From Paenibacillus tianmuensis (GTDB lineage Bacteria > Bacillota > Bacilli > Paenibacillales > NBRC-103111): a DNA stretch of 64,000 bases. The stretch spans positions 64,737-128,736 of the forward strand of contig NZ_FMTT01000006.1 of the NCBI RefSeq assembly GCF_900100345.1. Reading direction: 5' to 3'. This document shows, one piece after another, positions 1-64,000 of the stretch (position 1 is its first letter; each line of letters opens with the position of its first letter). The notes under the pieces were generated by a model. It was not told where the DNA came from. It ran no database searches and was given only the letters and a program-made list of their open reading frames with translations. A program made the position numbers and the translations under genes.

Positions 1-633
1 CTCACTGTAGACATGCCCGCTTTTGAATCGTTTAGCGATCTCTCTCAGCACGACAAGCTTATGCTTTTCCTGCAGATGGAACGTTTTTAATGGCCCATCC
101 GTACCCTCGGGAAAATATTTCTGCAAAATCTCTTCGATTTCTTCCGCAGTTATGTTGTATCGCTCATCCACCATTTTGGCGGTTCTGTGAGGCTCGACAA
201 AGGCCGGAGCATACTTGTCCTTTTCCTTCAGCAGCTCCATCATCGCCAAATACACCTTGGACTGGCGTTCTTTTTCCTTCAAAGCAAAGCGGTGATTGCG
301 GATGGTGGACGCGCTGCCGATGCCCATCTCCTTCTGAACGTCCGCATCGCTCATTCCTTGGTAAAAATGCCGGAGCAAACTGTTTTGATGGTCGGTCAGC
401 CCGGTCAGCTTTTTATCGAGCCCAATCAAATATTCGAACACGGAGCCATGGGTGTTTTCAATATGAACCCGTGTATAGCGTTCCGCCTCGTAGAGCGTGC
501 CTTCGTCCGGATAAATAATGCCCTTCTCCACCGTTTTGCCGCAGAGCAAGCAAATATAACAGTCCGTCTCCTCAACGTAACCCCGCTTCAACGCTTCGAG
601 CGATGCATTCCAAAACTGTTCAGACAGCTGCAT
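1..633 (-). CDS. DUF2087-type regulator, C-terminus cut by window edge
   Basis: The frame is open from an ATG at 633 to the window edge (211 codons, no stop reached). A GAGGAT ribosome binding site precedes the start. Residues 25-31 carry a CxxCxxC cluster (YICLLCG), followed by conserved histidines, which suggests a metal-binding N-terminal module. Around residues 80-115 there is a sigma/LuxR-like helix-turn-helix (SDADVQKEMGIGSASTIRNH). The last visible residues (HLQEKHKLVVLREIAKRF) match the start of the DUF2087 domain found at the C-terminus of small transcriptional regulators. The target is unknown. It is the only gene at this edge and is read away from the secreted protein gene at 842. 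Confidence 0.75.
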   Translation of the reverse strand, partial: MQLSEQFWNASLEALKRGYVEETDCYICLLCGKTVEKGIIYPDEGTLYEAERYTRVHIENTHGSVFEYLIGLDKKLTGLTDHQNSLLRHFYQGMSDADVQKEMGIGSASTIRNHRFALKEKERQSKVYLAMMELLKEKDKYAPAFVEPHRTAKMVDERYNITAEEIEEILQKYFPEGTDGPLKTFHLQEKHKLVVLREIAKRFKSGHVYSE

Positions 634-841
634 AAAACAAACACATCCTCATCTCGTTTACCTTATGATGGACATATTACATTAGCGTTTATATGTATGT
701 CAACCATTACGGAATGCCTCTGCTCTATCACGTCTGTCTGCAACCCGTCATTGGACAAAACCGCTGAAAATATAGATAATTAGATTGTTATCCAGTTATT
801 AGCCAATCCCCCAGCCGATGGGGAATAAGTGAGGGAAAACC

Positions 842-1618
842 ATGAAGAAGAAGATTGCGGTCTTGTCCGCCACCCTGATCCTGATGGCCGGAGCCGTAAG
901 CGCCTCCGGATTGAACGGGGATTACAAAGGAAATCCGATCGTGAAAGTAACGTCGAACGGGAAGCCGCTCGAAACGGGCGAAGTGCCTGCCATGATCTAT
1001 GACGGCAACACGCTCGTGCCGATTTCTTTGCTGCGGCAGCTTGAGGCTTCCGTAACATGGGACGGCGACGCTTATCAGGTGGATGTCAAGCTCCCCGAGC
1101 CTCCTGCAACAGCGGACAAATCCGAGGTCACGAAGCAGCAAAGCGATGTAAAGAAGCTTAAGCAATATGCCGCTGCCGCCGAGCTGTACTTGAAATTGCA
1201 GACACTCGGCGAATCGTTGGATTCCGCCCGCACTACCATCCGGTTGACTGCCGATACCATGAATGCAGGGAAAGCGGAGGCCTCCTCCTTAATTACCAAT
1301 GCCAAGACGAGCTACTACAAAGCTAATGAAACGCTAACAAATCTAACTAAGGAAACAACGGATAGCGTCTATGACGATTTCATTAAGCATGGTATCGATT
1401 CGAGCCAGATTAGGTCTATCCTAACCGATTACCAAGAGAGCGCCCGGCATTATCAGCTTGCATTGGATTATCTCGATAAATACATTCGGGACAAAAAAGC
1501 AAGCGATTATAACGAATATTTAAATAACAATGGAAAAGCCGACAATTCCGCCAAAAGCGCAAGAGAAAAATCCTCCAAAGGATACGCCGAATGGTCCAAG
1601 AATGTGCATAACTATTAA
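842..1618 (+). CDS. secreted protein with copper-amine-oxidase-like stalk domain
   Basis: 258 residues. An N-terminal signal peptide (basic MKKK, hydrophobic core, likely cleavage near residue 21 after VSA) shows export. Residues about 30-85 resemble the copper amine oxidase N-terminal-like (stalk) repeat common in Paenibacillus surface proteins: PIVKVTSNGKPL, then TLVPISLLRQL and VTWDGDAYQVDV. The remaining 150 residues are hydrophilic and probably helical, and I do not recognise them. GAGGGAAAACC just before the ATG is the ribosome binding site. The gene stands alone and ends at a strong terminator. The stalk domain usually mediates cell-wall or protein interaction rather than catalysis. 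Confidence 0.7.
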   Translation: MKKKIAVLSATLILMAGAVSASGLNGDYKGNPIVKVTSNGKPLETGEVPAMIYDGNTLVPISLLRQLEASVTWDGDAYQVDVKLPEPPATADKSEVTKQQSDVKKLKQYAAAAELYLKLQTLGESLDSARTTIRLTADTMNAGKAEASSLITNAKTSYYKANETLTNLTKETTDSVYDDFIKHGIDSSQIRSILTDYQESARHYQLALDYLDKYIRDKKASDYNEYLNNNGKADNSAKSAREKSSKGYAEWSKNVHNY

Positions 1619-1642
1619 TCTCCGGCTGTCGCATGAAGCATA

Positions 1643-1670
1643 CAAAAGCCCCTTTCCGGGGCTTTTCATC
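1643..1670 (+). terminator. rho-independent terminator of the stalk-domain gene
   Basis: The inverted repeat AAAAGCCCC / GGGGCTTTT has a 5-base loop and sits 25 bases after the stop at 1618. Runs of A and T on both sides make it usable from either strand. Confidence 0.8.
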
Positions 1671-1785
1671 TTTCCAGAGCACCTTGCCGTCAGATGAGAG
1701 ACTCAAGCCTTGATCTTCTCTCAAGTAGCATTGAACCGCATCATTTTATTCATGCAACCCATTCGTTTCTTTACGAGCGCTTTGT

Positions 1786-2090
1786 TCATTTTCTCGATTC
1801 AAAAAACCGCAAAACGATCAGCAAAATCTCGCAAAAAATCTTCCAAATCACAACGGATATCACAAAAGCGACAACGCCGTACAAGACTCCCTTCGGAAGA
1901 TCATTTACCGCCTTGGCCGTGAAAAAGTACCCTTCTTTAACGTTGCCATATAGGTATTCGTCCTATAGATTTCTTCTCCGAATAGGGCGGCTTGATAGGC
2001 TATCGGAATCCAGCCCGTATAAAACAGAACCATGATTAACCGAATCGGCGGCGTCTCCCCGAACTCAAACAGTTTGTTCCACATATTCAT
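1786..2090 (-). pseudogene. DUF4282-like small membrane protein, broken by a one-base frameshift
   Basis: The first half is read from an ATG at 2090 (MNMWNKLFEFGE, then hydrophobic segment RLIMVLFYTGWIP) to about 1965. The second half lies in another minus-strand frame from about 1962 to a TGA at 1786-1788: DEYLYGNVKEG, a second hydrophobic segment (VLYGVVAFVISVVIWKIF), then CEILLIVLRFFESRK. The tail closely resembles the YCELLIVLFRINE ending of DUF4282 proteins, which have two membrane helices. One extra base near 1961-1966 would join the halves into a protein of about 100 residues. It starts 3 bases after the stop of the gene at 2094. It is a real mutation or a sequencing error. Confidence 0.65.
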
Positions 2091-2093
2091 TTT

Positions 2094-2558
2094 CTAGGAC
2101 TTTGCTTTCTGCAATTGTTTTTCGATATAATCCATCGCCTCGTCTTTATGCTTGAACACCCATTCAATCGTTTCCAGCCCTTTATTGCTGTTGATTCCAA
2201 GCAGCAGCGTCCTGACGGCCTCCTCACAAGGCGGGCCTACGATGACAGCCATAGGCAGGGCCGGCCCGCAGCAGCCGGTATCGATATCCAGCGCCAGCTC
2301 CAGCATATCTCCCCATTCGTACTTCAGATCGGACCAGTCCAGAATAATGGCATCCGCTTTCCAGGCTTCAAGTGCCGCCAGGCCCATCGCTTTCATATAT
2401 ACCGCATCGCTGTTCCCCTGAGAGCCGAAGCCGTACTCGCCCGAGTATTTTATCATTATAATATCGCGATATTCCACGGTCTTTGACGGCCCGATAAAAT
2501 AATCAACTTGAATATCGCTTAATTCTGACAATTTTACTTCCCGAAAATCGGATTTCAT
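2094..2558 (-). CDS. uncharacterised 154-residue protein
   Basis: I do not recognise this soluble acidic protein. An upstream in-frame ATG at 2576 exists, but AAGGGTGG lies 5 bases before the ATG at 2558, so the shorter start is preferred. The segment ALEAWKADAIILDWSDLKYEWG looks like a beta-strand and helix of a STAS/SpoIIAA-like or small Rossmann-like fold; this is only an impression. The last residues are helical and lysine-rich. It is followed after 3 bases by the broken DUF4282-like gene and is probably co-transcribed with it. Confidence 0.55.
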   Translation of the reverse strand: MKSDFREVKLSELSDIQVDYFIGPSKTVEYRDIIMIKYSGEYGFGSQGNSDAVYMKAMGLAALEAWKADAIILDWSDLKYEWGDMLELALDIDTGCCGPALPMAVIVGPPCEEAVRTLLLGINSNKGLETIEWVFKHKDEAMDYIEKQLQKAKS

Positions 2559-2579
2559 TGCGTCCACCCTTTTCATTTA

Positions 2580-2711
2580 TTATTTTCGTACATGCAAATT
2601 CTGCGGCCTGGCTGGGACGTCAAGCTCTTCACCACGAGGCCCATCGATAAACCCATCAAGACCAAAGGGTACTGTATGAACTCCATCGTCACTTATTGTA
2701 AATAATCCCAT
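2580..2711 (-). CDS. possible 43-residue peptide or 3' remnant
   Basis: An ATG at 2711 opens a 43-codon frame (MGLFTISDDGVHTVPFGLDG and on to a basic end) whose TAA lies just before the ATG at 2576. No clear ribosome binding site precedes it. The sequence reads like real protein rather than a shadow, but could be the last part of a larger deleted gene. The frame can be extended upstream to 2801 only through the terminator hairpin at 2772-2799, so that longer form is unlikely. Confidence 0.25.
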   Translation of the reverse strand: MGLFTISDDGVHTVPFGLDGFIDGPRGEELDVPARPQNLHVRK

Positions 2712-2765
2712 TATATCAATTTCGCGCTTACAAGAGTAGCTTCTTCTTAAATGCCAAGAAACGAT

Positions 2766-2799
2766 AGAAAAGCACCACGAACATGGAAGTCCGTGGTGC
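2766..2799 (-). terminator. terminator downstream of the DUF1836 gene
   Basis: The inverted repeat GCACCACG / CGTGGTGC is followed on the minus strand by a short T run (GGTGCTTTT). It lies between the DUF1836 gene, which ends at 2938, and the small frames further down. Confidence 0.65.
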
Positions 2800-2937
2800 A
2801 AGAACTTATTGCTCAGCCGCCTTTCATAGTTTGCTTCATCTCATCCAGCATTGGTTGTCTGGCTATTCGGTGAACGAGTTCAGGGTTGATAGTACAGGAG
2901 CTATTTTGATTAGCATGAATATTTCGAGCTTACTTAA

Positions 2938-3714
2938 CTACACCAAATCTTGCAAAAACAGCGTTGCGTTCAAATAACGTTTGGCGAGAGATTGAAAATA
3001 CGAGGTCTGCACCGACACCATAGCGATAAAAATCGTATGGCTCAGCAGCTTCTTCTGCCCATCGCTCAATCCCTCCACCGCCTCGGCATATTCGTCAGCC
3101 TTTTGCTTGATTAAATGCTCCAGCATATGGTCATGGTTGCGCAGGCCGCTGTCGTGCCCGGACAGGTCCAGCACTTGGTCGTTGTTTTGGTCCAGCTCTT
3201 CAAAGATCGAGGAGTACGCAGCGTACAGCCGTAGCGGGGAAACGATATCGTCGTCATCGTCGTCCGGGTGGCTGAAGACGAGCGTCAGCAGCTTGCGGAT
3301 CGACTCGAAATCGAGCGTCGCCTTCAAATCGTCGATAATGAACAGGATGGCGGTTTGGTCGATCGAATATTTTTTCCCCAGCCTCGGTGAAGGAATGAGC
3401 GACTTGAAGTCCCGCTTCACCCAATTTTGCACCGAAGTGACCGAATACTGCGCGTATTCGATCTGATTGCCGAGCGCAACGATATCGGTCAACGAGAAAC
3501 CTTCGCTCGTGGTTTTCGTCTTGATCAGCTTCTCGAAGATCGGCGGCAGCGAGGTGGATACGAACGCCCCCAGCGTCTTGCCGTGCTCCATGTCCGACCG
3601 ATGCGATTTGGCCCAGGCCTCCTGCAGCGTAGCGAGCGGCGTCCGATCCGTCTTCCCTGCAAGAGACATCAACAAGCTGGCCATCTGTTTTCGCGTCAAA
3701 TAAAAGGTTTCCAT
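2938..3714 (-). CDS. DUF1836 domain protein (putative regulator)
   Basis: 258 residues. The family carries a MerR-like winged helix near the middle; here residues about 75-130 (FSLTDIVALGNQIEY, SVTSVQNWVKRDFK, GKKYSIDQTAILFIIDDLK) fit that layout. An acidic run DDDDDD follows near residue 150. The C-terminal third is helical. Family members are conserved in Firmicutes and presumed DNA-binding. A GAGGGGC stretch precedes the ATG. The upstream intergenic region holds several inverted repeats that could be its operator. Confidence 0.75.
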   Translation of the reverse strand: METFYLTRKQMASLLMSLAGKTDRTPLATLQEAWAKSHRSDMEHGKTLGAFVSTSLPPIFEKLIKTKTTSEGFSLTDIVALGNQIEYAQYSVTSVQNWVKRDFKSLIPSPRLGKKYSIDQTAILFIIDDLKATLDFESIRKLLTLVFSHPDDDDDDIVSPLRLYAAYSSIFEELDQNNDQVLDLSGHDSGLRNHDHMLEHLIKQKADEYAEAVEGLSDGQKKLLSHTIFIAMVSVQTSYFQSLAKRYLNATLFLQDLV

Positions 3715-3734
3715 AAGCGAGCCCCTTCACAATA

Positions 3735-3834
3735 ACAAGTTCATTTGAACTAATCATAGGACTTTGTAGTGAGAATGTCAAAAAGCTCATCTCGCTAAGA
3801 TTGAGCTTCCTACGGCATTCTCATAAGAACTTGT
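3735..3834. repeat. nested inverted repeats between DUF1836 and cation-efflux genes
   Basis: Three arm pairs surround a common centre near 3795: ACAAGTTC (3735-3742) with GAACTTGT (3827-3834), GAGAATG (3771-3777) with CATTCTC (3816-3822), and AAGCTCA (3783-3789) with TGAGCTT (3802-3808). Inside the left arm is a small palindrome AGTTCATTTGAACT (3738-3751). It lies between two divergent genes, so it may be an operator region for the DUF1836 regulator or a remnant hairpin element. Confidence 0.5.
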
Positions 3835-3950
3835 AATGCGAAAGTTCATCCTGACGCTTCTGCCGCTGAAACAAACGGGTTACATCAGGAACGACTAAGC
3901 CGCAGCCGGCAGTAAAGTATCAAACTCGAAAACGATGAGGAGAGTAAACA

Positions 3951-4898
3951 ATGGGATTATGGGCTTTACTTAAAAAAGGAAATACTTCTTCCTTAATGGC
4001 GGCGCTTGGAAATACAGCGGTTGCGGCTGCCAAGGGAGTCGCCGCAGCGCTTAGCGGAAGCGGCGCCATGTTCGCGTCGGCCATGCACTCGGTAGCGGAT
4101 GCGATCAACCAGGGGTTTGTTTTTGCCGGAAGCGTGCTCGCGGAAAAACAGCCAACCCGACGGTTTCCCACCGGCTTCGGCCGTGTAATCAATCTGTTCT
4201 GTATGGTCGCGGTTATGGTCGTTTCCTTCATGGCTTACGAGACAATTCTGGAAGGCTTTCATCTGCTGGCCCACCCCTCGGAAGCTTCGAATTTCTGGCT
4301 GAACTTTGTCATCCTGCTGATCGCCATCCTGTGGAAGGCAATGAAAGAAATTGTCCGCGAAGCGCGCACGGAAGCCAAAGGACTTGCGATCATCCCGGCC
4401 GCATTTCGGAATGTCGGGCGTTCCGCCCCTCCTACCCGGCTGGTCTTCTATGAAGATATCGTTGCGACGTTGGGCGCGGCTCTCGCCTTGATTGCGGTCA
4501 TCGTCACGCAGCTGTCGGATTTCAAAATGCTGGACGGAATAGCCACGATCCTGATCGGATTTCTCATGGTCGGTGTGGCGTTCAAGGTCGGCTATGACAA
4601 TATGGTAGGTCTGATCGGCGTAGCCGCGCCGAAAGCCGTGGAGGACCGGGTCGCCGGTCTGCTGCTGGCCGACCCGGATGTCCGGGACATTAACCGACTC
4701 CGCATCCTGCAGGAAGGCCGGACGTATCACGTCGACGGCTATGTAGAGCTTCGCGTCGGCTTGACGCTGGCGGATGCCGACGATATTAAGTTCCGTTTGA
4801 AAGCGACGCTGCTGAACGATCCGGACATTACCGACGTTACGCTCGGCATTCTCGAAGACAACGGCGTCCGGGATTGGAGACCGGAGCTTACTCCTTAA
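3951..4898 (+). CDS. cation diffusion facilitator family transporter
   Basis: 315 residues with about six hydrophobic segments and a soluble C-terminal domain. The family signature HSVADAINQ at residues 46-54 supplies the metal-binding histidine and aspartate of helix 2. The C-terminal cytosolic region (ILQEGRTYHVDGYVELRV and so on) corresponds to the dimerisation domain of CDF proteins, which export Zn, Fe, Mn or Co in exchange for protons. GAGGAGAG lies 6 bases before the ATG. The substrate cannot be told from the sequence. It is followed by a damaged MFS gene. Confidence 0.85.
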   Translation: MGLWALLKKGNTSSLMAALGNTAVAAAKGVAAALSGSGAMFASAMHSVADAINQGFVFAGSVLAEKQPTRRFPTGFGRVINLFCMVAVMVVSFMAYETILEGFHLLAHPSEASNFWLNFVILLIAILWKAMKEIVREARTEAKGLAIIPAAFRNVGRSAPPTRLVFYEDIVATLGAALALIAVIVTQLSDFKMLDGIATILIGFLMVGVAFKVGYDNMVGLIGVAAPKAVEDRVAGLLLADPDVRDINRLRILQEGRTYHVDGYVELRVGLTLADADDIKFRLKATLLNDPDITDVTLGILEDNGVRDWRPELTP

Positions 4899-4988
4899 AC
4901 GTCGTCCCGGCAACCGAGCGGCAACAAAAAAAGCGTACGAGCCCGTGTACCGAGTTCATACGCTTGGCTGCGCATCGTTGCAGGCCCG

Positions 4989-6103
4989 ATTTTCATTGTC
5001 AATCCACCGAGCAATGCCATTTACGGGACATACATTCCCGTTTATTTTCAGTCGACCAGATCGGGGCGCTGCTCAGCGTCGGTCCGTTCGTCGCCGTGCT
5101 CGCTCAACCGCTATGGGGCGCCGTCGGGGACCAGGCCAAAACGAAAAACGCCGTCCTCGGCTGGCTGATCGTCGGCAGCGGGGCGATGATTCTGCTCTTC
5201 CCCTTCTCCGAAGCGTTCTTGTATTTGCTTGTCGTCGTATGCTTGTTTACGTTTTTCCAAACGTCGATCTTCGCCTTGAGCGACGCCATCACACTGGAAG
5301 AATTGGAGAAGCACAAGCGGTGGTCGTTCGGCCCGATCCGACTCGGCGGCACGATCGGCTTCGCGGTCATGTCCATTACTTTCGGTTGGATCGCCAAAGA
5401 TCATATCGGCTATTTGTTTTACGCGTACGCCTTGGTCATGCTGGTGTCGCTGCTACTGCTGGCCAAGTTCCCCAAGGTATCGGGATACCAGTCGGCCGGC
5501 AACAAAATGCAGGTATGGGCGCTGTTCAAAAACCGCAAGCTCGTCACCTATCTGGCAATTAATCTGGTGCTGCAAATTACGATGGGGTATTATTATACGT
5601 TTTTCCCGGTGTACTACAAAGAAATGGGCGGCGACAGCGTGCTGCTCGGCTGGTCAATGGTCATATCGTCCCTGAGCGAAATCCCGTTTCTGCTGTTTGC
5701 CTCCAAGATTATGAAGCGCGTTCGTATGACGCATATTTTGCTTTTATCGAGTCTGGCGGCCATGGCCCGCTGGTTCATCTTCTCGTTCACGGACAACCCG
5801 TATTGGGTGCTCCCCACGCAGTTGCTTCACGGGCTTATCTTTATCGTGCTGACTGTCACGATGGCGATGTATATCAACCAGGAAGTGCCGAAGGAGCTCA
5901 AGGCAAGCGGCCAGACGCTGAACGGACTGCTGAATCTCGGCCTTGCCCGGATCATCGGCAGCTTTTTGGGCGGTTATGCAAGCGAGGCGTACGGCATGCG
6001 AAACGTCTTTATGTTCAACGGCTGGGTCGCCGCCGCCTGCGCCGCAGTGATCGTCATCATTGGCCTCAGGCAAGCCCGCTCGGAGCGGGCGCTTGACGCC
6101 TGA
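4989..6103 (+). pseudogene. MFS transporter with destroyed N-terminus
   Basis: From 5051 to the stop at 6103 the frame encodes a normal major facilitator (MFS_1-like), starting at VDQIGALLSVGPFVAVLAQP with about eleven hydrophobic segments. Upstream, the expected first helix appears in a different frame: 4989-5051 reads IFIVNPPSNAIYGTYIPVYF then Q, the usual family start. No ATG, GTG or TTG exists in that frame after the TAA at 4896. The junction at CAGTCGACCAG fits loss of about 16 bases between short TCGA repeats. A frame open from 4874 across the lesion gives a nonsense N-terminus. It is probably non-functional unless initiation is internal. Confidence 0.7.
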
Positions 6104-6107
6104 CGTA

Positions 6108-7007
6108 TTACCTTTGCCCTCTCCAGTCCTGTCCGGACGCGGTTTCGAGCCAACGGCTGCGAATCGATTGCAGCTGCGCTTCCGGCAGGACGCCTTTCCT
6201 CGCCAGCTCCGCGTTCCGCACCCAGCGGTCCGGTTTCGCCGTGCCGACAATAGCTGTGCTCACGCCGGGAATGCTCAGGGTGAACCGCAGAGCGATTTCG
6301 ACCGAATGCTCCAAGTCTACGTGCAAAAAATCGTAACGAAGCTGCTGTAACCGCTCCCAATACGGCCCATAATAAGCCGAAACGGGCTTCTCGCCGGTCC
6401 GCCAGGCCACCTTTGCGAGCGGTCTCTTGGCAATGACGCCCATTCCCCGCTGGACGGCTTCCGGTATCGTAAGCTCTATGGCTTCCTGATCCGCAATATT
6501 GACCGACGTCTGCAGCGTATCGAACGCCCCGCAACGAATCGCATACATCGCCGCCTCACGGTCGCCGCTGTAGCCGATGTAGCGCGCTTTTCCCGCCTCG
6601 CGCGCCCGCTGAAGCACCTCAATAACATCCCCTTGCTTCAATAATTGTTCCGAGCAGCTGTGAAGCTGTATCAAGTCGATATAATCCGTCTTCAGCCGCT
6701 TCAAGCTGCGGTCGATGCTTTGAACAAGCAGATCCGGGTCCCAGTCCGGAATGGCAAAGCCGGAGGCATGTCCGCATTTCGTGAACAGATAATAGTCCTT
6801 CCGGCGGTGACTGACCGCTTGTCCGATCAGTTCCTCGCTCCCTTTATAACATTCCGCCGTATCAATAATATTCAACCCCGCATCCAGCGCCGAATCGAGC
6901 AACCGCTCCACAGTTGATACGGAAGCGGCTTCAAACCCGATCTCCGCTCCGCCGAATCCAAGCATACTGACCTGCATATCCGTATTTCCTAACTGACGTC
7001 TTTCCAT
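6108..7007 (-). CDS. aldo/keto reductase
   Basis: 299 residues, the usual size for a (beta/alpha)8 NADPH-dependent aldo/keto reductase. The catalytic tetrad is visible: D49 (NIIDTAECY), Y54, K77 (LFTKCG) and H116 (IQLHSCS). The SIVGTAKP-like stretch near residue 255 (STAIVGTAKPD) is the cofactor-binding loop. GGGGTGACAAGCT precedes the ATG. It ends 4 bases from the convergent MFS stop. The natural carbonyl substrate is unknown. The family includes many broad-range detoxifying reductases. Confidence 0.9.
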   Translation of the reverse strand: MERRQLGNTDMQVSMLGFGGAEIGFEAASVSTVERLLDSALDAGLNIIDTAECYKGSEELIGQAVSHRRKDYYLFTKCGHASGFAIPDWDPDLLVQSIDRSLKRLKTDYIDLIQLHSCSEQLLKQGDVIEVLQRAREAGKARYIGYSGDREAAMYAIRCGAFDTLQTSVNIADQEAIELTIPEAVQRGMGVIAKRPLAKVAWRTGEKPVSAYYGPYWERLQQLRYDFLHVDLEHSVEIALRFTLSIPGVSTAIVGTAKPDRWVRNAELARKGVLPEAQLQSIRSRWLETASGQDWRGQR

Positions 7008-7087
7008 AGCTTGTCACCCCTTCGCTTCGGATCAACTTTATCTTAACAAATATTTACTCCTTTGTAAGCCTCAAGCGGTCAGGAATA

Positions 7088-7126
7088 ACAAAAAGCCGGC
7101 CGAACCAAACGGTCGAACCGGCTTCC
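7088..7126 (-). terminator. terminator of rarD
   Basis: AAGCCGG (7093-7099) pairs with CCGGCTT (7118-7124), followed on the minus strand by a short T-rich stretch (GGCTTTTTG). It lies just after the rarD stop at 7134. Confidence 0.65.
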
Positions 7127-7133
7127 ATGAAGC

Positions 7134-8033
7134 TCATCCCTTCTGCACTCCGGTGCCCGTCGCACGCATCGCGAGCCTACCTTTCAGCGAGCTCAGCGTG
7201 AACAGCAACAGCGCGCTCCAGATCAGACAAAAGCCGATCAGGTGCACGGTCGTAAACGGCTCGTCGTATAAAGCGACACCCAGAATGAGGCTGATGGTCG
7301 GAGCCAAATATTGCAAGAACCCGACGGTCGTCAGCGACAGCCTTTGAGCCGCTTGGGCAAACCACAGCAGCGGCATCGCCGTCGCTACCCCCGACAGTGC
7401 CAGCAGCAGCTGGTAGCCCGCGCTTAACGACGATGTCGTCGATTGGCCTGTCATCCCAACAACTAGCAAATAAACGGCGGCCACAGGCAACACGACGATC
7501 GTTTCTCCGCCGAGGCTAACCATGGGATCGAGTTGCATTTTCTTTTTGACGAGCCCGTACACTCCGAAGCTCAGCGCCAGAACCAACGATACCCAAGGAA
7601 CCGATCCGTAGCTAAGAGTCAGAACGGCTACCCCGGCCGTAGCAAGCGCCATCGCCATCCATTGTACCGCGCGAAGCCTTTCGCCCAAGAAACAGACCCC
7701 AAGCAGCACGCTGATCAGCGGGTTGATGTAATAGCCCAGGCTCGTTTCGACAACGCGATCATGGTTGACGGCCCAGATGAAGATAAGCCAGTTGAGGCTG
7801 ATCAGCAGGGAGCACCCCACCATCGGCAAAACATTTTTGCGCTCGGAAAAAGCACTCTTGAGCGCCTTCCAACGGCCGCCGATCAACAGCAGCAGCGCAA
7901 CGAATACGAAGGACCACACAACGCGGTGACCTAAGATTTCTCCCGACGATACGGAATTAAAGGTTTTCCAAAACAACGGCAAAAGGCCCCAGGCAAGGTA
8001 AGCCAGCAGCCCATAACCGATCCCAGCATTCAC
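7134..8033 (-). CDS. rarD: RarD, EamA/DMT-family permease
   Basis: 299 residues with ten predicted membrane helices. The start GIGYGLLAYLAWGLLPLFWK is typical of RarD, the EamA-fold protein linked in E. coli to chloramphenicol sensitivity. Two EamA halves are visible; the second begins near GLVKKKMQLDP. The strand is opposite to the MFS gene and the gene is probably monocistronic, with AT-rich promoter-like sequence at 8050-8090. The transported compound is unknown. Confidence 0.88.
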   Translation of the reverse strand: MNAGIGYGLLAYLAWGLLPLFWKTFNSVSSGEILGHRVVWSFVFVALLLLIGGRWKALKSAFSERKNVLPMVGCSLLISLNWLIFIWAVNHDRVVETSLGYYINPLISVLLGVCFLGERLRAVQWMAMALATAGVAVLTLSYGSVPWVSLVLALSFGVYGLVKKKMQLDPMVSLGGETIVVLPVAAVYLLVVGMTGQSTTSSLSAGYQLLLALSGVATAMPLLWFAQAAQRLSLTTVGFLQYLAPTISLILGVALYDEPFTTVHLIGFCLIWSALLLFTLSSLKGRLAMRATGTGVQKG

Positions 8034-8137
8034 GTTTCTCTCTCCCTCTCTATTTCTATATAATCGGAATGACTAAAGAATCTATTATACTCCCGATCCG
8101 GATATCCAACAAGTACGACTCGATGAATGATGCGCTT

Positions 8138-8262
8138 TTATCGGGACTGTCTGCGGATACTTTTATCGATAAAATAACACAAGGCAATGAAGACGAAAAC
8201 GACCGCTAACAAGGGAAGAACCGTCCCGTTTAAATCCATGGAAAGAAATTTGGTTATCGTGT
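8138..8262 (-). pseudogene. 3' part of small membrane protein gene split by the IS4 element
   Basis: Reading the minus strand across the insertion with one copy of the 9-bp duplication restores a 47-codon frame: MIATFIYTITKFLSMDLNGT, then LPLLAVVFVFIALCYFIDKS and a basic tail RRQSR, ending at the TAA at 8138-8140. This part holds everything from about the ninth codon on. The protein would be a single-pass inner-membrane peptide. The 5' part is at 9510-9537. Its function is unknown. Confidence 0.6.
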
Positions 8263-8281
8263 CAGGCCTGTTGATTAACCA
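8263..8281. repeat. left terminal inverted repeat of the IS4 element
   Basis: The 19 bases starting CAGGCCTG are an exact reverse complement of 9491-9509. Confidence 0.93.
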
Positions 8282-8358
8282 CTAAATGGTAGAAAAAAGA
8301 TCGCCTTTGCTGTAGAATCGTTTGTACCAGCAAACCGATTCAAGAAAGAGGCGATCTC

Positions 8359-9479
8359 ATGAAAAATTGTATCACCATCCCATCCGTTCTTCAATCCATT
8401 CTGAGTGCTGAAGAAGTCAAATCAATTGTGCAAATGATAGGTTATGAAGACAAAGCCCGCAAGTTTACGGTATACGACTTGTTACAATATTGGTGCACGG
8501 CTGCTCATCAACAATGGGAGGGTTACCGGGCAGGGGCTGACTGTGCTCATTCCTACGGCTTAATTCAGGTTCACTATTCTAGCTTTTCGAGCAAGCAGCA
8601 GAGGTACCTTTCGCTGTTTTCAAAGAGCTTTTTCATCTGCTTGTCCAAAAATGTAGTCGTAAGACGCGTCGAAAATTGGCTTTCCCTAAAGAATTGCTTC
8701 TTATTGATTCCACAACAATGACCGTTGGCAAAACCCGTCTGCCTTGGGCACCTTATCATGGGGAACGAGCAGGCGTAAAATTACATGTGGCCTTGCAGGC
8801 AGAAAATCTTCAGCCACTGAAGGCAATCGAGAGCATTGGCTCTAAGCATGACGGACCGATGAGCGAGAGCTTGGCTCATACGGACTACATTATGGTCATG
8901 GACAGAGCTTACGGAAAACTCGAACGTTTGGATGGCTATAAAGAAAACGGACAGTCATTCGTCGTTCGGTTAAGAGATAATGTTCACCTTGAAAAACCGC
9001 GTGCTTTGCGTCGCCAAATCGAGGAAGATTCGCCAATTATCCGTGATATCACGTGTCAACTTGGAACAGCCCAATGTCGATCTAAACATCGCCATCGTGT
9101 TGTGATCTTTCGGGACTTTGAAGGTCGAGAAATCCGAGTCGCCACAGACCTAATGCAGGTCACTGCCGAGCAAATCGCGCAGATGTACAAAGCTCGCTGG
9201 CAGATAGAGGTATTCTTCCGTTGGATTAAGCAGCATTTAAACATTCCTACGTTGTTTGGGACAACAGAGAACGCCGTTTATGGTCAGTTATTTGCAGCAT
9301 TGATGGTGTACGTTCTGCTGAAATGGCTGTTTGACTCCGTTTCTGCATCCATATCTCGGCATGTGGAACTCTCCTTTGTCCGATTTACACGTTTATTCGC
9401 TCTTCATCTGCTGCCTGCTGAATGGCTTATAAAGATTCAATATATTGTGCAGACACATAACCCCCAGAGGGTTGTTTAG
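8359..9479 (+). pseudogene. IS4-family transposase with a frameshift
   Basis: Frame one runs from the ATG at 8359 and stays in register until about 8600 (FSSK). The continuation AAEVPFAVFKELFHLL is in the -1 frame and runs to a stop at 9479. Restoring one G at AAGCAGCAG near 8600 gives a protein of about 373 residues. The DDE triad is present: LLIDSTTM, VMDRAYGK, and the IS4 box YKARWQIEVFFRWIKQ (Y-x2-R-x3-E-x6-K). The copy is either inactive or relies on frameshifting, which is not usual in this family. An ATG at 8676 could start a C-terminal fragment holding the triad. Confidence 0.88.
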
Positions 9480-9490
9480 ATTACATAATT

Positions 9491-9509
9491 TGGTTAATCA
9501 ACAGGCCTG
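9491..9509. repeat. right terminal inverted repeat of the IS4 element
   Basis: It mirrors 8263-8281 exactly over 19 bases and is followed by the second copy of the TTATCGTGT target duplication. Confidence 0.93.
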
Positions 9510-9537
9510 TTATCGTGTAAATGAAAGTTGCAATCAT
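9510..9537 (-). pseudogene. 5' part of small membrane protein gene split by the IS4 element
   Basis: An ATG at 9537 with AAGGAG 8 bases upstream opens MIATFIYTI, then meets the inserted element. The strong ribosome binding site argues that the intact 47-codon frame (with 8138-8262) was a translated gene. From 9538 to 9761, apart from this site, I see no gene; a GGAGG on the plus strand near 9629 has no suitable start codon after it. Confidence 0.6.
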
Positions 9538-9761
9538 CCGATCAGCTCCTTTTTCTATCGACCTTATCTTTCAAAATGCCTATGAATGTGATTATAGCGG
9601 AAATTCAAGTTATTGGAAACAAAAAAGGAGGGTTCCCATCACATCCGTTACATACCGCCTGCCGCAACAGCCCACCCTCGACAGCTTCGTTCCGCCGCCG
9701 TGACCGAGCGGAAATACAGCACGACACTGACCGTGGGGACCTGCCACAAGCCGAGCACGGA

Positions 9762-10358
9762 TCAACTCGGCTTTGTCTCCTCCTTCGCCCTTCGCTTCAT
9801 CTCGTGCAGACCCGCGAGAAAGGTGTCGAGCAGCAGCCGGAAGCTGACGTCGAGATCGAGCGGCAGCCCGAATCCTCCGCGCTGCTCAAGCGATGAGAAA
9901 CCGTGCAGGAGGCTGCGCAATCCGCGTACGGCATGCAGCGCCGCATCGTCCTTCAGCTCGTACGCCTGCAATGCGCGGACCACGAGATCAACCGTTTCGC
10001 CGGCCAAGCGCCGCACTTCCTCGTCCTGCGGGTCGGGAGCGCGGAGCGTCGCATCGTACAAGCCCGGATGCGCGCGGGCAAATGCCACGTAGGCTTTGCC
10101 CAATTCGCGTACCGCATCGTCTCCCGAGCGGTCGACAACGGCTTGCGTCATGACGTGCAGAAGCTGCTCCAGACCGTGAACGGCCAGCTTGCTTCGCAGC
10201 CCGCTTAATCCGTTCACATGGTTATAAAGGGAAGGAGACCGAACGGCCAGCTTCTGTGCGAGCGAAGCCAGCGTGACTTCCTCCAAACCGCGGGTATCGG
10301 CGATTTCAACCGCGGCTTGCAGGATCGTAGGCAGATCGAGACCGATTCTTGGCGACAT
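9762..10358 (-). CDS. TetR-family transcriptional regulator
   Basis: 198 residues. The N-terminal 50 residues form a TetR helix-turn-helix (ILQAAVEIADTRGLEEVTLA then LAVRSPSLYNHV). The C-terminal ligand domain (VRELGKAYVAFARAHPGLYD) matches the TetR_C subclass with a WHG-like motif. AGGAGTG precedes the ATG. Its start lies 3 bases after the stop of the metallo-hydrolase gene, so both are one operon. The tandem palindromes over the operon promoter are the natural operator, implying autorepression relieved by an unknown ligand, possibly the hydrolase substrate. Confidence 0.9.
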   Translation of the reverse strand: MSPRIGLDLPTILQAAVEIADTRGLEEVTLASLAQKLAVRSPSLYNHVNGLSGLRSKLAVHGLEQLLHVMTQAVVDRSGDDAVRELGKAYVAFARAHPGLYDATLRAPDPQDEEVRRLAGETVDLVVRALQAYELKDDAALHAVRGLRSLLHGFSSLEQRGGFGLPLDLDVSFRLLLDTFLAGLHEMKRRAKEETKPS

Positions 10359-10361
10359 CGT

Positions 10362-11096
10362 TTACACACTCCTTTTCGCAACGACGGGCAGTCTGCGCTC
10401 GGCATCAGCAATGGCGCGGTCGATCGCTTCTCCGGGACGGCCGAGCATGCTCCCGTGCCCTACGGCCAGCAACGAAGGCTGATGCGCCCGAAGCTTGCGG
10501 GCGCTCTCCAGCGCAAGCTCCTTGCTCCAGGTTGCCATCGCCGGGTATGGAAACCAGGGCCGGACTTGACCCGATACAGCGATGCCGCCTCTCGTCTGGA
10601 ACGCGTCGCCTGCGATCAGTGCCCGGTTACGGGTGTCCAGAAAGGCCATCGAGCCAGGCGTATGTCCCGGGGCCGCCAAAGCCAACAGCGAACCGATCCG
10701 GTCGCCGTCCTGAGGCAGCACGTCGGCACACGTCCGCACGTTCTTCGGCACGCCGCCACGGACCGGAGTATCCGGTTCGTCCGGGTCCAACGTGACGTCA
10801 CCCGCCAGCAGCCGCGCATCCCGGGCGGAAATATGCACCGGAACGCCGGGCAGCGCTTGCTTCAGCTTATCAAGCGCGCCGATATGATCGTCGTGCGCGT
10901 GGGTCAAGACAATCCGCGTAATCGGCTTCCCGATGGTTTGTGCCGCTTGAAGAATTCCCTTGGCACTATACGGCAGAGCAGCATCGATCAAGGTCAAGCC
11001 GTCGTCCTCTTCGACAAAGTAACAATTTACCGGGAAAATCCGCGGCATAAACGTCAGTTGATAGACAGTCAGTTCTTGTTTAATTTGCATCGTCAT
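10362..11096 (-). CDS. metallo-beta-lactamase-fold hydrolase
   Basis: 244 residues. The zinc motif THAHDDHIG is at residues 65-73 (H66, H68, D70, H71). Later ligands are plausible in APGHTPGS, LIAGDAF and VGHGS. There is no signal peptide, so it is cytoplasmic. AAGGGG lies 5 bases before the ATG. It is the first gene of the operon with the TetR regulator. The family covers lactonases, thioesterases and glyoxalase II-like enzymes; the exact substrate cannot be read from the sequence. Confidence 0.9.
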   Translation of the reverse strand: MTMQIKQELTVYQLTFMPRIFPVNCYFVEEDDGLTLIDAALPYSAKGILQAAQTIGKPITRIVLTHAHDDHIGALDKLKQALPGVPVHISARDARLLAGDVTLDPDEPDTPVRGGVPKNVRTCADVLPQDGDRIGSLLALAAPGHTPGSMAFLDTRNRALIAGDAFQTRGGIAVSGQVRPWFPYPAMATWSKELALESARKLRAHQPSLLAVGHGSMLGRPGEAIDRAIADAERRLPVVAKRSV

Positions 11097-11104
11097 ATCG
11101 CCCC

Positions 11105-11162
11105 TTAGTTAATTAACTAATACTATTAGTTTTATATTAACTAATGGTATTAGTTTTTGCAA
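11105..11162 (-). promoter_or_regulatory. promoter with tandem TetR-type operators for the hydrolase-tetR operon
   Basis: On the minus strand, TTGCAA (11157-11162) and TAATAT (11134-11139) are spaced by 17 bases. Two matching palindromes ACTAAT-N3-ATTAGT lie at 11140-11154, exactly filling the spacer, and at 11116-11130, over the expected start site; their centres are 24 bases apart. A third palindrome TTAGTTAATTAACTAA lies at 11105-11120. Binding there would block transcription, as expected for the operon's own TetR protein. Confidence 0.75.
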
Positions 11163-11187
11163 GCCTATTTTTTTCGCGGATGAAAAA

Positions 11188-11222
11188 ACAAAAAACAGTT
11201 ACCTTGGAAGATAACTGTTTCC
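11188..11222 (-). terminator. terminator after the methyltransferase remnant
   Basis: AAACAGTTA pairs with TAACTGTTT, with an A-rich flank that gives a U tract on the minus strand (CTGTTTTTTG). From here to 11335 I see no gene. Confidence 0.65.
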
Positions 11223-11335
11223 GTTGCCTCGACTTCGCGCAGCGGCAGCTCGGGACAATAGTGCCTGAGCGATTCATATACAATGCTTTATGTTCTATAC
11301 GCATCAACTTCCTCGCACCATGCAGTTACAGCCGT

Positions 11336-11645
11336 TCAAGCTTCTGCCGGTTTGGTCGCCCGGATCGAGAACAACATCGGGATAAATTCCTTCCCCTTCA
11401 TTCTCCACCAGCCGTCCTCGCCCTTCTCCATCAGCCCCGGAAACTTCTCATACATGCAGAAGGGAAACTCATGAACGAATTCGATGCGCAGCCCGGCTTG
11501 AATCAGCGCGGTCACGATGGAGCCCAACGAATGCGCCCACCATAGGTGACGGTATTGTTGAGCTTGGCGTCCTGGTCGGCATACGTGCCCTCGGTATCGA
11601 ATACGATCGCTTTGTCTTCGAAATACGAATAAACCATGCGCAGCC
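11336..11645 (-). pseudogene. C-terminal fragment of a class I SAM methyltransferase, frameshifted
   Basis: From about 11640 to 11545 one frame reads MVYSYFEDKAIVFDTEGTYA then DQDAKLNNTVTY. A one-base shift near 11545 leads to WAHSLGSIVTALIQAGLRIE, then FVHEFPFCMYEKFP, to the stop at 11336. Together these match the C-terminal third of a known methyltransferase family (TEGTYAD, then W-x-HSL-x-x-I-x-x-ALI-x-x-GL, then F-E). The SAM-binding N-terminal two thirds are missing; the IF-3 paralogue's stop lies directly upstream. It is an inactive remnant. Confidence 0.7.
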
Positions 11646-12125
11646 CTAATCGGTCAATGGATCGACTTGAACAGCCGCTTGCTTCCCGCTAAGCTGGATA
11701 CCCGTCTTCTTGCGACCGCTCGCGGCCAAATCGTTCAGTAGCGATTCGAGCAGCGCTCTCGCTTGGACCCCTTCCTTGCCTTGAATCCGCACGACAAATT
11801 GGACAGCGTCCCCGGATTTCAAAATCCGCTCCGCCTGCTGCTTCTTCGTCTCGTAATCGTGCTCCTCGATCTGCGGCGTCAGACGAATTTCCTTCAGCTT
11901 CGGCGCCCGATCGCGCTTGCGGGCTTGCTGCGCCTCCTGTTTCGCCGCGCTGGCGTGGACAAACTTGCACGGCGGCGGACTGCTCATGAGCGACGTGCAC
12001 ACCAAGTCGACCTTGAGCTTCCGGGCCATTTTCAGCGCCTCGACCGTAGGGACGATGCCGAAATCTTCGCCGTCGACCCCGGTTAAATGAACTTCGGACG
12101 CTTTTATTTTTTCGTTAAGAATCAT
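11646..12125 (-). CDS. divergent translation initiation factor IF-3 paralogue
   Basis: 159 residues, a little shorter than canonical IF-3 (about 170). The N-domain start MILNEKIKASEVHLTGVDGE, the proline motif (SPPPCKFV for the usual KPPVCRIMDYGK), and LKEIRLTPQIEEHDYETK at the start of the C-domain identify the family. The linker is short and the C-terminal part (RIQGKEGVQARALLESLLND) keeps the general plan but not the usual motifs. No rpmI or rplT follows, so this is not the housekeeping infC locus. AGGTGGG precedes the ATG. Its role could be conditional translation initiation. Confidence 0.8.
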   Translation of the reverse strand: MILNEKIKASEVHLTGVDGEDFGIVPTVEALKMARKLKVDLVCTSLMSSPPPCKFVHASAAKQEAQQARKRDRAPKLKEIRLTPQIEEHDYETKKQQAERILKSGDAVQFVVRIQGKEGVQARALLESLLNDLAASGRKKTGIQLSGKQAAVQVDPLTD

Positions 12126-12188
12126 TGTGAACCCACCTAAACTTTCGATATAATGAACCCATCTTATCGCTTAGAAGGAGATTTTTCA

Positions 12189-12497
12189 ATGAACCGCAAA
12201 GAAATCGAAGAGCAAGTCATCCGCAATTATCAGCGGGACGAAAATATTATGATTCTCGCGTTCGCCCAGTGGTGCGTCAACAACGGCCTCGATCCCGTCG
12301 CGTTGTATGAGCGCGCCTACCCGCAGCAGGAAGCGAACGCCACGCTACAGCAAGCGCTGGAGCTCACCGTGCCGAAGGAGGAAGCCGGGGAAGTACCGGA
12401 CGATACGCTGCTCGGCGTCCTGTCCATGTTCGGCAACGAAGATCTGGCTTTTGTCGTTACGCAAGAAATCGCAAAGCGTCAAAAGTCCGGACGGTAA
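12189..12497 (+). CDS. conserved hypothetical protein, 102 residues
   Basis: I do not recognise a named family. AGAAGGAG lies 7 bases before the ATG at 12189, which is preferred to an upstream in-frame ATG at 12153. The protein is acidic and soluble, starting MNRKEIEEQVIRNYQRDE, with a LAFAQWCVNNGLDP helix and LLGVLSMFGNEDLAFVV near the end. It is divergent from the IF-3 paralogue, with about 60 bases between their starts, and ends at a shared terminator. Confidence 0.65.
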   Translation: MNRKEIEEQVIRNYQRDENIMILAFAQWCVNNGLDPVALYERAYPQQEANATLQQALELTVPKEEAGEVPDDTLLGVLSMFGNEDLAFVVTQEIAKRQKSGR

Positions 12498-12512
12498 ACC
12501 GGGCATTTGATA

Positions 12513-12547
12513 CAAAAAAGACCGGCTTCGATGGAATCCGGTCCTTT
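12513..12547. terminator. bidirectional terminator between convergent genes
   Basis: GACCGG (12520-12525) pairs with CCGGTC (12538-12543). An A run on the left gives a U tract for minus-strand transcripts coming from ykuS, and TTTC follows on the plus side. Confidence 0.7.
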
Positions 12548-12583
12548 CGGCATGTCCGCGAATGGCTGGCGGAGCGGGGCGAA

Positions 12584-12823
12584 TCAGCTTAAGCTTTGGT
12601 TCACTCGTTCGACAATCTGGTCGGATGTCATGCCTTGAGCATTGATAACGGAAGCTTTCGTTGCGGTTTCTGCGATGCCCAGTACGTCCTCGTCCTGTCC
12701 AGAAATAACGCAGCAGTCGCAATTTTGCAAATTCGCGTTATCGACGGATACGACTTCGTGCCCGCTCTGCTGCAGAGCGTCCTTTACATCCTGCAAGCTG
12801 TTTTCCACTGCAATTTTCGCCAT
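12584..12823 (-). CDS. YkuS family (UPF0180) protein
   Basis: 79 residues. The order MAKIAVENSLQDVKDALQQS, GHEVV, then NCDCCVISGQDEDVLGIAET matches UPF0180/YkuS of Bacillus, including the conserved CDCC and SGQD. Function is unknown. AGGGAGG precedes the ATG. It is the last gene of a minus-strand run with the 192-residue gene and the SDR gene. Confidence 0.9.
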   Translation of the reverse strand: MAKIAVENSLQDVKDALQQSGHEVVSVDNANLQNCDCCVISGQDEDVLGIAETATKASVINAQGMTSDQIVERVNQSLS

Positions 12824-12871
12824 GATCTTCCCTCCTTATCCAGATTGTAGTATACCGAGCTCCGGCTGTTT

Positions 12872-13450
12872 TTATTCGCTGTCGCGCCCCCTCCTCTTCC
12901 GCTCGCCAACCTCGTCCGCATCGACCAAGCTGTCGACCAGATGGGTAAGCAGGCTTTCCATATCACCGATATGGCTTTCATCGATTTTACGGATAAACTC
13001 GATATGTATCCGGTAAGCGCCGTTTTCATCCGAAACCTCGCCTCCCGAACGTCCTGGGCCGTCGTCCGGAACGAATTCCGCCGACCTTTCGTGACGGATT
13101 CGGGCTTCCTCCGCCCATCGGTCCGCCATGGCTCGGTGGAGCTCCGCCGCGTGCTCGGAGTGGCTGAGCGGCATCTCCAGTCGGAGCGCGAGCTTGGCGC
13201 CGGGCCGCTCACCGGGTTCGACGAGCCGGAACCGTTCCCCGGCAAAGTCGGACAACACGCTGGTCATGCTGATTTCCGCTTGACAGCAGCCTTCGTCGCG
13301 TCGGATGCGCATGCTGAATATCCGTTTCATGCTGGCCAGATCGATGAAATCCTCCCGGCCGATGACCCGGATCGTTTGCTCCGCATCCAAATCGTACAAA
13401 TGTCCTTCGAGCACTACTTTTAAATTGTCAAATATCGTCGGGTCAAACAA
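12872..13450 (-). CDS. conserved hypothetical protein, 192 residues
   Basis: The start is a TTG at 13450 with AAAGGGGA 7 bases upstream; the protein begins (M)FDPTIFDNLKVVLEGHLYDL. The N-terminal half contains beta-like segments (FSMRIRRDE, AEISMTSVL), and the C-terminal half is acidic with HIEFIRKIDES. I do not recognise a function. It lies 27 bases after the SDR gene and 48 bases before ykuS, so it is probably in that operon. Confidence 0.6.
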   Translation of the reverse strand: MFDPTIFDNLKVVLEGHLYDLDAEQTIRVIGREDFIDLASMKRIFSMRIRRDEGCCQAEISMTSVLSDFAGERFRLVEPGERPGAKLALRLEMPLSHSEHAAELHRAMADRWAEEARIRHERSAEFVPDDGPGRSGGEVSDENGAYRIHIEFIRKIDESHIGDMESLLTHLVDSLVDADEVGERKRRGRDSE

Positions 13451-13477
13451 GGTAACTTCCCCTTTCGCAGCATGGCT

Positions 13478-14257
13478 TTACGCCTGCGGCAAATGGCGGA
13501 TATCCAGCACTTCTCCCTGAGCGAACCGTCCGCCCTCCACCACGTTTATAATTCGCTCCGCCGCCTCATCCGGCGTATACAGTCCGCCCGTTTGCTTCAG
13601 ACCTACAAAGCGCTCCACCTCCGGGAACCGGTCCGGCTCCGTCCCGCGGATCAGTTCCTGCATGCCCGTATCCACGACGCCGGGCGCGATCGAGACGATC
13701 TTCACCGCCTGCGGCCCGTCGCCTTGCTCCAGCCCGACGCAGCGCGTCAGCATATCCAGCCCGGCCTTGGTGGCGCAGTAGCCGCTCCAGCCGGAATACG
13801 GCTTTTTCCCCGCGCCGGAAGAAATATTGACGATCGTTCTGACCGTCGAGGCGGGCCAATCCTTCGTCGCCCGGATAAAAGCGGACATCAGCAGCATCGG
13901 GGCCAGCAGATTGACGTTCATCTGCTCCGTCAGCGTGAGGCTATCGGCTTGATCCAGCGGCATGATCGGTTCCAGCATGCCAGCGTTATTAATCAGCGTA
14001 AGGGCGTCGAGCGGCTCCTTTTCAAGCGATCGGACGATAGTCTCGATCAGTGCTTCGATCCCGTCCACGCGTTTCAGATCGTATGCGTAGTGCTCGGCCT
14101 TCCTCCGGGCCGCAGCTCCGTCCGCACGGTCGCGGGCGTCCGCCGTATCCACAGCGGTCCGTGAAATACCGATGACACGGTGCCCGGCAGCGAGCAAGCG
14201 GCGAGTCAGAGCCAGTCCTAACCCTTTGGAAGCGCCAGTCACAACATAACCTTTCAT
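13478..14257 (-). CDS. short-chain dehydrogenase/reductase, YueD/benzil-reductase-like
   Basis: 259 residues with a Rossmann fold. TGASKGLG (residues 7-14) binds NADP(H); NNAG is near residue 92; the catalytic S and YCATK (Y-x3-K) are around 135-155. The overall pattern (GQ or TG start, SIAPGVVDTGMQ) resembles benzil reductase/sepiapterin reductase-like SDRs such as Bacillus YueD, which reduce diketones. AAGGAGAAC precedes the ATG. It begins a three-gene run on the minus strand. Confidence 0.85.
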   Translation of the reverse strand: MKGYVVTGASKGLGLALTRRLLAAGHRVIGISRTAVDTADARDRADGAAARRKAEHYAYDLKRVDGIEALIETIVRSLEKEPLDALTLINNAGMLEPIMPLDQADSLTLTEQMNVNLLAPMLLMSAFIRATKDWPASTVRTIVNISSGAGKKPYSGWSGYCATKAGLDMLTRCVGLEQGDGPQAVKIVSIAPGVVDTGMQELIRGTEPDRFPEVERFVGLKQTGGLYTPDEAAERIINVVEGGRFAQGEVLDIRHLPQA

Positions 14258-14462
14258 TCAGGGTTCTCCTTCCACAAAAAACTCCCCTTCCAGCCCGCTG
14301 TGATGCGCATCGCGGCAACAGCACGTAAACCTGAAGGGGAACCTCGCTATGGTCCTAATTCTATTGTATCATCGATTGACTTAAATTTCAGCTTTTGCTG
14401 TATGCCGCTCTGCCCCTTATGGCGAACGGAGGTGTCGGTTTGTGACAGCCTGCGCGAAAAAA

Positions 14463-14496
14463 AACGAAAAAAAGCCAACCGGGCAAATCCGGTTGA
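14463..14496 (-). terminator. terminator of the 174-residue gene
   Basis: CAACCGG (14476-14482) pairs with CCGGTTG (14489-14495), followed on the minus strand by GCTTTTTTTCG. The rest of 14258-14462 shows no gene. Confidence 0.8.
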
Positions 14497-14543
14497 CCTG
14501 TCGCCGGCGGCATCCCCTGATCGGGATTCCGGCATGCATTTGG

Positions 14544-15068
14544 CTACGGCTTCATCAAATCGTCTGCAGTGATCCCATCTTCGACGGCGAATTCAAAATC
14601 ATACACGTCATACACTTGAACGGGAACCTCGGCCTGAATGATTTTCTCCATCAATTCAAGCTGGTCCGTCAAAATTGGCGCTTTCTCCCGCAGGGAGGTC
14701 AGCACGACCTCGGTTTCGATCGGATCGAACGATTCCCCGTATTGGGCATTATCCACGGCATTGATGACCGTGAACGTTACATTCTCGTTGATCGGCAGCG
14801 GCGGACTTGGGCGCCATGGGGCGACAAGCGCGCGCTCCAGCTTCTTCTTATTGAACGAGTCGTCGAAGAAGGCGATGAGTTCCACGATTTTTCCTTTGAC
14901 ATGAGCGTCGTCATCCGTGTCCGGCATGACCGGCTCAGGGCTGTCTTTCATCTCGTATAATTCCAATATCGTCGAATACGGAATCAAATATTCCACCGGG
15001 CGGCTTGGCGCCATGAGTTCGCCATATACGGCCACAAGCACCGCCTCGATAACAAAACGCCGGGACAT
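14544..15068 (-). CDS. conserved hypothetical protein, 174 residues
   Basis: Begins MSRRFVIEAVLVAVYGELMA. Related Paenibacillaceae proteins have sometimes been labelled ADP-heptose synthase, but I see no nucleotidyltransferase motif to support this. The sequence is acidic and soluble, with FDPIETEVVLTSLREKAP and DLMKP at the end. It stands alone between terminators. No function is proposed. Confidence 0.65.
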   Translation of the reverse strand: MSRRFVIEAVLVAVYGELMAPSRPVEYLIPYSTILELYEMKDSPEPVMPDTDDDAHVKGKIVELIAFFDDSFNKKKLERALVAPWRPSPPLPINENVTFTVINAVDNAQYGESFDPIETEVVLTSLREKAPILTDQLELMEKIIQAEVPVQVYDVYDFEFAVEDGITADDLMKP

Positions 15069-15277
15069 GTTTCCAATTCCCCCCTATTATGATGCGTCCG
15101 TTCCTAAGTCCGGCCTACATTCTTTCATATCACAATTGGGAATAAAAGTCCAACTTTGCAGACGTTCTCACGCTTTGTCCGCTTTTTCCATTCCGGCCCT
15201 GTAAGAGTCGCGAATCCGGTGCTATAATAGAGCAATGTGCCTGTTTACCGACCGTTATGAAATGGAGAATTAGCCTG

Positions 15278-16195
15278 ATGAATACTGAGAAACGTTTTCC
15301 CGTTCCTTTGCCGCTTCTGCTGGTGATCGGCATCGTTGCGATTTCTTTTTCAGCGATTTTTGTCCGCTGGTCGAATGCTTCGTCTTCCGTCATTGCGATG
15401 TACCGGCTGCTGCTGACCGCGGCGATTTTGCTGCCTTGGCTGCTGCGGTACCGCCGCGAGGTGTCACAGCTGCGCTTAGGCGACTGGGCGGGCTTGTTCT
15501 GGTCCGGCCTTGCGCTCGGACTCCATTTCTTGTTCTGGATGGAATCGCTCAAGCTGACGACGGTCGCAAGCTCGACCGCGATCCTTTCGCTGGAGCCCGT
15601 CTTCGTCCTGATCGGCGCGTGCCTGTTCCTTGGCCAACGGACGAATCTGCTGGCCGTGCTCAGCATGGCAGTTGCGATTCTGGGCGCGGCTATGATCGGT
15701 TGGGGCGATTGGGGGCTGACCGGAGAAGCGCTGCTCGGCGACCTGCTGTCCCTGCTCGGAACGGCGGCGATGGCCGTGCAAATCCTGCTGGCCAAAAGCA
15801 TGCTGAAACGCATTCCCGCCTTTGTCTTCAGTTTCTTCGTTTTTGTGATTGCCGCGCTGGTGCTCGCCGTTTATAATGTGGCGGCGGGATTGCCTTTTAC
15901 TGGCTACGACTCGCGAGAATGGGGCATTTTCCTGCTTCTGGCCGTCGTTCCGACGCTGTTCGGCCACTATTTGTTCAACTGGCTGCTGAAGTATATGCGT
16001 CCCGAATCCGTATCGATGGGCGTCCTCGGCGAGCCTCTGGGCGCGACGATATTGGCCTATCTGCTGCTCGGCGAGAGCGTCACGTGGATGCAAGCTGCCG
16101 CCGGCTTCGTCCTGTTGGCCGGGGTATGGATGTTCCTCCGCTCGAACGAACGGGAAGCCGTCGCCGCCAGGACCGGCAGAACAGAGATGACCTAA
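15278..16195 (+). CDS. EamA/DMT-family transporter
   Basis: 305 residues, ten membrane helices, two EamA repeats. The ATG at 15278 (MNTEKRFPVP) has TGGAG 10 bases upstream; an earlier in-frame ATG at 15257 lacks a site. Typical family stretches: AIFVRWSNASSSVIAMYRLL, ALGLHFLFWMESLKLTTVAS, ILSLEPVFVLIGACLFLGQ. It exports or imports an unknown small metabolite. It is convergent with the NlpC/P60 gene and shares its terminator. Confidence 0.85.
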   Translation: MNTEKRFPVPLPLLLVIGIVAISFSAIFVRWSNASSSVIAMYRLLLTAAILLPWLLRYRREVSQLRLGDWAGLFWSGLALGLHFLFWMESLKLTTVASSTAILSLEPVFVLIGACLFLGQRTNLLAVLSMAVAILGAAMIGWGDWGLTGEALLGDLLSLLGTAAMAVQILLAKSMLKRIPAFVFSFFVFVIAALVLAVYNVAAGLPFTGYDSREWGIFLLLAVVPTLFGHYLFNWLLKYMRPESVSMGVLGEPLGATILAYLLLGESVTWMQAAAGFVLLAGVWMFLRSNEREAVAARTGRTEMT

Positions 16196-16200
16196 TGCGC

Positions 16201-16242
16201 AAAAGCCGCTGCTTCCCGGAAACCCGGGAGCAGCGGCTTTTG
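16201..16242. terminator. strong bidirectional terminator
   Basis: AAAAGCCGCTGCTTCCCGG pairs over 17-19 bases with CGGGAGCAGCGGCTTTT across a short loop. It separates the convergent EamA and NlpC/P60 genes. Confidence 0.9.
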
Positions 16243-16261
16243 TTCATGCGCTTGCCAGAGA

Positions 16262-16744
16262 TTAGAGTACGCGGCGTGCCGTCGTATAATGCTGGCTCCA
16301 CCAGCCGCTGTTCAGATCGGAGATCGTAACACCTGGCTTGCCGTACGTGTGCATAATTTTCCCGTTGCCTATATAAACCCCAACATGATGAATCGGAGAG
16401 TAGAAGAAGACCAGGTCTCCCGGCTGCAATTGGCTTCTTGGCACAAAGGTGCCGGCTTTAGATTGAGCCGCTGACGAACGAGGCAGCTTCACGCCGTATT
16501 TGCCGAAGATCGTCGCCGTGAAAGAAGAGCAGTCGAATACTTTGGTCGTACCGATCGGCGCACCGAACTTGTAAGGGGTATGCAGGTAGTTTTCCCCTGT
16601 GGAAATAATGCTTTGCGCTTGGGATGCGGAATATGCGAAAGCACTGTTGGCCGGAGCCCCGAGCGAGCTGCCGAACAGAAAAGCCGTGCACAGGCCAATC
16701 GACAGTACCATGTTCCCCCAGCGTTTTCCAAACAGTTGTTTCAT
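16262..16744 (-). CDS. secreted NlpC/P60 (C40) peptidoglycan endopeptidase
   Basis: 160 residues. A signal peptide spans about residues 1-37 (ending NSAFA). The catalytic dyad and third residue are C72 (FDCSSF), H120 (HHVGVYIG) and H132 (MHTYG). It is single-domain with no LysM or SH3 cell-wall anchor. It would cleave gamma-D-Glu-diaminopimelate links in the wall. AAGGAGG lies before the ATG. Confidence 0.92.
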   Translation of the reverse strand: MKQLFGKRWGNMVLSIGLCTAFLFGSSLGAPANSAFAYSASQAQSIISTGENYLHTPYKFGAPIGTTKVFDCSSFTATIFGKYGVKLPRSSAAQSKAGTFVPRSQLQPGDLVFFYSPIHHVGVYIGNGKIMHTYGKPGVTISDLNSGWWSQHYTTARRVL

Positions 16745-16903
16745 CTGTAACGTCCTCCTTGAAGTCAGGTTTGGCTAATTGCCTCTACCCCACTATAGCA
16801 CAGATGAAAGTGCGACTATTTCCGCCAAACTCCGCTAAACGCCTGCCACCCGGCGCTTCAAAGCCGATTATTAAAAATGCATGAGAAAACGCTCATCTTA
16901 CTC

Positions 16904-18274
16904 TTATTGAAACGATATCAAGGATGATTTTAGCAGCTTGACCGTCGCCATCGTTCCCTTTCCTTCCTCACTGTCCAAGCGGATCGAGCCTTGATGCAGC
17001 TCGACAATTTGCTTCGCGATCGCAAGGCCCAGCCCCGATCCTCCGGTGCCCCGGCTTCTTGCTTTATCCACGCGATAGAACCGCTCAAACAGCAAAGGAA
17101 GCTCCTCGGGCGGAATCCCCATTCCTTGATCCATGACTCGAATGACGACATAGCGCTCCTCCTCCTCGCATTCGACGATAACGTTCTTCTGACTATATTT
17201 GGTCGCATTGTCCAGCAGGATGATCAGCAACTGCTTCAGCCTTGCCGCATCGCCGCTGCATTGCGTCTCTTCCGAACCGATCCGGACGATAATATCTCTA
17301 CCGAACGCCCGGCGCATTTGCTCGGCGGTTGAGCGGATCAGTTCCGCGATGCGGACAGGGTGCAGCTCCGGTTCCACGAGACGTTCCACCTCTGCCATCC
17401 GTAGAAGGGCATCGATCAGCTCTTTGAGGCGCACGGTTTCTGAATGAATCGCATTCAGCGCTTCCTGCCGAATGGCAGGGTCGCGGCTTCCCCACCGGCG
17501 CAGCAGCGACGTATAGCTTTCGATGACGGTCAGCGGCGTTTTCAGCTCGTGCGAGGCGTCCGCAACAAAATGCTTCTGCCTTCGGTCGTTTTCCTGCAAA
17601 CGCATGATCATTTCGTTAAACGTTCGTCCAAGCTCGCCAAGCTCGTCCTTTTTTGTCGTGAACTGGGGACGAAGCAGTATAAAATCCCCTTTGCTTCGGA
17701 TCGTTCGCATCGTCTCCAGCAATTGCCGGATCGGACGTACGAGCGCCTTTGTATAGAAAAAACCGACGATCGGCGAAAATAACAGTACACTGCCCGTCGT
17801 CACCGTTAGTCCTGCAACCAGGAGCTCCATAAAGGCGGCGACGACATTCAACCCTTTTCCAAGCTCCAGCAGTCCGATCTGAACGTTGTTTTTACCGACG
17901 ATCGGCACTTGAATGAACAAAAGAAGCAGGCCCAGCTCGTTCTGCACGACGGTGTGATACTGTGAACGGTATGTTGCCGGGTGGGCCGACAGTTCCTCGC
18001 TTGCCGACACTTGCGCGCGCACGGCGCCGTCCGGCGAAATAATTCGAATGAGCGAGTCGGACTCCAAATATTGTTGCAGTTGCCCGGAATTCCAATTGGC
18101 CGGATGATGGATCTCCGTATCGCGCAAGATAATTTTCGCTTTATTCCACAACTGCCGCACTTCGTTATCCGTCGTCTTCTTCAATATATAGTAATAAATA
18201 AACCAGTTGAAAAAAATGACGATCAGCAAAATCCATAAGCCCGACAGCAGCATCAATCGCGTCCGCAGGCTCAT
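16904..18274 (-). CDS. two-component sensor histidine kinase
   Basis: 456 residues. TM1 at about 8-30 and TM2 at about 150-172 bracket an extracytoplasmic sensor of 120 residues. Then come a HAMP linker (ALVRPIRQLLETM), a dimerisation box with H242 (ADASHELKTPL), and an ATPase domain with N box (DNATKYS), G1 (DQGMGIP), F box (LFERFYR) and G2 (GTGGSGLGLAI). All catalytic motifs are present. It overlaps the response regulator by 4 bases (ATGA). The stimulus is unknown; cell-envelope sensing is usual for this layout. Confidence 0.93.
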   Translation of the reverse strand: MSLRTRLMLLSGLWILLIVIFFNWFIYYYILKKTTDNEVRQLWNKAKIILRDTEIHHPANWNSGQLQQYLESDSLIRIISPDGAVRAQVSASEELSAHPATYRSQYHTVVQNELGLLLLFIQVPIVGKNNVQIGLLELGKGLNVVAAFMELLVAGLTVTTGSVLLFSPIVGFFYTKALVRPIRQLLETMRTIRSKGDFILLRPQFTTKKDELGELGRTFNEMIMRLQENDRRQKHFVADASHELKTPLTVIESYTSLLRRWGSRDPAIRQEALNAIHSETVRLKELIDALLRMAEVERLVEPELHPVRIAELIRSTAEQMRRAFGRDIIVRIGSEETQCSGDAARLKQLLIILLDNATKYSQKNVIVECEEEERYVVIRVMDQGMGIPPEELPLLFERFYRVDKARSRGTGGSGLGLAIAKQIVELHQGSIRLDSEEGKGTMATVKLLKSSLISFQ

Positions 18275-18960
18275 AGCTCGGGGTCCGTCAGCTCGTAGCC
18301 GACACCTCGCGCAGTCTTGATCAGCTTAGGCTGATAGCCTTTGTCGACCTTTTGGCGCAAATAGCGGATATAGACGTCGACAATGTTGGTATCGCCTACG
18401 AAATCGTAGCCCCACACGTCGGAAATAATCTGATCTCTCGCTAGAACGTGTCCTTTGTGCTGAATTAAATATTGCAGCAAGTCGAACTCCTTCGGCGTCA
18501 GCTCAATCGGGTTGCCCCCGCGCGTCACTTTTCGCGCTTTGAGATCGACGGCTAAGTCCGCCGCGCTCAGCGTGTCGTTCTCCGGCTTCTGACGGTTCGT
18601 TAGCCCGATCAGATTGCGGACGCGTGCCAACAGCTCCTCGATCACGAACGGCTTCGTAATGTAGTCGTTTGCTCCTTGGTCGAACCCGCTGACAATATCC
18701 GGTGTCGCATCGCGGGCCGTCAGCAAAATGACAGGCACCTCTGCGTTGACTTGACGGATACGGCGCAGCACTTCCAGGCCGTTCCATTCCGGAAGCATGA
18801 CATCGAGCAGAATAAGGCTCCAAGGCTTGGAAGTAGCCAATCTGGCCCCTTCCCGGCCGTCATGCGCCGTCTCGACCTTGTAGCCCTCGTGTTCAAGCTC
18901 AAGCGTCAGCACCCGGGCGATATGTTCTTCGTCTTCAATGACCAGAATAGATTGCGTCAT
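18271..18960 (-). CDS. OmpR/PhoB-family response regulator
   Basis: The ATG at 18960 (MTQSILVIEDEEHIARVLTL) is preferred, because the receiver domain starts there and AGGTGATC precedes it; the frame extends upstream to 19053 without homology. The phospho-acceptor is D53 (ILLDVMLPEW) and the conserved lysine is in DYITKPF. The C-terminal winged helix (LTPKEFDLLQYLIQHKG then TARGVGYEL) binds DNA. It is the first gene of the operon with the kinase. Confidence 0.93.
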   Translation of the reverse strand: MTQSILVIEDEEHIARVLTLELEHEGYKVETAHDGREGARLATSKPWSLILLDVMLPEWNGLEVLRRIRQVNAEVPVILLTARDATPDIVSGFDQGANDYITKPFVIEELLARVRNLIGLTNRQKPENDTLSAADLAVDLKARKVTRGGNPIELTPKEFDLLQYLIQHKGHVLARDQIISDVWGYDFVGDTNIVDVYIRYLRQKVDKGYQPKLIKTARGVGYELTDPEL

Positions 18961-19075
18961 GCGATCACCTGCAGCCGTTTGTTTACAGGGTAACCATTCC
19001 AGCCGGACCGTATTCCGTTTTCCAAGATAACCGCAGCAGCCTGTCGCGATCACGGTAGAGTCATGGTCCGGCGCC

Positions 19076-19104
19076 TTGACGTCCTATGGAAAATATGCTA
19101 ATTT
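19076..19104 (+). promoter_or_regulatory. promoter of the msrC-like gene
   Basis: TTGACG (19076-19081) and TAATTT (19099-19104) are spaced by 17 bases, a SigA-type promoter 38 bases before the ATG at 19142. Confidence 0.6.
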
Positions 19105-19141
19105 CAGCGTAATCTGCCGCCAAAAAAAGGAGTCGTCGTTT

Positions 19142-19621
19142 ATGTTTCATACCTCTGCCTATACGGGAACGCGCGAGGAAAATTACAAGCTGCTCATTTC
19201 CCAGTTGTCCGCGCTTATCGAAGATGAGCCGAACCGGATTGCCAACCTGGCCAACGCCGCCGCGCTGCTTAACCAGTTTCTGGAGCGGGTCAACTGGGTC
19301 GGGTTTTATTTATACGAGGAAGGGGAGCTGGTGCTCGGGCCTTTTCAAGGCTTGCCCGCCTGCGTGCGCATTCCGCTCGACAAGGGCGTTTGCGGCCGCG
19401 CAGCCAGCCTCCGGGAAACGGTCCGCGTCGCAGACGTCCATCAATTTCCCGGCCACATCGCCTGCGACGCCGCCTCGCAGTCGGAAATCGTCGTTCCGAT
19501 TCTTCATGGCGAGCGACTGATCGGCGTGCTGGACATCGACAGCCCGGAGAAAAATCGTTTCGACGAGACGGACCAGCATTATTTGGAGCTGTTCGCATTG
19601 AAGCTCGCTGAACGGATGTAA
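19142..19621 (+). CDS. msrC: free methionine-(R)-sulfoxide reductase, GAF domain
   Basis: 159 residues, one GAF domain. The three cysteines used in catalysis and resolution by fRMsr enzymes are present: C74 (PACVRIP), C84 (KGVCGRAA) and C108 (HIACDAAS). The family reduces free Met-R-O with thioredoxin. AAGGAG lies 9 bases before the ATG; a frame extension to 19076 has no support. It is monocistronic with its own promoter and terminator, and divergent from the two-component operon. Confidence 0.9.
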   Translation: MFHTSAYTGTREENYKLLISQLSALIEDEPNRIANLANAAALLNQFLERVNWVGFYLYEEGELVLGPFQGLPACVRIPLDKGVCGRAASLRETVRVADVHQFPGHIACDAASQSEIVVPILHGERLIGVLDIDSPEKNRFDETDQHYLELFALKLAERM

Positions 19622-19645
19622 CGACAGGTCGCATTTTATCCACAC

Positions 19646-19692
19646 GAAAAACCGGGATTTGAAACGGTTTCCCGCTCGAATCCCGGTTTATC
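19646..19692. terminator. terminator between msrC and the minus-strand pair
   Basis: AAACCGGGATT pairs with AATCCCGGTTT, with A and T runs at both ends, so it can serve both convergent units. Confidence 0.8.
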
Positions 19693-19717
19693 CTCGAATT
19701 TCTCAAACCAGCCCACT

Positions 19718-20239
19718 TTATCCTTCTTTATTTTGGTTCATGGCTTCCTGCCGCTCGCTGCCGAAGGCCATCACAAGATTTTGAATTTTTTGCAGCCGGA
19801 TATATTCGTTCTGCTTCAGGTCGCTGCGGAAGTACGCGTATAAATACGCCCCCTCCATAAAGCTGAGTCCGGGGTAGCATACGAGATCGGAATTCGTGTA
19901 CGGATTATCGAGCAGCACCTGCCACTCCCCTTCTCGCTCTTCGGCCGGAATAGTCTCCAGCACCGTTTGCTTGTATGCGGCAATCCGCTCGAATTCGTCC
20001 CATATGTTGACCCAGGAAGGACTGAACGTCTTCGGCTCGGGAAACAACCGTCGGGCCTGCTCCAGCAGCCTGTTCACGGATGGAATATCCCCGTCTGAGA
20101 ATTGTTTGAGACGATCCCGGAAGCCTTCGAGCAGCAGCCGGAAGGCGGTAAAGTCCTGGCTTCGAATCGATTCCTGAAAGGCAACCAGCTCCTGCTCGGT
20201 GCCCGCCGCTTCGAAATCGGCAAAAGGGTTTGTTTTCAT
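19718..20239 (-). CDS. uncharacterised 173-residue protein
   Basis: I do not recognise it. The start MKTNPFADFEAAGTEQELVA at 20239 is preferred; a second ATG at 20251 has a purine-rich site too close to it, and the frame upstream lacks protein character. The protein is soluble, acidic and helix-rich, with WVNIWDEFERIAAYKQ and a C-terminal YIRLQKIQNLVMAF. It follows the 99-residue gene after 20 bases and is probably co-transcribed. Confidence 0.55.
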   Translation of the reverse strand: MKTNPFADFEAAGTEQELVAFQESIRSQDFTAFRLLLEGFRDRLKQFSDGDIPSVNRLLEQARRLFPEPKTFSPSWVNIWDEFERIAAYKQTVLETIPAEEREGEWQVLLDNPYTNSDLVCYPGLSFMEGAYLYAYFRSDLKQNEYIRLQKIQNLVMAFGSERQEAMNQNKEG

Positions 20240-20259
20240 CAAAACTACCATTCCCCGTT

Positions 20260-20559
20260 TTATAGTCGTTCGGAGGCGGAATGAACGGTGATCTGGCCGT
20301 CGCCACTCAGGCGCACCCGGCGCGACGGATCGTTCTTCAGCTTCACGTTGCAGAGCTTGACACGGTCCTCTTTGATCAAAAGGATATGCCAATGATGAGG
20401 GTTATCATACCCGATGTTCTCCAGAAAAGAATGCTTGTCCACCTCGGCCTGTCCCTCGTCTTCCCACTGTTTGACGCCGAAATAATCGAAATCGTATACG
20501 TTTTTTTGAATGCATGCGGCGATTTCGCCGGAATCGGCATGTCTCAGTACATAAGGCAT
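20260..20559 (-). CDS. uncharacterised 99-residue protein
   Basis: Begins MPYVLRHADSGEIAACIQKN with GGAGGAG 6 bases upstream. It contains the histidine-rich NPHHWHILL segment. Function is unknown. It lies after the oxidoreductase terminator, so it probably has separate transcription with the 173-residue gene. Confidence 0.6.
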   Translation of the reverse strand: MPYVLRHADSGEIAACIQKNVYDFDYFGVKQWEDEGQAEVDKHSFLENIGYDNPHHWHILLIKEDRVKLCNVKLKNDPSRRVRLSGDGQITVHSASERL

Positions 20560-20587
20560 CGAAACTCCTCCGAATCGGTTCAGAAAA

Positions 20588-20626
20588 TAAAAAGGCGCAA
20601 GCTCAACAGTACGAGTTTGCGCCTGA
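20588..20626 (-). terminator. terminator of the por operon
   Basis: AGGCGCAAGCTC (20593-20604) pairs with GAGTTTGCGCCT (20613-20624), followed on the minus strand by CCTTTTTATTTTC. Confidence 0.88.
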
Positions 20627-20648
20627 GGTTCGTGCCGGCCTTACCTTT

Positions 20649-22952
20649 TTACAGGTAAGGATTTTCGTGCTTCGCCTTGAGACGGCTCCAGCGGCGTTCG
20701 ACTTCGTTCTCGAACGATTGCAGCGCCTCCGCGTATTCGGGCTTCGTCAGGTGCTTCGTTTTGCCCATATTTTTCAGCCAGTCGCCGACCGGAATCCGCT
20801 TGTTTTTCTCTTCCGGATTGAACGTGATCGTCGTTACACCGTTCTCCACTTCATACAGCGGGAAGAAACAGGAATTGACCGCTTGATCGATCAGCGATTG
20901 CCCGATTTGTTCCTCGGACAGCCAGTTGAGCGGACAGGTAATGAGAATTTTGCCGTAAACCAGACCCTCGTTCTGCGCATAATACTGCGCCTTGGCGGCT
21001 TTTTTCAGCAGATCCTGCGGGTTCGCTTCGGACCCGGTGAATACGTAAGGAATGTTCGTCGCGGCCATAATCTGCGGCGTGTCCTTATGATGGAACAGCT
21101 TGCCGCCCTGATTCTTACCGACGTTGGACGTGGAGGTCCGGTGGCCGAGCGGCGTCGAATAGGACAGCTGCGCGCCGGTATTCATGTAGCCTTCGTTATC
21201 GTATTCGAGAATGATCATTTTATGATTGCGCAGCGCTGCGCCGATGGCCGGGCCCATCCCGATGTCCATCCCGCCGTCGCCAGTGATCATGACGAACGTA
21301 AAGTCGTCCGGCAGGTTCAGATGCTCCAGCTCGCCGCGGCGTTTGCGCTCCCAGAACATTTCCACGACGCCGGAGAGTGTAGCCGCGCCGCTTTGGAACA
21401 AGTTGTGAATGTAGGTCGCTTTATGCGAAGAATACGGATATCCCGTCGTCACGACCATCGCGCAGCCAGTATGGAACAGCGCCACGATATCTCCTTCGAT
21501 CCCTTTGAAGAACAGCTCCAGACCGGAGAAAATACCGCAGCCCGGACAGGCCCCGTGCCCTGGCGCAAGCCGTTTCGGCTTCTTGGTCAGCTGACGGATC
21601 GGCGGAACCTTCACCTTCAATTGGCCCGTCGTCTCGTCTTTGTCGACCGTAATCAATCCGGTCTTCAAATCCTCGTATTTCATCGGTTCGATGACACGCT
21701 GCGGCTTCTTGTTCGGATCGCCCGGCGTATGTCCGTAATAATCGAACGGTACGTCGACCCGCCCTTTTTGGGCCGCTTCGATCGCCAATTCGAACAGGCG
21801 ATGACCGTCCTCGGCGTAGAAATCTTTGCCGCCCAGCCCGTAAATCCGGCTGATGACCATCGTATCGCGATTGCCTTCCGTGAACAGCGCCGCTTTGATC
21901 TCCATCGTCATATTCCCGCCGTACGCGCCGTACGAATCCGCGCGGTCGCCGATCGTGACGGCTTTGACGTTTTTGAGCGCTTCGGCAATCTGCTTCTGAG
22001 GGAACGGGCGAATCATGTTCGGCGCGATCGATCCGGCCTTGATGCCTTTAGCCCGCAGCTGGTCAACGACATCTTTAATGATCTCGGACGCCGAGTTCAT
22101 CAGGAATACCGCCACTTCAGCGTCTTCCATCCGGTACAGGTCGAGAATCGGATAATCGCGGCCCGTCAGCACCCGGTATTCTTGACGGATGCGGTCGAAT
22201 ACTTCCCCGGCATTGTACATCGCAACGGACTGCTGATAGCAGTTGTTTATGTAATCCGGCTCGTTCATGTAAGGTCCTACCGTAATCGGATTGTTGCGGT
22301 CAAGCACGTGCGGGAACTGCTTCGGCGGCTCGCCGATGAAGGCATGCACGTCCGATTTGTGGGCGAACGTTTGTACGCGTCGTTTTTGGTGAGAAGTGAA
22401 GTAACCGTCGGAAGCGACGATGACCGGCAGGCGAACCTCCGGATCTTCGGCCAGCTTAATGGCTATAATGTTCATATCGTAGACGGCTTGCGGGTCGCGG
22501 CACATCAGGATCGGCCAGCCCGTATTGAGCGCGTAGTACAGGTCCGAGTGGTCGCCGTGGATGTTCAGAGGTCCGGATACCGACCGACAGACGAGATTCA
22601 AGACCATCGGGAACCGGGTCCCGGATTGTACAGGCATCTGCTCCAGCATGTACAAGTAACCGTTCGCGCTGGTCGCGTTGAACACGCGTCCGCCCGCGGT
22701 GGAAGCGCCGTAGCAAATTCCCGCCGAGCCGTGCTCGCCGTCCGCCGGAATCAGCTTGATGTCATGCTGGCCGTTCGCCTTCATCAGATCGAGGAACTGC
22801 GCGACCTCCGTCGACGGCGAAATCGGGAAATAACCCATAATATGGTAATTTATCTGGTGAGCCGCATAAGCCGCCATCTCGTTGCCGGATTCGTAAACCA
22901 TCCGCTGCTCGACCGTACCTTGGCTGACCTCTTCGTTAATCTCAATAGCCAT
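20649..22952 (-). CDS. 2-oxoacid (pyruvate):ferredoxin oxidoreductase, fused alpha-beta subunits
   Basis: 767 residues. The first 470 residues are the alpha (PorA) part, with the pyrimidine-binding motif (YGASTAGGRVFNATSANG) and the core domain (VIVASDGYFTS). A short linker leads to the beta (PorB) part, with the cluster-binding CPGCG (GHGACPGCGIF) and TPP-binding GDGGMDIGMGP. Together they hold the active site that oxidises a 2-oxoacid to acyl-CoA and CO2, reducing ferredoxin. It lies 38 bases after the gamma-delta gene. The substrate may be pyruvate or a branched acid; sequence alone does not decide. Confidence 0.88.
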   Translation of the reverse strand: MAIEINEEVSQGTVEQRMVYESGNEMAAYAAHQINYHIMGYFPISPSTEVAQFLDLMKANGQHDIKLIPADGEHGSAGICYGASTAGGRVFNATSANGYLYMLEQMPVQSGTRFPMVLNLVCRSVSGPLNIHGDHSDLYYALNTGWPILMCRDPQAVYDMNIIAIKLAEDPEVRLPVIVASDGYFTSHQKRRVQTFAHKSDVHAFIGEPPKQFPHVLDRNNPITVGPYMNEPDYINNCYQQSVAMYNAGEVFDRIRQEYRVLTGRDYPILDLYRMEDAEVAVFLMNSASEIIKDVVDQLRAKGIKAGSIAPNMIRPFPQKQIAEALKNVKAVTIGDRADSYGAYGGNMTMEIKAALFTEGNRDTMVISRIYGLGGKDFYAEDGHRLFELAIEAAQKGRVDVPFDYYGHTPGDPNKKPQRVIEPMKYEDLKTGLITVDKDETTGQLKVKVPPIRQLTKKPKRLAPGHGACPGCGIFSGLELFFKGIEGDIVALFHTGCAMVVTTGYPYSSHKATYIHNLFQSGAATLSGVVEMFWERKRRGELEHLNLPDDFTFVMITGDGGMDIGMGPAIGAALRNHKMIILEYDNEGYMNTGAQLSYSTPLGHRTSTSNVGKNQGGKLFHHKDTPQIMAATNIPYVFTGSEANPQDLLKKAAKAQYYAQNEGLVYGKILITCPLNWLSEEQIGQSLIDQAVNSCFFPLYEVENGVTTITFNPEEKNKRIPVGDWLKNMGKTKHLTKPEYAEALQSFENEVERRWSRLKAKHENPYL

Positions 22953-22990
22953 TAGTTTGGTTCACCTCTCCCTGCTAACAGGTATTTGTC

Positions 22991-23995
22991 TTACTGGGCC
23001 AAGCTAAAACGATGCGGCACGCGATGCTCTTCCGCGTAGCCTTCCGTTTCGCGGTTCGAGGATAGCGCCTCGGTCGGACAGGCGACGACGCATTTCAGAC
23101 AGCCTTTGCAGTACTGGTAATCAATGCCTTGGAGGAACATTTGCGGACGTCCTTTCTTGTCCGGCTGTTCTTCCCACACGAAGCAAAAGTCGGGACAGGC
23201 GGTATCACAGGCCGCGCAGTGAATGCATTTTTCGTCGTCAAAATGCGGCATCATTCCGCTTCGCGATATGCTGAGGTCCTTTAACATGCTGTTCCCCGGA
23301 TTCAACACCATCCCGCCGATCGGCTGGGTTTCGTAACCGTACACCGGAATATCCCACCGCTTCGGCAGCGGCATCTCCAGACCCTCCGGCAGCGCAAACG
23401 TCTGGAACTGCACCTCGTCATAGCCGCGCTGGAACGTCCGCAGGGCAGGCTCGACCGCGCCGGGGTATTTTTTCTCCAGCGATTTGCGGATAATACTCTT
23501 CATGTGTTCGAAATCGAGGAAATCGCACAGCCGAAACAGACTGCCTAGCATCGCCATGTTGACGCGGTTTTTCTCCTCCAGCGCAATGCCGGTTGCGTCG
23601 ACCACCGCGATGGTGCCGCCGATCAGTTTCATTTTCTCTTTCAGGGCTTCCGGACTTTTTGCCGAATTGACCAGAACCAGACTGTCTTCGTAAATGCCGC
23701 TGATCACGTTGACCGTTTTCGACAAATTTTCGTGGAAAACGCCTACGATATGCGGACGTTCCACTGGAGTCGTATCGCGAATATTCGTATTTATATCGCA
23801 AAAACGGATATGCGCTTTAACCGGCGAGCCTTTTTTCTCCGAACCGTAAGAAGAAAAGCTCACGCCGTTGAACCCGCTTCCCACGACGCCAGCCTCCGCA
23901 AGCATTTTCCCCGCCAGGTTGGCTCCCAGTCCGCCGATGGATTCGAGCCGAATTTCAAAGAAGCCGAGATCGTTCGTTTTCGGTAGAACTCTCAT
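22991..23995 (-). CDS. 2-oxoacid:ferredoxin oxidoreductase, fused gamma-delta subunits
   Basis: 334 residues. The N-terminal gamma domain (LESIGGLGANLAGKMLAEAG) is followed by a ferredoxin-like delta domain with two 4Fe-4S motifs, CIHCAACDTACP and CKGCLKCVVACP. The ATG at 23995 has AAGGGAG 8 bases before it; an earlier ATG at 24013 has none. With the following alpha-beta gene it makes a complete oxidoreductase from two polypeptides. The gamma domain binds CoA, and the clusters relay electrons to ferredoxin. Confidence 0.9.
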   Translation of the reverse strand: MRVLPKTNDLGFFEIRLESIGGLGANLAGKMLAEAGVVGSGFNGVSFSSYGSEKKGSPVKAHIRFCDINTNIRDTTPVERPHIVGVFHENLSKTVNVISGIYEDSLVLVNSAKSPEALKEKMKLIGGTIAVVDATGIALEEKNRVNMAMLGSLFRLCDFLDFEHMKSIIRKSLEKKYPGAVEPALRTFQRGYDEVQFQTFALPEGLEMPLPKRWDIPVYGYETQPIGGMVLNPGNSMLKDLSISRSGMMPHFDDEKCIHCAACDTACPDFCFVWEEQPDKKGRPQMFLQGIDYQYCKGCLKCVVACPTEALSSNRETEGYAEEHRVPHRFSLAQ

Positions 23996-24098
23996 CTGTT
24001 CAACTCCCTTCATGTTTGAAAAGTTATACTATTCTCACAATTCAGTATACCAGTTTAAACCTGACTCGCATAGGTCTTTGGACTTGAAAGTTTCGTGT

Positions 24099-24112
24099 CG
24101 CAAGCGCTTTCG
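24099..24112. promoter_or_regulatory. possible cre (CcpA) site upstream of the por operon
   Basis: CGCAAGCGCTTTCG is a near palindrome that matches the catabolite-response consensus TGAAAGCGCTTTCA at 11 of 14 positions. It lies about 105 bases upstream of the gamma-delta start, in a region with TATACT-like boxes (24036-24050). A carbon-control role is inferred only. Confidence 0.4.
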
Positions 24113-24160
24113 TCAACTAAGCTTCCATTGTTCGAGCACTTGACCTGACACGAGATTTAA

Positions 24161-24322
24161 GATACCTTCGATTGGCTGCCTGGCGCCTTGCTGGTGCAGG
24201 AAGCCGGAGGCACGGTCACGGATACATAAGGGCGTCCGTTCGGACAAGGTCCCGGCGGAATTGCAGCCGCCAGCCGTACGCTTCACCCGCAGTTGATCGC
24301 CGCATTGCAGGAGGCCGTTTGA
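24161..24322 (+). pseudogene. C-terminal remnant of an inositol monophosphatase-family protein
   Basis: The plus-strand frame reads FDWLPGALLVQEAGGTVTDT, a TAA at 24227-24229, then GRPFGQGPGGIAAASRTLHP and QLIAALQEAV before TGA. This matches the WD-x-x-AGALLVQEAGG-x-VTD-x-x-G-x-PF tail of IMPase proteins. The in-frame stop and missing catalytic N-terminus show decay. Only about 54 codons remain. Confidence 0.65.
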
Positions 24323-24345
24323 CAGGCTTCGCAGGAGGAATTAGC

Positions 24346-24384
24346 ACAAAAACCAAGCCCTAACATACCGTTGGGCTTGGTCCC
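24346..24384 (-). terminator. terminator of the amino-acid ABC operon
   Basis: CCAAGCCC (24353-24360) pairs with GGGCTTGG (24373-24380), followed on the minus strand by TTTTTGTG. It lies after the binding-protein stop at 24397. Confidence 0.82.
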
Positions 24385-24396
24385 CTTTTCTATCAA

Positions 24397-25281
24397 CTAT
24401 TGCCACTTGCCCCCTTCGACGATAATTTCGTTCGGATCTACGTCCGGGCCAAGCTCTGTCCTTACATATTTGTCGTAGAGCTGCAGCAGAAATTTTTCCT
24501 TCCCCAGCGTCTCCAGCTCCTGATTGACCCATTCCCGCAGCACGTTGTTTCCTTTTTTCACCGCCGGAGCGATCGGAGCTTCTTTCTCCAGCTTTTCGGG
24601 AAGCACCGTGAAGTCGGGATTTTTACGCACCCAGCTCAATAAAATGAGACTGTCTTGGGCGTAAGCGGAGCTCCGTCCATCCTTGAGCGCTTGAAGCGAC
24701 TCGGTATTTTTCTCAAATTTGATCAATTCGACATCCGGCCGGTTTTTGGTCAGGAAAATATCGGCGGTCGTTCCTTTCGTGACGATCGCCTTTTTCCCTT
24801 TCAAATCGGCCAGCGACTTAATGCCGCTATCGCCCCGGACGATGACCTGTGTCGCCGCCTTCAAATTCGGGTTGGTGAAGTCGACCGCCTGCTTCCGCTC
24901 CTCAGTCACTGTCATATTCGCGACGACGAGATCGACCTTGTTGCTTTGCAGGAAAGGGACGCGGCTTGCCGGTTCGACGACGACGAACTCGACCTTGCTT
25001 TCATCGCCGAGGAGATCTTTGGCAAACCGTCTTGCCAAGTCGTTGTCAAAGCCGACAAGCTTGCCCTTCTCATCCGTAAAGCCGAACGGAGGCTTATCCG
25101 AGAACACGCCGACGATCAGCTTGCCGCGGTCTTTGATTTTTTGCAGCGCGCCTGCCTGTTTCGGCTCCGAAGCGGCTCCCGACTTCGGGGCGTTCGTCGC
25201 CTTTCCGCCCGTGCCGCAGGCGGTAAGCAAACCCACCAGCAGACTTAAAACCAATAAGGATAGGTTTCTCTTTTTTATCAT
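24397..25281 (-). CDS. polar amino-acid ABC transporter, substrate-binding lipoprotein
   Basis: 294 residues. The signal peptide ends in a lipobox LTAC with C22, so the protein is anchored outside the membrane. The SBP_bac_3 domain follows ([34 protein letters not shown]). The GFDNDLA and [11 protein letters not shown] patterns fit glutamate/glutamine/aspartate-type binding proteins. The ATG at 25281 has GGGAGAG upstream and overlaps the ATPase stop by 4 bases. It is the fourth gene of the operon. Confidence 0.9.
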
Positions 25282-26045
25282 CCGCTCTCTCTCCCTTTCC
25301 ATGTCTCCACAAACAAAAATTTGTCCAAAAAGCGCCGGGCACGCTCCGTTTTCGGTTTCGTAAAAAACGTATCCGGCGAGCCCGTCTCGCAGATTCTCCC
25401 TTCGTCCATGAAGACGATCCGGTCGGCTACGGCCCGGGCAAAGCCCATTTCATGGGTGACGATCACCATCGTCATGCCCTGCTCAGCCAGACCGAGCATG
25501 ACCTCCAGCACCTCCTTGACCATCTCGGGGTCCAGCGCCGCCGTGACCTCGTCGAAAAGAATGACCTCCGGGTTCATGCACAGCGCCCGCACAATAGCAA
25601 TCCGCTGCTGCTGACCGCCCGAAAGCTGCCTCGGATAGGCGTGCTTCTTATCGAGCAGCCCGACGCGCTCAAGCAGCTTCTCCGCTTGAGCCTCCGCTTC
25701 CCGCTTGGACCGGCGCTGAGCTTTGACAGGACCGAGCACAATATTGTCGAGAACGGTCAAGTGCGGGAACAAATGGTAGCTCTGAAATACCATGCCGATC
25801 TGCTGCCTGATGTGCTGCCAGCGGACGTTCCCCGAGGTCAGCTCCTGCCCGCAAAACCGGATGCTGCCGGTTTGTGCCGTTTCCAGCCCGTTCAGGCATC
25901 GCAGTAAGGTGCTCTTGCCGCAGCCGCTCGGTCCGAGGATGACGACGACCTCGCCTTTGGTAATCTGAAGATCGATCTCTCGCAGCACCCAATGCCGGTC
26001 GAACGATTTGCTTACCTTCGTCAGTTCAAGCAAAATCCCGGACAC
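25278..26045 (-). CDS. polar amino-acid ABC transporter, ATPase
   Basis: About 255 residues from a GTG at 26045 with GGAGGAGAGG upstream. It has Walker [11 protein letters not shown]-loop [10 protein letters not shown], signature LSGGQQQR, Walker [13 protein letters not shown] and switch histidine VTHEMGF. It energises import by the two permeases. It overlaps the second permease by 20 bases. The GlnQ/HisP subgroup is the closest match. Confidence 0.92.
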
Positions 26046-26712
26046 CCGCCTCTCCTCCTCTACGCAATTTGTTTTCCAGTTTTCTGGATATGATGGATAG
26101 TGGATAGCACAGCGCAAAATAAAGCAGGAACAGCGTTCCGTAGATCAGCACGGATTCTCCCATCCGCTCAATCATTTGCTGCCCCGTCTTGATAATTTCC
26201 GTAACGCCGATCAAGACAGCGAGCGACGTCGTTTTGACAATGCGGATATACACGTTGATGACGGGTGGAATCATGCGGCGCAGCGCCTGTGGAAGCAGGA
26301 CGTAGACATAAAGCTGTACCGGGCTCAGACCGATGGATTGTCCCGCCTCCTTTTGCCCCTTGGGCAGCGAGATCAGGGCGCCGCGAACCACCTCGCCGAC
26401 CTCCGTCATCCCCCACAGCGATAGCACCAGAACGGCGCAGGCGAAGCCGGGCAGGTCAATGCCGAAGAAGATCGGCAGTCCGAAGAAAAAGAAAAACAGC
26501 CAGACCAAAATCGGAATCGACCGGAACAACTCCAAATACGTCCGGGTAAGCACGCCCAGCCAGCGGCTGCGGGAGGCTCGAAGCACTCCGAACACAAGGC
26601 CGCCGAACGTGCTGCACACGATGCAGTACAGTGCGAGGGTTAACGTTTGAAGCAAGCCTTTGCCGAGCTGGGGAAGCGATACGATCAAGAGATCAAATCC
26701 CGAATTGGCCAT
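26026..26712 (-). CDS. polar amino-acid ABC transporter, permease 2
   Basis: 228 residues, about five membrane helices. The HisM-type inner-membrane domain has its EAA loop in [20 protein letters not shown]. It overlaps the preceding permease by 20 bases and the ATPase by 20 bases, so translation is coupled. It pairs with permease 1 to form the channel. Confidence 0.9.
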
Positions 26713-27358
26713 GCCGGAACCTCCTTTCCACCCATGAAAGCAAGAAGGACATCGGCAGGAAAAGCAGCAGATACAGGAAGGTCATCAACAGCAGCATTTC
26801 GTAGGTTTTGTAGTAGAGCGCGATGTAGTTCGTGGTAGTGTACAAAATTTCAGGGATGGCTACCGCGGAAACGACCGTCGTTTCTTTCAGCAAAAAAATA
26901 AAATTCGCAAACAAGGACGGTGTCGCAATCCGCAGCGCTTGGGGCAGAACGATCATGCGAAACAGCTGCCAGTGGGACAAGCCGAGCGCCAGCCCCGATT
27001 CCTTCTGGCTCCTGGACACGGCTTCGATCCCGGCGCGGAATACCTCCGTGAAATACCCGCCGCCGAGAAACGTCAGTGCGAGTATCGCCGTGGCGTAATT
27101 AGACAGATGGATGCCCAGAGACGGCAGCGCAAAATAAACGAAAAACAGCTGAATCAAAAGCGGCGTATTCCGTGCAAGCTCGACGTAGGCGCGCACCACC
27201 CAGGTTAGCCCGCGCACCCGGAAAAAGATAACGGCCGAGTTCAGCGCTGCCACGAGCAGCGAAGCGACGATGGCGATTCCGGCGACGGCAAGCGTCACGA
27301 GCGCCGCATGGCCGAAGTCGGGCAGATGGTCAAGCATGAATGCGGTATCGAGTGTCAT
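26693..27358 (-). CDS. polar amino-acid ABC transporter, permease 1
   Basis: 221 residues from the ATG at 27358 (MTLDTAFMLDHLPDFGHAAL); the frame continues upstream to 27529 only through the leader. The EAA loop is AGIEAVSRSQKESGLALGLS. It is the first gene of the operon and follows a 195-base leader with a terminator. AGGAGCGG lies 13 bases upstream of the ATG, a loose spacing. Confidence 0.88.
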   Translation of the reverse strand: MTLDTAFMLDHLPDFGHAALVTLAVAGIAIVASLLVAALNSAVIFFRVRGLTWVVRAYVELARNTPLLIQLFFVYFALPSLGIHLSNYATAILALTFLGGGYFTEVFRAGIEAVSRSQKESGLALGLSHWQLFRMIVLPQALRIATPSLFANFIFLLKETTVVSAVAIPEILYTTTNYIALYYKTYEMLLLMTFLYLLLFLPMSFLLSWVERRFRHGQFGI

Positions 27359-27462
27359 GTCAACGTTTTCCGCTCCTGTCCGCCCTCGTGGTGCGAGACA
27401 TAGCTGTAGGACACGATTGGTTCCCTGCCTTTCTACGGAATGCCGCACACGGTTGTAACAAA

Positions 27463-27512
27463 GGAAAAGCCCTCGCTTCGTTCCGCTTACGCAGAATGAA
27501 ACAAGGGCTTCC
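27463..27512 (-). terminator. leader terminator/attenuator of the amino-acid ABC operon
   Basis: On the minus strand AAGCCCTTGTTTCATTCTGC and its partner GCGGAACGAAGCGAGGGCTT form a 20-bp stem with one mismatch, a GTAA loop and a TTTTCCTTT tail. It lies between the promoter (27560-27588) and the first gene (start 27358), so full-length transcription needs read-through. A leader-type signal or anti-terminator is likely, but I do not recognise a known riboswitch or T-box. Confidence 0.7.
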
Positions 27513-27559
27513 GTTCGTACGGTCAGCAACCTGGCACGATTCGTTTATTTGATGCTTTT

Positions 27560-27588
27560 ATACTATATAGAGTATTCCAATTTGTCAA
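27560..27588 (-). promoter_or_regulatory. promoter of the amino-acid ABC operon
   Basis: TTGACA (27583-27588) and TAGTAT (27560-27565) are spaced by exactly 17 bases on the minus strand. The -35 box abuts the end of the GNAT remnant. The start site would be near 27553, giving a leader of about 195 bases. Confidence 0.75.
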
Positions 27589-27738
27589 CTATGATTTTGA
27601 ACGCCGGTTAAATGGACTCGGGCCTAATCGAAAATCCGGCTGCGCCGCAGAAAAGTTCCAGCCGACGCTGCGGGCCAAAGCGAGCAAATGCGCGCCGTCG
27701 CCGGTGTTCATCGATTCCAGAGCATAAGGTTCGTTCAT
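27589..27738 (-). pseudogene. N-terminal remnant of a GNAT acetyltransferase
   Basis: 49 codons from an ATG at 27738 that overlaps the phosphatase stop (AGATGA). GDGAHLLALARSVGWNFSAA matches the usual N-terminal motif of GNAT proteins (L-x-L-x-x-SVGWD-x-x-x). The rest of the domain, including the acetyl-CoA loop, is absent; the frame ends where the ABC promoter begins. Confidence 0.6.
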
Positions 27739-28350
27739 CTCTCCCAATTCGTCCCTTCCACGGAATACGTCGTGAAGCCTCCGTTCTCGTCGATGACCAG
27801 ACAGTTCAGCTGCTGTCCGTAGACACAACCGCCATCGATGCCGATTTTGTCGCCTCCGAACCATACGCCGGGGGAATCGTGCAGACACGAGGTACTCGTA
27901 TGGCCGAAAATAACAGTTTTCTCGACCACGGTCGGATGGGCGTAAAACGGTTCGCGAATCCAGATCATATCCCGGGCAGGCTGTTCCTTCCAGTTGGGAC
28001 ACGCCGGGTTCAAGCCCGCATGGACATAAATGAACCGCTCGTCCTCATAAAACAAAGGCAGGCTGCCTAAAAAAGCCAAATGATGGCCATACTCCGACCG
28101 AACCCATTCTTTGGCACACTCGGTACGTTCCCGGTCGGTCCCTTCGTTTGATTCAAAAGGGGCATAATAGCTGGCAAGCGTCTCCACTCCGCCGTATTTT
28201 AAAAATTTCATCTCTTCGTTCTCATCGCACGAGCCGGTTACGACATCTACAAAACGTTGATCGTGATTCCCCCGCAGCGCGCAGCAGTGCGTCGAAGCTC
28301 TCGTAGCTCCCGTGAATGTCGCTGATGACTAACGTTCTGTTCAATGCCAA
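27735..28350 (-). pseudogene. PrpE-type metallophosphatase with internal deletion
   Basis: The start is a TTG at 28350 with GGAAGGA upstream: LALNRTLVISDIHGSYESFD holds metal motif 1 (D-x-H-G). Near 28275-28290 the frame changes directly to ALRGNHDQRFVDVV (motif 3), and the rest (YVHAGLNPACPNWKEQ, VIFGHTSTSCLHD, GIDGGCVYG) is normal to 27735. The expected middle segment with GDYVDRG is missing, about 40-50 residues. The metal site is therefore incomplete and the gene is almost certainly dead. A 158-codon frame from 28211 remains open. Confidence 0.75.
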
Positions 28351-28479
28351 TCTGTCCTTCCGCTCTGGTATCCCATTCCGTAGCCGTTCTGATAATAGGT
28401 AATTTTATCACAGCGGTTGGTCTCTGGATAGTGTTCCTTTTCCGTCCAAGTGGATCTCGACAGTCGCTTCCTTCGCTAG

Positions 28480-28668
28480 CCAATCGCGCATATCGCCCAG
28501 CTCGAACAATTGCTCGTCAGAGGCTTATCCACCAAAGAGCTGGCCCATTTGCTTCATATTTCCCCGTACACGGTTCAGGATCATCTCAAGTCGATTTTCG
28601 AGAAAACCGGCGTAAAAAGTCGACGTGAGCTGATCTGGCAGCTGTTTTCCCGGTTCGGCGTGCACTAA
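28480..28668 (+). pseudogene. C-terminal remnant of a LuxR-family regulator
   Basis: The plus strand reads [40 protein letters not shown] and [13 protein letters not shown] then TAA at 28666-28668. This is the LuxR helix-turn-helix ([30 protein letters not shown]). The upstream part is lost; an in-frame TAG lies at 28477-28479. The remaining 28351-28479 contains no gene I can support. Confidence 0.65.
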
Positions 28669-28683
28669 CCTACGCAATCGTAA

Positions 28684-28722
28684 AGAGCAGAACAACGGAG
28701 CGACGCTCCGTCATTCTGCTCT
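28684..28722. terminator. hairpin between LuxR remnant and response regulator
   Basis: AGAGCAGAA (28684-28692) pairs with TTCTGCTCT (28714-28722), with a further inner pairing GGAGCG/CGCTCC. It can terminate the minus-strand response-regulator transcript. From here to 28817 I see no gene. Confidence 0.65.
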
Positions 28723-28817
28723 CTGGTTTTGCTCATCCGGCTTGACCGGACGGTATAGGGCCACTTTTTCATCTGCCATCAGATTTATTACTTCCTATCC
28801 GTTCTCCGCAAGCCTCT

Positions 28818-29492
28818 CTATGTCCGCAACTCCAACCGGTAGCCGAGCCCCCGGATCGTGCTGATTCTGAACGATTGTCGCTCTTCGGGAAACCGTTCCC
28901 GAAGGCGGTTCACATGGACGTCGACGGTCCGCTCGCCTCCGTCATAGTCGTAGCCCCAGATGTCTTCGATCAACTGATCGCGCGAGAACGTTTTACCGGG
29001 GTAGCTGGCCAGCTTGAACAGCAGCTCGAATTCCTTGAGCGGAAGCGTAATATTTCCCTGTCCTATGGAAAGCTCATACGTGAGACGGTTCATCGTCAGT
29101 TCGCCGACCTGCAGCGTCTGCGACGAAGCGATCCGGTACCGCTTCAGCAGCGCCTTCACGCGGACGATCAGCTCTGCCGGTTCGAATGGTTTCACGAGAT
29201 AATCATCCGTGCCAAGCTCGAAGCCCTTGACCTTCTGCTTCGTCTCGCTGATCGCCGTCAGCATGAGCAGCGGCACATCGTAAAGCTGCCGAAGCTGACG
29301 GCACAGTTCCCAACCGTCCATATGCGGCATCATAATATCGAGAATGACCAAATCCGCCTTGAACGATTCCAGCTTGTCGAGCGCTTCCTGCCCGTGGGCA
29401 GCTTCTTGCACCGTAAAGCCTTCCTGACGCAAGCATACTTTAACCAGCTCGCGGATATGCGGATCGTCGTCGACAACCATGATTCTACTCAT
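28818..29492 (-). CDS. orphan OmpR/PhoB-family response regulator
   Basis: The ATG at 29492 (MSRIMVVDDDPHIRELVKVC) starts the receiver domain; a TTG at 29504 is an alternative but sits against the purine-rich site. D52 (VILDIMMPHMDG) is the phospho-acceptor and the conserved lysine is in DDYLVKPF. The C-terminal winged helix (LPLKEFELLFKLAS, ISTIRGLGYRL) is complete. The layout resembles HssR/YclJ-type regulators. A kinase gene would normally follow, but here a terminator and gene remnants follow instead. Confidence 0.88.
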   Translation of the reverse strand: MSRIMVVDDDPHIRELVKVCLRQEGFTVQEAAHGQEALDKLESFKADLVILDIMMPHMDGWELCRQLRQLYDVPLLMLTAISETKQKVKGFELGTDDYLVKPFEPAELIVRVKALLKRYRIASSQTLQVGELTMNRLTYELSIGQGNITLPLKEFELLFKLASYPGKTFSRDQLIEDIWGYDYDGGERTVDVHVNRLRERFPEERQSFRISTIRGLGYRLELRT

Positions 29493-29592
29493 CTGCTTCG
29501 TCAACCGCCTTTCTGATGTTCAACTTCCTTTAACTTACAATACAACAGAATTATAAACTGGATGTGAACGACAACGGGTCCCCGTACGCAAG

Positions 29593-29620
29593 AAATCCCC
29601 GCCGGGACGGACGGGGATGC
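29593..29620 (-). terminator. terminator after the HPr-like gene
   Basis: ATCCCCG (29596-29602) pairs with CGGGGAT (29612-29618), with TTTCTT after it on the minus strand. It separates the HPr-like gene from the response regulator. Confidence 0.65.
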
Positions 29621-29675
29621 GTCAACTATATTGGAATTCATACAAAATCTTCGTCCGCTGCCTCCATGCGCAAGA

Positions 29676-29942
29676 TCATACTTGACGCTCCTTGTTCTCC
29701 AGCATATGGCTCATCATCTCGATCGCTTCCTCTTCGTCAGCGCCTTTCGTCTGGATTGTCAATCTCGTCCCGCGCCGGATCGGAATGAACATCATCCCGA
29801 GGATGCTCTTGGCATCGAGCTGCATACACTCCGCCTCGAAACGGATCTTGATGTCGGAACGGTATTGGTTCGCATACTGAACGATTTGCTGCAAATATTC
29901 GGGCCGCAGATCATCGGATATAACAATTTCGTGAACTCGCAT
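29676..29942 (-). CDS. HPr-family protein lacking the active-site histidine
   Basis: 88 residues, full HPr length. The second half is clearly HPr: LDAKSILGMMFIPIRRGTRL fits the regulatory serine region (LKSIMGVM, Ser46), then TIQTKGADEEEAIEMM. The first loop reads ISDDLRPEYL where HPr has GIHARP, so the PEP-dependent phosphorylated histidine is absent while the serine remains. This recalls Crh, which also lacks His15 and works as a CcpA co-effector. GGAGG precedes the ATG. A regulatory role is inferred. Confidence 0.8.
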   Translation of the reverse strand: MRVHEIVISDDLRPEYLQQIVQYANQYRSDIKIRFEAECMQLDAKSILGMMFIPIRRGTRLTIQTKGADEEEAIEMMSHMLENKERQV

Positions 29943-30142
29943 GATACGCCTCCGGTACTTTTAGTGGAAAGAGTATATAAAATTTACTGTATTATACTGC
30001 AATTCCAAGGAGGGGAAACTGTTTGCATGCCTATCTTTTTCCTTAACCGGGAAAATACGTACGTTCCTCACTTATTCTTGCGGTGCATGACAAATAGCCC
30101 CGCAAGCTTATACGGAACGTAGCGTACGTTTAAGCTGCATCC

Positions 30143-30232
30143 CTCTTTGGCGGCTCGGCCGTCATCGCATAACTTATGCCTTAGACCCGTAGCTTTGCGT
30201 CCCCGCTTTTCAACAGGTTTGCCTTTCTCAGT
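30143..30232 (-). ncRNA. c-di-GMP-I (GEMM) riboswitch
   Basis: On the minus strand the conserved blocks occur in order: AAGGCAAACC, a GAAA tetraloop, GGGGACGCAAAGC, ACGGGTCTAAGGC, then GCGATGACGGCCGAGCCGCC. These are the hallmarks of the GEMM-I aptamer that binds cyclic di-GMP. A promoter (30278-30307) lies upstream. Downstream are about 200 bases with a CTTGCGG/CCGCAAG hairpin and a possible 20-codon frame ending LAGLFVMHRKNK before the HPr-like gene. The controlled gene is not certain. Confidence 0.85.
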
Positions 30233-30277
30233 AAAGATGTCTTCTGCGTCCTTGCCCTACAAGCGGCGCTTGATAAA

Positions 30278-30307
30278 ATTGTAAGCCTTCTCGCTAAAAT
30301 ATGTCAA
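30278..30307 (-). promoter_or_regulatory. promoter for the c-di-GMP riboswitch transcript
   Basis: TTGACA (30302-30307) and TACAAT (30278-30283) are spaced by 18 bases on the minus strand. The start site would lie about 40 bases before the aptamer. The rest of 30308-30380 shows nothing that I recognise. Confidence 0.7.
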
Positions 30308-30380
30308 GTAAATCCTTCACACCCTAGAAGCCCGTACCTGCATTTACAGCAGCCCCCTTTCAACGAAATGGCGAGACAGT

Positions 30381-31967
30381 TTACATCGGTTTCAGCATTT
30401 GTCTAAAAGTAAACGCCAGCTTCAAGCGAAGCAGATCGTTAATTTTTTTGTAGTCGACCTCCAGCAGCTCGCCGACCTTCTCCAGCCGGTAAGCCACCGT
30501 GTTGCGGTGAATCAGCATCTGCTTAGCCGTCTCATTCACTTGCCCGTCGTTCTCTATAAACGCTTCCAGCGTACGCAGCATTTCCTGTGAATATTCCGGG
30601 TCCTTCTTCAAGAGCATTTCCAGCACCTCGTTGACGTATGTCTGCATATGCTCCCTAGGAACATGCTGGAACAAATACGCGAGCTCGACCGCCCCGAATT
30701 GCACCACGGCTTCCCGAATGCCGAGCCGGTCAGCCAGCCGGGACGTCTCTAAACATTCATTGTAAGCATCCCGCAGTTGGTCTGGCCTGTTCTTCTTATT
30801 GCTGACACAGATCCGAAGCGGAGTGCCGCTGTCCTCCTGCAGCACCCCGCGCAGACACGTGCGCAGCAAGTCGTTCAGCTTCCCGTCGGCCCCCGGAGCA
30901 TCGACTAGGAAGACGGAAAACAAGCCCTCCTGAATGGAAAAATGAATCACGGCCATCTCCTTGAGCTCCGGGTGATACTGCATCTCCTCGCGGATATTCC
31001 GCAGCAGCGAATCCTTCTCCCTGTATCCCGTATCCGGAGATATGATGGAGAGCAGACCGCGATACGCGCCTTGAAACAGCGGAATCCCCCGCCGGGCCGC
31101 TTCTTCCGTCAGCGCTTCGATCGTACCGCTCCCCCGCAAATACCGGCTCAGCAGCAACCCCAGATCGTTTTGTGCGGCATGGTTTCGATATTCATTGAGG
31201 ATTACTCCCATATGATACGAAATGATCTCGGCGGTTTGCAGAAATAACTCTTCCTCCACCTTGACCCGGTGGGGATTCTCCGGAAAAATGACCATATAGC
31301 CAATACACTCGTCATGCTCTTTCAGGGGAACGCGAAAACATCGGCTCTCTTCCACAAACGCCCACTGCGCTTCTTTCTCCCACGTCCAGCCGTGCAGCAG
31401 CTGCGAAGCTCCGAAAGAAGTCGCATTGAATATGACTTGACCGCGGGAACCGACAACGGCGATTGGATATCCTAAAATACCCAGAAGCTTTTGAAAAAAA
31501 TGATCGATTCGATCCGGCCTAAGCGCGAATTGCATCAATCTCATTTGCTTGTCGAGCACGCTGTGAAGAATTTGCGTATGATATTGCATTTCAATATGAA
31601 ACATTCCGTTCATCTGGTCGGAAAAAAAACATTCGTAAGGCAATTCAATCAGAGGGAAATCGAGGCGGTTGGCTTCTTCGAGGATCGGCTCGGGCACTTT
31701 GTCCCAAAAGCGGCCAATCTTTATTCCGAGTCCGGCCGAGCGGCATTGGTTCAGCTTGCGAAGCAGAGAAATAGCATCATACGGGACGTCTTTCATCAAA
31801 TAAGCGGTCGTGAATACCATCTCCCCTTCCCTGAACCAATCGGCAATATCCGGCGTATCCATGACTTTAACCGACTTGACGAGGCGCGACGCACCGCTTT
31901 GCCCGGCAACAAGCTTTCCTTCGGATAACGGATAGATGGACAGCACTTGTTCGACGGTGATGTTCAT
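30381..31967 (-). CDS. PucR-family transcriptional regulator
   Basis: 528 residues. The N-terminal PucR domain (MNITVEQVLSIYPLSEGKLV, MDTPDIADWFREGEMVFTTA) is followed by a GGDEF-like/GAF-like middle and the C-terminal PucR helix-turn-helix (VNETAKQMLIHRNTVAYRLE). Family members sense purines, amino acids or related metabolites and usually activate neighbouring genes. It stands alone; the neighbouring 31968-32199 has no gene. The target and ligand are unknown. Confidence 0.88.
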   Translation of the reverse strand: MNITVEQVLSIYPLSEGKLVAGQSGASRLVKSVKVMDTPDIADWFREGEMVFTTAYLMKDVPYDAISLLRKLNQCRSAGLGIKIGRFWDKVPEPILEEANRLDFPLIELPYECFFSDQMNGMFHIEMQYHTQILHSVLDKQMRLMQFALRPDRIDHFFQKLLGILGYPIAVVGSRGQVIFNATSFGASQLLHGWTWEKEAQWAFVEESRCFRVPLKEHDECIGYMVIFPENPHRVKVEEELFLQTAEIISYHMGVILNEYRNHAAQNDLGLLLSRYLRGSGTIEALTEEAARRGIPLFQGAYRGLLSIISPDTGYREKDSLLRNIREEMQYHPELKEMAVIHFSIQEGLFSVFLVDAPGADGKLNDLLRTCLRGVLQEDSGTPLRICVSNKKNRPDQLRDAYNECLETSRLADRLGIREAVVQFGAVELAYLFQHVPREHMQTYVNEVLEMLLKKDPEYSQEMLRTLEAFIENDGQVNETAKQMLIHRNTVAYRLEKVGELLEVDYKKINDLLRLKLAFTFRQMLKPM

Positions 31968-32199
31968 TTCGTATCTTCACCTCCTGGAATGGTCTTTTGG
32001 GCGAATGTGACTCGAATCGGACGTATTTTTTCTATGCAACAAACTGTATCAAAATTATGTTACATGATCAATGTGTTTTTTAAGTGTATCTATTGTATGA
32101 AAACAGCATCAGGGCAAAGTGGCCGGAAATAAAGTCAGCGGACGTACAAAGGCATACATCCAACTCGCCGGTGGCTGCTGGAACGTGAGGGGCAAGCAT

Positions 32200-32232
32200 A
32201 AAAAAAGGAGCCCGACATTTCAGGCTCCGACG
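32200..32232 (-). terminator. terminator of pncB
   Basis: GGAGCC (32207-32212) pairs with GGCTCC (32223-32228), followed on the minus strand by TTTTTTTATG. Confidence 0.8.
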
Positions 32233-32255
32233 AGAAAGCGGCTGCGTACGCCGTC

Positions 32256-33704
32256 CTATTCTTTATGCTTGCGAATCCGAATCAGCTCCATCTTCTGGTC
32301 CCAAGCTTCAGGGCTCAGGTCAACAGGATACACTTCCGGATTCAGCTTGCGCAAATATTCCGGCCAGAATAAGGTCAGCTGCTCCCGGTGATGCTCGCGG
32401 ATCGTCTCCAGCGTAGGCAGCTCGTACACCTGCTTGCCATTTGCAAAAATCGGACGAAGCATCGGCTGCGCTTCGTATTGCTCCACCGTTTTCGAAATAT
32501 AAGTGTGCACCGGGTCGAACAGCTTCAGCGGCTTGCCTTGCTGCACATCGTCTTCGTCCGTCAGCGCGATATAGTCCGCCATCGCCTTGTTGGTCTCGCG
32601 ATTGACGATGCGGTAGAGGTCCTTAATCCCCGGCGTCGTCACTTTTTCCGGATTGCCCGAAATTTTGATGACCGGTACGAAACCGTCCTCACGTTCGCGG
32701 GCGACCAGCTTGTAGACGCCCCCTAGCGCGGGCTGGTCGGCCGCCGTAATCAGCTTCGTGCCGACTCCCCAGCTATCGATTCTCGCCCCTTGGGCTTTCA
32801 GGTTGAAAATAATGTTCTCGTCCAAATCGTTCGATGCGACGATCTTGACATCCTGCAGCCCTGCTTCGTCCAGCATCACACGCGCCGTCTTCGACAAATA
32901 AGCCAAGTCTCCGCTGTCGAGCCGGATCGCCCTCATCCGTTTGCCCTGGCTTTGCAGCCATTTGGCCGTTTCGATCGCATGCGGCACGCCGCTTTTGATC
33001 GTATCGTACGTGTCGACCAGCAGCGTGACCTGCTCAGGCAGCGCGGCGGAAAATTTCCGGAACGCCTCTTCCTCCGAATCGTGGCCCTGCACCCAAGCGT
33101 GCGCGTGTGTACCCTTCGTCGGAATGCCGAACATCATGCCCGCTCTCATGTTCGACGTGGCGTCGAAGCCGGCGATATAAGTCGCCCGCGCACCCCATAC
33201 CGCCGCATCCGCCTCTTGGGCCCGCCGCGTGCCGAATTCCATCAGCACATCGTCCGGCGCGACCTGCCGGATACGCGACGCCTTGGTCGCGACCAGCGTC
33301 TGGTAGTTCATGAAGTTCAAGATCGCCGTCTCCAGCAGCTGCGCTTCGAAGACGCTCGCTTCGACCCGGATCAGCGGCTCGTTGGGAAACACCAGCGATC
33401 CTTCCTCCACCGACCATAACGAACCGGTAAATCGGAACTGGCGCAGCTTCTCCAGAAAGGCCGGGTCATAATTCTCCTCCTGCTCCGCCAAGTAGCGGAT
33501 CGACGCTTCGTCGAATCGCAGGTGTTGAATATACTCGACGATGCGCTGCAGGCCAGCAAATACGGCATATCCGTTTCCGAACGGCAGCTTGCGGAAGTAA
33601 GCCTCGAACACCGCCTTGCGGTCCATCGAGCCGTTGAACCAGTGGGCGTACATCATGTTGATTTGATATTTATCCGTATGAAGCGTCAAATTTTCGCAGC
33701 TCAT
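32256..33704 (-). CDS. pncB: nicotinate phosphoribosyltransferase
   Basis: 482 residues, the normal length. It makes nicotinate mononucleotide from nicotinate, PRPP and ATP in NAD salvage. Typical stretches are visible: TDKYQINMMYAHWFNGSMDR, EFGTRRAQEADAAVWGARAT (with the phosphorylated-histidine region nearby, GTHAHAWVQGHD), and AIRLDSGDLAYLSK. It follows pncA after 21 bases, so both form one operon. AGAGGGG precedes the ATG. Confidence 0.93.
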   Translation of the reverse strand: MSCENLTLHTDKYQINMMYAHWFNGSMDRKAVFEAYFRKLPFGNGYAVFAGLQRIVEYIQHLRFDEASIRYLAEQEENYDPAFLEKLRQFRFTGSLWSVEEGSLVFPNEPLIRVEASVFEAQLLETAILNFMNYQTLVATKASRIRQVAPDDVLMEFGTRRAQEADAAVWGARATYIAGFDATSNMRAGMMFGIPTKGTHAHAWVQGHDSEEEAFRKFSAALPEQVTLLVDTYDTIKSGVPHAIETAKWLQSQGKRMRAIRLDSGDLAYLSKTARVMLDEAGLQDVKIVASNDLDENIIFNLKAQGARIDSWGVGTKLITAADQPALGGVYKLVAREREDGFVPVIKISGNPEKVTTPGIKDLYRIVNRETNKAMADYIALTDEDDVQQGKPLKLFDPVHTYISKTVEQYEAQPMLRPIFANGKQVYELPTLETIREHHREQLTLFWPEYLRKLNPEVYPVDLSPEAWDQKMELIRIRKHKE

Positions 33705-33725
33705 CGTAGTTCCCCTCTCGCTTCG

Positions 33726-34280
33726 TTAGACGTTCTTATCCGCAGCGCGGACGACTTCGGCGCCCAGCACGTTCCGAAAATGAGTCAGTGCCCATTCGTG
33801 TCCGGCCGGATTGAAGCTCGCGACCGCGTCCTCATGAACAACGATTTTATACCCCTTATTATAGGCATCCACAGCGGTATGCAGTACGCAAATGTCCGTA
33901 CAGACGCCGATCAGGTGCACCTCGTCGATGCCGCGGGCCCGCAGCCGCAGCTCCAAATCCGTCCCGCAGAAGGCGCTGTATCTCGTTTTGTCCATCCAAT
34001 AAATGCCGTCCTGGCGCGCCGAATAGACGTCGTGAAGCCGGCCGTACAGTTTGCGCCCCTCCGTATCGCGGATGTTATGCGGCGGAAACAGCTTGTGTTC
34101 TGGATGATACGTGTCATTTTCCTCATGAAGGTCGACGGCCATAACGACCAGATCGCCCCCTTCGACAAACCGTTCTGTCAATTCGGCGATTCTTTGTTCC
34201 AAATCGATCGCCGGCTGCCCGCAGGGCAGTTTGCCAGTAACGAAATCGACCGTATAATCGATCACAACGAGAGCTTTCAT
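33726..34280 (-). CDS. pncA: nicotinamidase
   Basis: 184 residues of the isochorismatase fold. The triad is visible: D8 (VVIDYTVDF), a lysine in MDKTRYSAF, and the nucleophile cysteine in IGVCTDICVLH. Metal ligands are in AVDLHEENDTYHPEHK. The ATG at 34280 has AAGGTG upstream. It converts nicotinamide to nicotinate, the substrate of PncB next to it. A palindrome lies over the promoter. Confidence 0.9.
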   Translation of the reverse strand: MKALVVIDYTVDFVTGKLPCGQPAIDLEQRIAELTERFVEGGDLVVMAVDLHEENDTYHPEHKLFPPHNIRDTEGRKLYGRLHDVYSARQDGIYWMDKTRYSAFCGTDLELRLRARGIDEVHLIGVCTDICVLHTAVDAYNKGYKIVVHEDAVASFNPAGHEWALTHFRNVLGAEVVRAADKNV

Positions 34281-34343
34281 AAGGGCACCTTCCCTTTCCA
34301 TACGTCTGTATTGATGTAGACTGGCAACTCCGTTCTTTCAATA

Positions 34344-34376
34344 ATGTCATTATGACATATTTAAAATAAATGTCAA
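34344..34376 (-). promoter_or_regulatory. promoter and operator of pncA-pncB
   Basis: On the minus strand TTGACA (34371-34376) and CATAAT (34349-34354) are spaced by 16 bases. A perfect palindrome ATGTCATTATGACAT (34344-34358) covers the -10 box. This would suit an NAD-responsive repressor such as NiaR or NrtR, but I cannot match it to a known box. Confidence 0.6.
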
Positions 34377-35089
34377 GCCTCATTTTCCGAGTCCCATCGC
34401 TCCAGCAGCCAAGCCGTCGTATAATCGACAACGATCTGCGAATTAGTTCGTCCGTCCGAATTTACGAACTGCTCGTGGCCGCGAAAATAATCCGGATGCC
34501 CGCCCGTCAGCGCCAGGTTGATCCGATACGCCGGAGCATGCTTGAAGCGGTCGTACCGGAACCGGTGACGAAGCCCGGAGCCTTCCGTTACCCAGCCGCC
34601 CCACGAACCGAGCCGGGCAATCGGATCGCCGCCCTTCGCGCCGGTGCCGCGTATGTAAAGCGCTCGTTCCCGGCCTGTGGAGCTTACCGGGCATTTCGGC
34701 GAGCCGATCTGTACCGTCAGGATACCCGGCATGGAAAGCGCCGGGCGCAGCAGCTCGGCCGCCTGCACGCCTGCCACTCCCCCTCCGCTGTGCCCGATCA
34801 AGACGGGGAAGCCGTCCCCGCAGACACTGCGGATCGCCTCTACCGCCTTGCGGCCTCCGATCGAGCGCGCGGCCGCCTGCGGTCTCAACCGCAGATCCTG
34901 GTAAATTTCCAGCATCTGAGCCGCTGTTTTCCGGCTCCAGTCGCCGTATGGGAACAGCAGCCGATACTCCGGCTGGAATCCCCTCGCCTCCAGCCTGCGG
35001 CACAACTGCTCTCCGAACGTTTCCATAAAGTTTGGCGCCGTCGCCATTCCGGACAATAAGAAAAGCCGCGGTCTGTAAAAAATGGACAT
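34373..35089 (-). CDS. alpha/beta hydrolase in the NOS operon
   Basis: 238 residues from the ATG at 35089 with GAGGAG 7 bases upstream; the frame upstream to 35179 overlaps the NOS gene. The nucleophile elbow is GHSGGG (residues about 107-112); the oxyanion region may be LSGMATAPN and the late histidine GGHPDYF. There is no signal peptide. It lies 11 bases after the NOS stop and is probably co-transcribed. The substrate is unknown; the family includes lipases and carboxylesterases. Confidence 0.75.
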   Translation of the reverse strand: MSIFYRPRLFLLSGMATAPNFMETFGEQLCRRLEARGFQPEYRLLFPYGDWSRKTAAQMLEIYQDLRLRPQAAARSIGGRKAVEAIRSVCGDGFPVLIGHSGGGVAGVQAAELLRPALSMPGILTVQIGSPKCPVSSTGRERALYIRGTGAKGGDPIARLGSWGGWVTEGSGLRHRFRYDRFKHAPAYRINLALTGGHPDYFRGHEQFVNSDGRTNSQIVVDYTTAWLLERWDSENEA

Positions 35090-35100
35090 ACAACCGCTCC

Positions 35101-36252
35101 TCAGTCTCTGGTCAGCAAGTCGGCCGACGGGTTTGCCTGTGTCCCGGCTTCGTCGGCGTCCGTGATGTCGTACGGGCAAGCTTGGCGGAAATAATTCGGC
35201 TTGACGATGCGATCATCGTAGGAACGGTGGAAAATATGCGTCGCCGCCGGCGAAACCGGAGGAATCAGCCACGTCCAATCCCCGGTTAGCGGGCGGCCGC
35301 TCCGCTCTTCCTGCTGCTCGAACCGCCGGAACTGTTCCGCCGCCGTATGATGATCTATGATGCTGACCCCTGCCGCCTTAAAGGAATGAAGAACCGCCGC
35401 ATTCAACTCGACCAGCGCTCTGTCCTTCCACAGGGATATGTTGGTCGACGTATCCAGCTTCAGCAGCTCGGCCACCTTCGGCAGCATATGGTAACGGTCC
35501 GGATCGGCCAAATTGCGCGCGCCGATCTCCGTTCCCATATACCAGCCATTGAACGGCGCCGCCGTATACCGGATGCCGCCAATGTCCAACAGCATGTCGG
35601 AAATAAACGGAACGCCGTACCATTTAAGTCCCAGCCCGGCGAACGAATCATATTCAGGGTGTTGAATCGGCACCTCAAGCACCAAATTATCGGGAATCGG
35701 ATACCAACGGGGCTTCCGCCCGTTTACTTGGACGACGAGCGGCAGCACGTCGAACGGCGTGCCCGCGCCCCTCCAGCCCAAGTTCATGCAAGCTTTCGTG
35801 AACCGGACGGAGGCCGGATCGCCCACGATTCCGTTCCCGGTTTCATATCCGGCATAGCGGATCAACTGATGGTTCCAGATGCGGATACGATGCTCGTCCG
35901 TTTCTGCGGCAAACACCGTGATCGACGGCCTGATCATGCCGCCGTTGGTCCCATAGACGATATGGCGGAATACTGCTTCCGCAATGTCGTCTTCCTGCTC
36001 CAGCCCTCTTTCGTCAAACACATTTAACGACGGCCAAAACAGCCTGCCGATGCAGCGATTGCTGTTTCGCCAAGCCATTCTCGCACCATGAGCAAGCTCC
36101 TCATAGGTAAGCTCGTAAGTTCCGCGCCGGGAGAGCTCTTCCCGAACGTCCACGAGCCGCCGCCGCGTTTCCTCCCCGCTTTTGCCCAACTCTTCATAGC
36201 ACGACGTTACAAACGTCGCCGCTTCTTCTTGTATCGCTTGATTCGTCGTCAT
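35101..36252 (-). CDS. nos: nitric oxide synthase oxygenase
   Basis: 383 residues, the usual length of bacterial NOS oxygenase with no reductase domain. The haem thiolate is C67 ([15 protein letters not shown]). The substrate-binding glutamate is in [15 protein letters not shown], and the pterin-binding WTWLIPP region near the C-terminus is present. It oxidises L-arginine to citrulline and NO with electrons from cellular flavodoxins. The ATG at 36252 ([10 protein letters not shown]) has GAGG upstream; the earlier start at 36300 has none. Confidence 0.95.
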
Positions 36253-36513
36253 TTCGTCCTCTTCCGCTGCATTTTTTCCTCCATTATAACCTAGCCCCAT
36301 GAAAAAAGCTCGCCGCCCGCCTGTTCAAGCCGCCATTTTCCCGGTTCCATGTGTCATTTCGTGTCGAATCTATGGCAAAAGCCGGATTGCTCCCATCCGC
36401 CGTTCTCCCCGACTAAAGTCCAGCTTCCGTACCGCCTTTGGACGGTTTTACCGGACATGCAATTCGTATACAATAGAGACAAGATCTAAACGAACGAAAG
36501 TCAGGTGACGACG

Positions 36514-36840
36514 ATGAAGTTGAAATGGAACATACAGACGATAGGCGGCTTCGTCCTGATGGGGATCGGTATCATCGGATTGATCGGCTGGGGCGGCATC
36601 ATCGGATTTTTCGGGTATCTCTTTGCCCTGATTATGATCGCTTTCGGCTACTGGCTGTGGATAACGTCGGACACGACGATCAAGCGCGTGTGCAGCGGCT
36701 TGGTCATGCTGGCGGGCGCGGCGCTCATCATCTTCTGGCTGCCGAAGTTCATCAGCTTGGTATTGGCCGCAGCAGTCATCTACATCGGCTGGATCCTTGT
36801 CAGAATCGGCCAGTCCCAAAGTTATCGGTATTGGAAATAA
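36514..36840 (+). CDS. small membrane protein, 108 residues
   Basis: The ATG at 36514 has AGGTG 6 bases upstream; a GTG at 36505 is an alternative. Four hydrophobic segments (GGFVLMGIGIIGLIGWGG, GYLFALIMIAFGYWLW, GLVMLAGAALIIFWLP, VLAAAVIYIGWILVRIG) fill most of it. The C-terminus is basic and cytoplasmic. I do not recognise a function. It ends before a strong terminator shared with hrpB. Confidence 0.65.
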   Translation: MKLKWNIQTIGGFVLMGIGIIGLIGWGGIIGFFGYLFALIMIAFGYWLWITSDTTIKRVCSGLVMLAGAALIIFWLPKFISLVLAAAVIYIGWILVRIGQSQSYRYWK

Positions 36841-36845
36841 AACGA

Positions 36846-36922
36846 CGAAAGAGGCGGCCCCTGTCTCCCTTTCCACCCGGCAGGTCAGCCGGATGGATGG
36901 ACATGGTGCCGCCTCTTTTGTT
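36846..36922. terminator. long bidirectional terminator
   Basis: AAAGAGGCGGC at 36848 pairs with GCCGCCTCTTT ending near 36918 across a long loop that holds its own small hairpins. It lies between the convergent membrane-protein gene and hrpB. Confidence 0.75.
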
Positions 36923-36941
36923 TTGTTCTTCTTAAAGCGAG

Positions 36942-39425
36942 TTATACGCGCGGCTTGGCGCGGTTCGTCGGCAAGGCCGTGAGCGGATCATCAGGCCATA
37001 CGTGCTTCGGATAGCGGCCCTTCAAATCCTTCTTCACTTCAAAATAGGCGTCCTGCCAAAAGCTCGCTAAATCGCGCGTAACCTGTACCGGCCGATGCGC
37101 TGGGGAAAGCAGATGCAGCAGCAGCGGCACCTTGTCGCCCCCAATGCGCGGCGTCTCCCGCAGGCCGAACAGCTCCTGGAGCCTTACAGCCAGCACCGGC
37201 GACGCCGGATCGCTGTAATCGACCGGAATCCGCGAGCCGCTCGGCACCGTAATGTGCGTCGGTACGAAGTCGTCGAGCTGCTGGCGCTGCGGCCACGGGA
37301 GCATGCCGTCCAGAATCGCGGCCATCGAAAGCCGCTGCAGGTCATCCCGGCTTTTGAGCCCGTACAGATGCGGGCCGAGCCACTCCTTCAGCCCCGCGAG
37401 CAGCGCCTCGTCGGAAACATCGGGCCAAGCCGGGTCCACCCGGTGCATAAAGCCGATGCGCTCGCGCAGTTGCTTCGCCGCCTTGGTCCACGGCAGCATG
37501 GACAAGCCTTCGGCCGCGATACCCTCGAGCAGCGCATTCAGCACCTGCTCCGGGTCCGGGGCTTCCACCGACGCTTCCCGCAAGGTAAGCGCGCCGAGCT
37601 TCTCCCGTCTGCGGGCGCGGACCGCTTGAGCCGCCCGGTCCCACACGACCACGGTCTCCGTTTCAATAGCGCCCACGAACACCCGATGCAGCTGCTCCTC
37701 CGAGATCGGAACCGCCAGATCGATGCGGCCGTCCGCCCCCTGATCATCCAGCTCCGCGACGACCAAATATTTCTCGCTGTAGAGCGGCTGAGGACCTGAA
37801 AACGAGCCTCCCCTGCCTCCGCTCAGCAGGAAGCGTCCGTTTCCTTTATTTTGCGAGATCCGGTCGGGATAGGCGAACGCAAGCAGCATTCCGCAGGCGT
37901 TCACTTCGTCTCGTTGCTCAAGCGGCAGGCCCAGCGCGCGCTTTCCCTGTTCAGCCTCTGCCGCGATCCTGCGGCGGGCCGCCGGATCTGCCGCCTGCGC
38001 GGAGCCCACTCCGCGAAGCGCCTCCACGCGCAGCCGCAGGTCCGCATTGGGCGAGTCCGGCCGGAAGCGCAGCAGGTCGCGGTCGCTAAGCAGCGCAGCC
38101 AGCTCGCAAGCCAGCCCGCCAAGCCCGAGCGGCACCGCCCGCAGCATCATGTGCGCGAGCCTGGGCGACGCGCCGAGCTCGGCCATGCGGCGGCCGTGTG
38201 GGGTCATCGCTCCGTCGTCCCCCATTGCGCCGAGCTGCTTCAGAAGCGCAACCGCCTGCCCATAGGCGGCTGCAGGCGGCGGCGTCAGCCAAGCGAGCTG
38301 CGCCGGATCGGCGACGCCCCAAGCGGCAAGCTCAAGCGCTAGAGCGGCCAGATCCGCTTCCATGATCTCAGGCGCCCGGTGAGATGCCAGCCGGCGGTCC
38401 TCCTGCTCCGTCCAGAGCCGGTAACACACACCAGGAGCCGTACGTCCGGCGCGCCCGCGGCGCTGGTCCGCCGAATCCCGTGAGACGGTGACCGTCTCCA
38501 GCCGCGTCATGCCCGTCCGGGGCGAAAACCGCGGCACGCGCATCCGGCCGCCGTCGACGACGATACGCACCCCTTCTACGGTTAAGCTCGATTCGGCGAT
38601 GGAAGTAGCGAGCACGACCTTGCGCTTACCCGGCACGCTCGGCGCAATGGCCGCATCCTGCTCCCCTTGAGCAAGCTGGCCGTACAGGGGAGCGATCCTT
38701 ACCTGCGGATCGAGTCCCGCTTCATGCAGCAGCCGTTCCACGCGCCGAATTTCCCCCGCTCCGGGCAAAAACGCCAACAGATCCCCTTCTTCGGCAGCCA
38801 GCGCCTGACGGATGCACGCTGCTACCGTCGGCTCCAGCCTTCCTTCCACAGGCTTGCTTAAATACCGCGTCTCCACAGGATAACTGCGGCCCTCGCTGAC
38901 CACAACGGGCGCATCGCGCATCAGCGCGGCGACCGGAGCCGCGTCCAGCGTAGCCGACATGACCAGGATGCGCAGGTCGTCCCGCAGCACCGCCTGCGAC
39001 TCCAGAGCAAACGCCAAGCCCAGATCCGCATGCAAGCTTCGTTCATGGAATTCATCAAAAATAACGACGGCTACGTCCTCAAGCGCGGGATCAGCCTGCA
39101 GCATGCGCGTAAGCACACCTTCCGTGATGACTTCGATGCGCGTTTTCGGTCCGACCTTCGTATCCAGCCGGACCCGGTAGCCCACCGTTTCGCCGACCTG
39201 CTCTCCGAGCCGGGACGCCATGTACCGGGCGGCGGCTCTCGCGGCCAGTCGGCGCGGCTCCAGCATCATAACTTTGCGTCCGGCCACCCATGGCTCTTCC
39301 AGCAGCGCAAGCGGCACGCGAGTCGTCTTGCCTGCGCCGGGCGGCGCTACCAGCACGGCATTCGTATGCTCGCCCAGCTTCTCCTTCAACTGCGTTAAAA
39401 CGAGATCGATCGGCAGTTCTCCCAT
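36942..39425 (-). CDS. hrpB: ATP-dependent RNA helicase HrpB
   Basis: About 827 residues. Walker A is APPGAGKTT, the DEAH-type box is FDEFHERSLH, and motif III is SATLDA. The order continues with a helicase C domain (LATSIAESSLTV, QRRGRAGRTAPG), HA2 domain, and a C-terminal HrpB domain. Two ATGs compete (39431 and 39425); the second has GGAG at 9 bases. Its biological role in Firmicutes is not clear. The coding sequence is GC-rich compared with neighbours. Confidence 0.93.
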   Translation of the reverse strand: MGELPIDLVLTQLKEKLGEHTNAVLVAPPGAGKTTRVPLALLEEPWVAGRKVMMLEPRRLAARAAARYMASRLGEQVGETVGYRVRLDTKVGPKTRIEVITEGVLTRMLQADPALEDVAVVIFDEFHERSLHADLGLAFALESQAVLRDDLRILVMSATLDAAPVAALMRDAPVVVSEGRSYPVETRYLSKPVEGRLEPTVAACIRQALAAEEGDLLAFLPGAGEIRRVERLLHEAGLDPQVRIAPLYGQLAQGEQDAAIAPSVPGKRKVVLATSIAESSLTVEGVRIVVDGGRMRVPRFSPRTGMTRLETVTVSRDSADQRRGRAGRTAPGVCYRLWTEQEDRRLASHRAPEIMEADLAALALELAAWGVADPAQLAWLTPPPAAAYGQAVALLKQLGAMGDDGAMTPHGRRMAELGASPRLAHMMLRAVPLGLGGLACELAALLSDRDLLRFRPDSPNADLRLRVEALRGVGSAQAADPAARRRIAAEAEQGKRALGLPLEQRDEVNACGMLLAFAYPDRISQNKGNGRFLLSGGRGGSFSGPQPLYSEKYLVVAELDDQGADGRIDLAVPISEEQLHRVFVGAIETETVVVWDRAAQAVRARRREKLGALTLREASVEAPDPEQVLNALLEGIAAEGLSMLPWTKAAKQLRERIGFMHRVDPAWPDVSDEALLAGLKEWLGPHLYGLKSRDDLQRLSMAAILDGMLPWPQRQQLDDFVPTHITVPSGSRIPVDYSDPASPVLAVRLQELFGLRETPRIGGDKVPLLLHLLSPAHRPVQVTRDLASFWQDAYFEVKKDLKGRYPKHVWPDDPLTALPTNRAKPRV

Positions 39426-39483
39426 ATTCATTCACTCCAACGTACGGCAAATTCGGTTTTTATTGTACCACAACCGCACAAAG

Positions 39484-39504
39484 AAAGCCCCATAAAGGGG
39501 CTCA
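39484..39504 (-). terminator. terminator of the chromate-transporter operon
   Basis: AGCCCC (39486-39491) pairs with GGGGCT (39497-39502), followed on the minus strand by TTTCTTTG. Confidence 0.6.
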
Positions 39505-39522
39505 GCCTGTACGATTCTCGAT

Positions 39523-40068
39523 TCATTGAAAAAAGGCGATTCCAAGCACGCCCGAGAGGACGATCACCGCAAGCGGATGCAAGCGGTATTTGATCAGAGC
39601 GCCGAGACATACCGCCAAAATAATCAGCATCCCGACCGTATGCCAGCTCATCCAATCGGTCCCGCTTCCCGGCAAACTGAAATGAATCGCGGCGTAGACA
39701 ATCATCCCAGTCACCACCGGCTTCAGCCCGTAGAACGTCGCTTTGACCCACTGCCGCTGCTGCATTCGGAAAAAGAACGCGGCGATGAGCACGATAATCG
39801 CCAGCGACGGCAGCACCATGCCGAGCGTCGACAGGATCGCTCCGGGAACACCGGCGGCTTCGTAGCCGATCAAGGTGGCGCTGTTCGTCGCAATCGGTCC
39901 CGGAGCCATTCCCGCCAACGCGACGGTATCCGTAAACTGCCGCTCCTCCATCCAGCCGTGGAGCAGCACCTCATGCCGAATCAGCGGAATCATCGCATAC
40001 CCTCCGCCGAACGAGACAAGACCGATTTTAAGAAATACTGCAAACAAACTCCATAGCATAACCGTCAC
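39523..40068 (-). CDS. chromate transporter, half B
   Basis: 181 residues, five or six membrane helices. The CHR motif is visible: FGGGYAMIPLI near residue 20 and GMAPGPIATNSATLIGY. It is the second half of a split chromate ion transporter and follows the 216-residue half after 6 bases. Both would form a heterodimer exporting chromate, or possibly another oxyanion. Confidence 0.88.
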   Translation of the reverse strand: MTVMLWSLFAVFLKIGLVSFGGGYAMIPLIRHEVLLHGWMEERQFTDTVALAGMAPGPIATNSATLIGYEAAGVPGAILSTLGMVLPSLAIIVLIAAFFFRMQQRQWVKATFYGLKPVVTGMIVYAAIHFSLPGSGTDWMSWHTVGMLIILAVCLGALIKYRLHPLAVIVLSGVLGIAFFQ

Positions 40069-40074
40069 CCCGTT

Positions 40075-40725
40075 CTATATCCCGTCCGCAATAAAGTAAT
40101 CCGCATATTTATAGCCATTTCCGGCAGTTGTAGGTTCCTCATCCTTAGGTTCGAGCGCGCGATAGCCGAGCTTTCGTTTCATGTGGACAAGCAGATGCCC
40201 GATCACAAGTCCGATCAAAATAACCAGCAGCGGATGCACATGAAAAATAAGCAGAAGCACGACCGTAAAAGCCGCCGTAGCTAGCGTCGTACGGTCCACG
40301 ATAGAGCTTTTTCCCATGTTATACGCCGAAATAATGATCAAGGCGGCAATCGCCGCTTGAATGCCTTGAAAGGCCGCAGCCACTTTCGGCAGGGCATACA
40401 TCTCTCGAAACACAAGACTCAACAAAAATACGATCAAAAAAGCCGGCAGCGTCATTCCGCCGACTGCCACCGCGGCTCCCGGAACCCCAGCCAGCCGATA
40501 ACCGATGAACGCCGCTGCATTGACGCCTACACCGCCCGGAGCAGATCCAGCTATCGATAAGACGCTGCTCATCTCGCCAGGTTCGATCCAGCGCCGTTTG
40601 CTGACGACCTCCCGTTCCATGACAGGGATCATCGCGTAGCCGCCGCCGAACGTGACCGGACTGATTTTGCAGAAGGTCCAAAAGATCGACCCCAGCGGCC
40701 CTAGTTTCTTCAGCCATGATTTCAT
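40075..40725 (-). CDS. chromate transporter, half A
   Basis: 216 residues. The same CHR motif appears (FGGGYAMIPVMER, then GSAPGGVGVNAAAFIGYRLAG). It is the first gene of the pair. The intergenic region to 40945 upstream is AT-rich and probably holds the promoter; I see no gene there. There is no chrB-type regulator nearby. Confidence 0.88.
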   Translation of the reverse strand: MKSWLKKLGPLGSIFWTFCKISPVTFGGGYAMIPVMEREVVSKRRWIEPGEMSSVLSIAGSAPGGVGVNAAAFIGYRLAGVPGAAVAVGGMTLPAFLIVFLLSLVFREMYALPKVAAAFQGIQAAIAALIIISAYNMGKSSIVDRTTLATAAFTVVLLLIFHVHPLLVILIGLVIGHLLVHMKRKLGYRALEPKDEEPTTAGNGYKYADYFIADGI

Positions 40726-40944
40726 CCTGCTCCCCCCGTTCCTCGTTGTCCTTTTAAGTATACCTTTCTTTAATTCATTTTGGAATAATGTTTTCGCTAT
40801 TTCTCCTGAATGATCCTAAGTATAAGCAAAACAACTCTAGATGACGAGCTGAACTATAAAGAAAACTCTTAGTTTTAATCATATTGGAATTTTATTCACA
40901 ATGTCTATCCGAATACATTGAATTTTAAGCAAACAAGGCCAACA

Positions 40945-40979
40945 AAAAAAGACCCGGATCGTCTACATCCGCGTCTGAA
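40945..40979 (-). terminator. terminator of the ymaF-like gene
   Basis: GACCCGGAT pairs with ATCCGCGTC with one mismatch, followed on the minus strand by TTTTTTTGTT. Confidence 0.7.
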
Positions 40980-40997
40980 AAAGATAGCCTATGGCAC

Positions 40998-41396
40998 TCA
41001 CCAGCCCGGGGGCTCATAACCGATCCCCGTTCCCGTTCGTCCGGCAAATTTGTGCGTGTGTCTTTTGACCGATAGCATGGTCTTGTAATAATTTTGCTTA
41101 AACTCGAACGGCTCGTCGTCCGTCAGCACGTCGATCTCATGATAATGGGAGCCATCCGGCAGCGTAATCGGCGGTCCCGTCATCCCGATGAAACGGTGAA
41201 AGTGGCCCATAGCCATTTTCGTATACCCTTGATACCTGTGCACGTGCCCGTCCGTTCCATCTCCGTTCACGGCATAGACGAACATCTCTACTCCATGGAA
41301 ATGTCCAAGCGCCACAGAGGTCAAGCCAACGAACGCGTGGGCATGAGCCGGCGGCTGCGGAACATACGGCACCGGCGGAAGCGGACAAACAGACAT
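40998..41396 (-). CDS. YmaF family protein
   Basis: 132 residues with many histidines placed in repeated beta-like segments (AHAHAFVGLT, GHFHGVEMF, DGHVHRYQG, GHFHRFIG, HTHKFAGRT). This matches the YmaF family, of unknown function. The regular His pattern suggests metal binding. GGGGAGAG precedes the ATG. It is expressed alone. Confidence 0.88.
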   Translation of the reverse strand: MSVCPLPPVPYVPQPPAHAHAFVGLTSVALGHFHGVEMFVYAVNGDGTDGHVHRYQGYTKMAMGHFHRFIGMTGPPITLPDGSHYHEIDVLTDDEPFEFKQNYYKTMLSVKRHTHKFAGRTGTGIGYEPPGW

Positions 41397-41459
41397 AAAA
41401 GCGCTCTCCCCTTCGCTTTTTTATCGCAGATGCTACAGGATACGCAGGGAGAGGCACGA

Positions 41460-41684
41460 TTATTTCCGTTCTGGCTTCTTGGCTTCCGGATTGACGATTT
41501 CTTTGACCCGACCGACTTGTCCGTCCGTCAAACGCACCTTGATGCCATGCGGATGTGTCGCCGAATTCGTCAGCAGATCCTTCACGATACCGCGCGTCAG
41601 CTTTCCGGTCCGCTGATCCTGCTTTAGGACGATGAGCACCTCGGCGCCCGGAAGAACGTTTGCGCGCTTGCGTCCGTCGCTCAT
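41460..41684 (-). CDS. YwbE family protein
   Basis: 74 residues. GAEVLIVLKQDQRTGKLTRG, IVKDLLTNSATHPHGIKVRL, then GQVGRVKEI match the small YwbE family. Function is unknown; it is probably a KOW-like or RNA-related fold. Its ATG overlaps the stop of the 62-residue gene (ATGA), so translation is coupled. Confidence 0.9.
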   Translation of the reverse strand: MSDGRKRANVLPGAEVLIVLKQDQRTGKLTRGIVKDLLTNSATHPHGIKVRLTDGQVGRVKEIVNPEAKKPERK

Positions 41685-41869
41685 TTGTACTGCTCCGGCA
41701 GCTGAAGCCAGCCCTCAAAAATGGCGTAATAGAACAAGAATGCGCTTGCGAGGCCCAAAATTGTAAAGCTGATGGCAAGTCCCTTTTTTTTCTGAAACAG
41801 CCACACGAAAGCCAAGCTGAAGAACGTACCCATAACAATTAAGCAAACGATCAAAATGATAGTTGCCAT
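41681..41869 (-). CDS. small membrane protein, 62 residues
   Basis: Two hydrophobic segments (ILIVCLIVMGTFFSLAFVWL and ISFTILGLASAFLFYYAIF) separated by QKKKG. Function is not known. AAGGGG lies 13 bases before the ATG. It is co-transcribed with the YwbE gene. Confidence 0.65.
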   Translation of the reverse strand: MATIILIVCLIVMGTFFSLAFVWLFQKKKGLAISFTILGLASAFLFYYAIFEGWLQLPEQYK

Positions 41870-41995
41870 TACTTCTGTTCAAACCCCTTTCGAATCAACA
41901 GTTTATTCTAACCGTTTGCTTACCAAAATACCACAATTTCCAACGAAAAAACACTCCGCTGCTGCGATAACCTTGACAATTTCATGAAACGGTCA

Positions 41996-42036
41996 AAAAA
42001 AAGAGAGGCGTCCACCGCTCGGCAGGACGCACTCCC
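41996..42036 (-). terminator. terminator of the cytochrome c gene
   Basis: GAGGCGTCC pairs with GGACGCACTC (two extra bases in the right arm), followed on the minus strand by CTTTTTTTTG. Confidence 0.75.
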
Positions 42037-42041
42037 TTCGT

Positions 42042-42389
42042 TTACTTTTTGGCGGACAACCATTCCGTCAACGCCTGAATCTCGGGTTCCTTCAACGTGT
42101 TTTTGTAGGAAGGCATTCCTCCGCCTCCGTTTTGAATCTTGGCTGTGATTTGTTCCTGGCTCAGCTTGGCCCCCGTCTTCTGAAGATTAGGACCGACTTT
42201 ACCCGAGAGATCGGCCCCGTGACAGGAGATGCAGTTCGCCTTGTAAATCGCCGCCGCATTAGACGCTTCGCCTGCTGCCGTTTTGGAGGGGGCATTCGCA
42301 GGTGCACCGCTTTTGTCCCCGCCGCAAGCCGTTGTAATTCCGGCTAGCAATAGCAATCCGATTGCCAATGGGACCCAGGCTTGCTTCAT
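42042..42389 (-). CDS. membrane-anchored cytochrome c lipoprotein
   Basis: 115 residues from the ATG at 42389 with AAAGGTGG upstream. A lipobox (ITTAC) ends the signal peptide, so it is bound to the outer face of the membrane. A single haem site CISCH is near residue 57, and a methionine in GGMPSYKNTL is the sixth ligand. It resembles c550/c551 of Bacillus and would pass electrons to a terminal oxidase. The divergent YtkA-like gene is 92 bases away. Confidence 0.88.
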   Translation of the reverse strand: MKQAWVPLAIGLLLLAGITTACGGDKSGAPANAPSKTAAGEASNAAAIYKANCISCHGADLSGKVGPNLQKTGAKLSQEQITAKIQNGGGGMPSYKNTLKEPEIQALTEWLSAKK

Positions 42390-42481
42390 GACCATGACCA
42401 CCTTTGTTTTGAGGAATATTGGAGCTTGACCCGGGATACATATGAAACGATATTACCCGGAAAGGCAGGGATACGTCCGCT

Positions 42482-42910
42482 ATGCCCAACACCGCTTGGC
42501 TTCGCCTCTTCGGCCTCGGCGCCATGATCGTCCTCGGGACTTGGTTCGGCCTCCGGCAATTCGCCGCCACCTCCCCGCAGTTCCCGCCGGTCTCGGATTT
42601 TATGGTAGAAGGCTACCGCATTCAAGTGTCACTTTACCCGAGCCCGACCAGAGCGCTGAAGCCTGGTACGTTTACCGTCACGCTACGCGACGCGGCGGGC
42701 CGGCTGGTGAGCGGCGCGACCGGGGCCGCCACCATCTCGATGCCGCAAATGCTATGCGGTGCGAGCCCCTTTACCCTGACGGAAACGGAGGCCGGCCGGT
42801 ACGTCGGCGAAGGCATTCCGCTCATGGCGGGCTCGTCCGTTGCCGACGTGTCGATGACAACCGGAGACAAATCGCTCCGGGTCCGGTTTCCTTTTGCCGC
42901 CGTCCGATAA
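42482..42910 (+). CDS. YtkA/FixH-like exported domain protein
   Basis: 142 residues. An N-terminal membrane helix (LFGLGAMIVLGTWFGL) anchors an extracytoplasmic immunoglobulin-like domain (VEGYRIQVSLYPSPTRALKP, FTVTLRDAAGRLV, AGRYVGEGIPLMAGSS). This fits the YtkA-like family, often linked to copper handling and cytochrome oxidase. The methionines of SMPQM may bind copper. It is convergent with the TauE/SafE-type gene. Confidence 0.7.
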   Translation: MPNTAWLRLFGLGAMIVLGTWFGLRQFAATSPQFPPVSDFMVEGYRIQVSLYPSPTRALKPGTFTVTLRDAAGRLVSGATGAATISMPQMLCGASPFTLTETEAGRYVGEGIPLMAGSSVADVSMTTGDKSLRVRFPFAAVR

Positions 42911-43029
42911 TATCCGGATTTCCCTAGCCTGCTTCCACTGTATCGAATCGTCCGTGGCCTGCCTATGACTCCCCCGGGCTATTTTTCACTTTATTTATGG
43001 CGGTTTTGCGGACAATCCCTTACAATTTA

Positions 43030-43716
43030 TCACCAAAGCCAGGGATGAACACTGGGAATCCATCCGGCCGCAGCCAAGCCCCGCAGTACGGACAGCGCTC
43101 CGATCCAAATGGCTACGAATTGGCCGGCTATTGCGGCCTTGCTTCGCAGCCGCTTGTTTAATTTGCCCGCAAACAGCCCGACGGAAACCAGCGCAGGCAC
43201 GGTGCCCAGACCGAACAGCAGCATAAGCAGCAAGCCATGCAGCGGACTTGCGCTCGCCGCCGCATTCATTTCCATCGCATAGGTCAATCCGCAGGGAAGG
43301 AATCCGAGCAGCAGACCGCTGGCGACCGCGGTCCCTGCCTCCTCAGCCGTCCGGTACCGCGCTGTAAGCCGCCGGACAAGCGGCAGCCGATGCGGGTCCA
43401 GTCGATGCAGCGGGAGAGCGATACGCCGCAAAGCCCACAGCAAAATAAGACAGCCGCCCAATAAGCTAGCTGTCCCCTGCACATTCGCCAACTTCCCCGC
43501 ACCATCGACGAACGAGCCGACCGCGCCCATAAACGCCCCGAGCGCAGCGTAGGTTGCAATCCGTCCGGCATTGTAAGCCAGAACGGAGCGCAGCGGACTT
43601 GTCTTCGCTTGCAGTGCAAAGCCGGAGACGGTTGCGCCGCACATCCCAATGCAGTGCGGCGCGCCAAGCAATCCGGCAAGCCAAGCCAGCGTCAGATCAT
43701 GAACGCCGATCGCCAT
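43030..43716 (-). CDS. sulfite exporter TauE/SafE-family (CcoS/DsbD-like) membrane protein
   Basis: 228 residues, about six helices. The motif LLGAPHCIGMCGATVSGFAL near the start, with LLLGFLPCGLTYAM later, gives the cysteine pattern of the DsbD_2/UreH-like subgroup found beside copper ATPases in cytochrome cbb3 or caa3 assembly clusters. It lies 38 bases after copA, so it is co-transcribed. A role in copper delivery is inferred. Confidence 0.8.
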   Translation of the reverse strand: MAIGVHDLTLAWLAGLLGAPHCIGMCGATVSGFALQAKTSPLRSVLAYNAGRIATYAALGAFMGAVGSFVDGAGKLANVQGTASLLGGCLILLWALRRIALPLHRLDPHRLPLVRRLTARYRTAEEAGTAVASGLLLGFLPCGLTYAMEMNAAASASPLHGLLLMLLFGLGTVPALVSVGLFAGKLNKRLRSKAAIAGQFVAIWIGALSVLRGLAAAGWIPSVHPWLW

Positions 43717-43754
43717 CTTCTCTTCCCCGCCTTCTTCGCTTGGAATGAAGGAAG

Positions 43755-45977
43755 TTACACCCGCTTCAGCCGAAGTGCGTTAACAATTACCGTCAAAGAG
43801 CTTAAAGCCATAGCCGTGCATGCCATCCATGGCGCCAGATGACCGCTTAAGGCCGCAGGAATCGCCAAAGCGTTATAACAGAAAGAGAATCCCATATTCT
43901 GATAAATATTTATCATCGTCTTTCGGCTGATCCTCACGGCATCAGCCATAGCTTTCAAGTCGCTTTTTAACAAATGCACATCAGCGGCCGCCTTGGCTAC
44001 ATCCGTCCCGTTACCGACGGCTACGCCGATATCCGCTGCCGCGAGCGCCGGCGCGTCGTTTACGCCGTCACCGACCATGGTCACCCGCTTCCCTTGGCTC
44101 TGCAGCCGCCGGACGAGCCCGAGTTTCTGGTCCGGAAGCATATCCGCATAATACGGCACATTTCCAAGCCGTTCCGCAACCATTTTAGCCGCCGCAGCAT
44201 GATCTCCGGTCACCAGCCGGACGTCCATTCCCTGCTTTTTGAGCTGCCGCAGCGCCGATCCCGCCGTCGGCCGAAGCGTATCGGCTAGAGCGACAACCCC
44301 GGCTGGACGTCCATCCACCGCCACATAGATTAGCTGCTTCCCTTGGCTACGCAGAGGATCGGCAACCTTTTCCGTTTGCGCAAAAGGGACACCCTGCTCC
44401 TCCAGCCAACGCCGAGTCCCTGCGACGATCCCGCGTCCATGCACCTCCGCCCGGACCCCGCAGCCGGGAACGGCCAAGAAACTGCCGCAGTCAGGCACTC
44501 GCACTCCCCGCCTCTCGGCCTCTTCGACAACCGCCCGCGAGAGCGGATGCTCGGAGAGCTGTTCCGCACCCGCGAGCTTGCTCAGCAGTGTAGCCTGCGT
44601 TTCGCCTTCTGCGGCAATCACATCCGTCACCTTGGGTGTCCCGAACGTCACCGTCCCCGTTTTATCGAACAGAAGAATGTCCGTTTGATGAAGCCGCTCC
44701 AGTGCAGCCCCTTCCTTGTAAACGATCCCCTTCTGAGCGGCACGGCCCGATGCGACCAGAATGGATACTGGCGTCGCCAGTCCCAAAGCGCATGGACAAG
44801 CAATCAGCAGCACGGCAATCGCCTTCTCCAAAGCCCCGCCCGCAGCCCCCGGCTCGCCCATTCCGTACCAGTACAAAAAGGTGCACACGGCTGTAACGGC
44901 AATGACCGGAACAAACACCGCGGCAATTTTGTCGGCGACGCGCTGAATCGGCGCTTTCGCATTCTGTGCTTCTTCCACCATCCGAATCATCCGGGCTACC
45001 GTACTTTGACTGGTCGTACGCAGGACACGGATTTCCAGCACGCCGGAACCGTTCAAGGTTCCGCCGATGACGCGATCTCCTTTTCGCTTCTTAACCGGCA
45101 CGCTTTCCCCGGTGATTAGCGATTCGTCCACCGCGGATATCCCTTGCGCGACGATACCGTCGAGAGGCACCCGCTCGCCGGGACGGACGCGGAGCAGGTC
45201 GCCCTCTTTCAACATGCTTACCGGGACCCGGCGTTCGCCGTCCGGGGTCAGCATGCTGGCCGTGTCCGTCTGGATCGCATGAAGCTGTGAGAGACTGTCC
45301 GCCGTACGCTTCCGGGCGGACGCTTCGATCCATCGGCCAAGCCATACGATCGTAATGATCATGGTGCTCGTATCGAAATAGTACGGGCTATGGTGCCCGC
45401 TCCCCATCATGGCATGCCCAGGATGAAACAACAAATAATGACTATACAAAAAGGCCGTTGACGTACCCAGAACAATCAGCACATCCATATTCGCGCTTCC
45501 GTTTTTCAAAGCTTCATAGGCCCGGATGTAAAAAGGGAGACCGAAACCGAACTGCACCGGAACGGCGAGTGCAAGCTGAAACCATGGGTTCGCCAGCAAG
45601 TCGGGTATCCAGGGCGAGGAAGAAGCAACATGATGTGGGACCATCGCCCAGAAGAAAGGCAGCGTAAAAGCAAGCGAAAGCAAAAACATAACCCGACTGC
45701 GACGAATTTCCTCGCTACTATTGCCGTTTATTTTCCCATCGGCCATATGCAGCGGACGGACGCCATATCCGAGTTGTTCGATCCGGGCTGCGACTTCCTC
45801 TGCCCGGACCCGCTTCGCGTCCAGCAAGACGACCGCCCGCTCCAAAGCAATATTGGCGCTGACCTCGGCCACGCCTTCCATTTTGCCTACCGCCTTCTCG
45901 ATGCGTGCAGCGCAAGCCGTGCACGTCATGCCTGTAACATGCAGCGTAATCCGGCTCAAATCCGCTTGTCCGCTCAT
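43755..45977 (-). CDS. copA: copper-transporting P1B-type ATPase
   Basis: 740 residues. One HMA domain with C19 and C22 ([13 protein letters not shown]), eight helices, CPC motif ([13 protein letters not shown]), phosphorylation site [11 protein letters not shown] ([10 protein letters not shown]) and [10 protein letters not shown] are all present. It exports Cu(I) or loads it to oxidases. The following TauE/SafE gene and nearby cytochrome c support a cytochrome-oxidase role. No CopZ or CsoR is visible in this window. Confidence 0.93.
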
Positions 45978-46119
45978 TCCCGTCTCACTCCATTCCGATT
46001 GAGGCCCCAGCAGCCGGTCATCGTTAAACTATATGGACGAGCGGCGATTTTCATGACAAAGAAACGCGGCCGCTTCTTTGTGAATTGCGAACAAAGAAAC
46101 GACCGCCGTTTAAAGGTGG

Positions 46120-46584
46120 CTAGCTATGATGATGCTCCGCGGCATCGGCGTGCTCCTGTCCGGCCCCCCGCTCGTCCAAATACGTGACGGAAAGCTCAGC
46201 GTAAAGCACACCCTTCTGCACTTGAATCTTGTGCTGCAACTCCCGAAGCCTAGACAGTAGGCCGCGAACGACAATGATTTCAAGACATTGATCGTGATTC
46301 AGATGGACATGCATCGTCGAAATAATGTCGTGATGGTAATTATGCTGCAGCTCGATAAGCTGCAAAGGAAGATCGGCCGCATGGTGATCGTACACCATGA
46401 CGATCGTCCCCGCTACGAGTTGATCGGCCTTCAAGCCGCCCGGCTCCAATAGCACTTTACGTACCAGATCCCGGATCGCTTCCGATCGGTTCGTGTAGCC
46501 TTGCTCCGTGATATATTGATCAAACTGCTTGATCAGTTCCTCTGGCATGGATACGCCAAACCGGGTCAATACGTCTTTCTCCAA
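46120..46584 (-). CDS. nikR: nickel-responsive regulator NikR
   Basis: 154 residues. The ribbon-helix-helix N-terminus (RFGVSMPEELIKQFDQYI, TNRSEAIRDLVRK) is followed by the ACT-like metal domain. The nickel ligands H81, H92, H94 and C100 (MHVHLNHDQC) have canonical spacing. A histidine-rich tail (EHADAAEHHHS) ends it. No nik or hydrogenase genes are in the window, so its target is elsewhere, or possibly copA in the neighbourhood. Its promoter region to 46743 has no gene. Confidence 0.92.
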   Translation of the reverse strand: MEKDVLTRFGVSMPEELIKQFDQYITEQGYTNRSEAIRDLVRKVLLEPGGLKADQLVAGTIVMVYDHHAADLPLQLIELQHNYHHDIISTMHVHLNHDQCLEIIVVRGLLSRLRELQHKIQVQKGVLYAELSVTYLDERGAGQEHADAAEHHHS

Positions 46585-46744
46585 CGATCATTCACCTCAA
46601 TCCGCACACTCTCCCGATTATTGTAGCACACCCGCCGCCCATACTGAATTCGGGCACAAATGAGCCCTTCCGCCAGCATTCGACGCAAAGGCTTCTTCGG
46701 CCTTATTATCCGGTGATTCCCCCACATGTTACCAGCCAAACACC

Positions 46745-46793
46745 GATAAAAAACCGGCCTGCCTCCCCTATCCGGGGCTGCACGCCGGTCCTC
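46745..46793 (-). terminator. terminator of ricA
   Basis: AACCGGC pairs with GCCGGTC near 46785 around an inner CTCCCC/GGGG hairpin, followed on the minus strand by TTTTTTAT. Confidence 0.7.
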
Positions 46794-46822
46794 AAACTCA
46801 CTGTGTATCGGTATAATTTTGT

Positions 46823-47266
46823 TTACTCGCTGCATCCCGAACGGGCTACGGTTCCTTGCTCCACCGTAATCGTATCGGAGATGGTATCGCGAATGACGCT
46901 CATAACGAGCTGAAGCAAGTAATTGATATCTTCCTGCGACTGTTTGAATTGGCTGACAATCGGGATCGAATCAAGCTGATCCTGCAGCTCGTCGATTTCC
47001 TTCTCGATTTTTTCAACCATCTTTTTATTGTCGAACGACTCGAAAGCGACGATTTCCTTCTGCTTCTTTTTGATAGCGCTAATCAACGTCTGGATTTGAT
47101 CGTTTCCTGCAATTTGCTGCTCCGCCTGCTGGAAAAACTGCACCTCGTTCGAGGTAGCCAGCAGCCCTGCCAGCTCCTTAGCTTTATCCAAAATGTCTTC
47201 GCGCACGATCATTTCCGTATTCGTATACAGCTCCATGCCGCAATTCGTAAATTTCTGCTCTGCCAT
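46823..47266 (-). CDS. ricA: RicA (YmcA) family protein
   Basis: 147 residues, YlbF/YmcA family, largely helical (coiled stretch LISAIKKKQKEIVAFESFDN). Cysteines at 9 and 145 are candidates for the 4Fe-4S cluster described for the Bacillus RicAFT complex, which works with RNase Y in mRNA processing, sporulation and biofilm formation. It follows miaB after 28 bases; rny is 7 kb away. Confidence 0.85.
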   Translation of the reverse strand: MAEQKFTNCGMELYTNTEMIVREDILDKAKELAGLLATSNEVQFFQQAEQQIAGNDQIQTLISAIKKKQKEIVAFESFDNKKMVEKIEKEIDELQDQLDSIPIVSQFKQSQEDINYLLQLVMSVIRDTISDTITVEQGTVARSGCSE

Positions 47267-47294
47267 TAGGATTCGTCACGCCCCTGCAATCGAT

Positions 47295-48770
47295 TTATTG
47301 AGCCACGGCTTCTCCGACCAATTCGCCTTTGATATAGAATGTCGGGGTTTCCGTTATTTTCACTTGGACAAACCGGCCTACCAGTTCCTTCGGCCCTTCG
47401 AAATGGACGAGCTTGTTCGTGCGAGTCCGGCCGGCCAATACGGCGGCATTGTTCTTGCTTTCACCCTCCACCAGCACTTCCAGCGTCTGTCCTTTCAGCC
47501 GCTCATTGCTCCGTTTGGCGTAGACGTTAAGCACGTCGTTCAAACGAATGAGACGGTCCCGCTTCACCTCATAAGGCACGTTATCCTCCATGCCCGCCGC
47601 CGGCGTACCTTCCCGCGGTGAGTAGATGAACGTAAAGGCGCTGTCGTAGCCGACTTCCTGCATAAGCGAGACCGTTTCCTCGAACTGCTCATCGGTTTCG
47701 CCCGGAAAACCTACGATGATATCCGTCGTCAGCACGACATCCGGAATCGCCTTTTTGATTTTGGCGACCAGCTCCAGATAATGCTCACGCGTATATTTGC
47801 GGCTCATCCGCTTCAAAATCTCGTTGCTGCCCGACTGCACAGGCAGATGGATATGCTCCATCAGGTTGCCTTTCTTAGCCAGCACCTCGATTAAGCGGTC
47901 GTCAAAATCACGCGGGTGCGACGTCGTGAAGCGGACACGCGGAATGTCGATCTTGCGGACTTCGTCCATCAAATCGCCGAGCCCGTATTTCAAATCGTCG
48001 AAATCTTTGCCATAGGCGTTTACGTTCTGGCCGAGCAGCATAATTTCCTTGAAGCCCTGACGCGCCAAGTCGCGTACTTCGGCAATCACGTCCTGCGGAA
48101 GGCGGCTGCGCTCCTTGCCCCGCGTATACGGCACGATACAGTACGTACAGAACTTATCGCAGCCGTACATGATGTTGACCCACGCTTTGATGCCTTCGCG
48201 CTTCTTCGGCAGGTTTTCGATGATGTCGCCTTCCTTGGACCATACCTCGATCACCATTTCCTTGCTGAACATCGCTTCCTTCAACAGGAACGGCACACGG
48301 TGGATGTTGTGCGTGCCGAAGATTAGATCGACGAACGGATGCTTCTTCAAAATCCGGTTCACGACCGATTCTTCCTGCGACATACAGCCGCACACGCCCA
48401 GGATCAGCGATGGCTTCTCGATCTTCAGATGCTTGAGATGGCCGAGCTCCCCGAACACTTTATCTTCAGCATTTTCCCGTACGGCACAGGTGTTGAGCAG
48501 AATGATGTCCGCCTGCTTGCGGTCATCAGTGGACCGGTAGCCCATCTGTTCCAGCAGGCCTTTGATCGTCTCGGTGTCGTGCTCGTTCATTTGACAGCCG
48601 TACGTTTGAATCAAGTAATACTTGTCCTTGCCGATCTCACGCATCTCTTCCGGGATGTCGAAATCGTAATGCACTTGAATGTCTTCTTTCCCCCGCTTCT
48701 TCGCATCGCTGAGAGACGGCGGCTGGAAATATATCGAGTAATCTTTTTCGGATTTATTTTTTGTCGTCAT
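47295..48770 (-). CDS. miaB: tRNA-2-methylthio-N6-isopentenyladenosine synthase MiaB
   Basis: About 491 residues from the ATG at 48770 with AGGAGG 10 bases upstream; an ATG at 48806 is less likely. The N-terminal cluster has cysteines in [20 protein letters not shown] and VCGCMSQEE. The radical-SAM motif is CDKFCTYC, and the TRAM domain ends the protein. It modifies A37 of tRNAs. The order with ricA is conserved in Bacilli. Confidence 0.95.
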
Positions 48771-48867
48771 GAAATGAATTCCTCCTGAAGCTTGCATATG
48801 CTGCAAAGATCATACCTTTCATTATATCATGCTTGCAGCCTGCATTTCAAAGAAATTCATGGATGGG

Positions 48868-49437
48868 TTACGCTAAAATAACCCCGACATCACCGGTTTT
48901 AATTCCGGCTGCGTTCGCTTCGTCCGTATCGATATGCATGTCCAACGCGAATTGATCGGATACCCGGGCAATCACATGCTCAAACGTTACGCCACGCTCT
49001 CCTTCGACGCGCACGGTAAGCTCCTGTTTATCCGCAATGCCCCACTTGGCCGCATCGTCCGTATGAAAATGAATATGACGCGCCGCTACGATCACGCCCG
49101 CTTCCAGTTCCACTTCACCGGCCGGTCCGATGACCTTAATCCCCGGCGTACCGTCGATATGGCCGGACTCGCGTACGGGCGGGTTCACCCCGAGAGCGAA
49201 CGCATCGGTACGAGATATTTCAAGCTGGGACTTGCTGCGGGCCGGTCCCAAAATGCGAACCTTATCGAAACGGCCTTTCGGTCCGACGACCGCGACCGTT
49301 TCCTCGGCAGCATACTGCCCCGGCTGCGATAATGCCTTCATCTCCTTTAATTCATACCCTGCGCCAAACAGCAAAGCGATATCTTCTTTCGACAAATGAA
49401 TATGTCTGGCGGAAACGCCGATCGGTACTTGTTTCAT
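48868..49437 (-). CDS. pduL: phosphate propanoyltransferase (PduL-like)
   Basis: 189 residues from the ATG at 49437 with GAGGGG 9 bases upstream. The PduL zinc ligands are visible in SARHIHLS and AARHIHFHTDD. It converts acyl-CoA and phosphate to acyl-phosphate. No microcompartment gene is nearby, so it is a housekeeping form and may use acetyl-CoA. It follows korAB, which also makes acyl-CoA, an interesting pairing. Confidence 0.9.
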   Translation of the reverse strand: MKQVPIGVSARHIHLSKEDIALLFGAGYELKEMKALSQPGQYAAEETVAVVGPKGRFDKVRILGPARSKSQLEISRTDAFALGVNPPVRESGHIDGTPGIKVIGPAGEVELEAGVIVAARHIHFHTDDAAKWGIADKQELTVRVEGERGVTFEHVIARVSDQFALDMHIDTDEANAAGIKTGDVGVILA

Positions 49438-49503
49438 GTCCATATGCCCCTCTCTTATGCAAAAGATTCCATGAAGCTCAAATCTATTATACCCGCACGG
49501 CAT

Positions 49504-49540
49504 AAAAAAAGCATACGGCCCAGGGCCATATGCTTAAGAA
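49504..49540 (-). terminator. terminator of korAB
   Basis: AAGCATACGGCCC (49509-49521) pairs with GGGCCATATGCTT, followed on the minus strand by TTTTTTTATG. Confidence 0.85.
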
Positions 49541-49551
49541 ATTTCGGAAAA

Positions 49552-50418
49552 TTATTTGAATTCCGCCACCAATTTTTCAAACTCTTGCTCGGTGATGTTA
49601 AGATTTTGCTTCGCAAGACCTTCAGGTTTGAAGCCTGCAACCATATCCTCGTAGCTTTTTCTGCTCTTGTCTTGATAAATAAGTCCCGTCACGAGGCTGT
49701 TGGTTTCCATGATTTTGGTCATGGCTGCCACACGATTGGAAGCATCGTAATCCGGCGTTTCTTCCAGATCGACGATATGCTCTTTAAACCACTCGTACGT
49801 GTTCACTTTGTTGAACGTGACACACGGGCTGAATACGTTGATGAAAGAGAAGCCTTCATGCTTCATGCCTTCTTCGATCAAGGAAGTCAGCTGTTTCAAG
49901 TTGCTGGAGAACGATTGACCGATAAACGTAGCTCCTGCAGCCAACGCTACTTCAAGCGGCGACAATGCGGACTCGATGGAGCCGGACGGCGTCGATTTCG
50001 TCTTGAAGCCCTCGGCGCTGCGGGGCGACGTTTGGCCTTTGGTCAAGCCGTAAATTTGGTTATCCATAACGATATAGGTGATGTTGATGTTACGACGGAT
50101 CGCATGAACCGTATGACCCATCCCGATCGCGAAGCCGTCGCCGTCGCCGCCTGCGGCGATGACGGTCAGCTCGCGGTTAGCCATTTTGAGACCTTGCGCG
50201 ATTGGCAACGAACGTCCGTGAACACCGTGGAATCCGTAAGCGTTGATGTAACCGGAAATCCGGCCGGAGCAGCCGATCCCCGAGACAACCGCAAGCTGTT
50301 CTGGTTCCAGACCGACATTGGCAGCCGCTCTTTGGATAGCCGCTTGCACGGAGAAGTCGCCGCAACCTGGGCACCAGTTCGGTTTGATATTGTTACGGAA
50401 ATCTTTTAACGTTGCCAT
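49552..50418 (-). CDS. korB: 2-oxoacid:ferredoxin oxidoreductase beta subunit
   Basis: 288 residues. CPGCGDFSV carries cluster ligands; TPP-binding GGDGDGFAIGMGHTVHAIRR and the metal site NITYIVMDNQIYGLTKGQ are intact. It pairs with KorA, whose stop overlaps its start by 13 bases. AGGAG lies 11 bases before the ATG. The likely substrate is 2-oxoglutarate or a branched 2-oxoacid. Confidence 0.93.
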   Translation of the reverse strand: MATLKDFRNNIKPNWCPGCGDFSVQAAIQRAAANVGLEPEQLAVVSGIGCSGRISGYINAYGFHGVHGRSLPIAQGLKMANRELTVIAAGGDGDGFAIGMGHTVHAIRRNINITYIVMDNQIYGLTKGQTSPRSAEGFKTKSTPSGSIESALSPLEVALAAGATFIGQSFSSNLKQLTSLIEEGMKHEGFSFINVFSPCVTFNKVNTYEWFKEHIVDLEETPDYDASNRVAAMTKIMETNSLVTGLIYQDKSRKSYEDMVAGFKPEGLAKQNLNITEQEFEKLVAEFK

Positions 50419-52157
50419 ACAAGGTTCAACTCCTGACAGTATTTAGTGATTTCGGCAGGCAAGAACGGATTACCGTCATATTTCAACATGCTCTTAATTT
50501 TATCGGCGTAGCCAACGTTCAGCTTAATCAAGGAAGCAAGCTGACCCGTAGCATTGTTTTCAAGAACAACGACCGTTTTCGCTTTTTCCAGGTACGGCTT
50601 GATCTCTTCCACCGGGAACGGATGCAGCAAACGAACGGTGATGTGGTTCGTTTTCATACCTTTGTCGGCCAGACGGCGTCTTGCTTCGTCAATCGTGCCG
50701 CCCGTGGAGCCCATACCGATAATGAGCAGATCCGGCTCTTCATGAGGAGCGTCAACCAGAATCGGATTGGTGACTTTCATGTGCTTCATTTTGCCCAAAC
50801 GTTTGTCCATCATTTTCTTGCGGTTAACCGGGCTTTCCGACGGACGTCCGTCTTCAGAGTGCTCAACCCCGGTTACATGGTGGATGCCGTATTTTTGACC
50901 CGGCAGCGAACGCTTGGAAATCCCGTTCTCGGTGAATTCGTAGCGTTTAAACATTTGGTTCTCGCCCGGAGCAGGCAGTTCGCCGGTTTGCAGCTCGCCG
51001 CGTTTAATCTGGATTTTATTGTAATCGAGCAATTCGCTTGATTGTTTACCCAAGGAAAGCTGCAGGTCCGTCAGCAAAATAACTGGTACCTGATATTCTT
51101 CTGCCAAGTTGAACGCTTCGATCGTGTCGTAGAAGCATTCTTCGATGGTCGAAGGCGACAGAACGATTTTCGGAATTTCACCGTGCGTTCCGTGAATCAT
51201 AGCAAGCACGTCGGATTGCTCCTGCTTCGTCGGAAGTCCCGTACTCGGACCGCCGCGCTGCGTATCGACGATAACGACAGGCGTTTCCGTCATACCGGCC
51301 AAGCCGATCGCTTCCATCATCAAGGAAAGACCAGGGCCTGCGGAAGCCGTCAGGGTGCGAACGCCGCCGTAGTTGGCCCCAATGGCCATCGTACATGCTG
51401 CGATCTCATCTTCGGTTTGGATAACCGTCCCGCCGAATTTCGGCAGCGTCTTGATCAGGTATTCCATAATTTCGGAAGCCGGCGTGATCGGGTAGGCAGG
51501 CATGAAGCGGCAGCCTGCGGCGACTGCGCCGAGAGCGATAGCGTCGTTGCCGATCATGAAAAGCTTTTGCTTGCCGTCGGCAGGCTCCAGTTGGAATTCA
51601 GGCAGCGGACCGCCCGTCAATTCGAGAACGAACTCGGCAGCTTTGCGAACCGCTTCCACGTTTTTCTCCACCACGGCAGCGCCTTTACGGCCAAACTCTT
51701 CTTCTACTGCTTTATTAAACACTTCAAGCGGCAAACCAAGCAAAGCCCAAGATGCGCCGGAAGCAGCCATATTCTTAAACAAGGAAGTGCCAAGCTCTTC
51801 CGCAATCGCCGTAATCGGCACCGGGAACAGTCTTGCTTTCACGCCTTCCGGAACGACCGGATTAACCTTTGCGTCGGCGATGATTACACCGTTCTCGCGC
51901 AGCTCGTGCGCATTCACATCAATCGTTTCTTGGTCAAAGGCCACGAGAATGTCCAAATCGTCGGAAATGGAGCGAATCGGCATCGTACTGATTCTGATTT
52001 TATTGTTTGTGTGGCCGCCTTTGATCCGCGAGGAAAAATGACGGTACCCGTACAAGTAGTACCCCAGTCTGGTCAATGCCGTGGAAAAGATTTTGTCGGT
52101 ACTTTCCACGCCTTCCCCCTGTTGTCCTCCGACCTTCCAAGATAATTGGCTAATCAA
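50406..52157 (-). CDS. korA: 2-oxoacid:ferredoxin oxidoreductase, fused gamma-alpha subunit
   Basis: 583 residues from a TTG at 52157 with AAGGAG 9 bases upstream. The N-terminal gamma domain (GGQQGEGVESTDKIFSTALT) is followed by the alpha domain (YPITPASEIMEYLI, ASAGPGLSLMMEAIGLAGMT). Together with KorB it forms the two-subunit enzyme seen in many aerobic Firmicutes. Product acyl-CoA could feed PduL. Its promoter is at 52250-52278. Confidence 0.93.
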   Translation of the reverse strand: MISQLSWKVGGQQGEGVESTDKIFSTALTRLGYYLYGYRHFSSRIKGGHTNNKIRISTMPIRSISDDLDILVAFDQETIDVNAHELRENGVIIADAKVNPVVPEGVKARLFPVPITAIAEELGTSLFKNMAASGASWALLGLPLEVFNKAVEEEFGRKGAAVVEKNVEAVRKAAEFVLELTGGPLPEFQLEPADGKQKLFMIGNDAIALGAVAAGCRFMPAYPITPASEIMEYLIKTLPKFGGTVIQTEDEIAACTMAIGANYGGVRTLTASAGPGLSLMMEAIGLAGMTETPVVIVDTQRGGPSTGLPTKQEQSDVLAMIHGTHGEIPKIVLSPSTIEECFYDTIEAFNLAEEYQVPVILLTDLQLSLGKQSSELLDYNKIQIKRGELQTGELPAPGENQMFKRYEFTENGISKRSLPGQKYGIHHVTGVEHSEDGRPSESPVNRKKMMDKRLGKMKHMKVTNPILVDAPHEEPDLLIIGMGSTGGTIDEARRRLADKGMKTNHITVRLLHPFPVEEIKPYLEKAKTVVVLENNATGQLASLIKLNVGYADKIKSMLKYDGNPFLPAEITKYCQELNLVWQR

Positions 52158-52249
52158 CGTTGTCCACTCCTTTTAAATTCGCTGACATGCAGCAAAACCA
52201 TAAACTGTAAAGATTTCATATAAAAAAAATCTTTCAGTTGTCTCATCAA

Positions 52250-52278
52250 ATTCTATGACTAATACACGTAAAAAGCAA
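52250..52278 (-). promoter_or_regulatory. promoter of korAB
   Basis: TTGCTT (52273-52278) and TAGAAT (52250-52255) are spaced by 17 bases on the minus strand. The leader is about 85 bases and T/A-rich. Confidence 0.6.
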
Positions 52279-52377
52279 GGGTTTTCGACAAAATGCATAG
52301 ATAGCTTTTTTAGATCAAATCCATATCGATTAGAGAATAATTTAGTTGTCTTGTATCTATAAATCAGATGTTAACTT

Positions 52378-53322
52378 TTAATGAATCGGCAAGTGACGAT
52401 GAAGGAACGTAAACCAGTTGCGGTACATGAACCCTCTCACCAGCTCCTCCGGAAACTGTCTAAGCAAAGCTTCCGTCAGATACGGGATCTTCCCCGCATG
52501 CTCCAGTCCCGGGATCCATTGATCGATGCCGTCAAAATCCGATCCGAACACAAGCTGACCGCCGCCCCCCAGCGAGCAAATATGCTCAACATGCTGCAGG
52601 ACGCCGTCAATAGAAGCTTGACGGCCTTGGTGTACGAACCAGGGAACGAATGTTACACCGATGCGTCCGTCCTGCCGGACAATTTCCCGGATCTGCCCGT
52701 CGTTCAGATTTCTCGGATGGCCGCACACGGCCCTTGCATTGGAATGCGTCGCCACGAACGGCTTGGCCGAAGCCGCCGCCAAATCCCAGAACGCCGCCTC
52801 GGACAAATGGGACGCATCCAATAGCATACCCAAATCGTTGCAGTCTTTAATAAACGTTTTGCCGCGCTGCGTAAATCCGCCCTGCCTTGGCTCAAGCACC
52901 CCATCTGCCGCCCAATTGGCGTAATTCCATGTCGCTCCGATCATTCGGACGCCCAGATGGTATAACGTCCGAAGATATAAAGGGTTTCCCTGCAATGCAT
53001 CCGCGCCTTCGAGCGTGAGCATCGCTCCGGTCTGATTGCCCGTCAGGACCGCTTCCAAATCAGCGCGGTTTTTTACCTGCCGCATGCGCGGGTCCCGCAT
53101 CACTTTCTGATAAAAAATATTTATATATTCCAAGTAATGGTCAAAATGCGGCTGAGTTATACGTTCAGGCAAGTAAATCGCAAAAAATTGCAGTTTTACG
53201 CCCCCTTGCGCCATTTTCGCATAAGATACGTCCAATGCGTTCGCATGAGGATCGAAGAAATCAATGGCCGGGTTCTCAACCATCTTGAGCAAAGCATCAC
53301 AATGCCCGTCGATAACATACAT
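52378..53322 (-). CDS. membrane dipeptidase (M19 family)
   Basis: 314 residues. The zinc ligands of renal-dipeptidase enzymes are visible: DGHCD at residues 5-9, EGADAL near 125, HLS and HSNARAVCGHPRN. It hydrolyses dipeptides, often with D-residues. No signal peptide is seen, so a cytoplasmic form is likely. It lies downstream of spoVS beyond its terminator. AGGGG precedes the ATG. Confidence 0.9.
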   Translation of the reverse strand: MYVIDGHCDALLKMVENPAIDFFDPHANALDVSYAKMAQGGVKLQFFAIYLPERITQPHFDHYLEYINIFYQKVMRDPRMRQVKNRADLEAVLTGNQTGAMLTLEGADALQGNPLYLRTLYHLGVRMIGATWNYANWAADGVLEPRQGGFTQRGKTFIKDCNDLGMLLDASHLSEAAFWDLAAASAKPFVATHSNARAVCGHPRNLNDGQIREIVRQDGRIGVTFVPWFVHQGRQASIDGVLQHVEHICSLGGGGQLVFGSDFDGIDQWIPGLEHAGKIPYLTEALLRQFPEELVRGFMYRNWFTFLHRHLPIH

Positions 53323-53379
53323 CAGCTATCCCCTCCTCGGGAGTAGGCTTGGCTGGGCCAAAATGAAACAAAACCAAAA

Positions 53380-53406
53380 AAACCTGTCTACAAAAGTAAA
53401 CAGGCG
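53380..53406 (-). terminator. terminator of spoVS
   Basis: ACCTGTCTAC pairs with GTAAACAGGC imperfectly, followed on the minus strand by GGTTTTTTTGG. Confidence 0.7.
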
Positions 53407-53438
53407 CTTTGGTCATTCGGTTATAAGCTGCAAAGCCA

Positions 53439-53699
53439 TTATCTCGGTTCTACAATCAGCTTAATGGCTGTCCGGTCTTCGCCGTCGATGACAATATCGG
53501 TAAATGCTGGTATGCAGATCAAATCAACCCCGCTGGGAGCCACAAATCCTCGCGCGATGGCTACGGCTTTGATCGCTTGGTTGAGGGCCCCTGCCCCGAT
53601 GGCCTGGAGCTCAGCAGCCCCGCGTTCACGCAATACTCCAGCCAACGCGCCTGCGACGGAATTTGGGTTGGATTTTGCTGACACTTTTAATACTTCCAT
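53439..53699 (-). CDS. spoVS: stage V sporulation protein S
   Basis: 86 residues, full length. MEVLKVSAKSNPNSVAGALA, GALNQAIKAVAIARGFVAPS and DIVIDGEDRTAIKLIVEPR are diagnostic. SpoVS is an Alba-like small protein needed for later sporulation and septation. It supports the endospore-former assignment. AGGAGGT precedes the ATG. Confidence 0.97.
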   Translation of the reverse strand: MEVLKVSAKSNPNSVAGALAGVLRERGAAELQAIGAGALNQAIKAVAIARGFVAPSGVDLICIPAFTDIVIDGEDRTAIKLIVEPR

Positions 53700-53818
53700 G
53701 AAAAGTACCTCCTCGGGAATGATGATTGCTTCCAGTACTAATCATATTCTAGGAATTTGCGGTTAATTCCTTCTACCCGAAGATGGTATTTTCAAAAAAA
53801 TTTGAATTGTCCGTCAAT

Positions 53819-54613
53819 TTAATCAAACAAGATCGTTTCTTCATCCATGCGAATCAATTGAATCTTTTTTCCGAGCCCTGTAGCCAGGTCCAATTCCATG
53901 CTGACGGCATGAAAATGCCATTTGCCTTCATCTACGACAAAGCGGACGGGAAGCTGGGTTTTAAATTTTTGCAGCACGGCGTTCCGCTCCATCCCGAGAA
54001 TACCGTCCCGCGGGCCGACCATGCCTACATCCGTCACATAAGCCGTGCCTTGGGGCAGCAGCCGTTCGTCGTTCGTCTGTACGTGTGTATGTGTCCCGAC
54101 GACGGCGGATACTTTGCCGTCCAAATGCCAGCCCATCGCCAGCTTCTCCGAAGTCGCTTCAGCATGGAAATCCACAAAGACGTACTTCGTTCTCTTTTTA
54201 GCTTGCTCTACCAGCTCATTCGCTTTCTCAAACGGACAGTCGAGCGGAGGCAAAAAGGTGCGTCCCTGCAAATTGATGAGGGCTAGCTCGATGTCTTTTA
54301 CTTTGATAAACGTCATCCCTTTTCCGGGCGTTCCCTTCGGGAAATTGGCCGGCCGAACCATTCGGTCTTCCTTGTCGATAAAATCGAAGATTTCTTTCTG
54401 GTCCCACGTATGATTGCCCATCGTGATCCCGTGCACGCCAAGCTCGAAGAAGTCTTTGGCGATAGCAGCCGTGATGCCCCGCCCTGCTGCCGCGTTCTCT
54501 CCGTTCGCGATGATCCAATGCGGGTTATATTTATTTTTGAGGGTCGGTAAGCACGTTTTCAACGCTTTGCGGCCGACCGAACCGACAATATCTCCAATGA
54601 ACAGTATTTTCAT
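53819..54613 (-). CDS. ymdB: YmdB metallophosphoesterase
   Basis: 264 residues. D8 (FIGDIVGSVGRK), NGENAAAG, GNHTWD, DFHAEATSEK and GTHTHVQTNDE make up the di-metal site of the TIGR00282 family. YmdB hydrolyses 2',3'-cyclic nucleotides and affects biofilm and motility choice. It follows rny after a hairpin (54665-54699). GGGGGAGAG precedes the ATG. Confidence 0.94.
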   Translation of the reverse strand: MKILFIGDIVGSVGRKALKTCLPTLKNKYNPHWIIANGENAAAGRGITAAIAKDFFELGVHGITMGNHTWDQKEIFDFIDKEDRMVRPANFPKGTPGKGMTFIKVKDIELALINLQGRTFLPPLDCPFEKANELVEQAKKRTKYVFVDFHAEATSEKLAMGWHLDGKVSAVVGTHTHVQTNDERLLPQGTAYVTDVGMVGPRDGILGMERNAVLQKFKTQLPVRFVVDEGKWHFHAVSMELDLATGLGKKIQLIRMDEETILFD

Positions 54614-54664
54614 CGGACTCTCCCCCTACCTCACTTTAAATTTACTGCAACTTTCCGCTGAATT

Positions 54665-54699
54665 AGAGAGGGAAGTGGCAAAATCGCCACTTCCCTCTG
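54665..54699. terminator. hairpin terminator between rny and ymdB
   Basis: AGAGGGAAGTGGC pairs perfectly with GCCACTTCCCTCT over 13 bases with a short loop. The T tract is weak on the minus strand (CTCTCTAATTC), so some read-through to ymdB is possible. Confidence 0.75.
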
Positions 54700-54711
54700 T
54701 CGTGTATGCAA

Positions 54712-56256
54712 TTATTTGGCGTATTCTACAGCACGCGTTTCCCGAATGACCGTGACCTTGATGTGACCCGGATAATCGAGCTCGCTTTCGATTTTCTTCG
54801 TAATGTCTCTTGCCAGTCGGAATGCCTCGGTATCGTCCACCTTCTCAGGTTGAACCATTACGCGCACTTCGCGTCCGGCTTGGATCGCATACGATTTCTC
54901 GACGCCTTCGAACGATTCGGAGATCTCTTCGAGCTTCTCGAGCCTTTTGATGTACGTTTCGAGCGTTTCCCGGCGCGCGCCCGGTCTTGCTGCAGACAGC
55001 GCATCAGCCGCGCCGACCAGCATAGCGATGACCGAAGTCGCCTCACAGTCGCCGTGATGCGAAGCGATACTGTTAATGACCACCGGATGCTCCTTGTACT
55101 TCTTGGCGATCTCAACGCCGATCTCGACGTGAGAGCCCTCCACTTCGTGATCCAGTGCTTTCCCGATGTCATGAAGGAGACCGGCACGTTTCGCCAATGT
55201 CACGTCTACTCCGAGTTCTCCTGCCATCAGTCCGGCGAGGTAAGCCACTTCCATGGAATGCTTGAGCACGTTTTGACCGTAGCTTGTACGGAATTTGAGT
55301 CGGCCCAAAATTTTGATCAAGTCGGGGTGAAGACCATGTACGCCGGTTTCGAACGTTGCTTGCTCCCCGTATTCGCGGATCCGCTCGTCGACTTCCTTTC
55401 GGGACTTCTCGACCATTTCTTCAATGCGGGCCGGATGGATTCGTCCGTCCGCTACAAGCTTCTCAAGGGAAGTTCGGGCGATTTCCCGACGAATCGGGTC
55501 AAACCCGGACAAAATGACGGCTTCCGGCGTGTCGTCGATGATCAAATCGATACCGGTGAGCGTCTCCAAGGCCCGGATATTGCGGCCTTCGCGGCCGATA
55601 ATCCGGCCTTTCATCTCCTCATTCGGAAGCGCTACGACTGATACGGTCGTTTCGGCCACATGATCGGCCGCGCAGCGTTGAATGGCGAGTGTGATGACTT
55701 CTCTAGCCTTTTTGTCGCCTTCTTCTTTGGCTTGCTGTTCGATTTCCTTGATCAATTGAGCGGTTTCATGGCGAACTTCCTGTTCTACGTTGGTCAAAAT
55801 GATTTGTTTGGCTTCGTCCATCGTCAACGCAGAAATTCGCTCCAGCTCGGCAACTTGATCTTTATAAATCTGATCAATTTGCGCTTGGGTTTCTTCGATT
55901 CGTTTCTCCTTGTTGGCGACCTGCTCCTCTTTTTTCTCAAGAGATTCTAATTTTTTATCCAGCGATTCCTCTTTTTGCAACAATCGTCTCTCTTGTCGTT
56001 GAGTTTCATTTCGACGGTCACGAATGTCTTTTTCAGCTTCGGTTCTGAGCTTGTGAATCTCGTCTTTCGCCTCCAGAACCGCTTCTTTCTTCAGTGCTTC
56101 TGCCTCTTTACGGGCATTTTCCTTGATCTGCTCGGCAGCATGTTCAGCACTGGAAATCTTCGCCTCTGCAAGGGACTTGCGGATAAAATAACCGATCCCG
56201 AAGCATAGAACACCAACAACGAGAACGACTATGATCCAGATGACTGTCGTAGGCAT
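54712..56256 (-). CDS. rny: ribonuclease Y
   Basis: 514 residues from the ATG at 56256 with AGGAGG 8 bases upstream (a GTG at 56265 is less likely). A single TM helix is at about 5-25, then a long coiled coil (about 30-200), a KH domain ([20 protein letters not shown]) and an HD domain ([22 protein letters not shown]). It starts mRNA decay at the membrane. The RicA partner is also encoded in the window. Confidence 0.97.
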
Positions 56257-56367
56257 CCAGTTCACCTCCTCGTTGTTTCTCCAAGGGGTAAGCTTGGGAT
56301 AATCAGGTTGTTTAATCCATTCTACAAGCGCTAGTAAAAAGTAAAAATTGGCGATTTTACTTTGTTC

Positions 56368-56397
56368 GAATCTTCCTCAGGCTGCTCAGGAAGATTC
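56368..56397 (-). terminator. hairpin downstream of recX
   Basis: GAATCTTCCT (56368-56377) pairs perfectly with AGGAAGATTC (56388-56397) with a 10-base loop. The T tract is poor. It probably ends the recA-recX unit. The remaining 56266-56367 serves as upstream region of rny. Confidence 0.65.
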
Positions 56398-56509
56398 TGT
56401 GTATCGCATTCACATAATTATTTTATCTTTTGATAAAGAAGCTTGTCAAGGTGTTGGGTCCGAATGAGTCGATATTCCGTCCGTCGCTTGATTACGTTTT
56501 CCATATTTG

Positions 56510-57217
56510 CTAGAATTGCTCTTCTTCCGGGAACATCTCTTCGTCCCAATCCCCTTCCGGTCCTTTTCGAGGCAAACGCGCCAGCACTTTGCTAACAACC
56601 TTCCCCGGATAACCCCGGCGCTGAAGGAAGCCGGCAATTTTCCGCCTGGCCTTCACCGGATCCTTCTCCAGCTCTGAACGATACCGTTTCGAGGCAAGAC
56701 TGTACGCCATCGCAAATTCCGTTTCTTCGTCCACCTGCTCCATCGCCGCTAGAATATGATCTTTGCGAATCCCTTTTTGCTGCAGCTCCTGCTTGATCCA
56801 ATGCCGCCCTTTTTTTTGCGATTCAAGACGCTGCTTGGCGAGCTGCTCGGCAAATTGCTCGTCGTTCAAGTAGCCTTCCTTCGCTAAACGCTCGACCGTC
56901 GATGCCGTGATTTCCGGCGTATACCCTTTTTGCTTCAGCCGGGCCTTCATTTCGTGTTCGGACCGGAGCCGGCTGGACAGCAGACGGATTGCGTCCAAAT
57001 AAGCTTTTTGCGCCTCGTCTTCGGCCAAAATCTGCTCAAGCCGCGCCGCTTCAACGGCTTCGCCTTTGAGCAGCCTGTGCTTGATCATCAAATCCTCATG
57101 GACCGAGAACGCAAAGGTCTCGTCGATATAAATGTTATAACGGTGCGGCCCCTTGCGCTGCCGTTCCACCTTCGTAATCAGCCCCGATTGAAGCTGCGGC
57201 CTTTCCTGCTCGGTCAT
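56510..57217 (-). CDS. recX: RecX regulatory protein
   Basis: 235 residues from the ATG at 57217 with AAGGGAGG 11 bases upstream. The RecX three-helix repeats are visible (RLLSSRLRSEHEMKARLKQK, LAKEGYLNDEQFAEQLAKQR, KARRKIAGFLQRRGYPGKVV). It modulates RecA filaments. It lies immediately after the recA terminator, so expression depends on read-through or a promoter near 57240. Confidence 0.9.
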   Translation of the reverse strand: MTEQERPQLQSGLITKVERQRKGPHRYNIYIDETFAFSVHEDLMIKHRLLKGEAVEAARLEQILAEDEAQKAYLDAIRLLSSRLRSEHEMKARLKQKGYTPEITASTVERLAKEGYLNDEQFAEQLAKQRLESQKKGRHWIKQELQQKGIRKDHILAAMEQVDEETEFAMAYSLASKRYRSELEKDPVKARRKIAGFLQRRGYPGKVVSKVLARLPRKGPEGDWDEEMFPEEEQF

Positions 57218-57247
57218 GAATCCAAGTACCTCCCTTGAAAATGGCAA

Positions 57248-57279
57248 AAGGCACCTTTAATCTGGATTAAAGGTGCCGG
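57248..57279 (-). terminator. intrinsic terminator between recA and recX
   Basis: GGCACCTTTAAT (57250-57261) pairs perfectly with ATTAAAGGTGCC (57266-57277), followed on the minus strand by CCTTTTGCC. It would limit RecX relative to RecA. Confidence 0.85.
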
Positions 57280-57284
57280 AACGT

Positions 57285-58340
57285 TTATTCTTTCTCTTCA
57301 AGCAGCGCCAATTCTTCCTCTTCGTCCTCATCGTCCGAATTCGGCCCGATCACCGGAGCCAGGTTGCAGTTCTCACGAATTTTCTTCTCGATGGTGTCGG
57401 CAATGTGCGGGTTTTCCTTCAGGAACTGCTTCGCATTTTCACGTCCTTGGCCGAGGCGATCGTTATTGTAGGAGTACCACGCACCGCTCTTTTGGATGAT
57501 ATCCATCTCGCTAGCAATATCGACGATACTGCCTTCTTTGGAGATGCCTTCGCCGTACATAATATCGATATCCGCTTGCTTGAACGGAGGCGCTACTTTG
57601 TTCTTGACGACTTTGATCCGGGTCCGGTTACCGACCATATCATTGCCTTGCTTAATCGTCTCTACGCGGCGTACATCAAGCCGGACGGACGAATAAAACT
57701 TGAGCGCGCGGCCCCCTGGAGTCGTTTCCGGGTTGCCGAACATGACGCCGACCTTCTCGCGCAATTGGTTGATAAAGATAGCGATTGTTTTGGACTTGTT
57801 GATCGCCCCGGACAGCTTCCGCAGTGCCTGCGACATAAGGCGGGCTTGCAAGCCGACGTGGGCATCGCCCATCTCGCCTTCGATTTCGGCCTTCGGTACG
57901 AGAGCCGCAACCGAGTCGATGACGATGATATCGACCGCGCCGCTGCGCACCAGCGCTTCCGCAATTTCCAGCGCCTGCTCGCCCGTATCGGGCTGGGAAA
58001 GCAGCAGCTCGTCGATGTTGATGCCGAGCTTGCTCGCATACAGCGGGTCCAGCGCGTGCTCCGCATCGATGAACGCCGCGGTGCCGCCGGCTCTCTGAAC
58101 TTCGGCGATCGCGTGAAGCGCTACCGTCGTTTTACCGGACGATTCCGGTCCGTATACCTCTATAATTCTACCTCGCGGAAATCCGCCGATGCCCAGAGCG
58201 ATATCCAAGGCCAGCGATCCGCTTGGGATCGTCTCTACCTGCATATGGGTCGATTCGCCCAATTTCATGATCGAACCTTTCCCGAATTGCTTTTCAATTT
58301 GACGAAGGGCATTTTCCAAGGCTGCGCGCCGATCTGACAA
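57285..58340 (-). CDS. recA: recombinase RecA
   Basis: 351 residues. The start is TTG at 58340 giving (M)[18 protein letters not shown], which matches canonical RecA; a GTG 9 bases upstream is too near the AAAAAGGA site. Walker A is GPESSGKTT; the DNA loops and [20 protein letters not shown] are present. An acidic tail ([14 protein letters not shown]) ends it. A LexA-like box lies before its promoter. Confidence 0.97.
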
Positions 58341-58376
58341 AAGAATCACGTCCTTTTTGATTTATCTGTTGATACC

Positions 58377-58428
58377 ATATTACCGTGTTTTGAATCGGCT
58401 GACAAGCATTTTTCCGAACATACATTCG
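58377..58428 (-). promoter_or_regulatory. recA promoter with a LexA (SOS) box
   Basis: TTGTCA (58400-58405) and TAATAT (58377-58382) are spaced by 17 bases on the minus strand. Just upstream, CGAACATACATTCG (58415-58428) fits the Gram-positive SOS consensus CGAACRNRYGTTCG with one mismatch. This fits SOS control of recA by LexA. Confidence 0.82.
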
Positions 58429-58443
58429 CTTGCTTGGCAAAAG

Positions 58444-58484
58444 AAAAACCGTAACACGTTTGGTTCAAAAATGTTACGGTTCTT
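58444..58484 (-). terminator. terminator of cinA
   Basis: AACCGTAACA pairs with TGTTACGGTT, followed on the minus strand by GGTTTTTCTTTT. It lies after the cinA stop at 58526. Confidence 0.88.
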
Positions 58485-58525
58485 CCGCTAACATCTATTA
58501 TACTTTATTTTGGGTCTTCTGGCAA

Positions 58526-59773
58526 CTATGATTTTATCGATTTCCACAAATGATAGAGTGCGCTTTTCGCTGCCCGAAGCTTGATCGTTTCGCGGTTGCC
58601 GGACAGCTGGAGCTTGACGGCGAAGACTTGACCGTTCCGGCGCGCGAGACCTACGTAGACCAAGCCGACCGGCTTGCCTTCCGACTCGCCGGGCCCTGCG
58701 ACGCCAGTAATCGATACAGCAACGTCCGCATCCAGCAGACGAAGCGTATTGCGCGCAAGCTCCGCCGCGGTCTCCTCGCTGACAGCGCCGGGCGCCCCCG
58801 GACCTTCCAGCAGCTCCATCGGCACGCCGAGCAACTTATGCTTTAACGCCACGGAGTAGCAAATGACGCCTCCCAGAAACGATTGCGAGCTCCCTGGAAC
58901 AGCTGTCAGCAAATCGCTGAGCAGGCCCCCCGTGCAGCTCTCGGCTACGGCAAGCTTTTGCCCGCTTTCCGCAAGCATACGCAGCACCTGCTGCTCCAGA
59001 GTGAGGTCCTCCGCCGCGTAAATATGCTCGTCCAGCCGGCTACGGATTTCCGCTTCCAGCGGACGCAGTCTGGCCATCGCCTCGTCAGCTGAAAAGGCGC
59101 GCGTCGTAAGCCGGATCGCCACCTCGCCCTCCTTGGCATAAGGGGCAATGGTCGGGTCCGTCTGGGCTTCGATTAAATCAATCACGGCATGCTCCAGCGC
59201 CGACTCTCCGATCCCTGCGAACTTCAGCATGACCGAGTAAAGCGGCTGCACGTCATCCATCTTGGATTCAATCCAAGGCTTGGCATACCGGTCGAACATC
59301 GGCTTCATCTCTTTGGGCGGGCCGGGAAGCAAAATGTAATGCGTACCCTCGTACGTTACCGCTACGCCAACCGCCAGCCCCGTGTCGTTCGGCAGCGGAT
59401 CGCTATGCTCGGGCATCAGCGCCTGCCGCGCATTGCTTTCCACCATCGGGATGCCCCGCTGCTGGAACATCTCGGTCATTTTGTTCATCGAAGGTTCATG
59501 AATGACAAGCTTTTGCCCGAGCACCTCGCCCAGTACGTCCTTCGTCAAATCGTCCTGCGTCGGTCCGAGTCCGCCCGTGCAAATAATGAGATCCGCGCGG
59601 CCCTTGGCGATATGCAGCGATTCTTTGATCCGCGAGACGTTGTCGCCGACGACTGTCTGGAAATAAACGCCCACGCCGATATCCGCAAGGCCTTTGGCCA
59701 GGTACTGCGCATTCGTATTTACGATTTGTCCCATCAGCAGCTCAGTGCCGACGGCTATGATCTCAGCTCTCAC
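58526..59773 (-). CDS. cinA: competence/damage-inducible protein CinA
   Basis: 415 residues from a GTG at 59773 with GGAGG 7 bases upstream. The N-terminal MoCF-like domain (AEIIAVGTELLMGQIVNTNA, ICTGGLGPTQDD) is followed by the C-terminal amidase-like CinA domain (LAVAESCTGGLLSDLLTAVP). Family enzymes deamidate NMN or hydrolyse ADP-ribose. It precedes recA, a conserved order linked with competence. Confidence 0.94.
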   Translation of the reverse strand: MRAEIIAVGTELLMGQIVNTNAQYLAKGLADIGVGVYFQTVVGDNVSRIKESLHIAKGRADLIICTGGLGPTQDDLTKDVLGEVLGQKLVIHEPSMNKMTEMFQQRGIPMVESNARQALMPEHSDPLPNDTGLAVGVAVTYEGTHYILLPGPPKEMKPMFDRYAKPWIESKMDDVQPLYSVMLKFAGIGESALEHAVIDLIEAQTDPTIAPYAKEGEVAIRLTTRAFSADEAMARLRPLEAEIRSRLDEHIYAAEDLTLEQQVLRMLAESGQKLAVAESCTGGLLSDLLTAVPGSSQSFLGGVICYSVALKHKLLGVPMELLEGPGAPGAVSEETAAELARNTLRLLDADVAVSITGVAGPGESEGKPVGLVYVGLARRNGQVFAVKLQLSGNRETIKLRAAKSALYHLWKSIKS

Positions 59774-59811
59774 GGTACGCCTCCAAACAGCACAAAAACA
59801 ATAGGCTGTCC

Positions 59812-60399
59812 CTACTGTTTTTGATCGCTAAAATTAATGACATGTTTGTTTTTGATAAAATAGTCGAAGCCCGAATAAATCGTAATGATAGCGGCAATCC
59901 AACTGGCCACGATGTCGAAGCGGAAGTTGATGAACGCAAACGGAAAATTGTTGATAAGCAGTGCGATAATGGCCGTAATCTGCGCCGCCGTCTTCCATTT
60001 CCCCCATTTGCTGGCCGCTATGACGGACCCTTCGAGCAAAGCGATCTGCCGCAAGCCGGTGACGGCGAACTCGCGGCTGATGATCACGATGACGATCCAA
60101 GCGTCAACCTTGTTCATTTCAACGAGCGAGATCAATACGGCAGACACCAAAAGCTTGTCGGCCAGCGGATCCAGAAGCTTGCCCAGATTGGTGACAAGCT
60201 TCCGTTTTCTGGCGATATACCCGTCCAAACTGTCGGTACTGGCGGCTATGATAAAGATCAGCGCCGCAATGATCTGGTTGTACGTAATGCTGAACTGCTC
60301 GATGCGAATGTGCGGAAACTTAACGTTGACGAGCAGAAATAACATGATGATCGGAACCAGAAATATTCTCGCCAGAGTGATCCGGTTGGCCAGATTCAT
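59812..60399 (-). CDS. pgsA: CDP-diacylglycerol-glycerol-3-phosphate phosphatidyltransferase
   Basis: 195 residues, about five to six helices. The CDP-alcohol motif D-G-x2-A-R-x8-G-x3-D-x3-D is visible in SLDGYIARKRKLVTNLGKLL then DPLADK. It makes phosphatidylglycerophosphate for membrane lipids. The ATG overlaps the rimO stop by 4 bases. Confidence 0.95.
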   Translation of the reverse strand: MNLANRITLARIFLVPIIMLFLLVNVKFPHIRIEQFSITYNQIIAALIFIIAASTDSLDGYIARKRKLVTNLGKLLDPLADKLLVSAVLISLVEMNKVDAWIVIVIISREFAVTGLRQIALLEGSVIAASKWGKWKTAAQITAIIALLINNFPFAFINFRFDIVASWIAAIITIYSGFDYFIKNKHVINFSDQKQ

Positions 60400-61724
60400 G
60401 CCACGACCTCCCCGGACAAGTCAAACTCGAAGGAGTGCGTGATGCGAACCTTGGCAATTTCGCCGATTTTGAGCTGCCCGCCGCCGACAAACACTTCGCC
60501 GTCGATCTCGGGAGCATCGTATTGCGAACGGCCGACATAGACGTCGTTGTGCCCGTCGTATTTTTCGATCAAAACGTCGATCACTTGACCGATCCGCTCG
60601 CCGTTGCGTTCGTTTGCAATCTCACGCTGCAGCTCCATGAGTACGTTCGAGCGGTACTCTTTAACATCGTCCGGCACTTGGTCCGGCAGACGGGAAGCCG
60701 GCGTATCTTCTTCCTTGGAATAAGTGAACACGCCTAGACGGTCGAATTTCATTTCTCGGATAAACGATTTCAGATTCTCGAAATCTTCCTCCGTTTCCCC
60801 CGGAAAACCGACAATAATCGACGTGCGAAGCGATACGCCTGGAATGCGGTCGCGAATTTTGCGGATCAGCTCCCGTGCGTCCCGCTGACGTCCCGGACGC
60901 CGCATCCGCTTCAAAATGCTGTCTTCGCTGTGCTGCAAAGGCATATCGACGTATTTGCACACTTTAGGGTTGTTCGCGATGACGTCGATCAGCTCGTCCG
61001 TAAAGAAGCCGGGATACGCGTAATGCAGCCGCACCCATTCGATGCCCGGCACGGCGCTTACCCGGTTCATCAGCTCCGGCAGCATAAACGTATCGTACAG
61101 ATCCGTCCCGTAGTTGGTCGAATCCTGCGCAATCAGGCTGATTTCACGGACGCCCTGCGAAGCCAGCTGGGCCACCTCGTCCAGAATTGATTCGATGGAA
61201 CGACTGCGGAACTTGCCACGCATGATCGGAATGCTGCAGAACGTACAGGCGTTGTCGCAGCCCTCCGCAATTTTCACATACGCCGTATAGCGCGGAGTCG
61301 CCATTCGTCTCGGCAGCTTCTGCTCGTAGTTGAACACCGGATTGCCGACCATCACAGGCTTGCGGCCGACCAGCGCTTGGTCGACAATGTCGTTAATGTT
61401 GTGGAAATCCCCGGTTCCGACGATTCCGTCGATCTCCGGCATCTCCTTCATCAATTCTTCCTTATACCGCTGGGTCAAGCACCCTGATACGATCAGCGCC
61501 TTAAGATTGGCCGTCTGCTTCAACTCCGCCAAATCGAGAATCGTATTGACCGATTCCTCTTTGGCCGCATCGATAAATCCGCATGTATTTACAATAATGA
61601 CGGTCGCTTCTTCTTTATCGTTAACCAAAGAATACCCGCGCTCATGCACGAGTCCGGACATGATCTCCGAATCGACCAGGTTTTTCTCACATCCTAAGGT
61701 AACCACTTTCACTTTCTCTGTCAT
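60396..61724 (-). CDS. rimO: ribosomal protein S12 methylthiotransferase RimO
   Basis: About 442 residues from the ATG at 61724 with GTGGAGG 8 bases upstream. The N-terminal cysteines (TLGCEKNLVDSE, NTCGFIDAAKEE, SGCLTQRYK) bind the auxiliary cluster; CDNACTFC binds the radical-SAM cluster; a TRAM domain ends it. It methylthiolates Asp of ribosomal protein S12. It is coupled to pgsA. Confidence 0.95.
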   Translation of the reverse strand: MTEKVKVVTLGCEKNLVDSEIMSGLVHERGYSLVNDKEEATVIIVNTCGFIDAAKEESVNTILDLAELKQTANLKALIVSGCLTQRYKEELMKEMPEIDGIVGTGDFHNINDIVDQALVGRKPVMVGNPVFNYEQKLPRRMATPRYTAYVKIAEGCDNACTFCSIPIMRGKFRSRSIESILDEVAQLASQGVREISLIAQDSTNYGTDLYDTFMLPELMNRVSAVPGIEWVRLHYAYPGFFTDELIDVIANNPKVCKYVDMPLQHSEDSILKRMRRPGRQRDARELIRKIRDRIPGVSLRTSIIVGFPGETEEDFENLKSFIREMKFDRLGVFTYSKEEDTPASRLPDQVPDDVKEYRSNVLMELQREIANERNGERIGQVIDVLIEKYDGHNDVYVGRSQYDAPEIDGEVFVGGGQLKIGEIAKVRITHSFEFDLSGEVVA

Positions 61725-61816
61725 GTCAAAATCCTCCACCATGGTTAGTACCTTTTACTACTAAACGGTTGCTTCAAGTATAATATACCGTATGAAAAGG
61801 TGTCAAAAGCAGTAAA

Positions 61817-61845
61817 AATACCTTACAGGCCCGTTTCCGTAAGGC
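61817..61845 (-). terminator. terminator of yajQ
   Basis: CCTTAC (61821-61826) pairs with GTAAGG (61839-61844), followed on the minus strand by TATTTTTACTG. Confidence 0.7.
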
Positions 61846-61865
61846 AGCCGAACCGTTCTTTGGCC

Positions 61866-62357
61866 TTACCTGAAATTGATAAACTGAAGATCGAGCGAAA
61901 GATCCGCCTTCCGGAGCAGCGCCATAACCTGCTGCAGGTCGTCTTTGCTTTTTCCCGTTACGCGAATTTGGTCCCCCTGGATCTGGCTTTTTACCTTCAG
62001 CTTGGAATCGCGGATAAGCACGTTGATTTTTTTTGAGTTGTCTTGGTCGACCCCCTGCTTAACTTTAATGCGTTGACGCACCGTACTGCCCGCAGCAGGC
62101 TCGACTTTGCCGTAATCCAAATTTTTAAGCGATATGCCGCGCTTCGCCATCTTGGACTGCAAAATGTCCAATACGTTTTGAAGCTTGAAATCGTCGTCGG
62201 AGATGACCACCAGCTCTTCTTTTTCCAACGAGATACTGCTTTTGCTTCCTTTGAAATCAAAGCGTGTCGCGATCTCCTTTTCCGCCTGGTTAATGGCGTT
62301 GTTCATCTCCTGAAGATCCAGCTTCGATACGATATCAAACGAGTTTTCACTGCTCAC
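61866..62357 (-). CDS. yajQ: YajQ family nucleotide-binding protein
   Basis: 163 residues from a GTG at 62357 with AGGGGAG 8 bases upstream: (M)[20 protein letters not shown]. The pattern [20 protein letters not shown] and [20 protein letters not shown] is diagnostic. The family binds c-di-GMP in some Gram-negative bacteria. Its role here is unknown, but the window also holds a c-di-GMP riboswitch. It is separated from rimO by a terminator. Confidence 0.93.
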
Positions 62358-62404
62358 AAAATCCGCTCCCCTTTCATATCTAAATTCCACGCCCTCTATT
62401 GTAA

Positions 62405-62445
62405 CAAAAAAGACACCCTCAGCACAAAGCTTTCGCGTGTCTTGA
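62405..62445 (-). terminator. terminator of rodZ
   Basis: AAGACAC (62410-62416) pairs with GTGTCTT (62437-62443), followed on the minus strand by TTTTTTGTTAC. Confidence 0.75.
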
Positions 62446-62579
62446 AGCCGTATTGTTCAAATGCGCCAGAAATTTAAGCATTATCGCTGTCGGCCGACCG
62501 GCAAAACATGTCAGTCCTTCAAGCGAAAATGAACGAGATGCATACGTTGTCCAGTATTTCCGTTTTTCCGGCGGCTATG

Positions 62580-63464
62580 CTATGACTTTTGAATATCGAC
62601 TTGAATTTTTTTCACGTTCGGCTGATCGCCTACGACAACCGGCGAGCCGTTAACGCTCAACTCGACCGCATTGGCTTTTCCGAAAATCAAGAAAGCCGTA
62701 TCAGTCAAATCCCACGTTTTCGTTTCCCCGTTTTTGAACGTCATGGAATCGATCACCGTTTTATTCGGGCCAGGCGGCGAATCGACTTCGACCCAGCAGG
62801 AATCCCCGGTCACTTTCATCTCGATTTTCAGCTTATCCGTCCCCGTAACCGTGTAATAATCGGTTCCCCGTTCGCTTTTGACCAGCTTAACCTCCGTTGT
62901 CGGAGTCGGCGCCGGGGGCGGCGTAGGCACCTGCTGAACCGGCTTATTATCCGCAAGCGCTCCATTCGTTCCGTTAGTTCCATTCGCTCCGGTATTTCCG
63001 GGATCGGGCGTCTTAGCGGCAGGCTCGACCTTTTCGGTAATTTTCTTCGGCAAATCTTTGGTCGCATCATTCGTTCTGCCGCTATAGTTTTGGCTTACGT
63101 AGTAGTAGATGACCCCAAGAATAAGCACGACGAAGGAAATAACCATTACATTGGACGCCCATTTTCCGAGCCATTCCGTATTGCGGGTCGTCCGTTTGGT
63201 GCGAACCGGTTCGATTTGCTCCGGCTCCGGTTGCGGGATGACATTCTGATACATGTTCAACACTTCGTTCGGATCCATCCCGACCGCTTCGGCATAGCTC
63301 TTTATAAAAGCCCGGACGTAAAAATTCCCGGGCAGCACTTTGTAGTTGCCATCCTCAATCGCTTCCAGATACCGTTTGCGAATCTTGGTTGTTTCCTGCA
63401 GGTCATCGAGAGATATTTTCTTTTCAATTCTGGCTTTTTTTAGCAATTGACCGAGATCGGACAC
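62580..63464 (-). CDS. rodZ: RodZ-like membrane protein with N-terminal HTH
   Basis: 294 residues. Residues 1-70 are a HTH_25 domain (LGQLLKKARIEKKISLDDLQ). A single TM helix lies near 108-125 (VMVISFVVLILGVIYYYVSQ). A low-complexity region rich in N, G, T and P follows (GANGTNGTNG), then a DUF4115 extracytoplasmic domain. RodZ links MreB to the elongation machinery. It lies next to ymfK, as in Bacillus. AAAGGGG precedes the ATG. Confidence 0.92.
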   Translation of the reverse strand: MSDLGQLLKKARIEKKISLDDLQETTKIRKRYLEAIEDGNYKVLPGNFYVRAFIKSYAEAVGMDPNEVLNMYQNVIPQPEPEQIEPVRTKRTTRNTEWLGKWASNVMVISFVVLILGVIYYYVSQNYSGRTNDATKDLPKKITEKVEPAAKTPDPGNTGANGTNGTNGALADNKPVQQVPTPPPAPTPTTEVKLVKSERGTDYYTVTGTDKLKIEMKVTGDSCWVEVDSPPGPNKTVIDSMTFKNGETKTWDLTDTAFLIFGKANAVELSVNGSPVVVGDQPNVKKIQVDIQKS

Positions 63465-63504
63465 GTGGTCACCCCTTTCCGACGCTCAGAACCTGGACAG
63501 GGCA

Positions 63505-64000
63505 TTAATATTCGTCAAATCCGGCCGTGAACGTCTCGTATGTAATTTCTTCGTCCGGTGTATTTCTAAGCTCCACGATGCAGTCAAAATGATCGTAGGT
63601 ATACTGCGATTCCCGGATGAAAATATCCGGATGCTCGATCACCTTGGTGGAAGGCATCGCCATAATTTCCTGCAGCAGCATATGATGCTTCTCGTTGGAA
63701 CGGAGCGTCGAGACGATCCCGTCGATAATAAATACGTTATTCGGATTCATTTCATCCTCGGAAAGCTGGCTGCGCACGGTCTGGCGGAGCAAGGTTGAGG
63801 AGACAAATGTCCAGCGCTTGTTGGAGCAGACGCTCCCGGCAATAATCGACTCAGTCTTGCCGACGCGCGGCATCCCGCGCAGCCCGACGACATGGTTGCC
63901 GTCACGTTTGAACAGCTCGCCCAGAAAATCGACCAGAAGTCCCAGTTCGTCCCTGGTGAAGCGGAACGTTTTCCGGTCGTCGGAGTCCCGCTCGATATAG
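63505..64000 (-). CDS. ymfK: YmfK (DUF3388) protein, N-terminus beyond the window
   Basis: The open frame enters from beyond 64000 and ends at 63505, giving about 165 C-terminal residues. YIERDSDDRKTFRFTRDELG, LRGMPRVGKTESIIAG (a P-loop-like G-x4-GKT), then VFIIDGIVSTLR and PDEEITYETF match YmfK of Bacillus. An internal ATG at 63873 is not the start. Function is unknown. It lies 40 bases before rodZ, probably in the same operon. Confidence 0.9.
   Translation of the reverse strand, partial: YIERDSDDRKTFRFTRDELGLLVDFLGELFKRDGNHVVGLRGMPRVGKTESIIAGSVCSNKRWTFVSSTLLRQTVRSQLSEDEMNPNNVFIIDGIVSTLRSNEKHHMLLQEIMAMPSTKVIEHPDIFIRESQYTYDHFDCIVELRNTPDEEITYETFTAGFDEY

Follow-up and report, generated by a model that had tools for sequence, protein, structure and literature searches.

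Tandem ACTAAT-N3-ATTAGT sites in the promoter of a metallo-hydrolase-tetR operon: a conserved candidate operator pair of a TetR-family regulator

Introduction

The Tet repressor of Tn10 has two operators, tetO1 and tetO2, and the locus described here resembles this system in its two operators, its dimeric TetR-fold repressor, its predicted autoregulation and a HTH region that can be aligned with that of the Tn10 protein. It differs in that the sites are found in a hydrolase operon rather than before an efflux pump, in the palindrome itself (ACTAAT-N3-ATTAGT) and in the C-terminal domain of the regulator, which is of the TetR_C_33 type. The nearest solved relative of this regulator is 1ZK8, which we take to originate from Bacillus cereus: since both proteins exhibit an identical helix (VRSPSLYNHV), the 1ZK8 protein is predicted to bind the same operator. 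In terms of regulatory logic, a working precedent is provided by the qsd operon of Rhodococcus erythropolis, a lactone-degrading hydrolase operon controlled by the TetR-like repressor QsdR, whose release is triggered by the substrate's lactone ring (PMC6262395). The likeness, a TetR-like repressor placed over a hydrolase operon, is not that of a shown homologue: the qsd operon codes for an acyl-CoA ligase besides the lactonase QsdA, with neither an MBL nor a YdjM-like partner mentioned in the abstract of that paper (PMC6262395). A search of openly accessible papers returned no description of the present operator or its regulon, nor a function or operator for 1ZK8.

Here, we analyse a 64-kb stretch of DNA from Paenibacillus tianmuensis (the window), in which two such palindromes, O1 and O2, precede the genes of a metallo-beta-lactamase-fold (MBL) hydrolase and a TetR-family protein. 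Our main reading, to which we assign a probability of about 0.88, is that O1 and O2 are the operators of this TetR protein, which would autorepress the mbl-tetR operon and be released by a ligand that the hydrolase likely destroys. Its computed support comprises the sites, the promoter architecture, their conservation, the co-occurrence with tetR, second targets and an enzyme swap. The operator pair is real, well conserved and ordinary in kind, with a regulon that is wider than first claimed; an operator and a small regulon are thereby assigned to a TetR subfamily, including 1ZK8, for which neither operator nor ligand was found in the literature searched.

Results and Discussion

The operator pair and its promoter

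The original prediction placed ACTAAT-N3-ATTAGT twice in the promoter of the operon, once within the 17-bp spacer and once over the start site with the centres 24 bp apart, and exactly this arrangement was recovered: ACTAATNNNATTAGT is present with 0 mismatches at both O1 and O2 (Table 1). Along the minus strand, TTGCAA is followed by AA, ACTAATACCATTAGT, TAATAT, AAA, ACTAATAGTATTAGT, TAATTAACTAAGGGGCG and then the start of the metallo-hydrolase gene. The promoter scored 8/12, under the cut of the promoter scan, and its hexamers together with their spacing recur across relatives. Such a tight operator pair within a promoter represents a ready-made sensor part.

A search of the whole window with two mismatches allowed returned O1 and O2 as the sole matches; as shuffled windows reached two such matches in 27 of 100 cases, the site count in the window is weak evidence when taken alone. 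Sequences generated from a first-order Markov model of the 71-bp AT-rich stretch contained at least one exact site in 32 of 200,000 cases and two in 0 of 200,000, and throughout the genome (6.03 Mb, 113 contigs) O1 and O2 are the only exact sites. A wider regulon of single sites within this genome was rejected, given that the 7 other places with one mismatch are fewer than the 17 found for a reversed-pattern control.

A terminator-like stem-loop (11191-11222, minus strand) is located directly upstream of the promoter, with its stem largely kept in close relatives, and probably ends the preceding gene. Also upstream of the operon is a gene (11646-12125, 159 aa) exhibiting both IF-3 domains (PF05198, PF00707).

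Table 1. Features of the operon and its promoter in the window.
Feature	Position	Strand	Remarks
O1, operator ACTAAT-N3-ATTAGT	11140..11154	-	Within the 17-bp promoter spacer
O1 extended 17-bp palindrome AACTAAT-N3-ATTAGTT	11139-11155		
O2, second operator	11116..11130	-	Covers the predicted start; extended 17-bp palindrome at 11115-11131
-35 element TTGCAA	11157..11162	-	TTG beside O1 kept in the 24-bp-spacing class
-10 element TAATAT	11134..11139	-	Between O1 and O2; relatives mostly TATTAT/TATATT
Third palindrome TTAGTTAATTAACTAA	11105..11120	.	5-bp overlap with O2; lineage-specific
MBL hydrolase gene	10362..11096	-	PF00753, E 2.7e-31; likely start ATG 11090
TetR-family regulator gene	9762..10358	-	Proposed repressor of the promoter; PF13305, E 8.4e-29
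3' remnant of YdjM-like membrane-protein gene	9652..9752	-	Gene whole in most close relatives

The hydrolase and the regulator

Membership of the hydrolase in the MBL fold is indicated both by its Pfam domain and by the HxHxDH di-metal motif, present as HAHDDH at residue 66 along with H145, the D of GDA and GHG; an HTPG motif is present as well. Naming the enzyme as a known MBL lactonase or beta-lactamase through the NCBIfam equivalogs was rejected, with every match far under its cut-off (score/cut-off for the best listed: B3 53.6/240, AidB 36.4/360, GloB 38.9/200.8). Its start codon is probably the ATG at 11090 rather than that at 11096, since the latter is missing from the printed close relatives (ATAACG, ACAACA and similar), all of which have ATGCAAAT in common.

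In case of the regulator, the C-terminal ligand domain TetR_C_33 (PF13305) reaches 100.7 bits with a cut-off of 26.8, and TetR_N (PF00440) 22.2 bits with a curated cut-off of 24. The match to 1ZK8 is full-length (residues 1-186, E 8.9e-61), and the HTH region (query residues 7-91) aligns with Tn10-type TetR chains (2NS7 and others, E 1e-6 and weaker). In keeping with the TetR family, a palindromic operator is found at the protein's own promoter and is conserved together with the gene. The core of the recognition helix, P42-S43-L44-Y45-N46-H47, is the same in all 72 operator-bearing loci described below, and PSLYNH is also present in 1ZK8.

Conservation of the pair in relatives

Conservation in relatives, which the original prediction had proposed as a check, was found both around individual loci and across a family of genomes. 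A scan of genome contigs provided 80 loci with TetR relatives (45-97% identical; hydrolase gene alongside in 74). These are loci L005-L084; L001-L004 were omitted from the upstream table, and L085-L114, which partly repeat L005-L084, were not counted. Pairs were sought in the 300 bp preceding the first gene, allowing, over the 12 positions of each site, up to 1 mismatch in the first and up to 2 in the second, and by this measure the pair precedes the operon in 72 of the 80 loci, compared to 0 of 8,000 shuffled upstream regions. The remaining 484 kb of the same loci contained 4 pairs: three are the operon's own pair placed before a longer operon (L022, L077, L083), and the fourth, in an AT-rich stretch of L018, is probably due to chance. 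Two TetR relatives of the contig set, L049 and L081 (best 2 mismatches), are without recognisable sites. In the genus tried (g47) for the neighbourhood of 1ZK8 in B. cereus, a TetR relative was present in 2 of 13 genomes.

Among the 72 pair-bearing loci, O1 has no mismatch in 63 and one in 9; the corresponding numbers for O2 are 36 and 31, with two mismatches in a further 5. O1 is the more constrained and O2 the looser site. Should the repeats be no more than a functionless tandem duplication, this would account for both units being near-copies of a single 24-bp stretch within an AT-rich region (34% G+C). What leaves this explanation with a negligible probability is the pattern of change: the operator arms are near-invariant whereas relatives differ in the 3-bp centres and in most of the gap, and this holds among TetR proteins that are 45-60% identical as well as across phyla.

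Co-occurrence with tetR

The family set comprised 104 genomes, 83 with a TetR gene at E<=1e-20 and 21 with none. The exact tandem pattern was detected in 51 of the 104 (reversed control pattern: 0), all of them TetR-positive, with 0 of the 21 TetR-negative genomes exhibiting it. Manual comparison of coordinates placed the pattern at mbl or tetR in 44 of these 51 genomes, at a YdjM-like gene in 6 and elsewhere in 1. The 39 TetR-positive genomes outside those with an exact pair at mbl or tetR were rechecked with mismatches allowed, and the pair is then found in 73 of the 83 TetR-positive genomes; in 82 of the 83, one or more sites have no more than one mismatch, the exception being G028 with two-mismatch sites only. 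Among the single-site loci retrieved from the class sample, 7 of 30 had neither gene nearby.

Loci in which the two genes are separated are of particular relevance to the ownership of the sites: four genomes (G002, G096, G097, G101) have no hydrolase gene beside tetR and the pair directly precedes tetR itself, and in G029, where the hydrolase is unlinked from tetR, a perfect site is still present. No sites precede the three paralogous MBL genes that lack an adjacent tetR (one from G014, two from G036), a finding that, for these three cases only, is consistent with the sites being operators of TetR. The pair could in principle belong to another regulator, for example of the MarR type, with TetR merely residing in the operon, and one exact tandem pair (L127 1501-1539, genome G050, 24 bp apart) does lie away from tetR, flanked by a MarR-family gene and a small ORF. 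We consider such an owner very improbable, given the lack of the exact pair in family genomes without TetR, its persistence with tetR when mbl is absent and its presence at tetR-hydrolase operons of another phylum.

Operator spacing and the third palindrome

The centre-to-centre spacing within the 72 loci is 24 bp in 33, 25 bp in 24, 21 bp in 13, 23 bp in 1 and 33 bp in 1. The 24, 25 and 21 bp classes differ by clade, and at 10.5 bp per turn the relative helical face of the sites shifts by 100-140 degrees between them. What these three main classes share is the -10 hexamer within the gap and, in most loci, O1 within a spacer of 17-18 bp that follows a TTG-type hexamer. The constraint thus acts on operator placement within the promoter and not on the mutual facing of two dimers.

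The original prediction was one of cooperative autorepression by TetR, and its two parts fared differently. Autorepression at the paired operators is, on comparative grounds, strongly supported by the conservation of the pair, its co-occurrence with tetR and its presence at tetR genes lacking mbl, as well as by the unlinked targets and the second phylum described below. Cooperativity is not supported because the centre spacing varies between clades: this argues against the claim and rules out a conserved cooperative geometry, with some degree of cooperativity still compatible. In its strict form, the two TetR dimers on adjacent sites would touch each other, with the array extended by the third palindrome, in line with two close sites in most relatives and a single spacing common to many close relatives. 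We regard this as unlikely in view of the change of helical face between spacing classes and the narrow distribution of the third palindrome. That palindrome does exist as predicted (TTAGTTAATTAACTAA); its occurrence is limited to the P. elgii/P. tyrfis group, where most copies are imperfect, and for this reason it was ruled out as a conserved third operator and is probably no operator in its own right. The preferred reading, autorepression through O1 and O2, does not depend on such contacts.

A second target

A gene for a YdjM-like membrane protein (PF04307, E 1.3e-5, under the curated cut-off) is present in 30 genomes, in 13 of which it trails tetR and in 17 of which it is unlinked; in G081 and G083 it is split into two frames. 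Seven of the 17 unlinked genes are preceded by a tandem pair of their own (G033, G040, G042, G045, G047, G049, G052), and all seven genomes have the pair at mbl-tetR too. The other 10 are without a pair, G004 and G095 among them also being without a TetR gene. In three genomes (G035, G030, G004; loci L208, L215, L223) the palindrome in the promoter of the YdjM-like gene is of another type, based on TAACCA/TGGTTA, which looks like a takeover by a different repressor.

Between tetR and the YdjM-like gene, close relatives of the window have a conserved ORF of ~30 aa (MSFIVFVLLFTxGCGWLDAK...), whose product is probably a small single-span membrane protein. It was found near 3614 in L005, L006 and L008-L012, and before YdjM-like genes in L210, L214, L218, L220 and L221. 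In L022 (Cohnella) all members are united in a single operon, in the order pair, small ORF, ydjM, mbl and tetR. In three Bacillaceae loci (L030, L055, L058), a different membrane-like ORF of ~115 aa overlaps or trails tetR at the place otherwise taken by the YdjM-like gene.

Chloroflexota and the exchange of the hydrolase

In an Anaerolineae MAG (L083) and in L077, a pair 21 bp apart lies behind TTGACA and before an alpha/beta-hydrolase gene (PF00561) that is followed by tetR. A search of 298 genomes from the Chloroflexota class to which G502 belongs recovered TetR relatives (E<=1e-25) in 18: upstream of tetR there is an alpha/beta-hydrolase in 8, an MBL relative in 8 and neither in 2. Sites with at most one mismatch occur at 14 of the 18 and a pair 21 bp apart at 11, the pairs standing before either mbl-tetR or alpha/beta-hydrolase-tetR operons; 4 of the 18 have no recognisable sites. 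An unrooted TetR tree, with Bacillota rows thinned to 21 and L270 omitted as the same locus as L077, does not unite the alpha/beta-hydrolase operons in a single group; its well-supported branches force at least 2 label changes, and support for the split between Bacillota and Chloroflexota is weak (76/42).

We tentatively suggest, at rather less than even odds, that the tandem ACTAAT-N3-ATTAGT code in the promoter marks a widespread, undescribed regulon of Bacillota and Chloroflexota that responds to a hydrolysable (ester- or lactone-like) compound: TetR would be kept, the hydrolase slot filled by either an MBL or an alpha/beta-hydrolase, and the small ORF and YdjM-like gene would be members in Paenibacillaceae.

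Proposed mechanism and ligand

We infer that TetR binds these sites, that it represses rather than activates, and that induction follows from an ester- or lactone-like ligand. Without ligand, TetR dimers would occupy O1, between the -35 and -10 elements, and O2, over the start, and would exclude RNA polymerase, leaving the mbl-tetR operon silent; in relatives, this operon would also include the ~30-aa membrane ORF and the YdjM-like membrane protein. A small ligand would free TetR from its operators and so induce the hydrolase, which most likely would destroy this ligand or a closely related compound and thereby reset the loop. Two operators would raise occupancy, making a fixed contact between dimers unnecessary. 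Some TetR-family proteins act as activators, and TetR could likewise activate, or both activate and repress, at this promoter; this we hold to be scarcely probable, as the positions of O1 and O2 are those expected to block polymerase.

In case of autorepression as proposed, the nature of the inducer is narrowed by the exchange of enzymes. The sharing of one slot under one sensor by two unrelated hydrolases is the strongest hint at a ligand that either fold could hydrolyse, for example an ester or lactone; the swap supports an inducer of this type without proving it. For the original suggestion that the ligand is the substrate of the co-transcribed hydrolase, circumstantial support comes from the loci where, behind the same operators, the place of the MBL is taken by an alpha/beta-hydrolase unrelated to it. 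The ligand search is thus narrowed to what both folds may cut (esters, lactones), and identification of the inducer thereby becomes a practical screen.

The end of the operon in the window

In the window, the later members of the operon are gone through deletion of the small ORF together with the 5' part of the YdjM-like gene, and the remnant follows the tetR stop codon. Compared to the P. elgii/P. tyrfis relatives, the remnant and the region downstream of it (9506-9760) are collapsed by deletions. Beside this deleted operon end lies a DDE transposase gene (PF01609, 8359-9479); the element is probably broken, with an ORF at 8359-8721 having the appearance of its front part in another frame.
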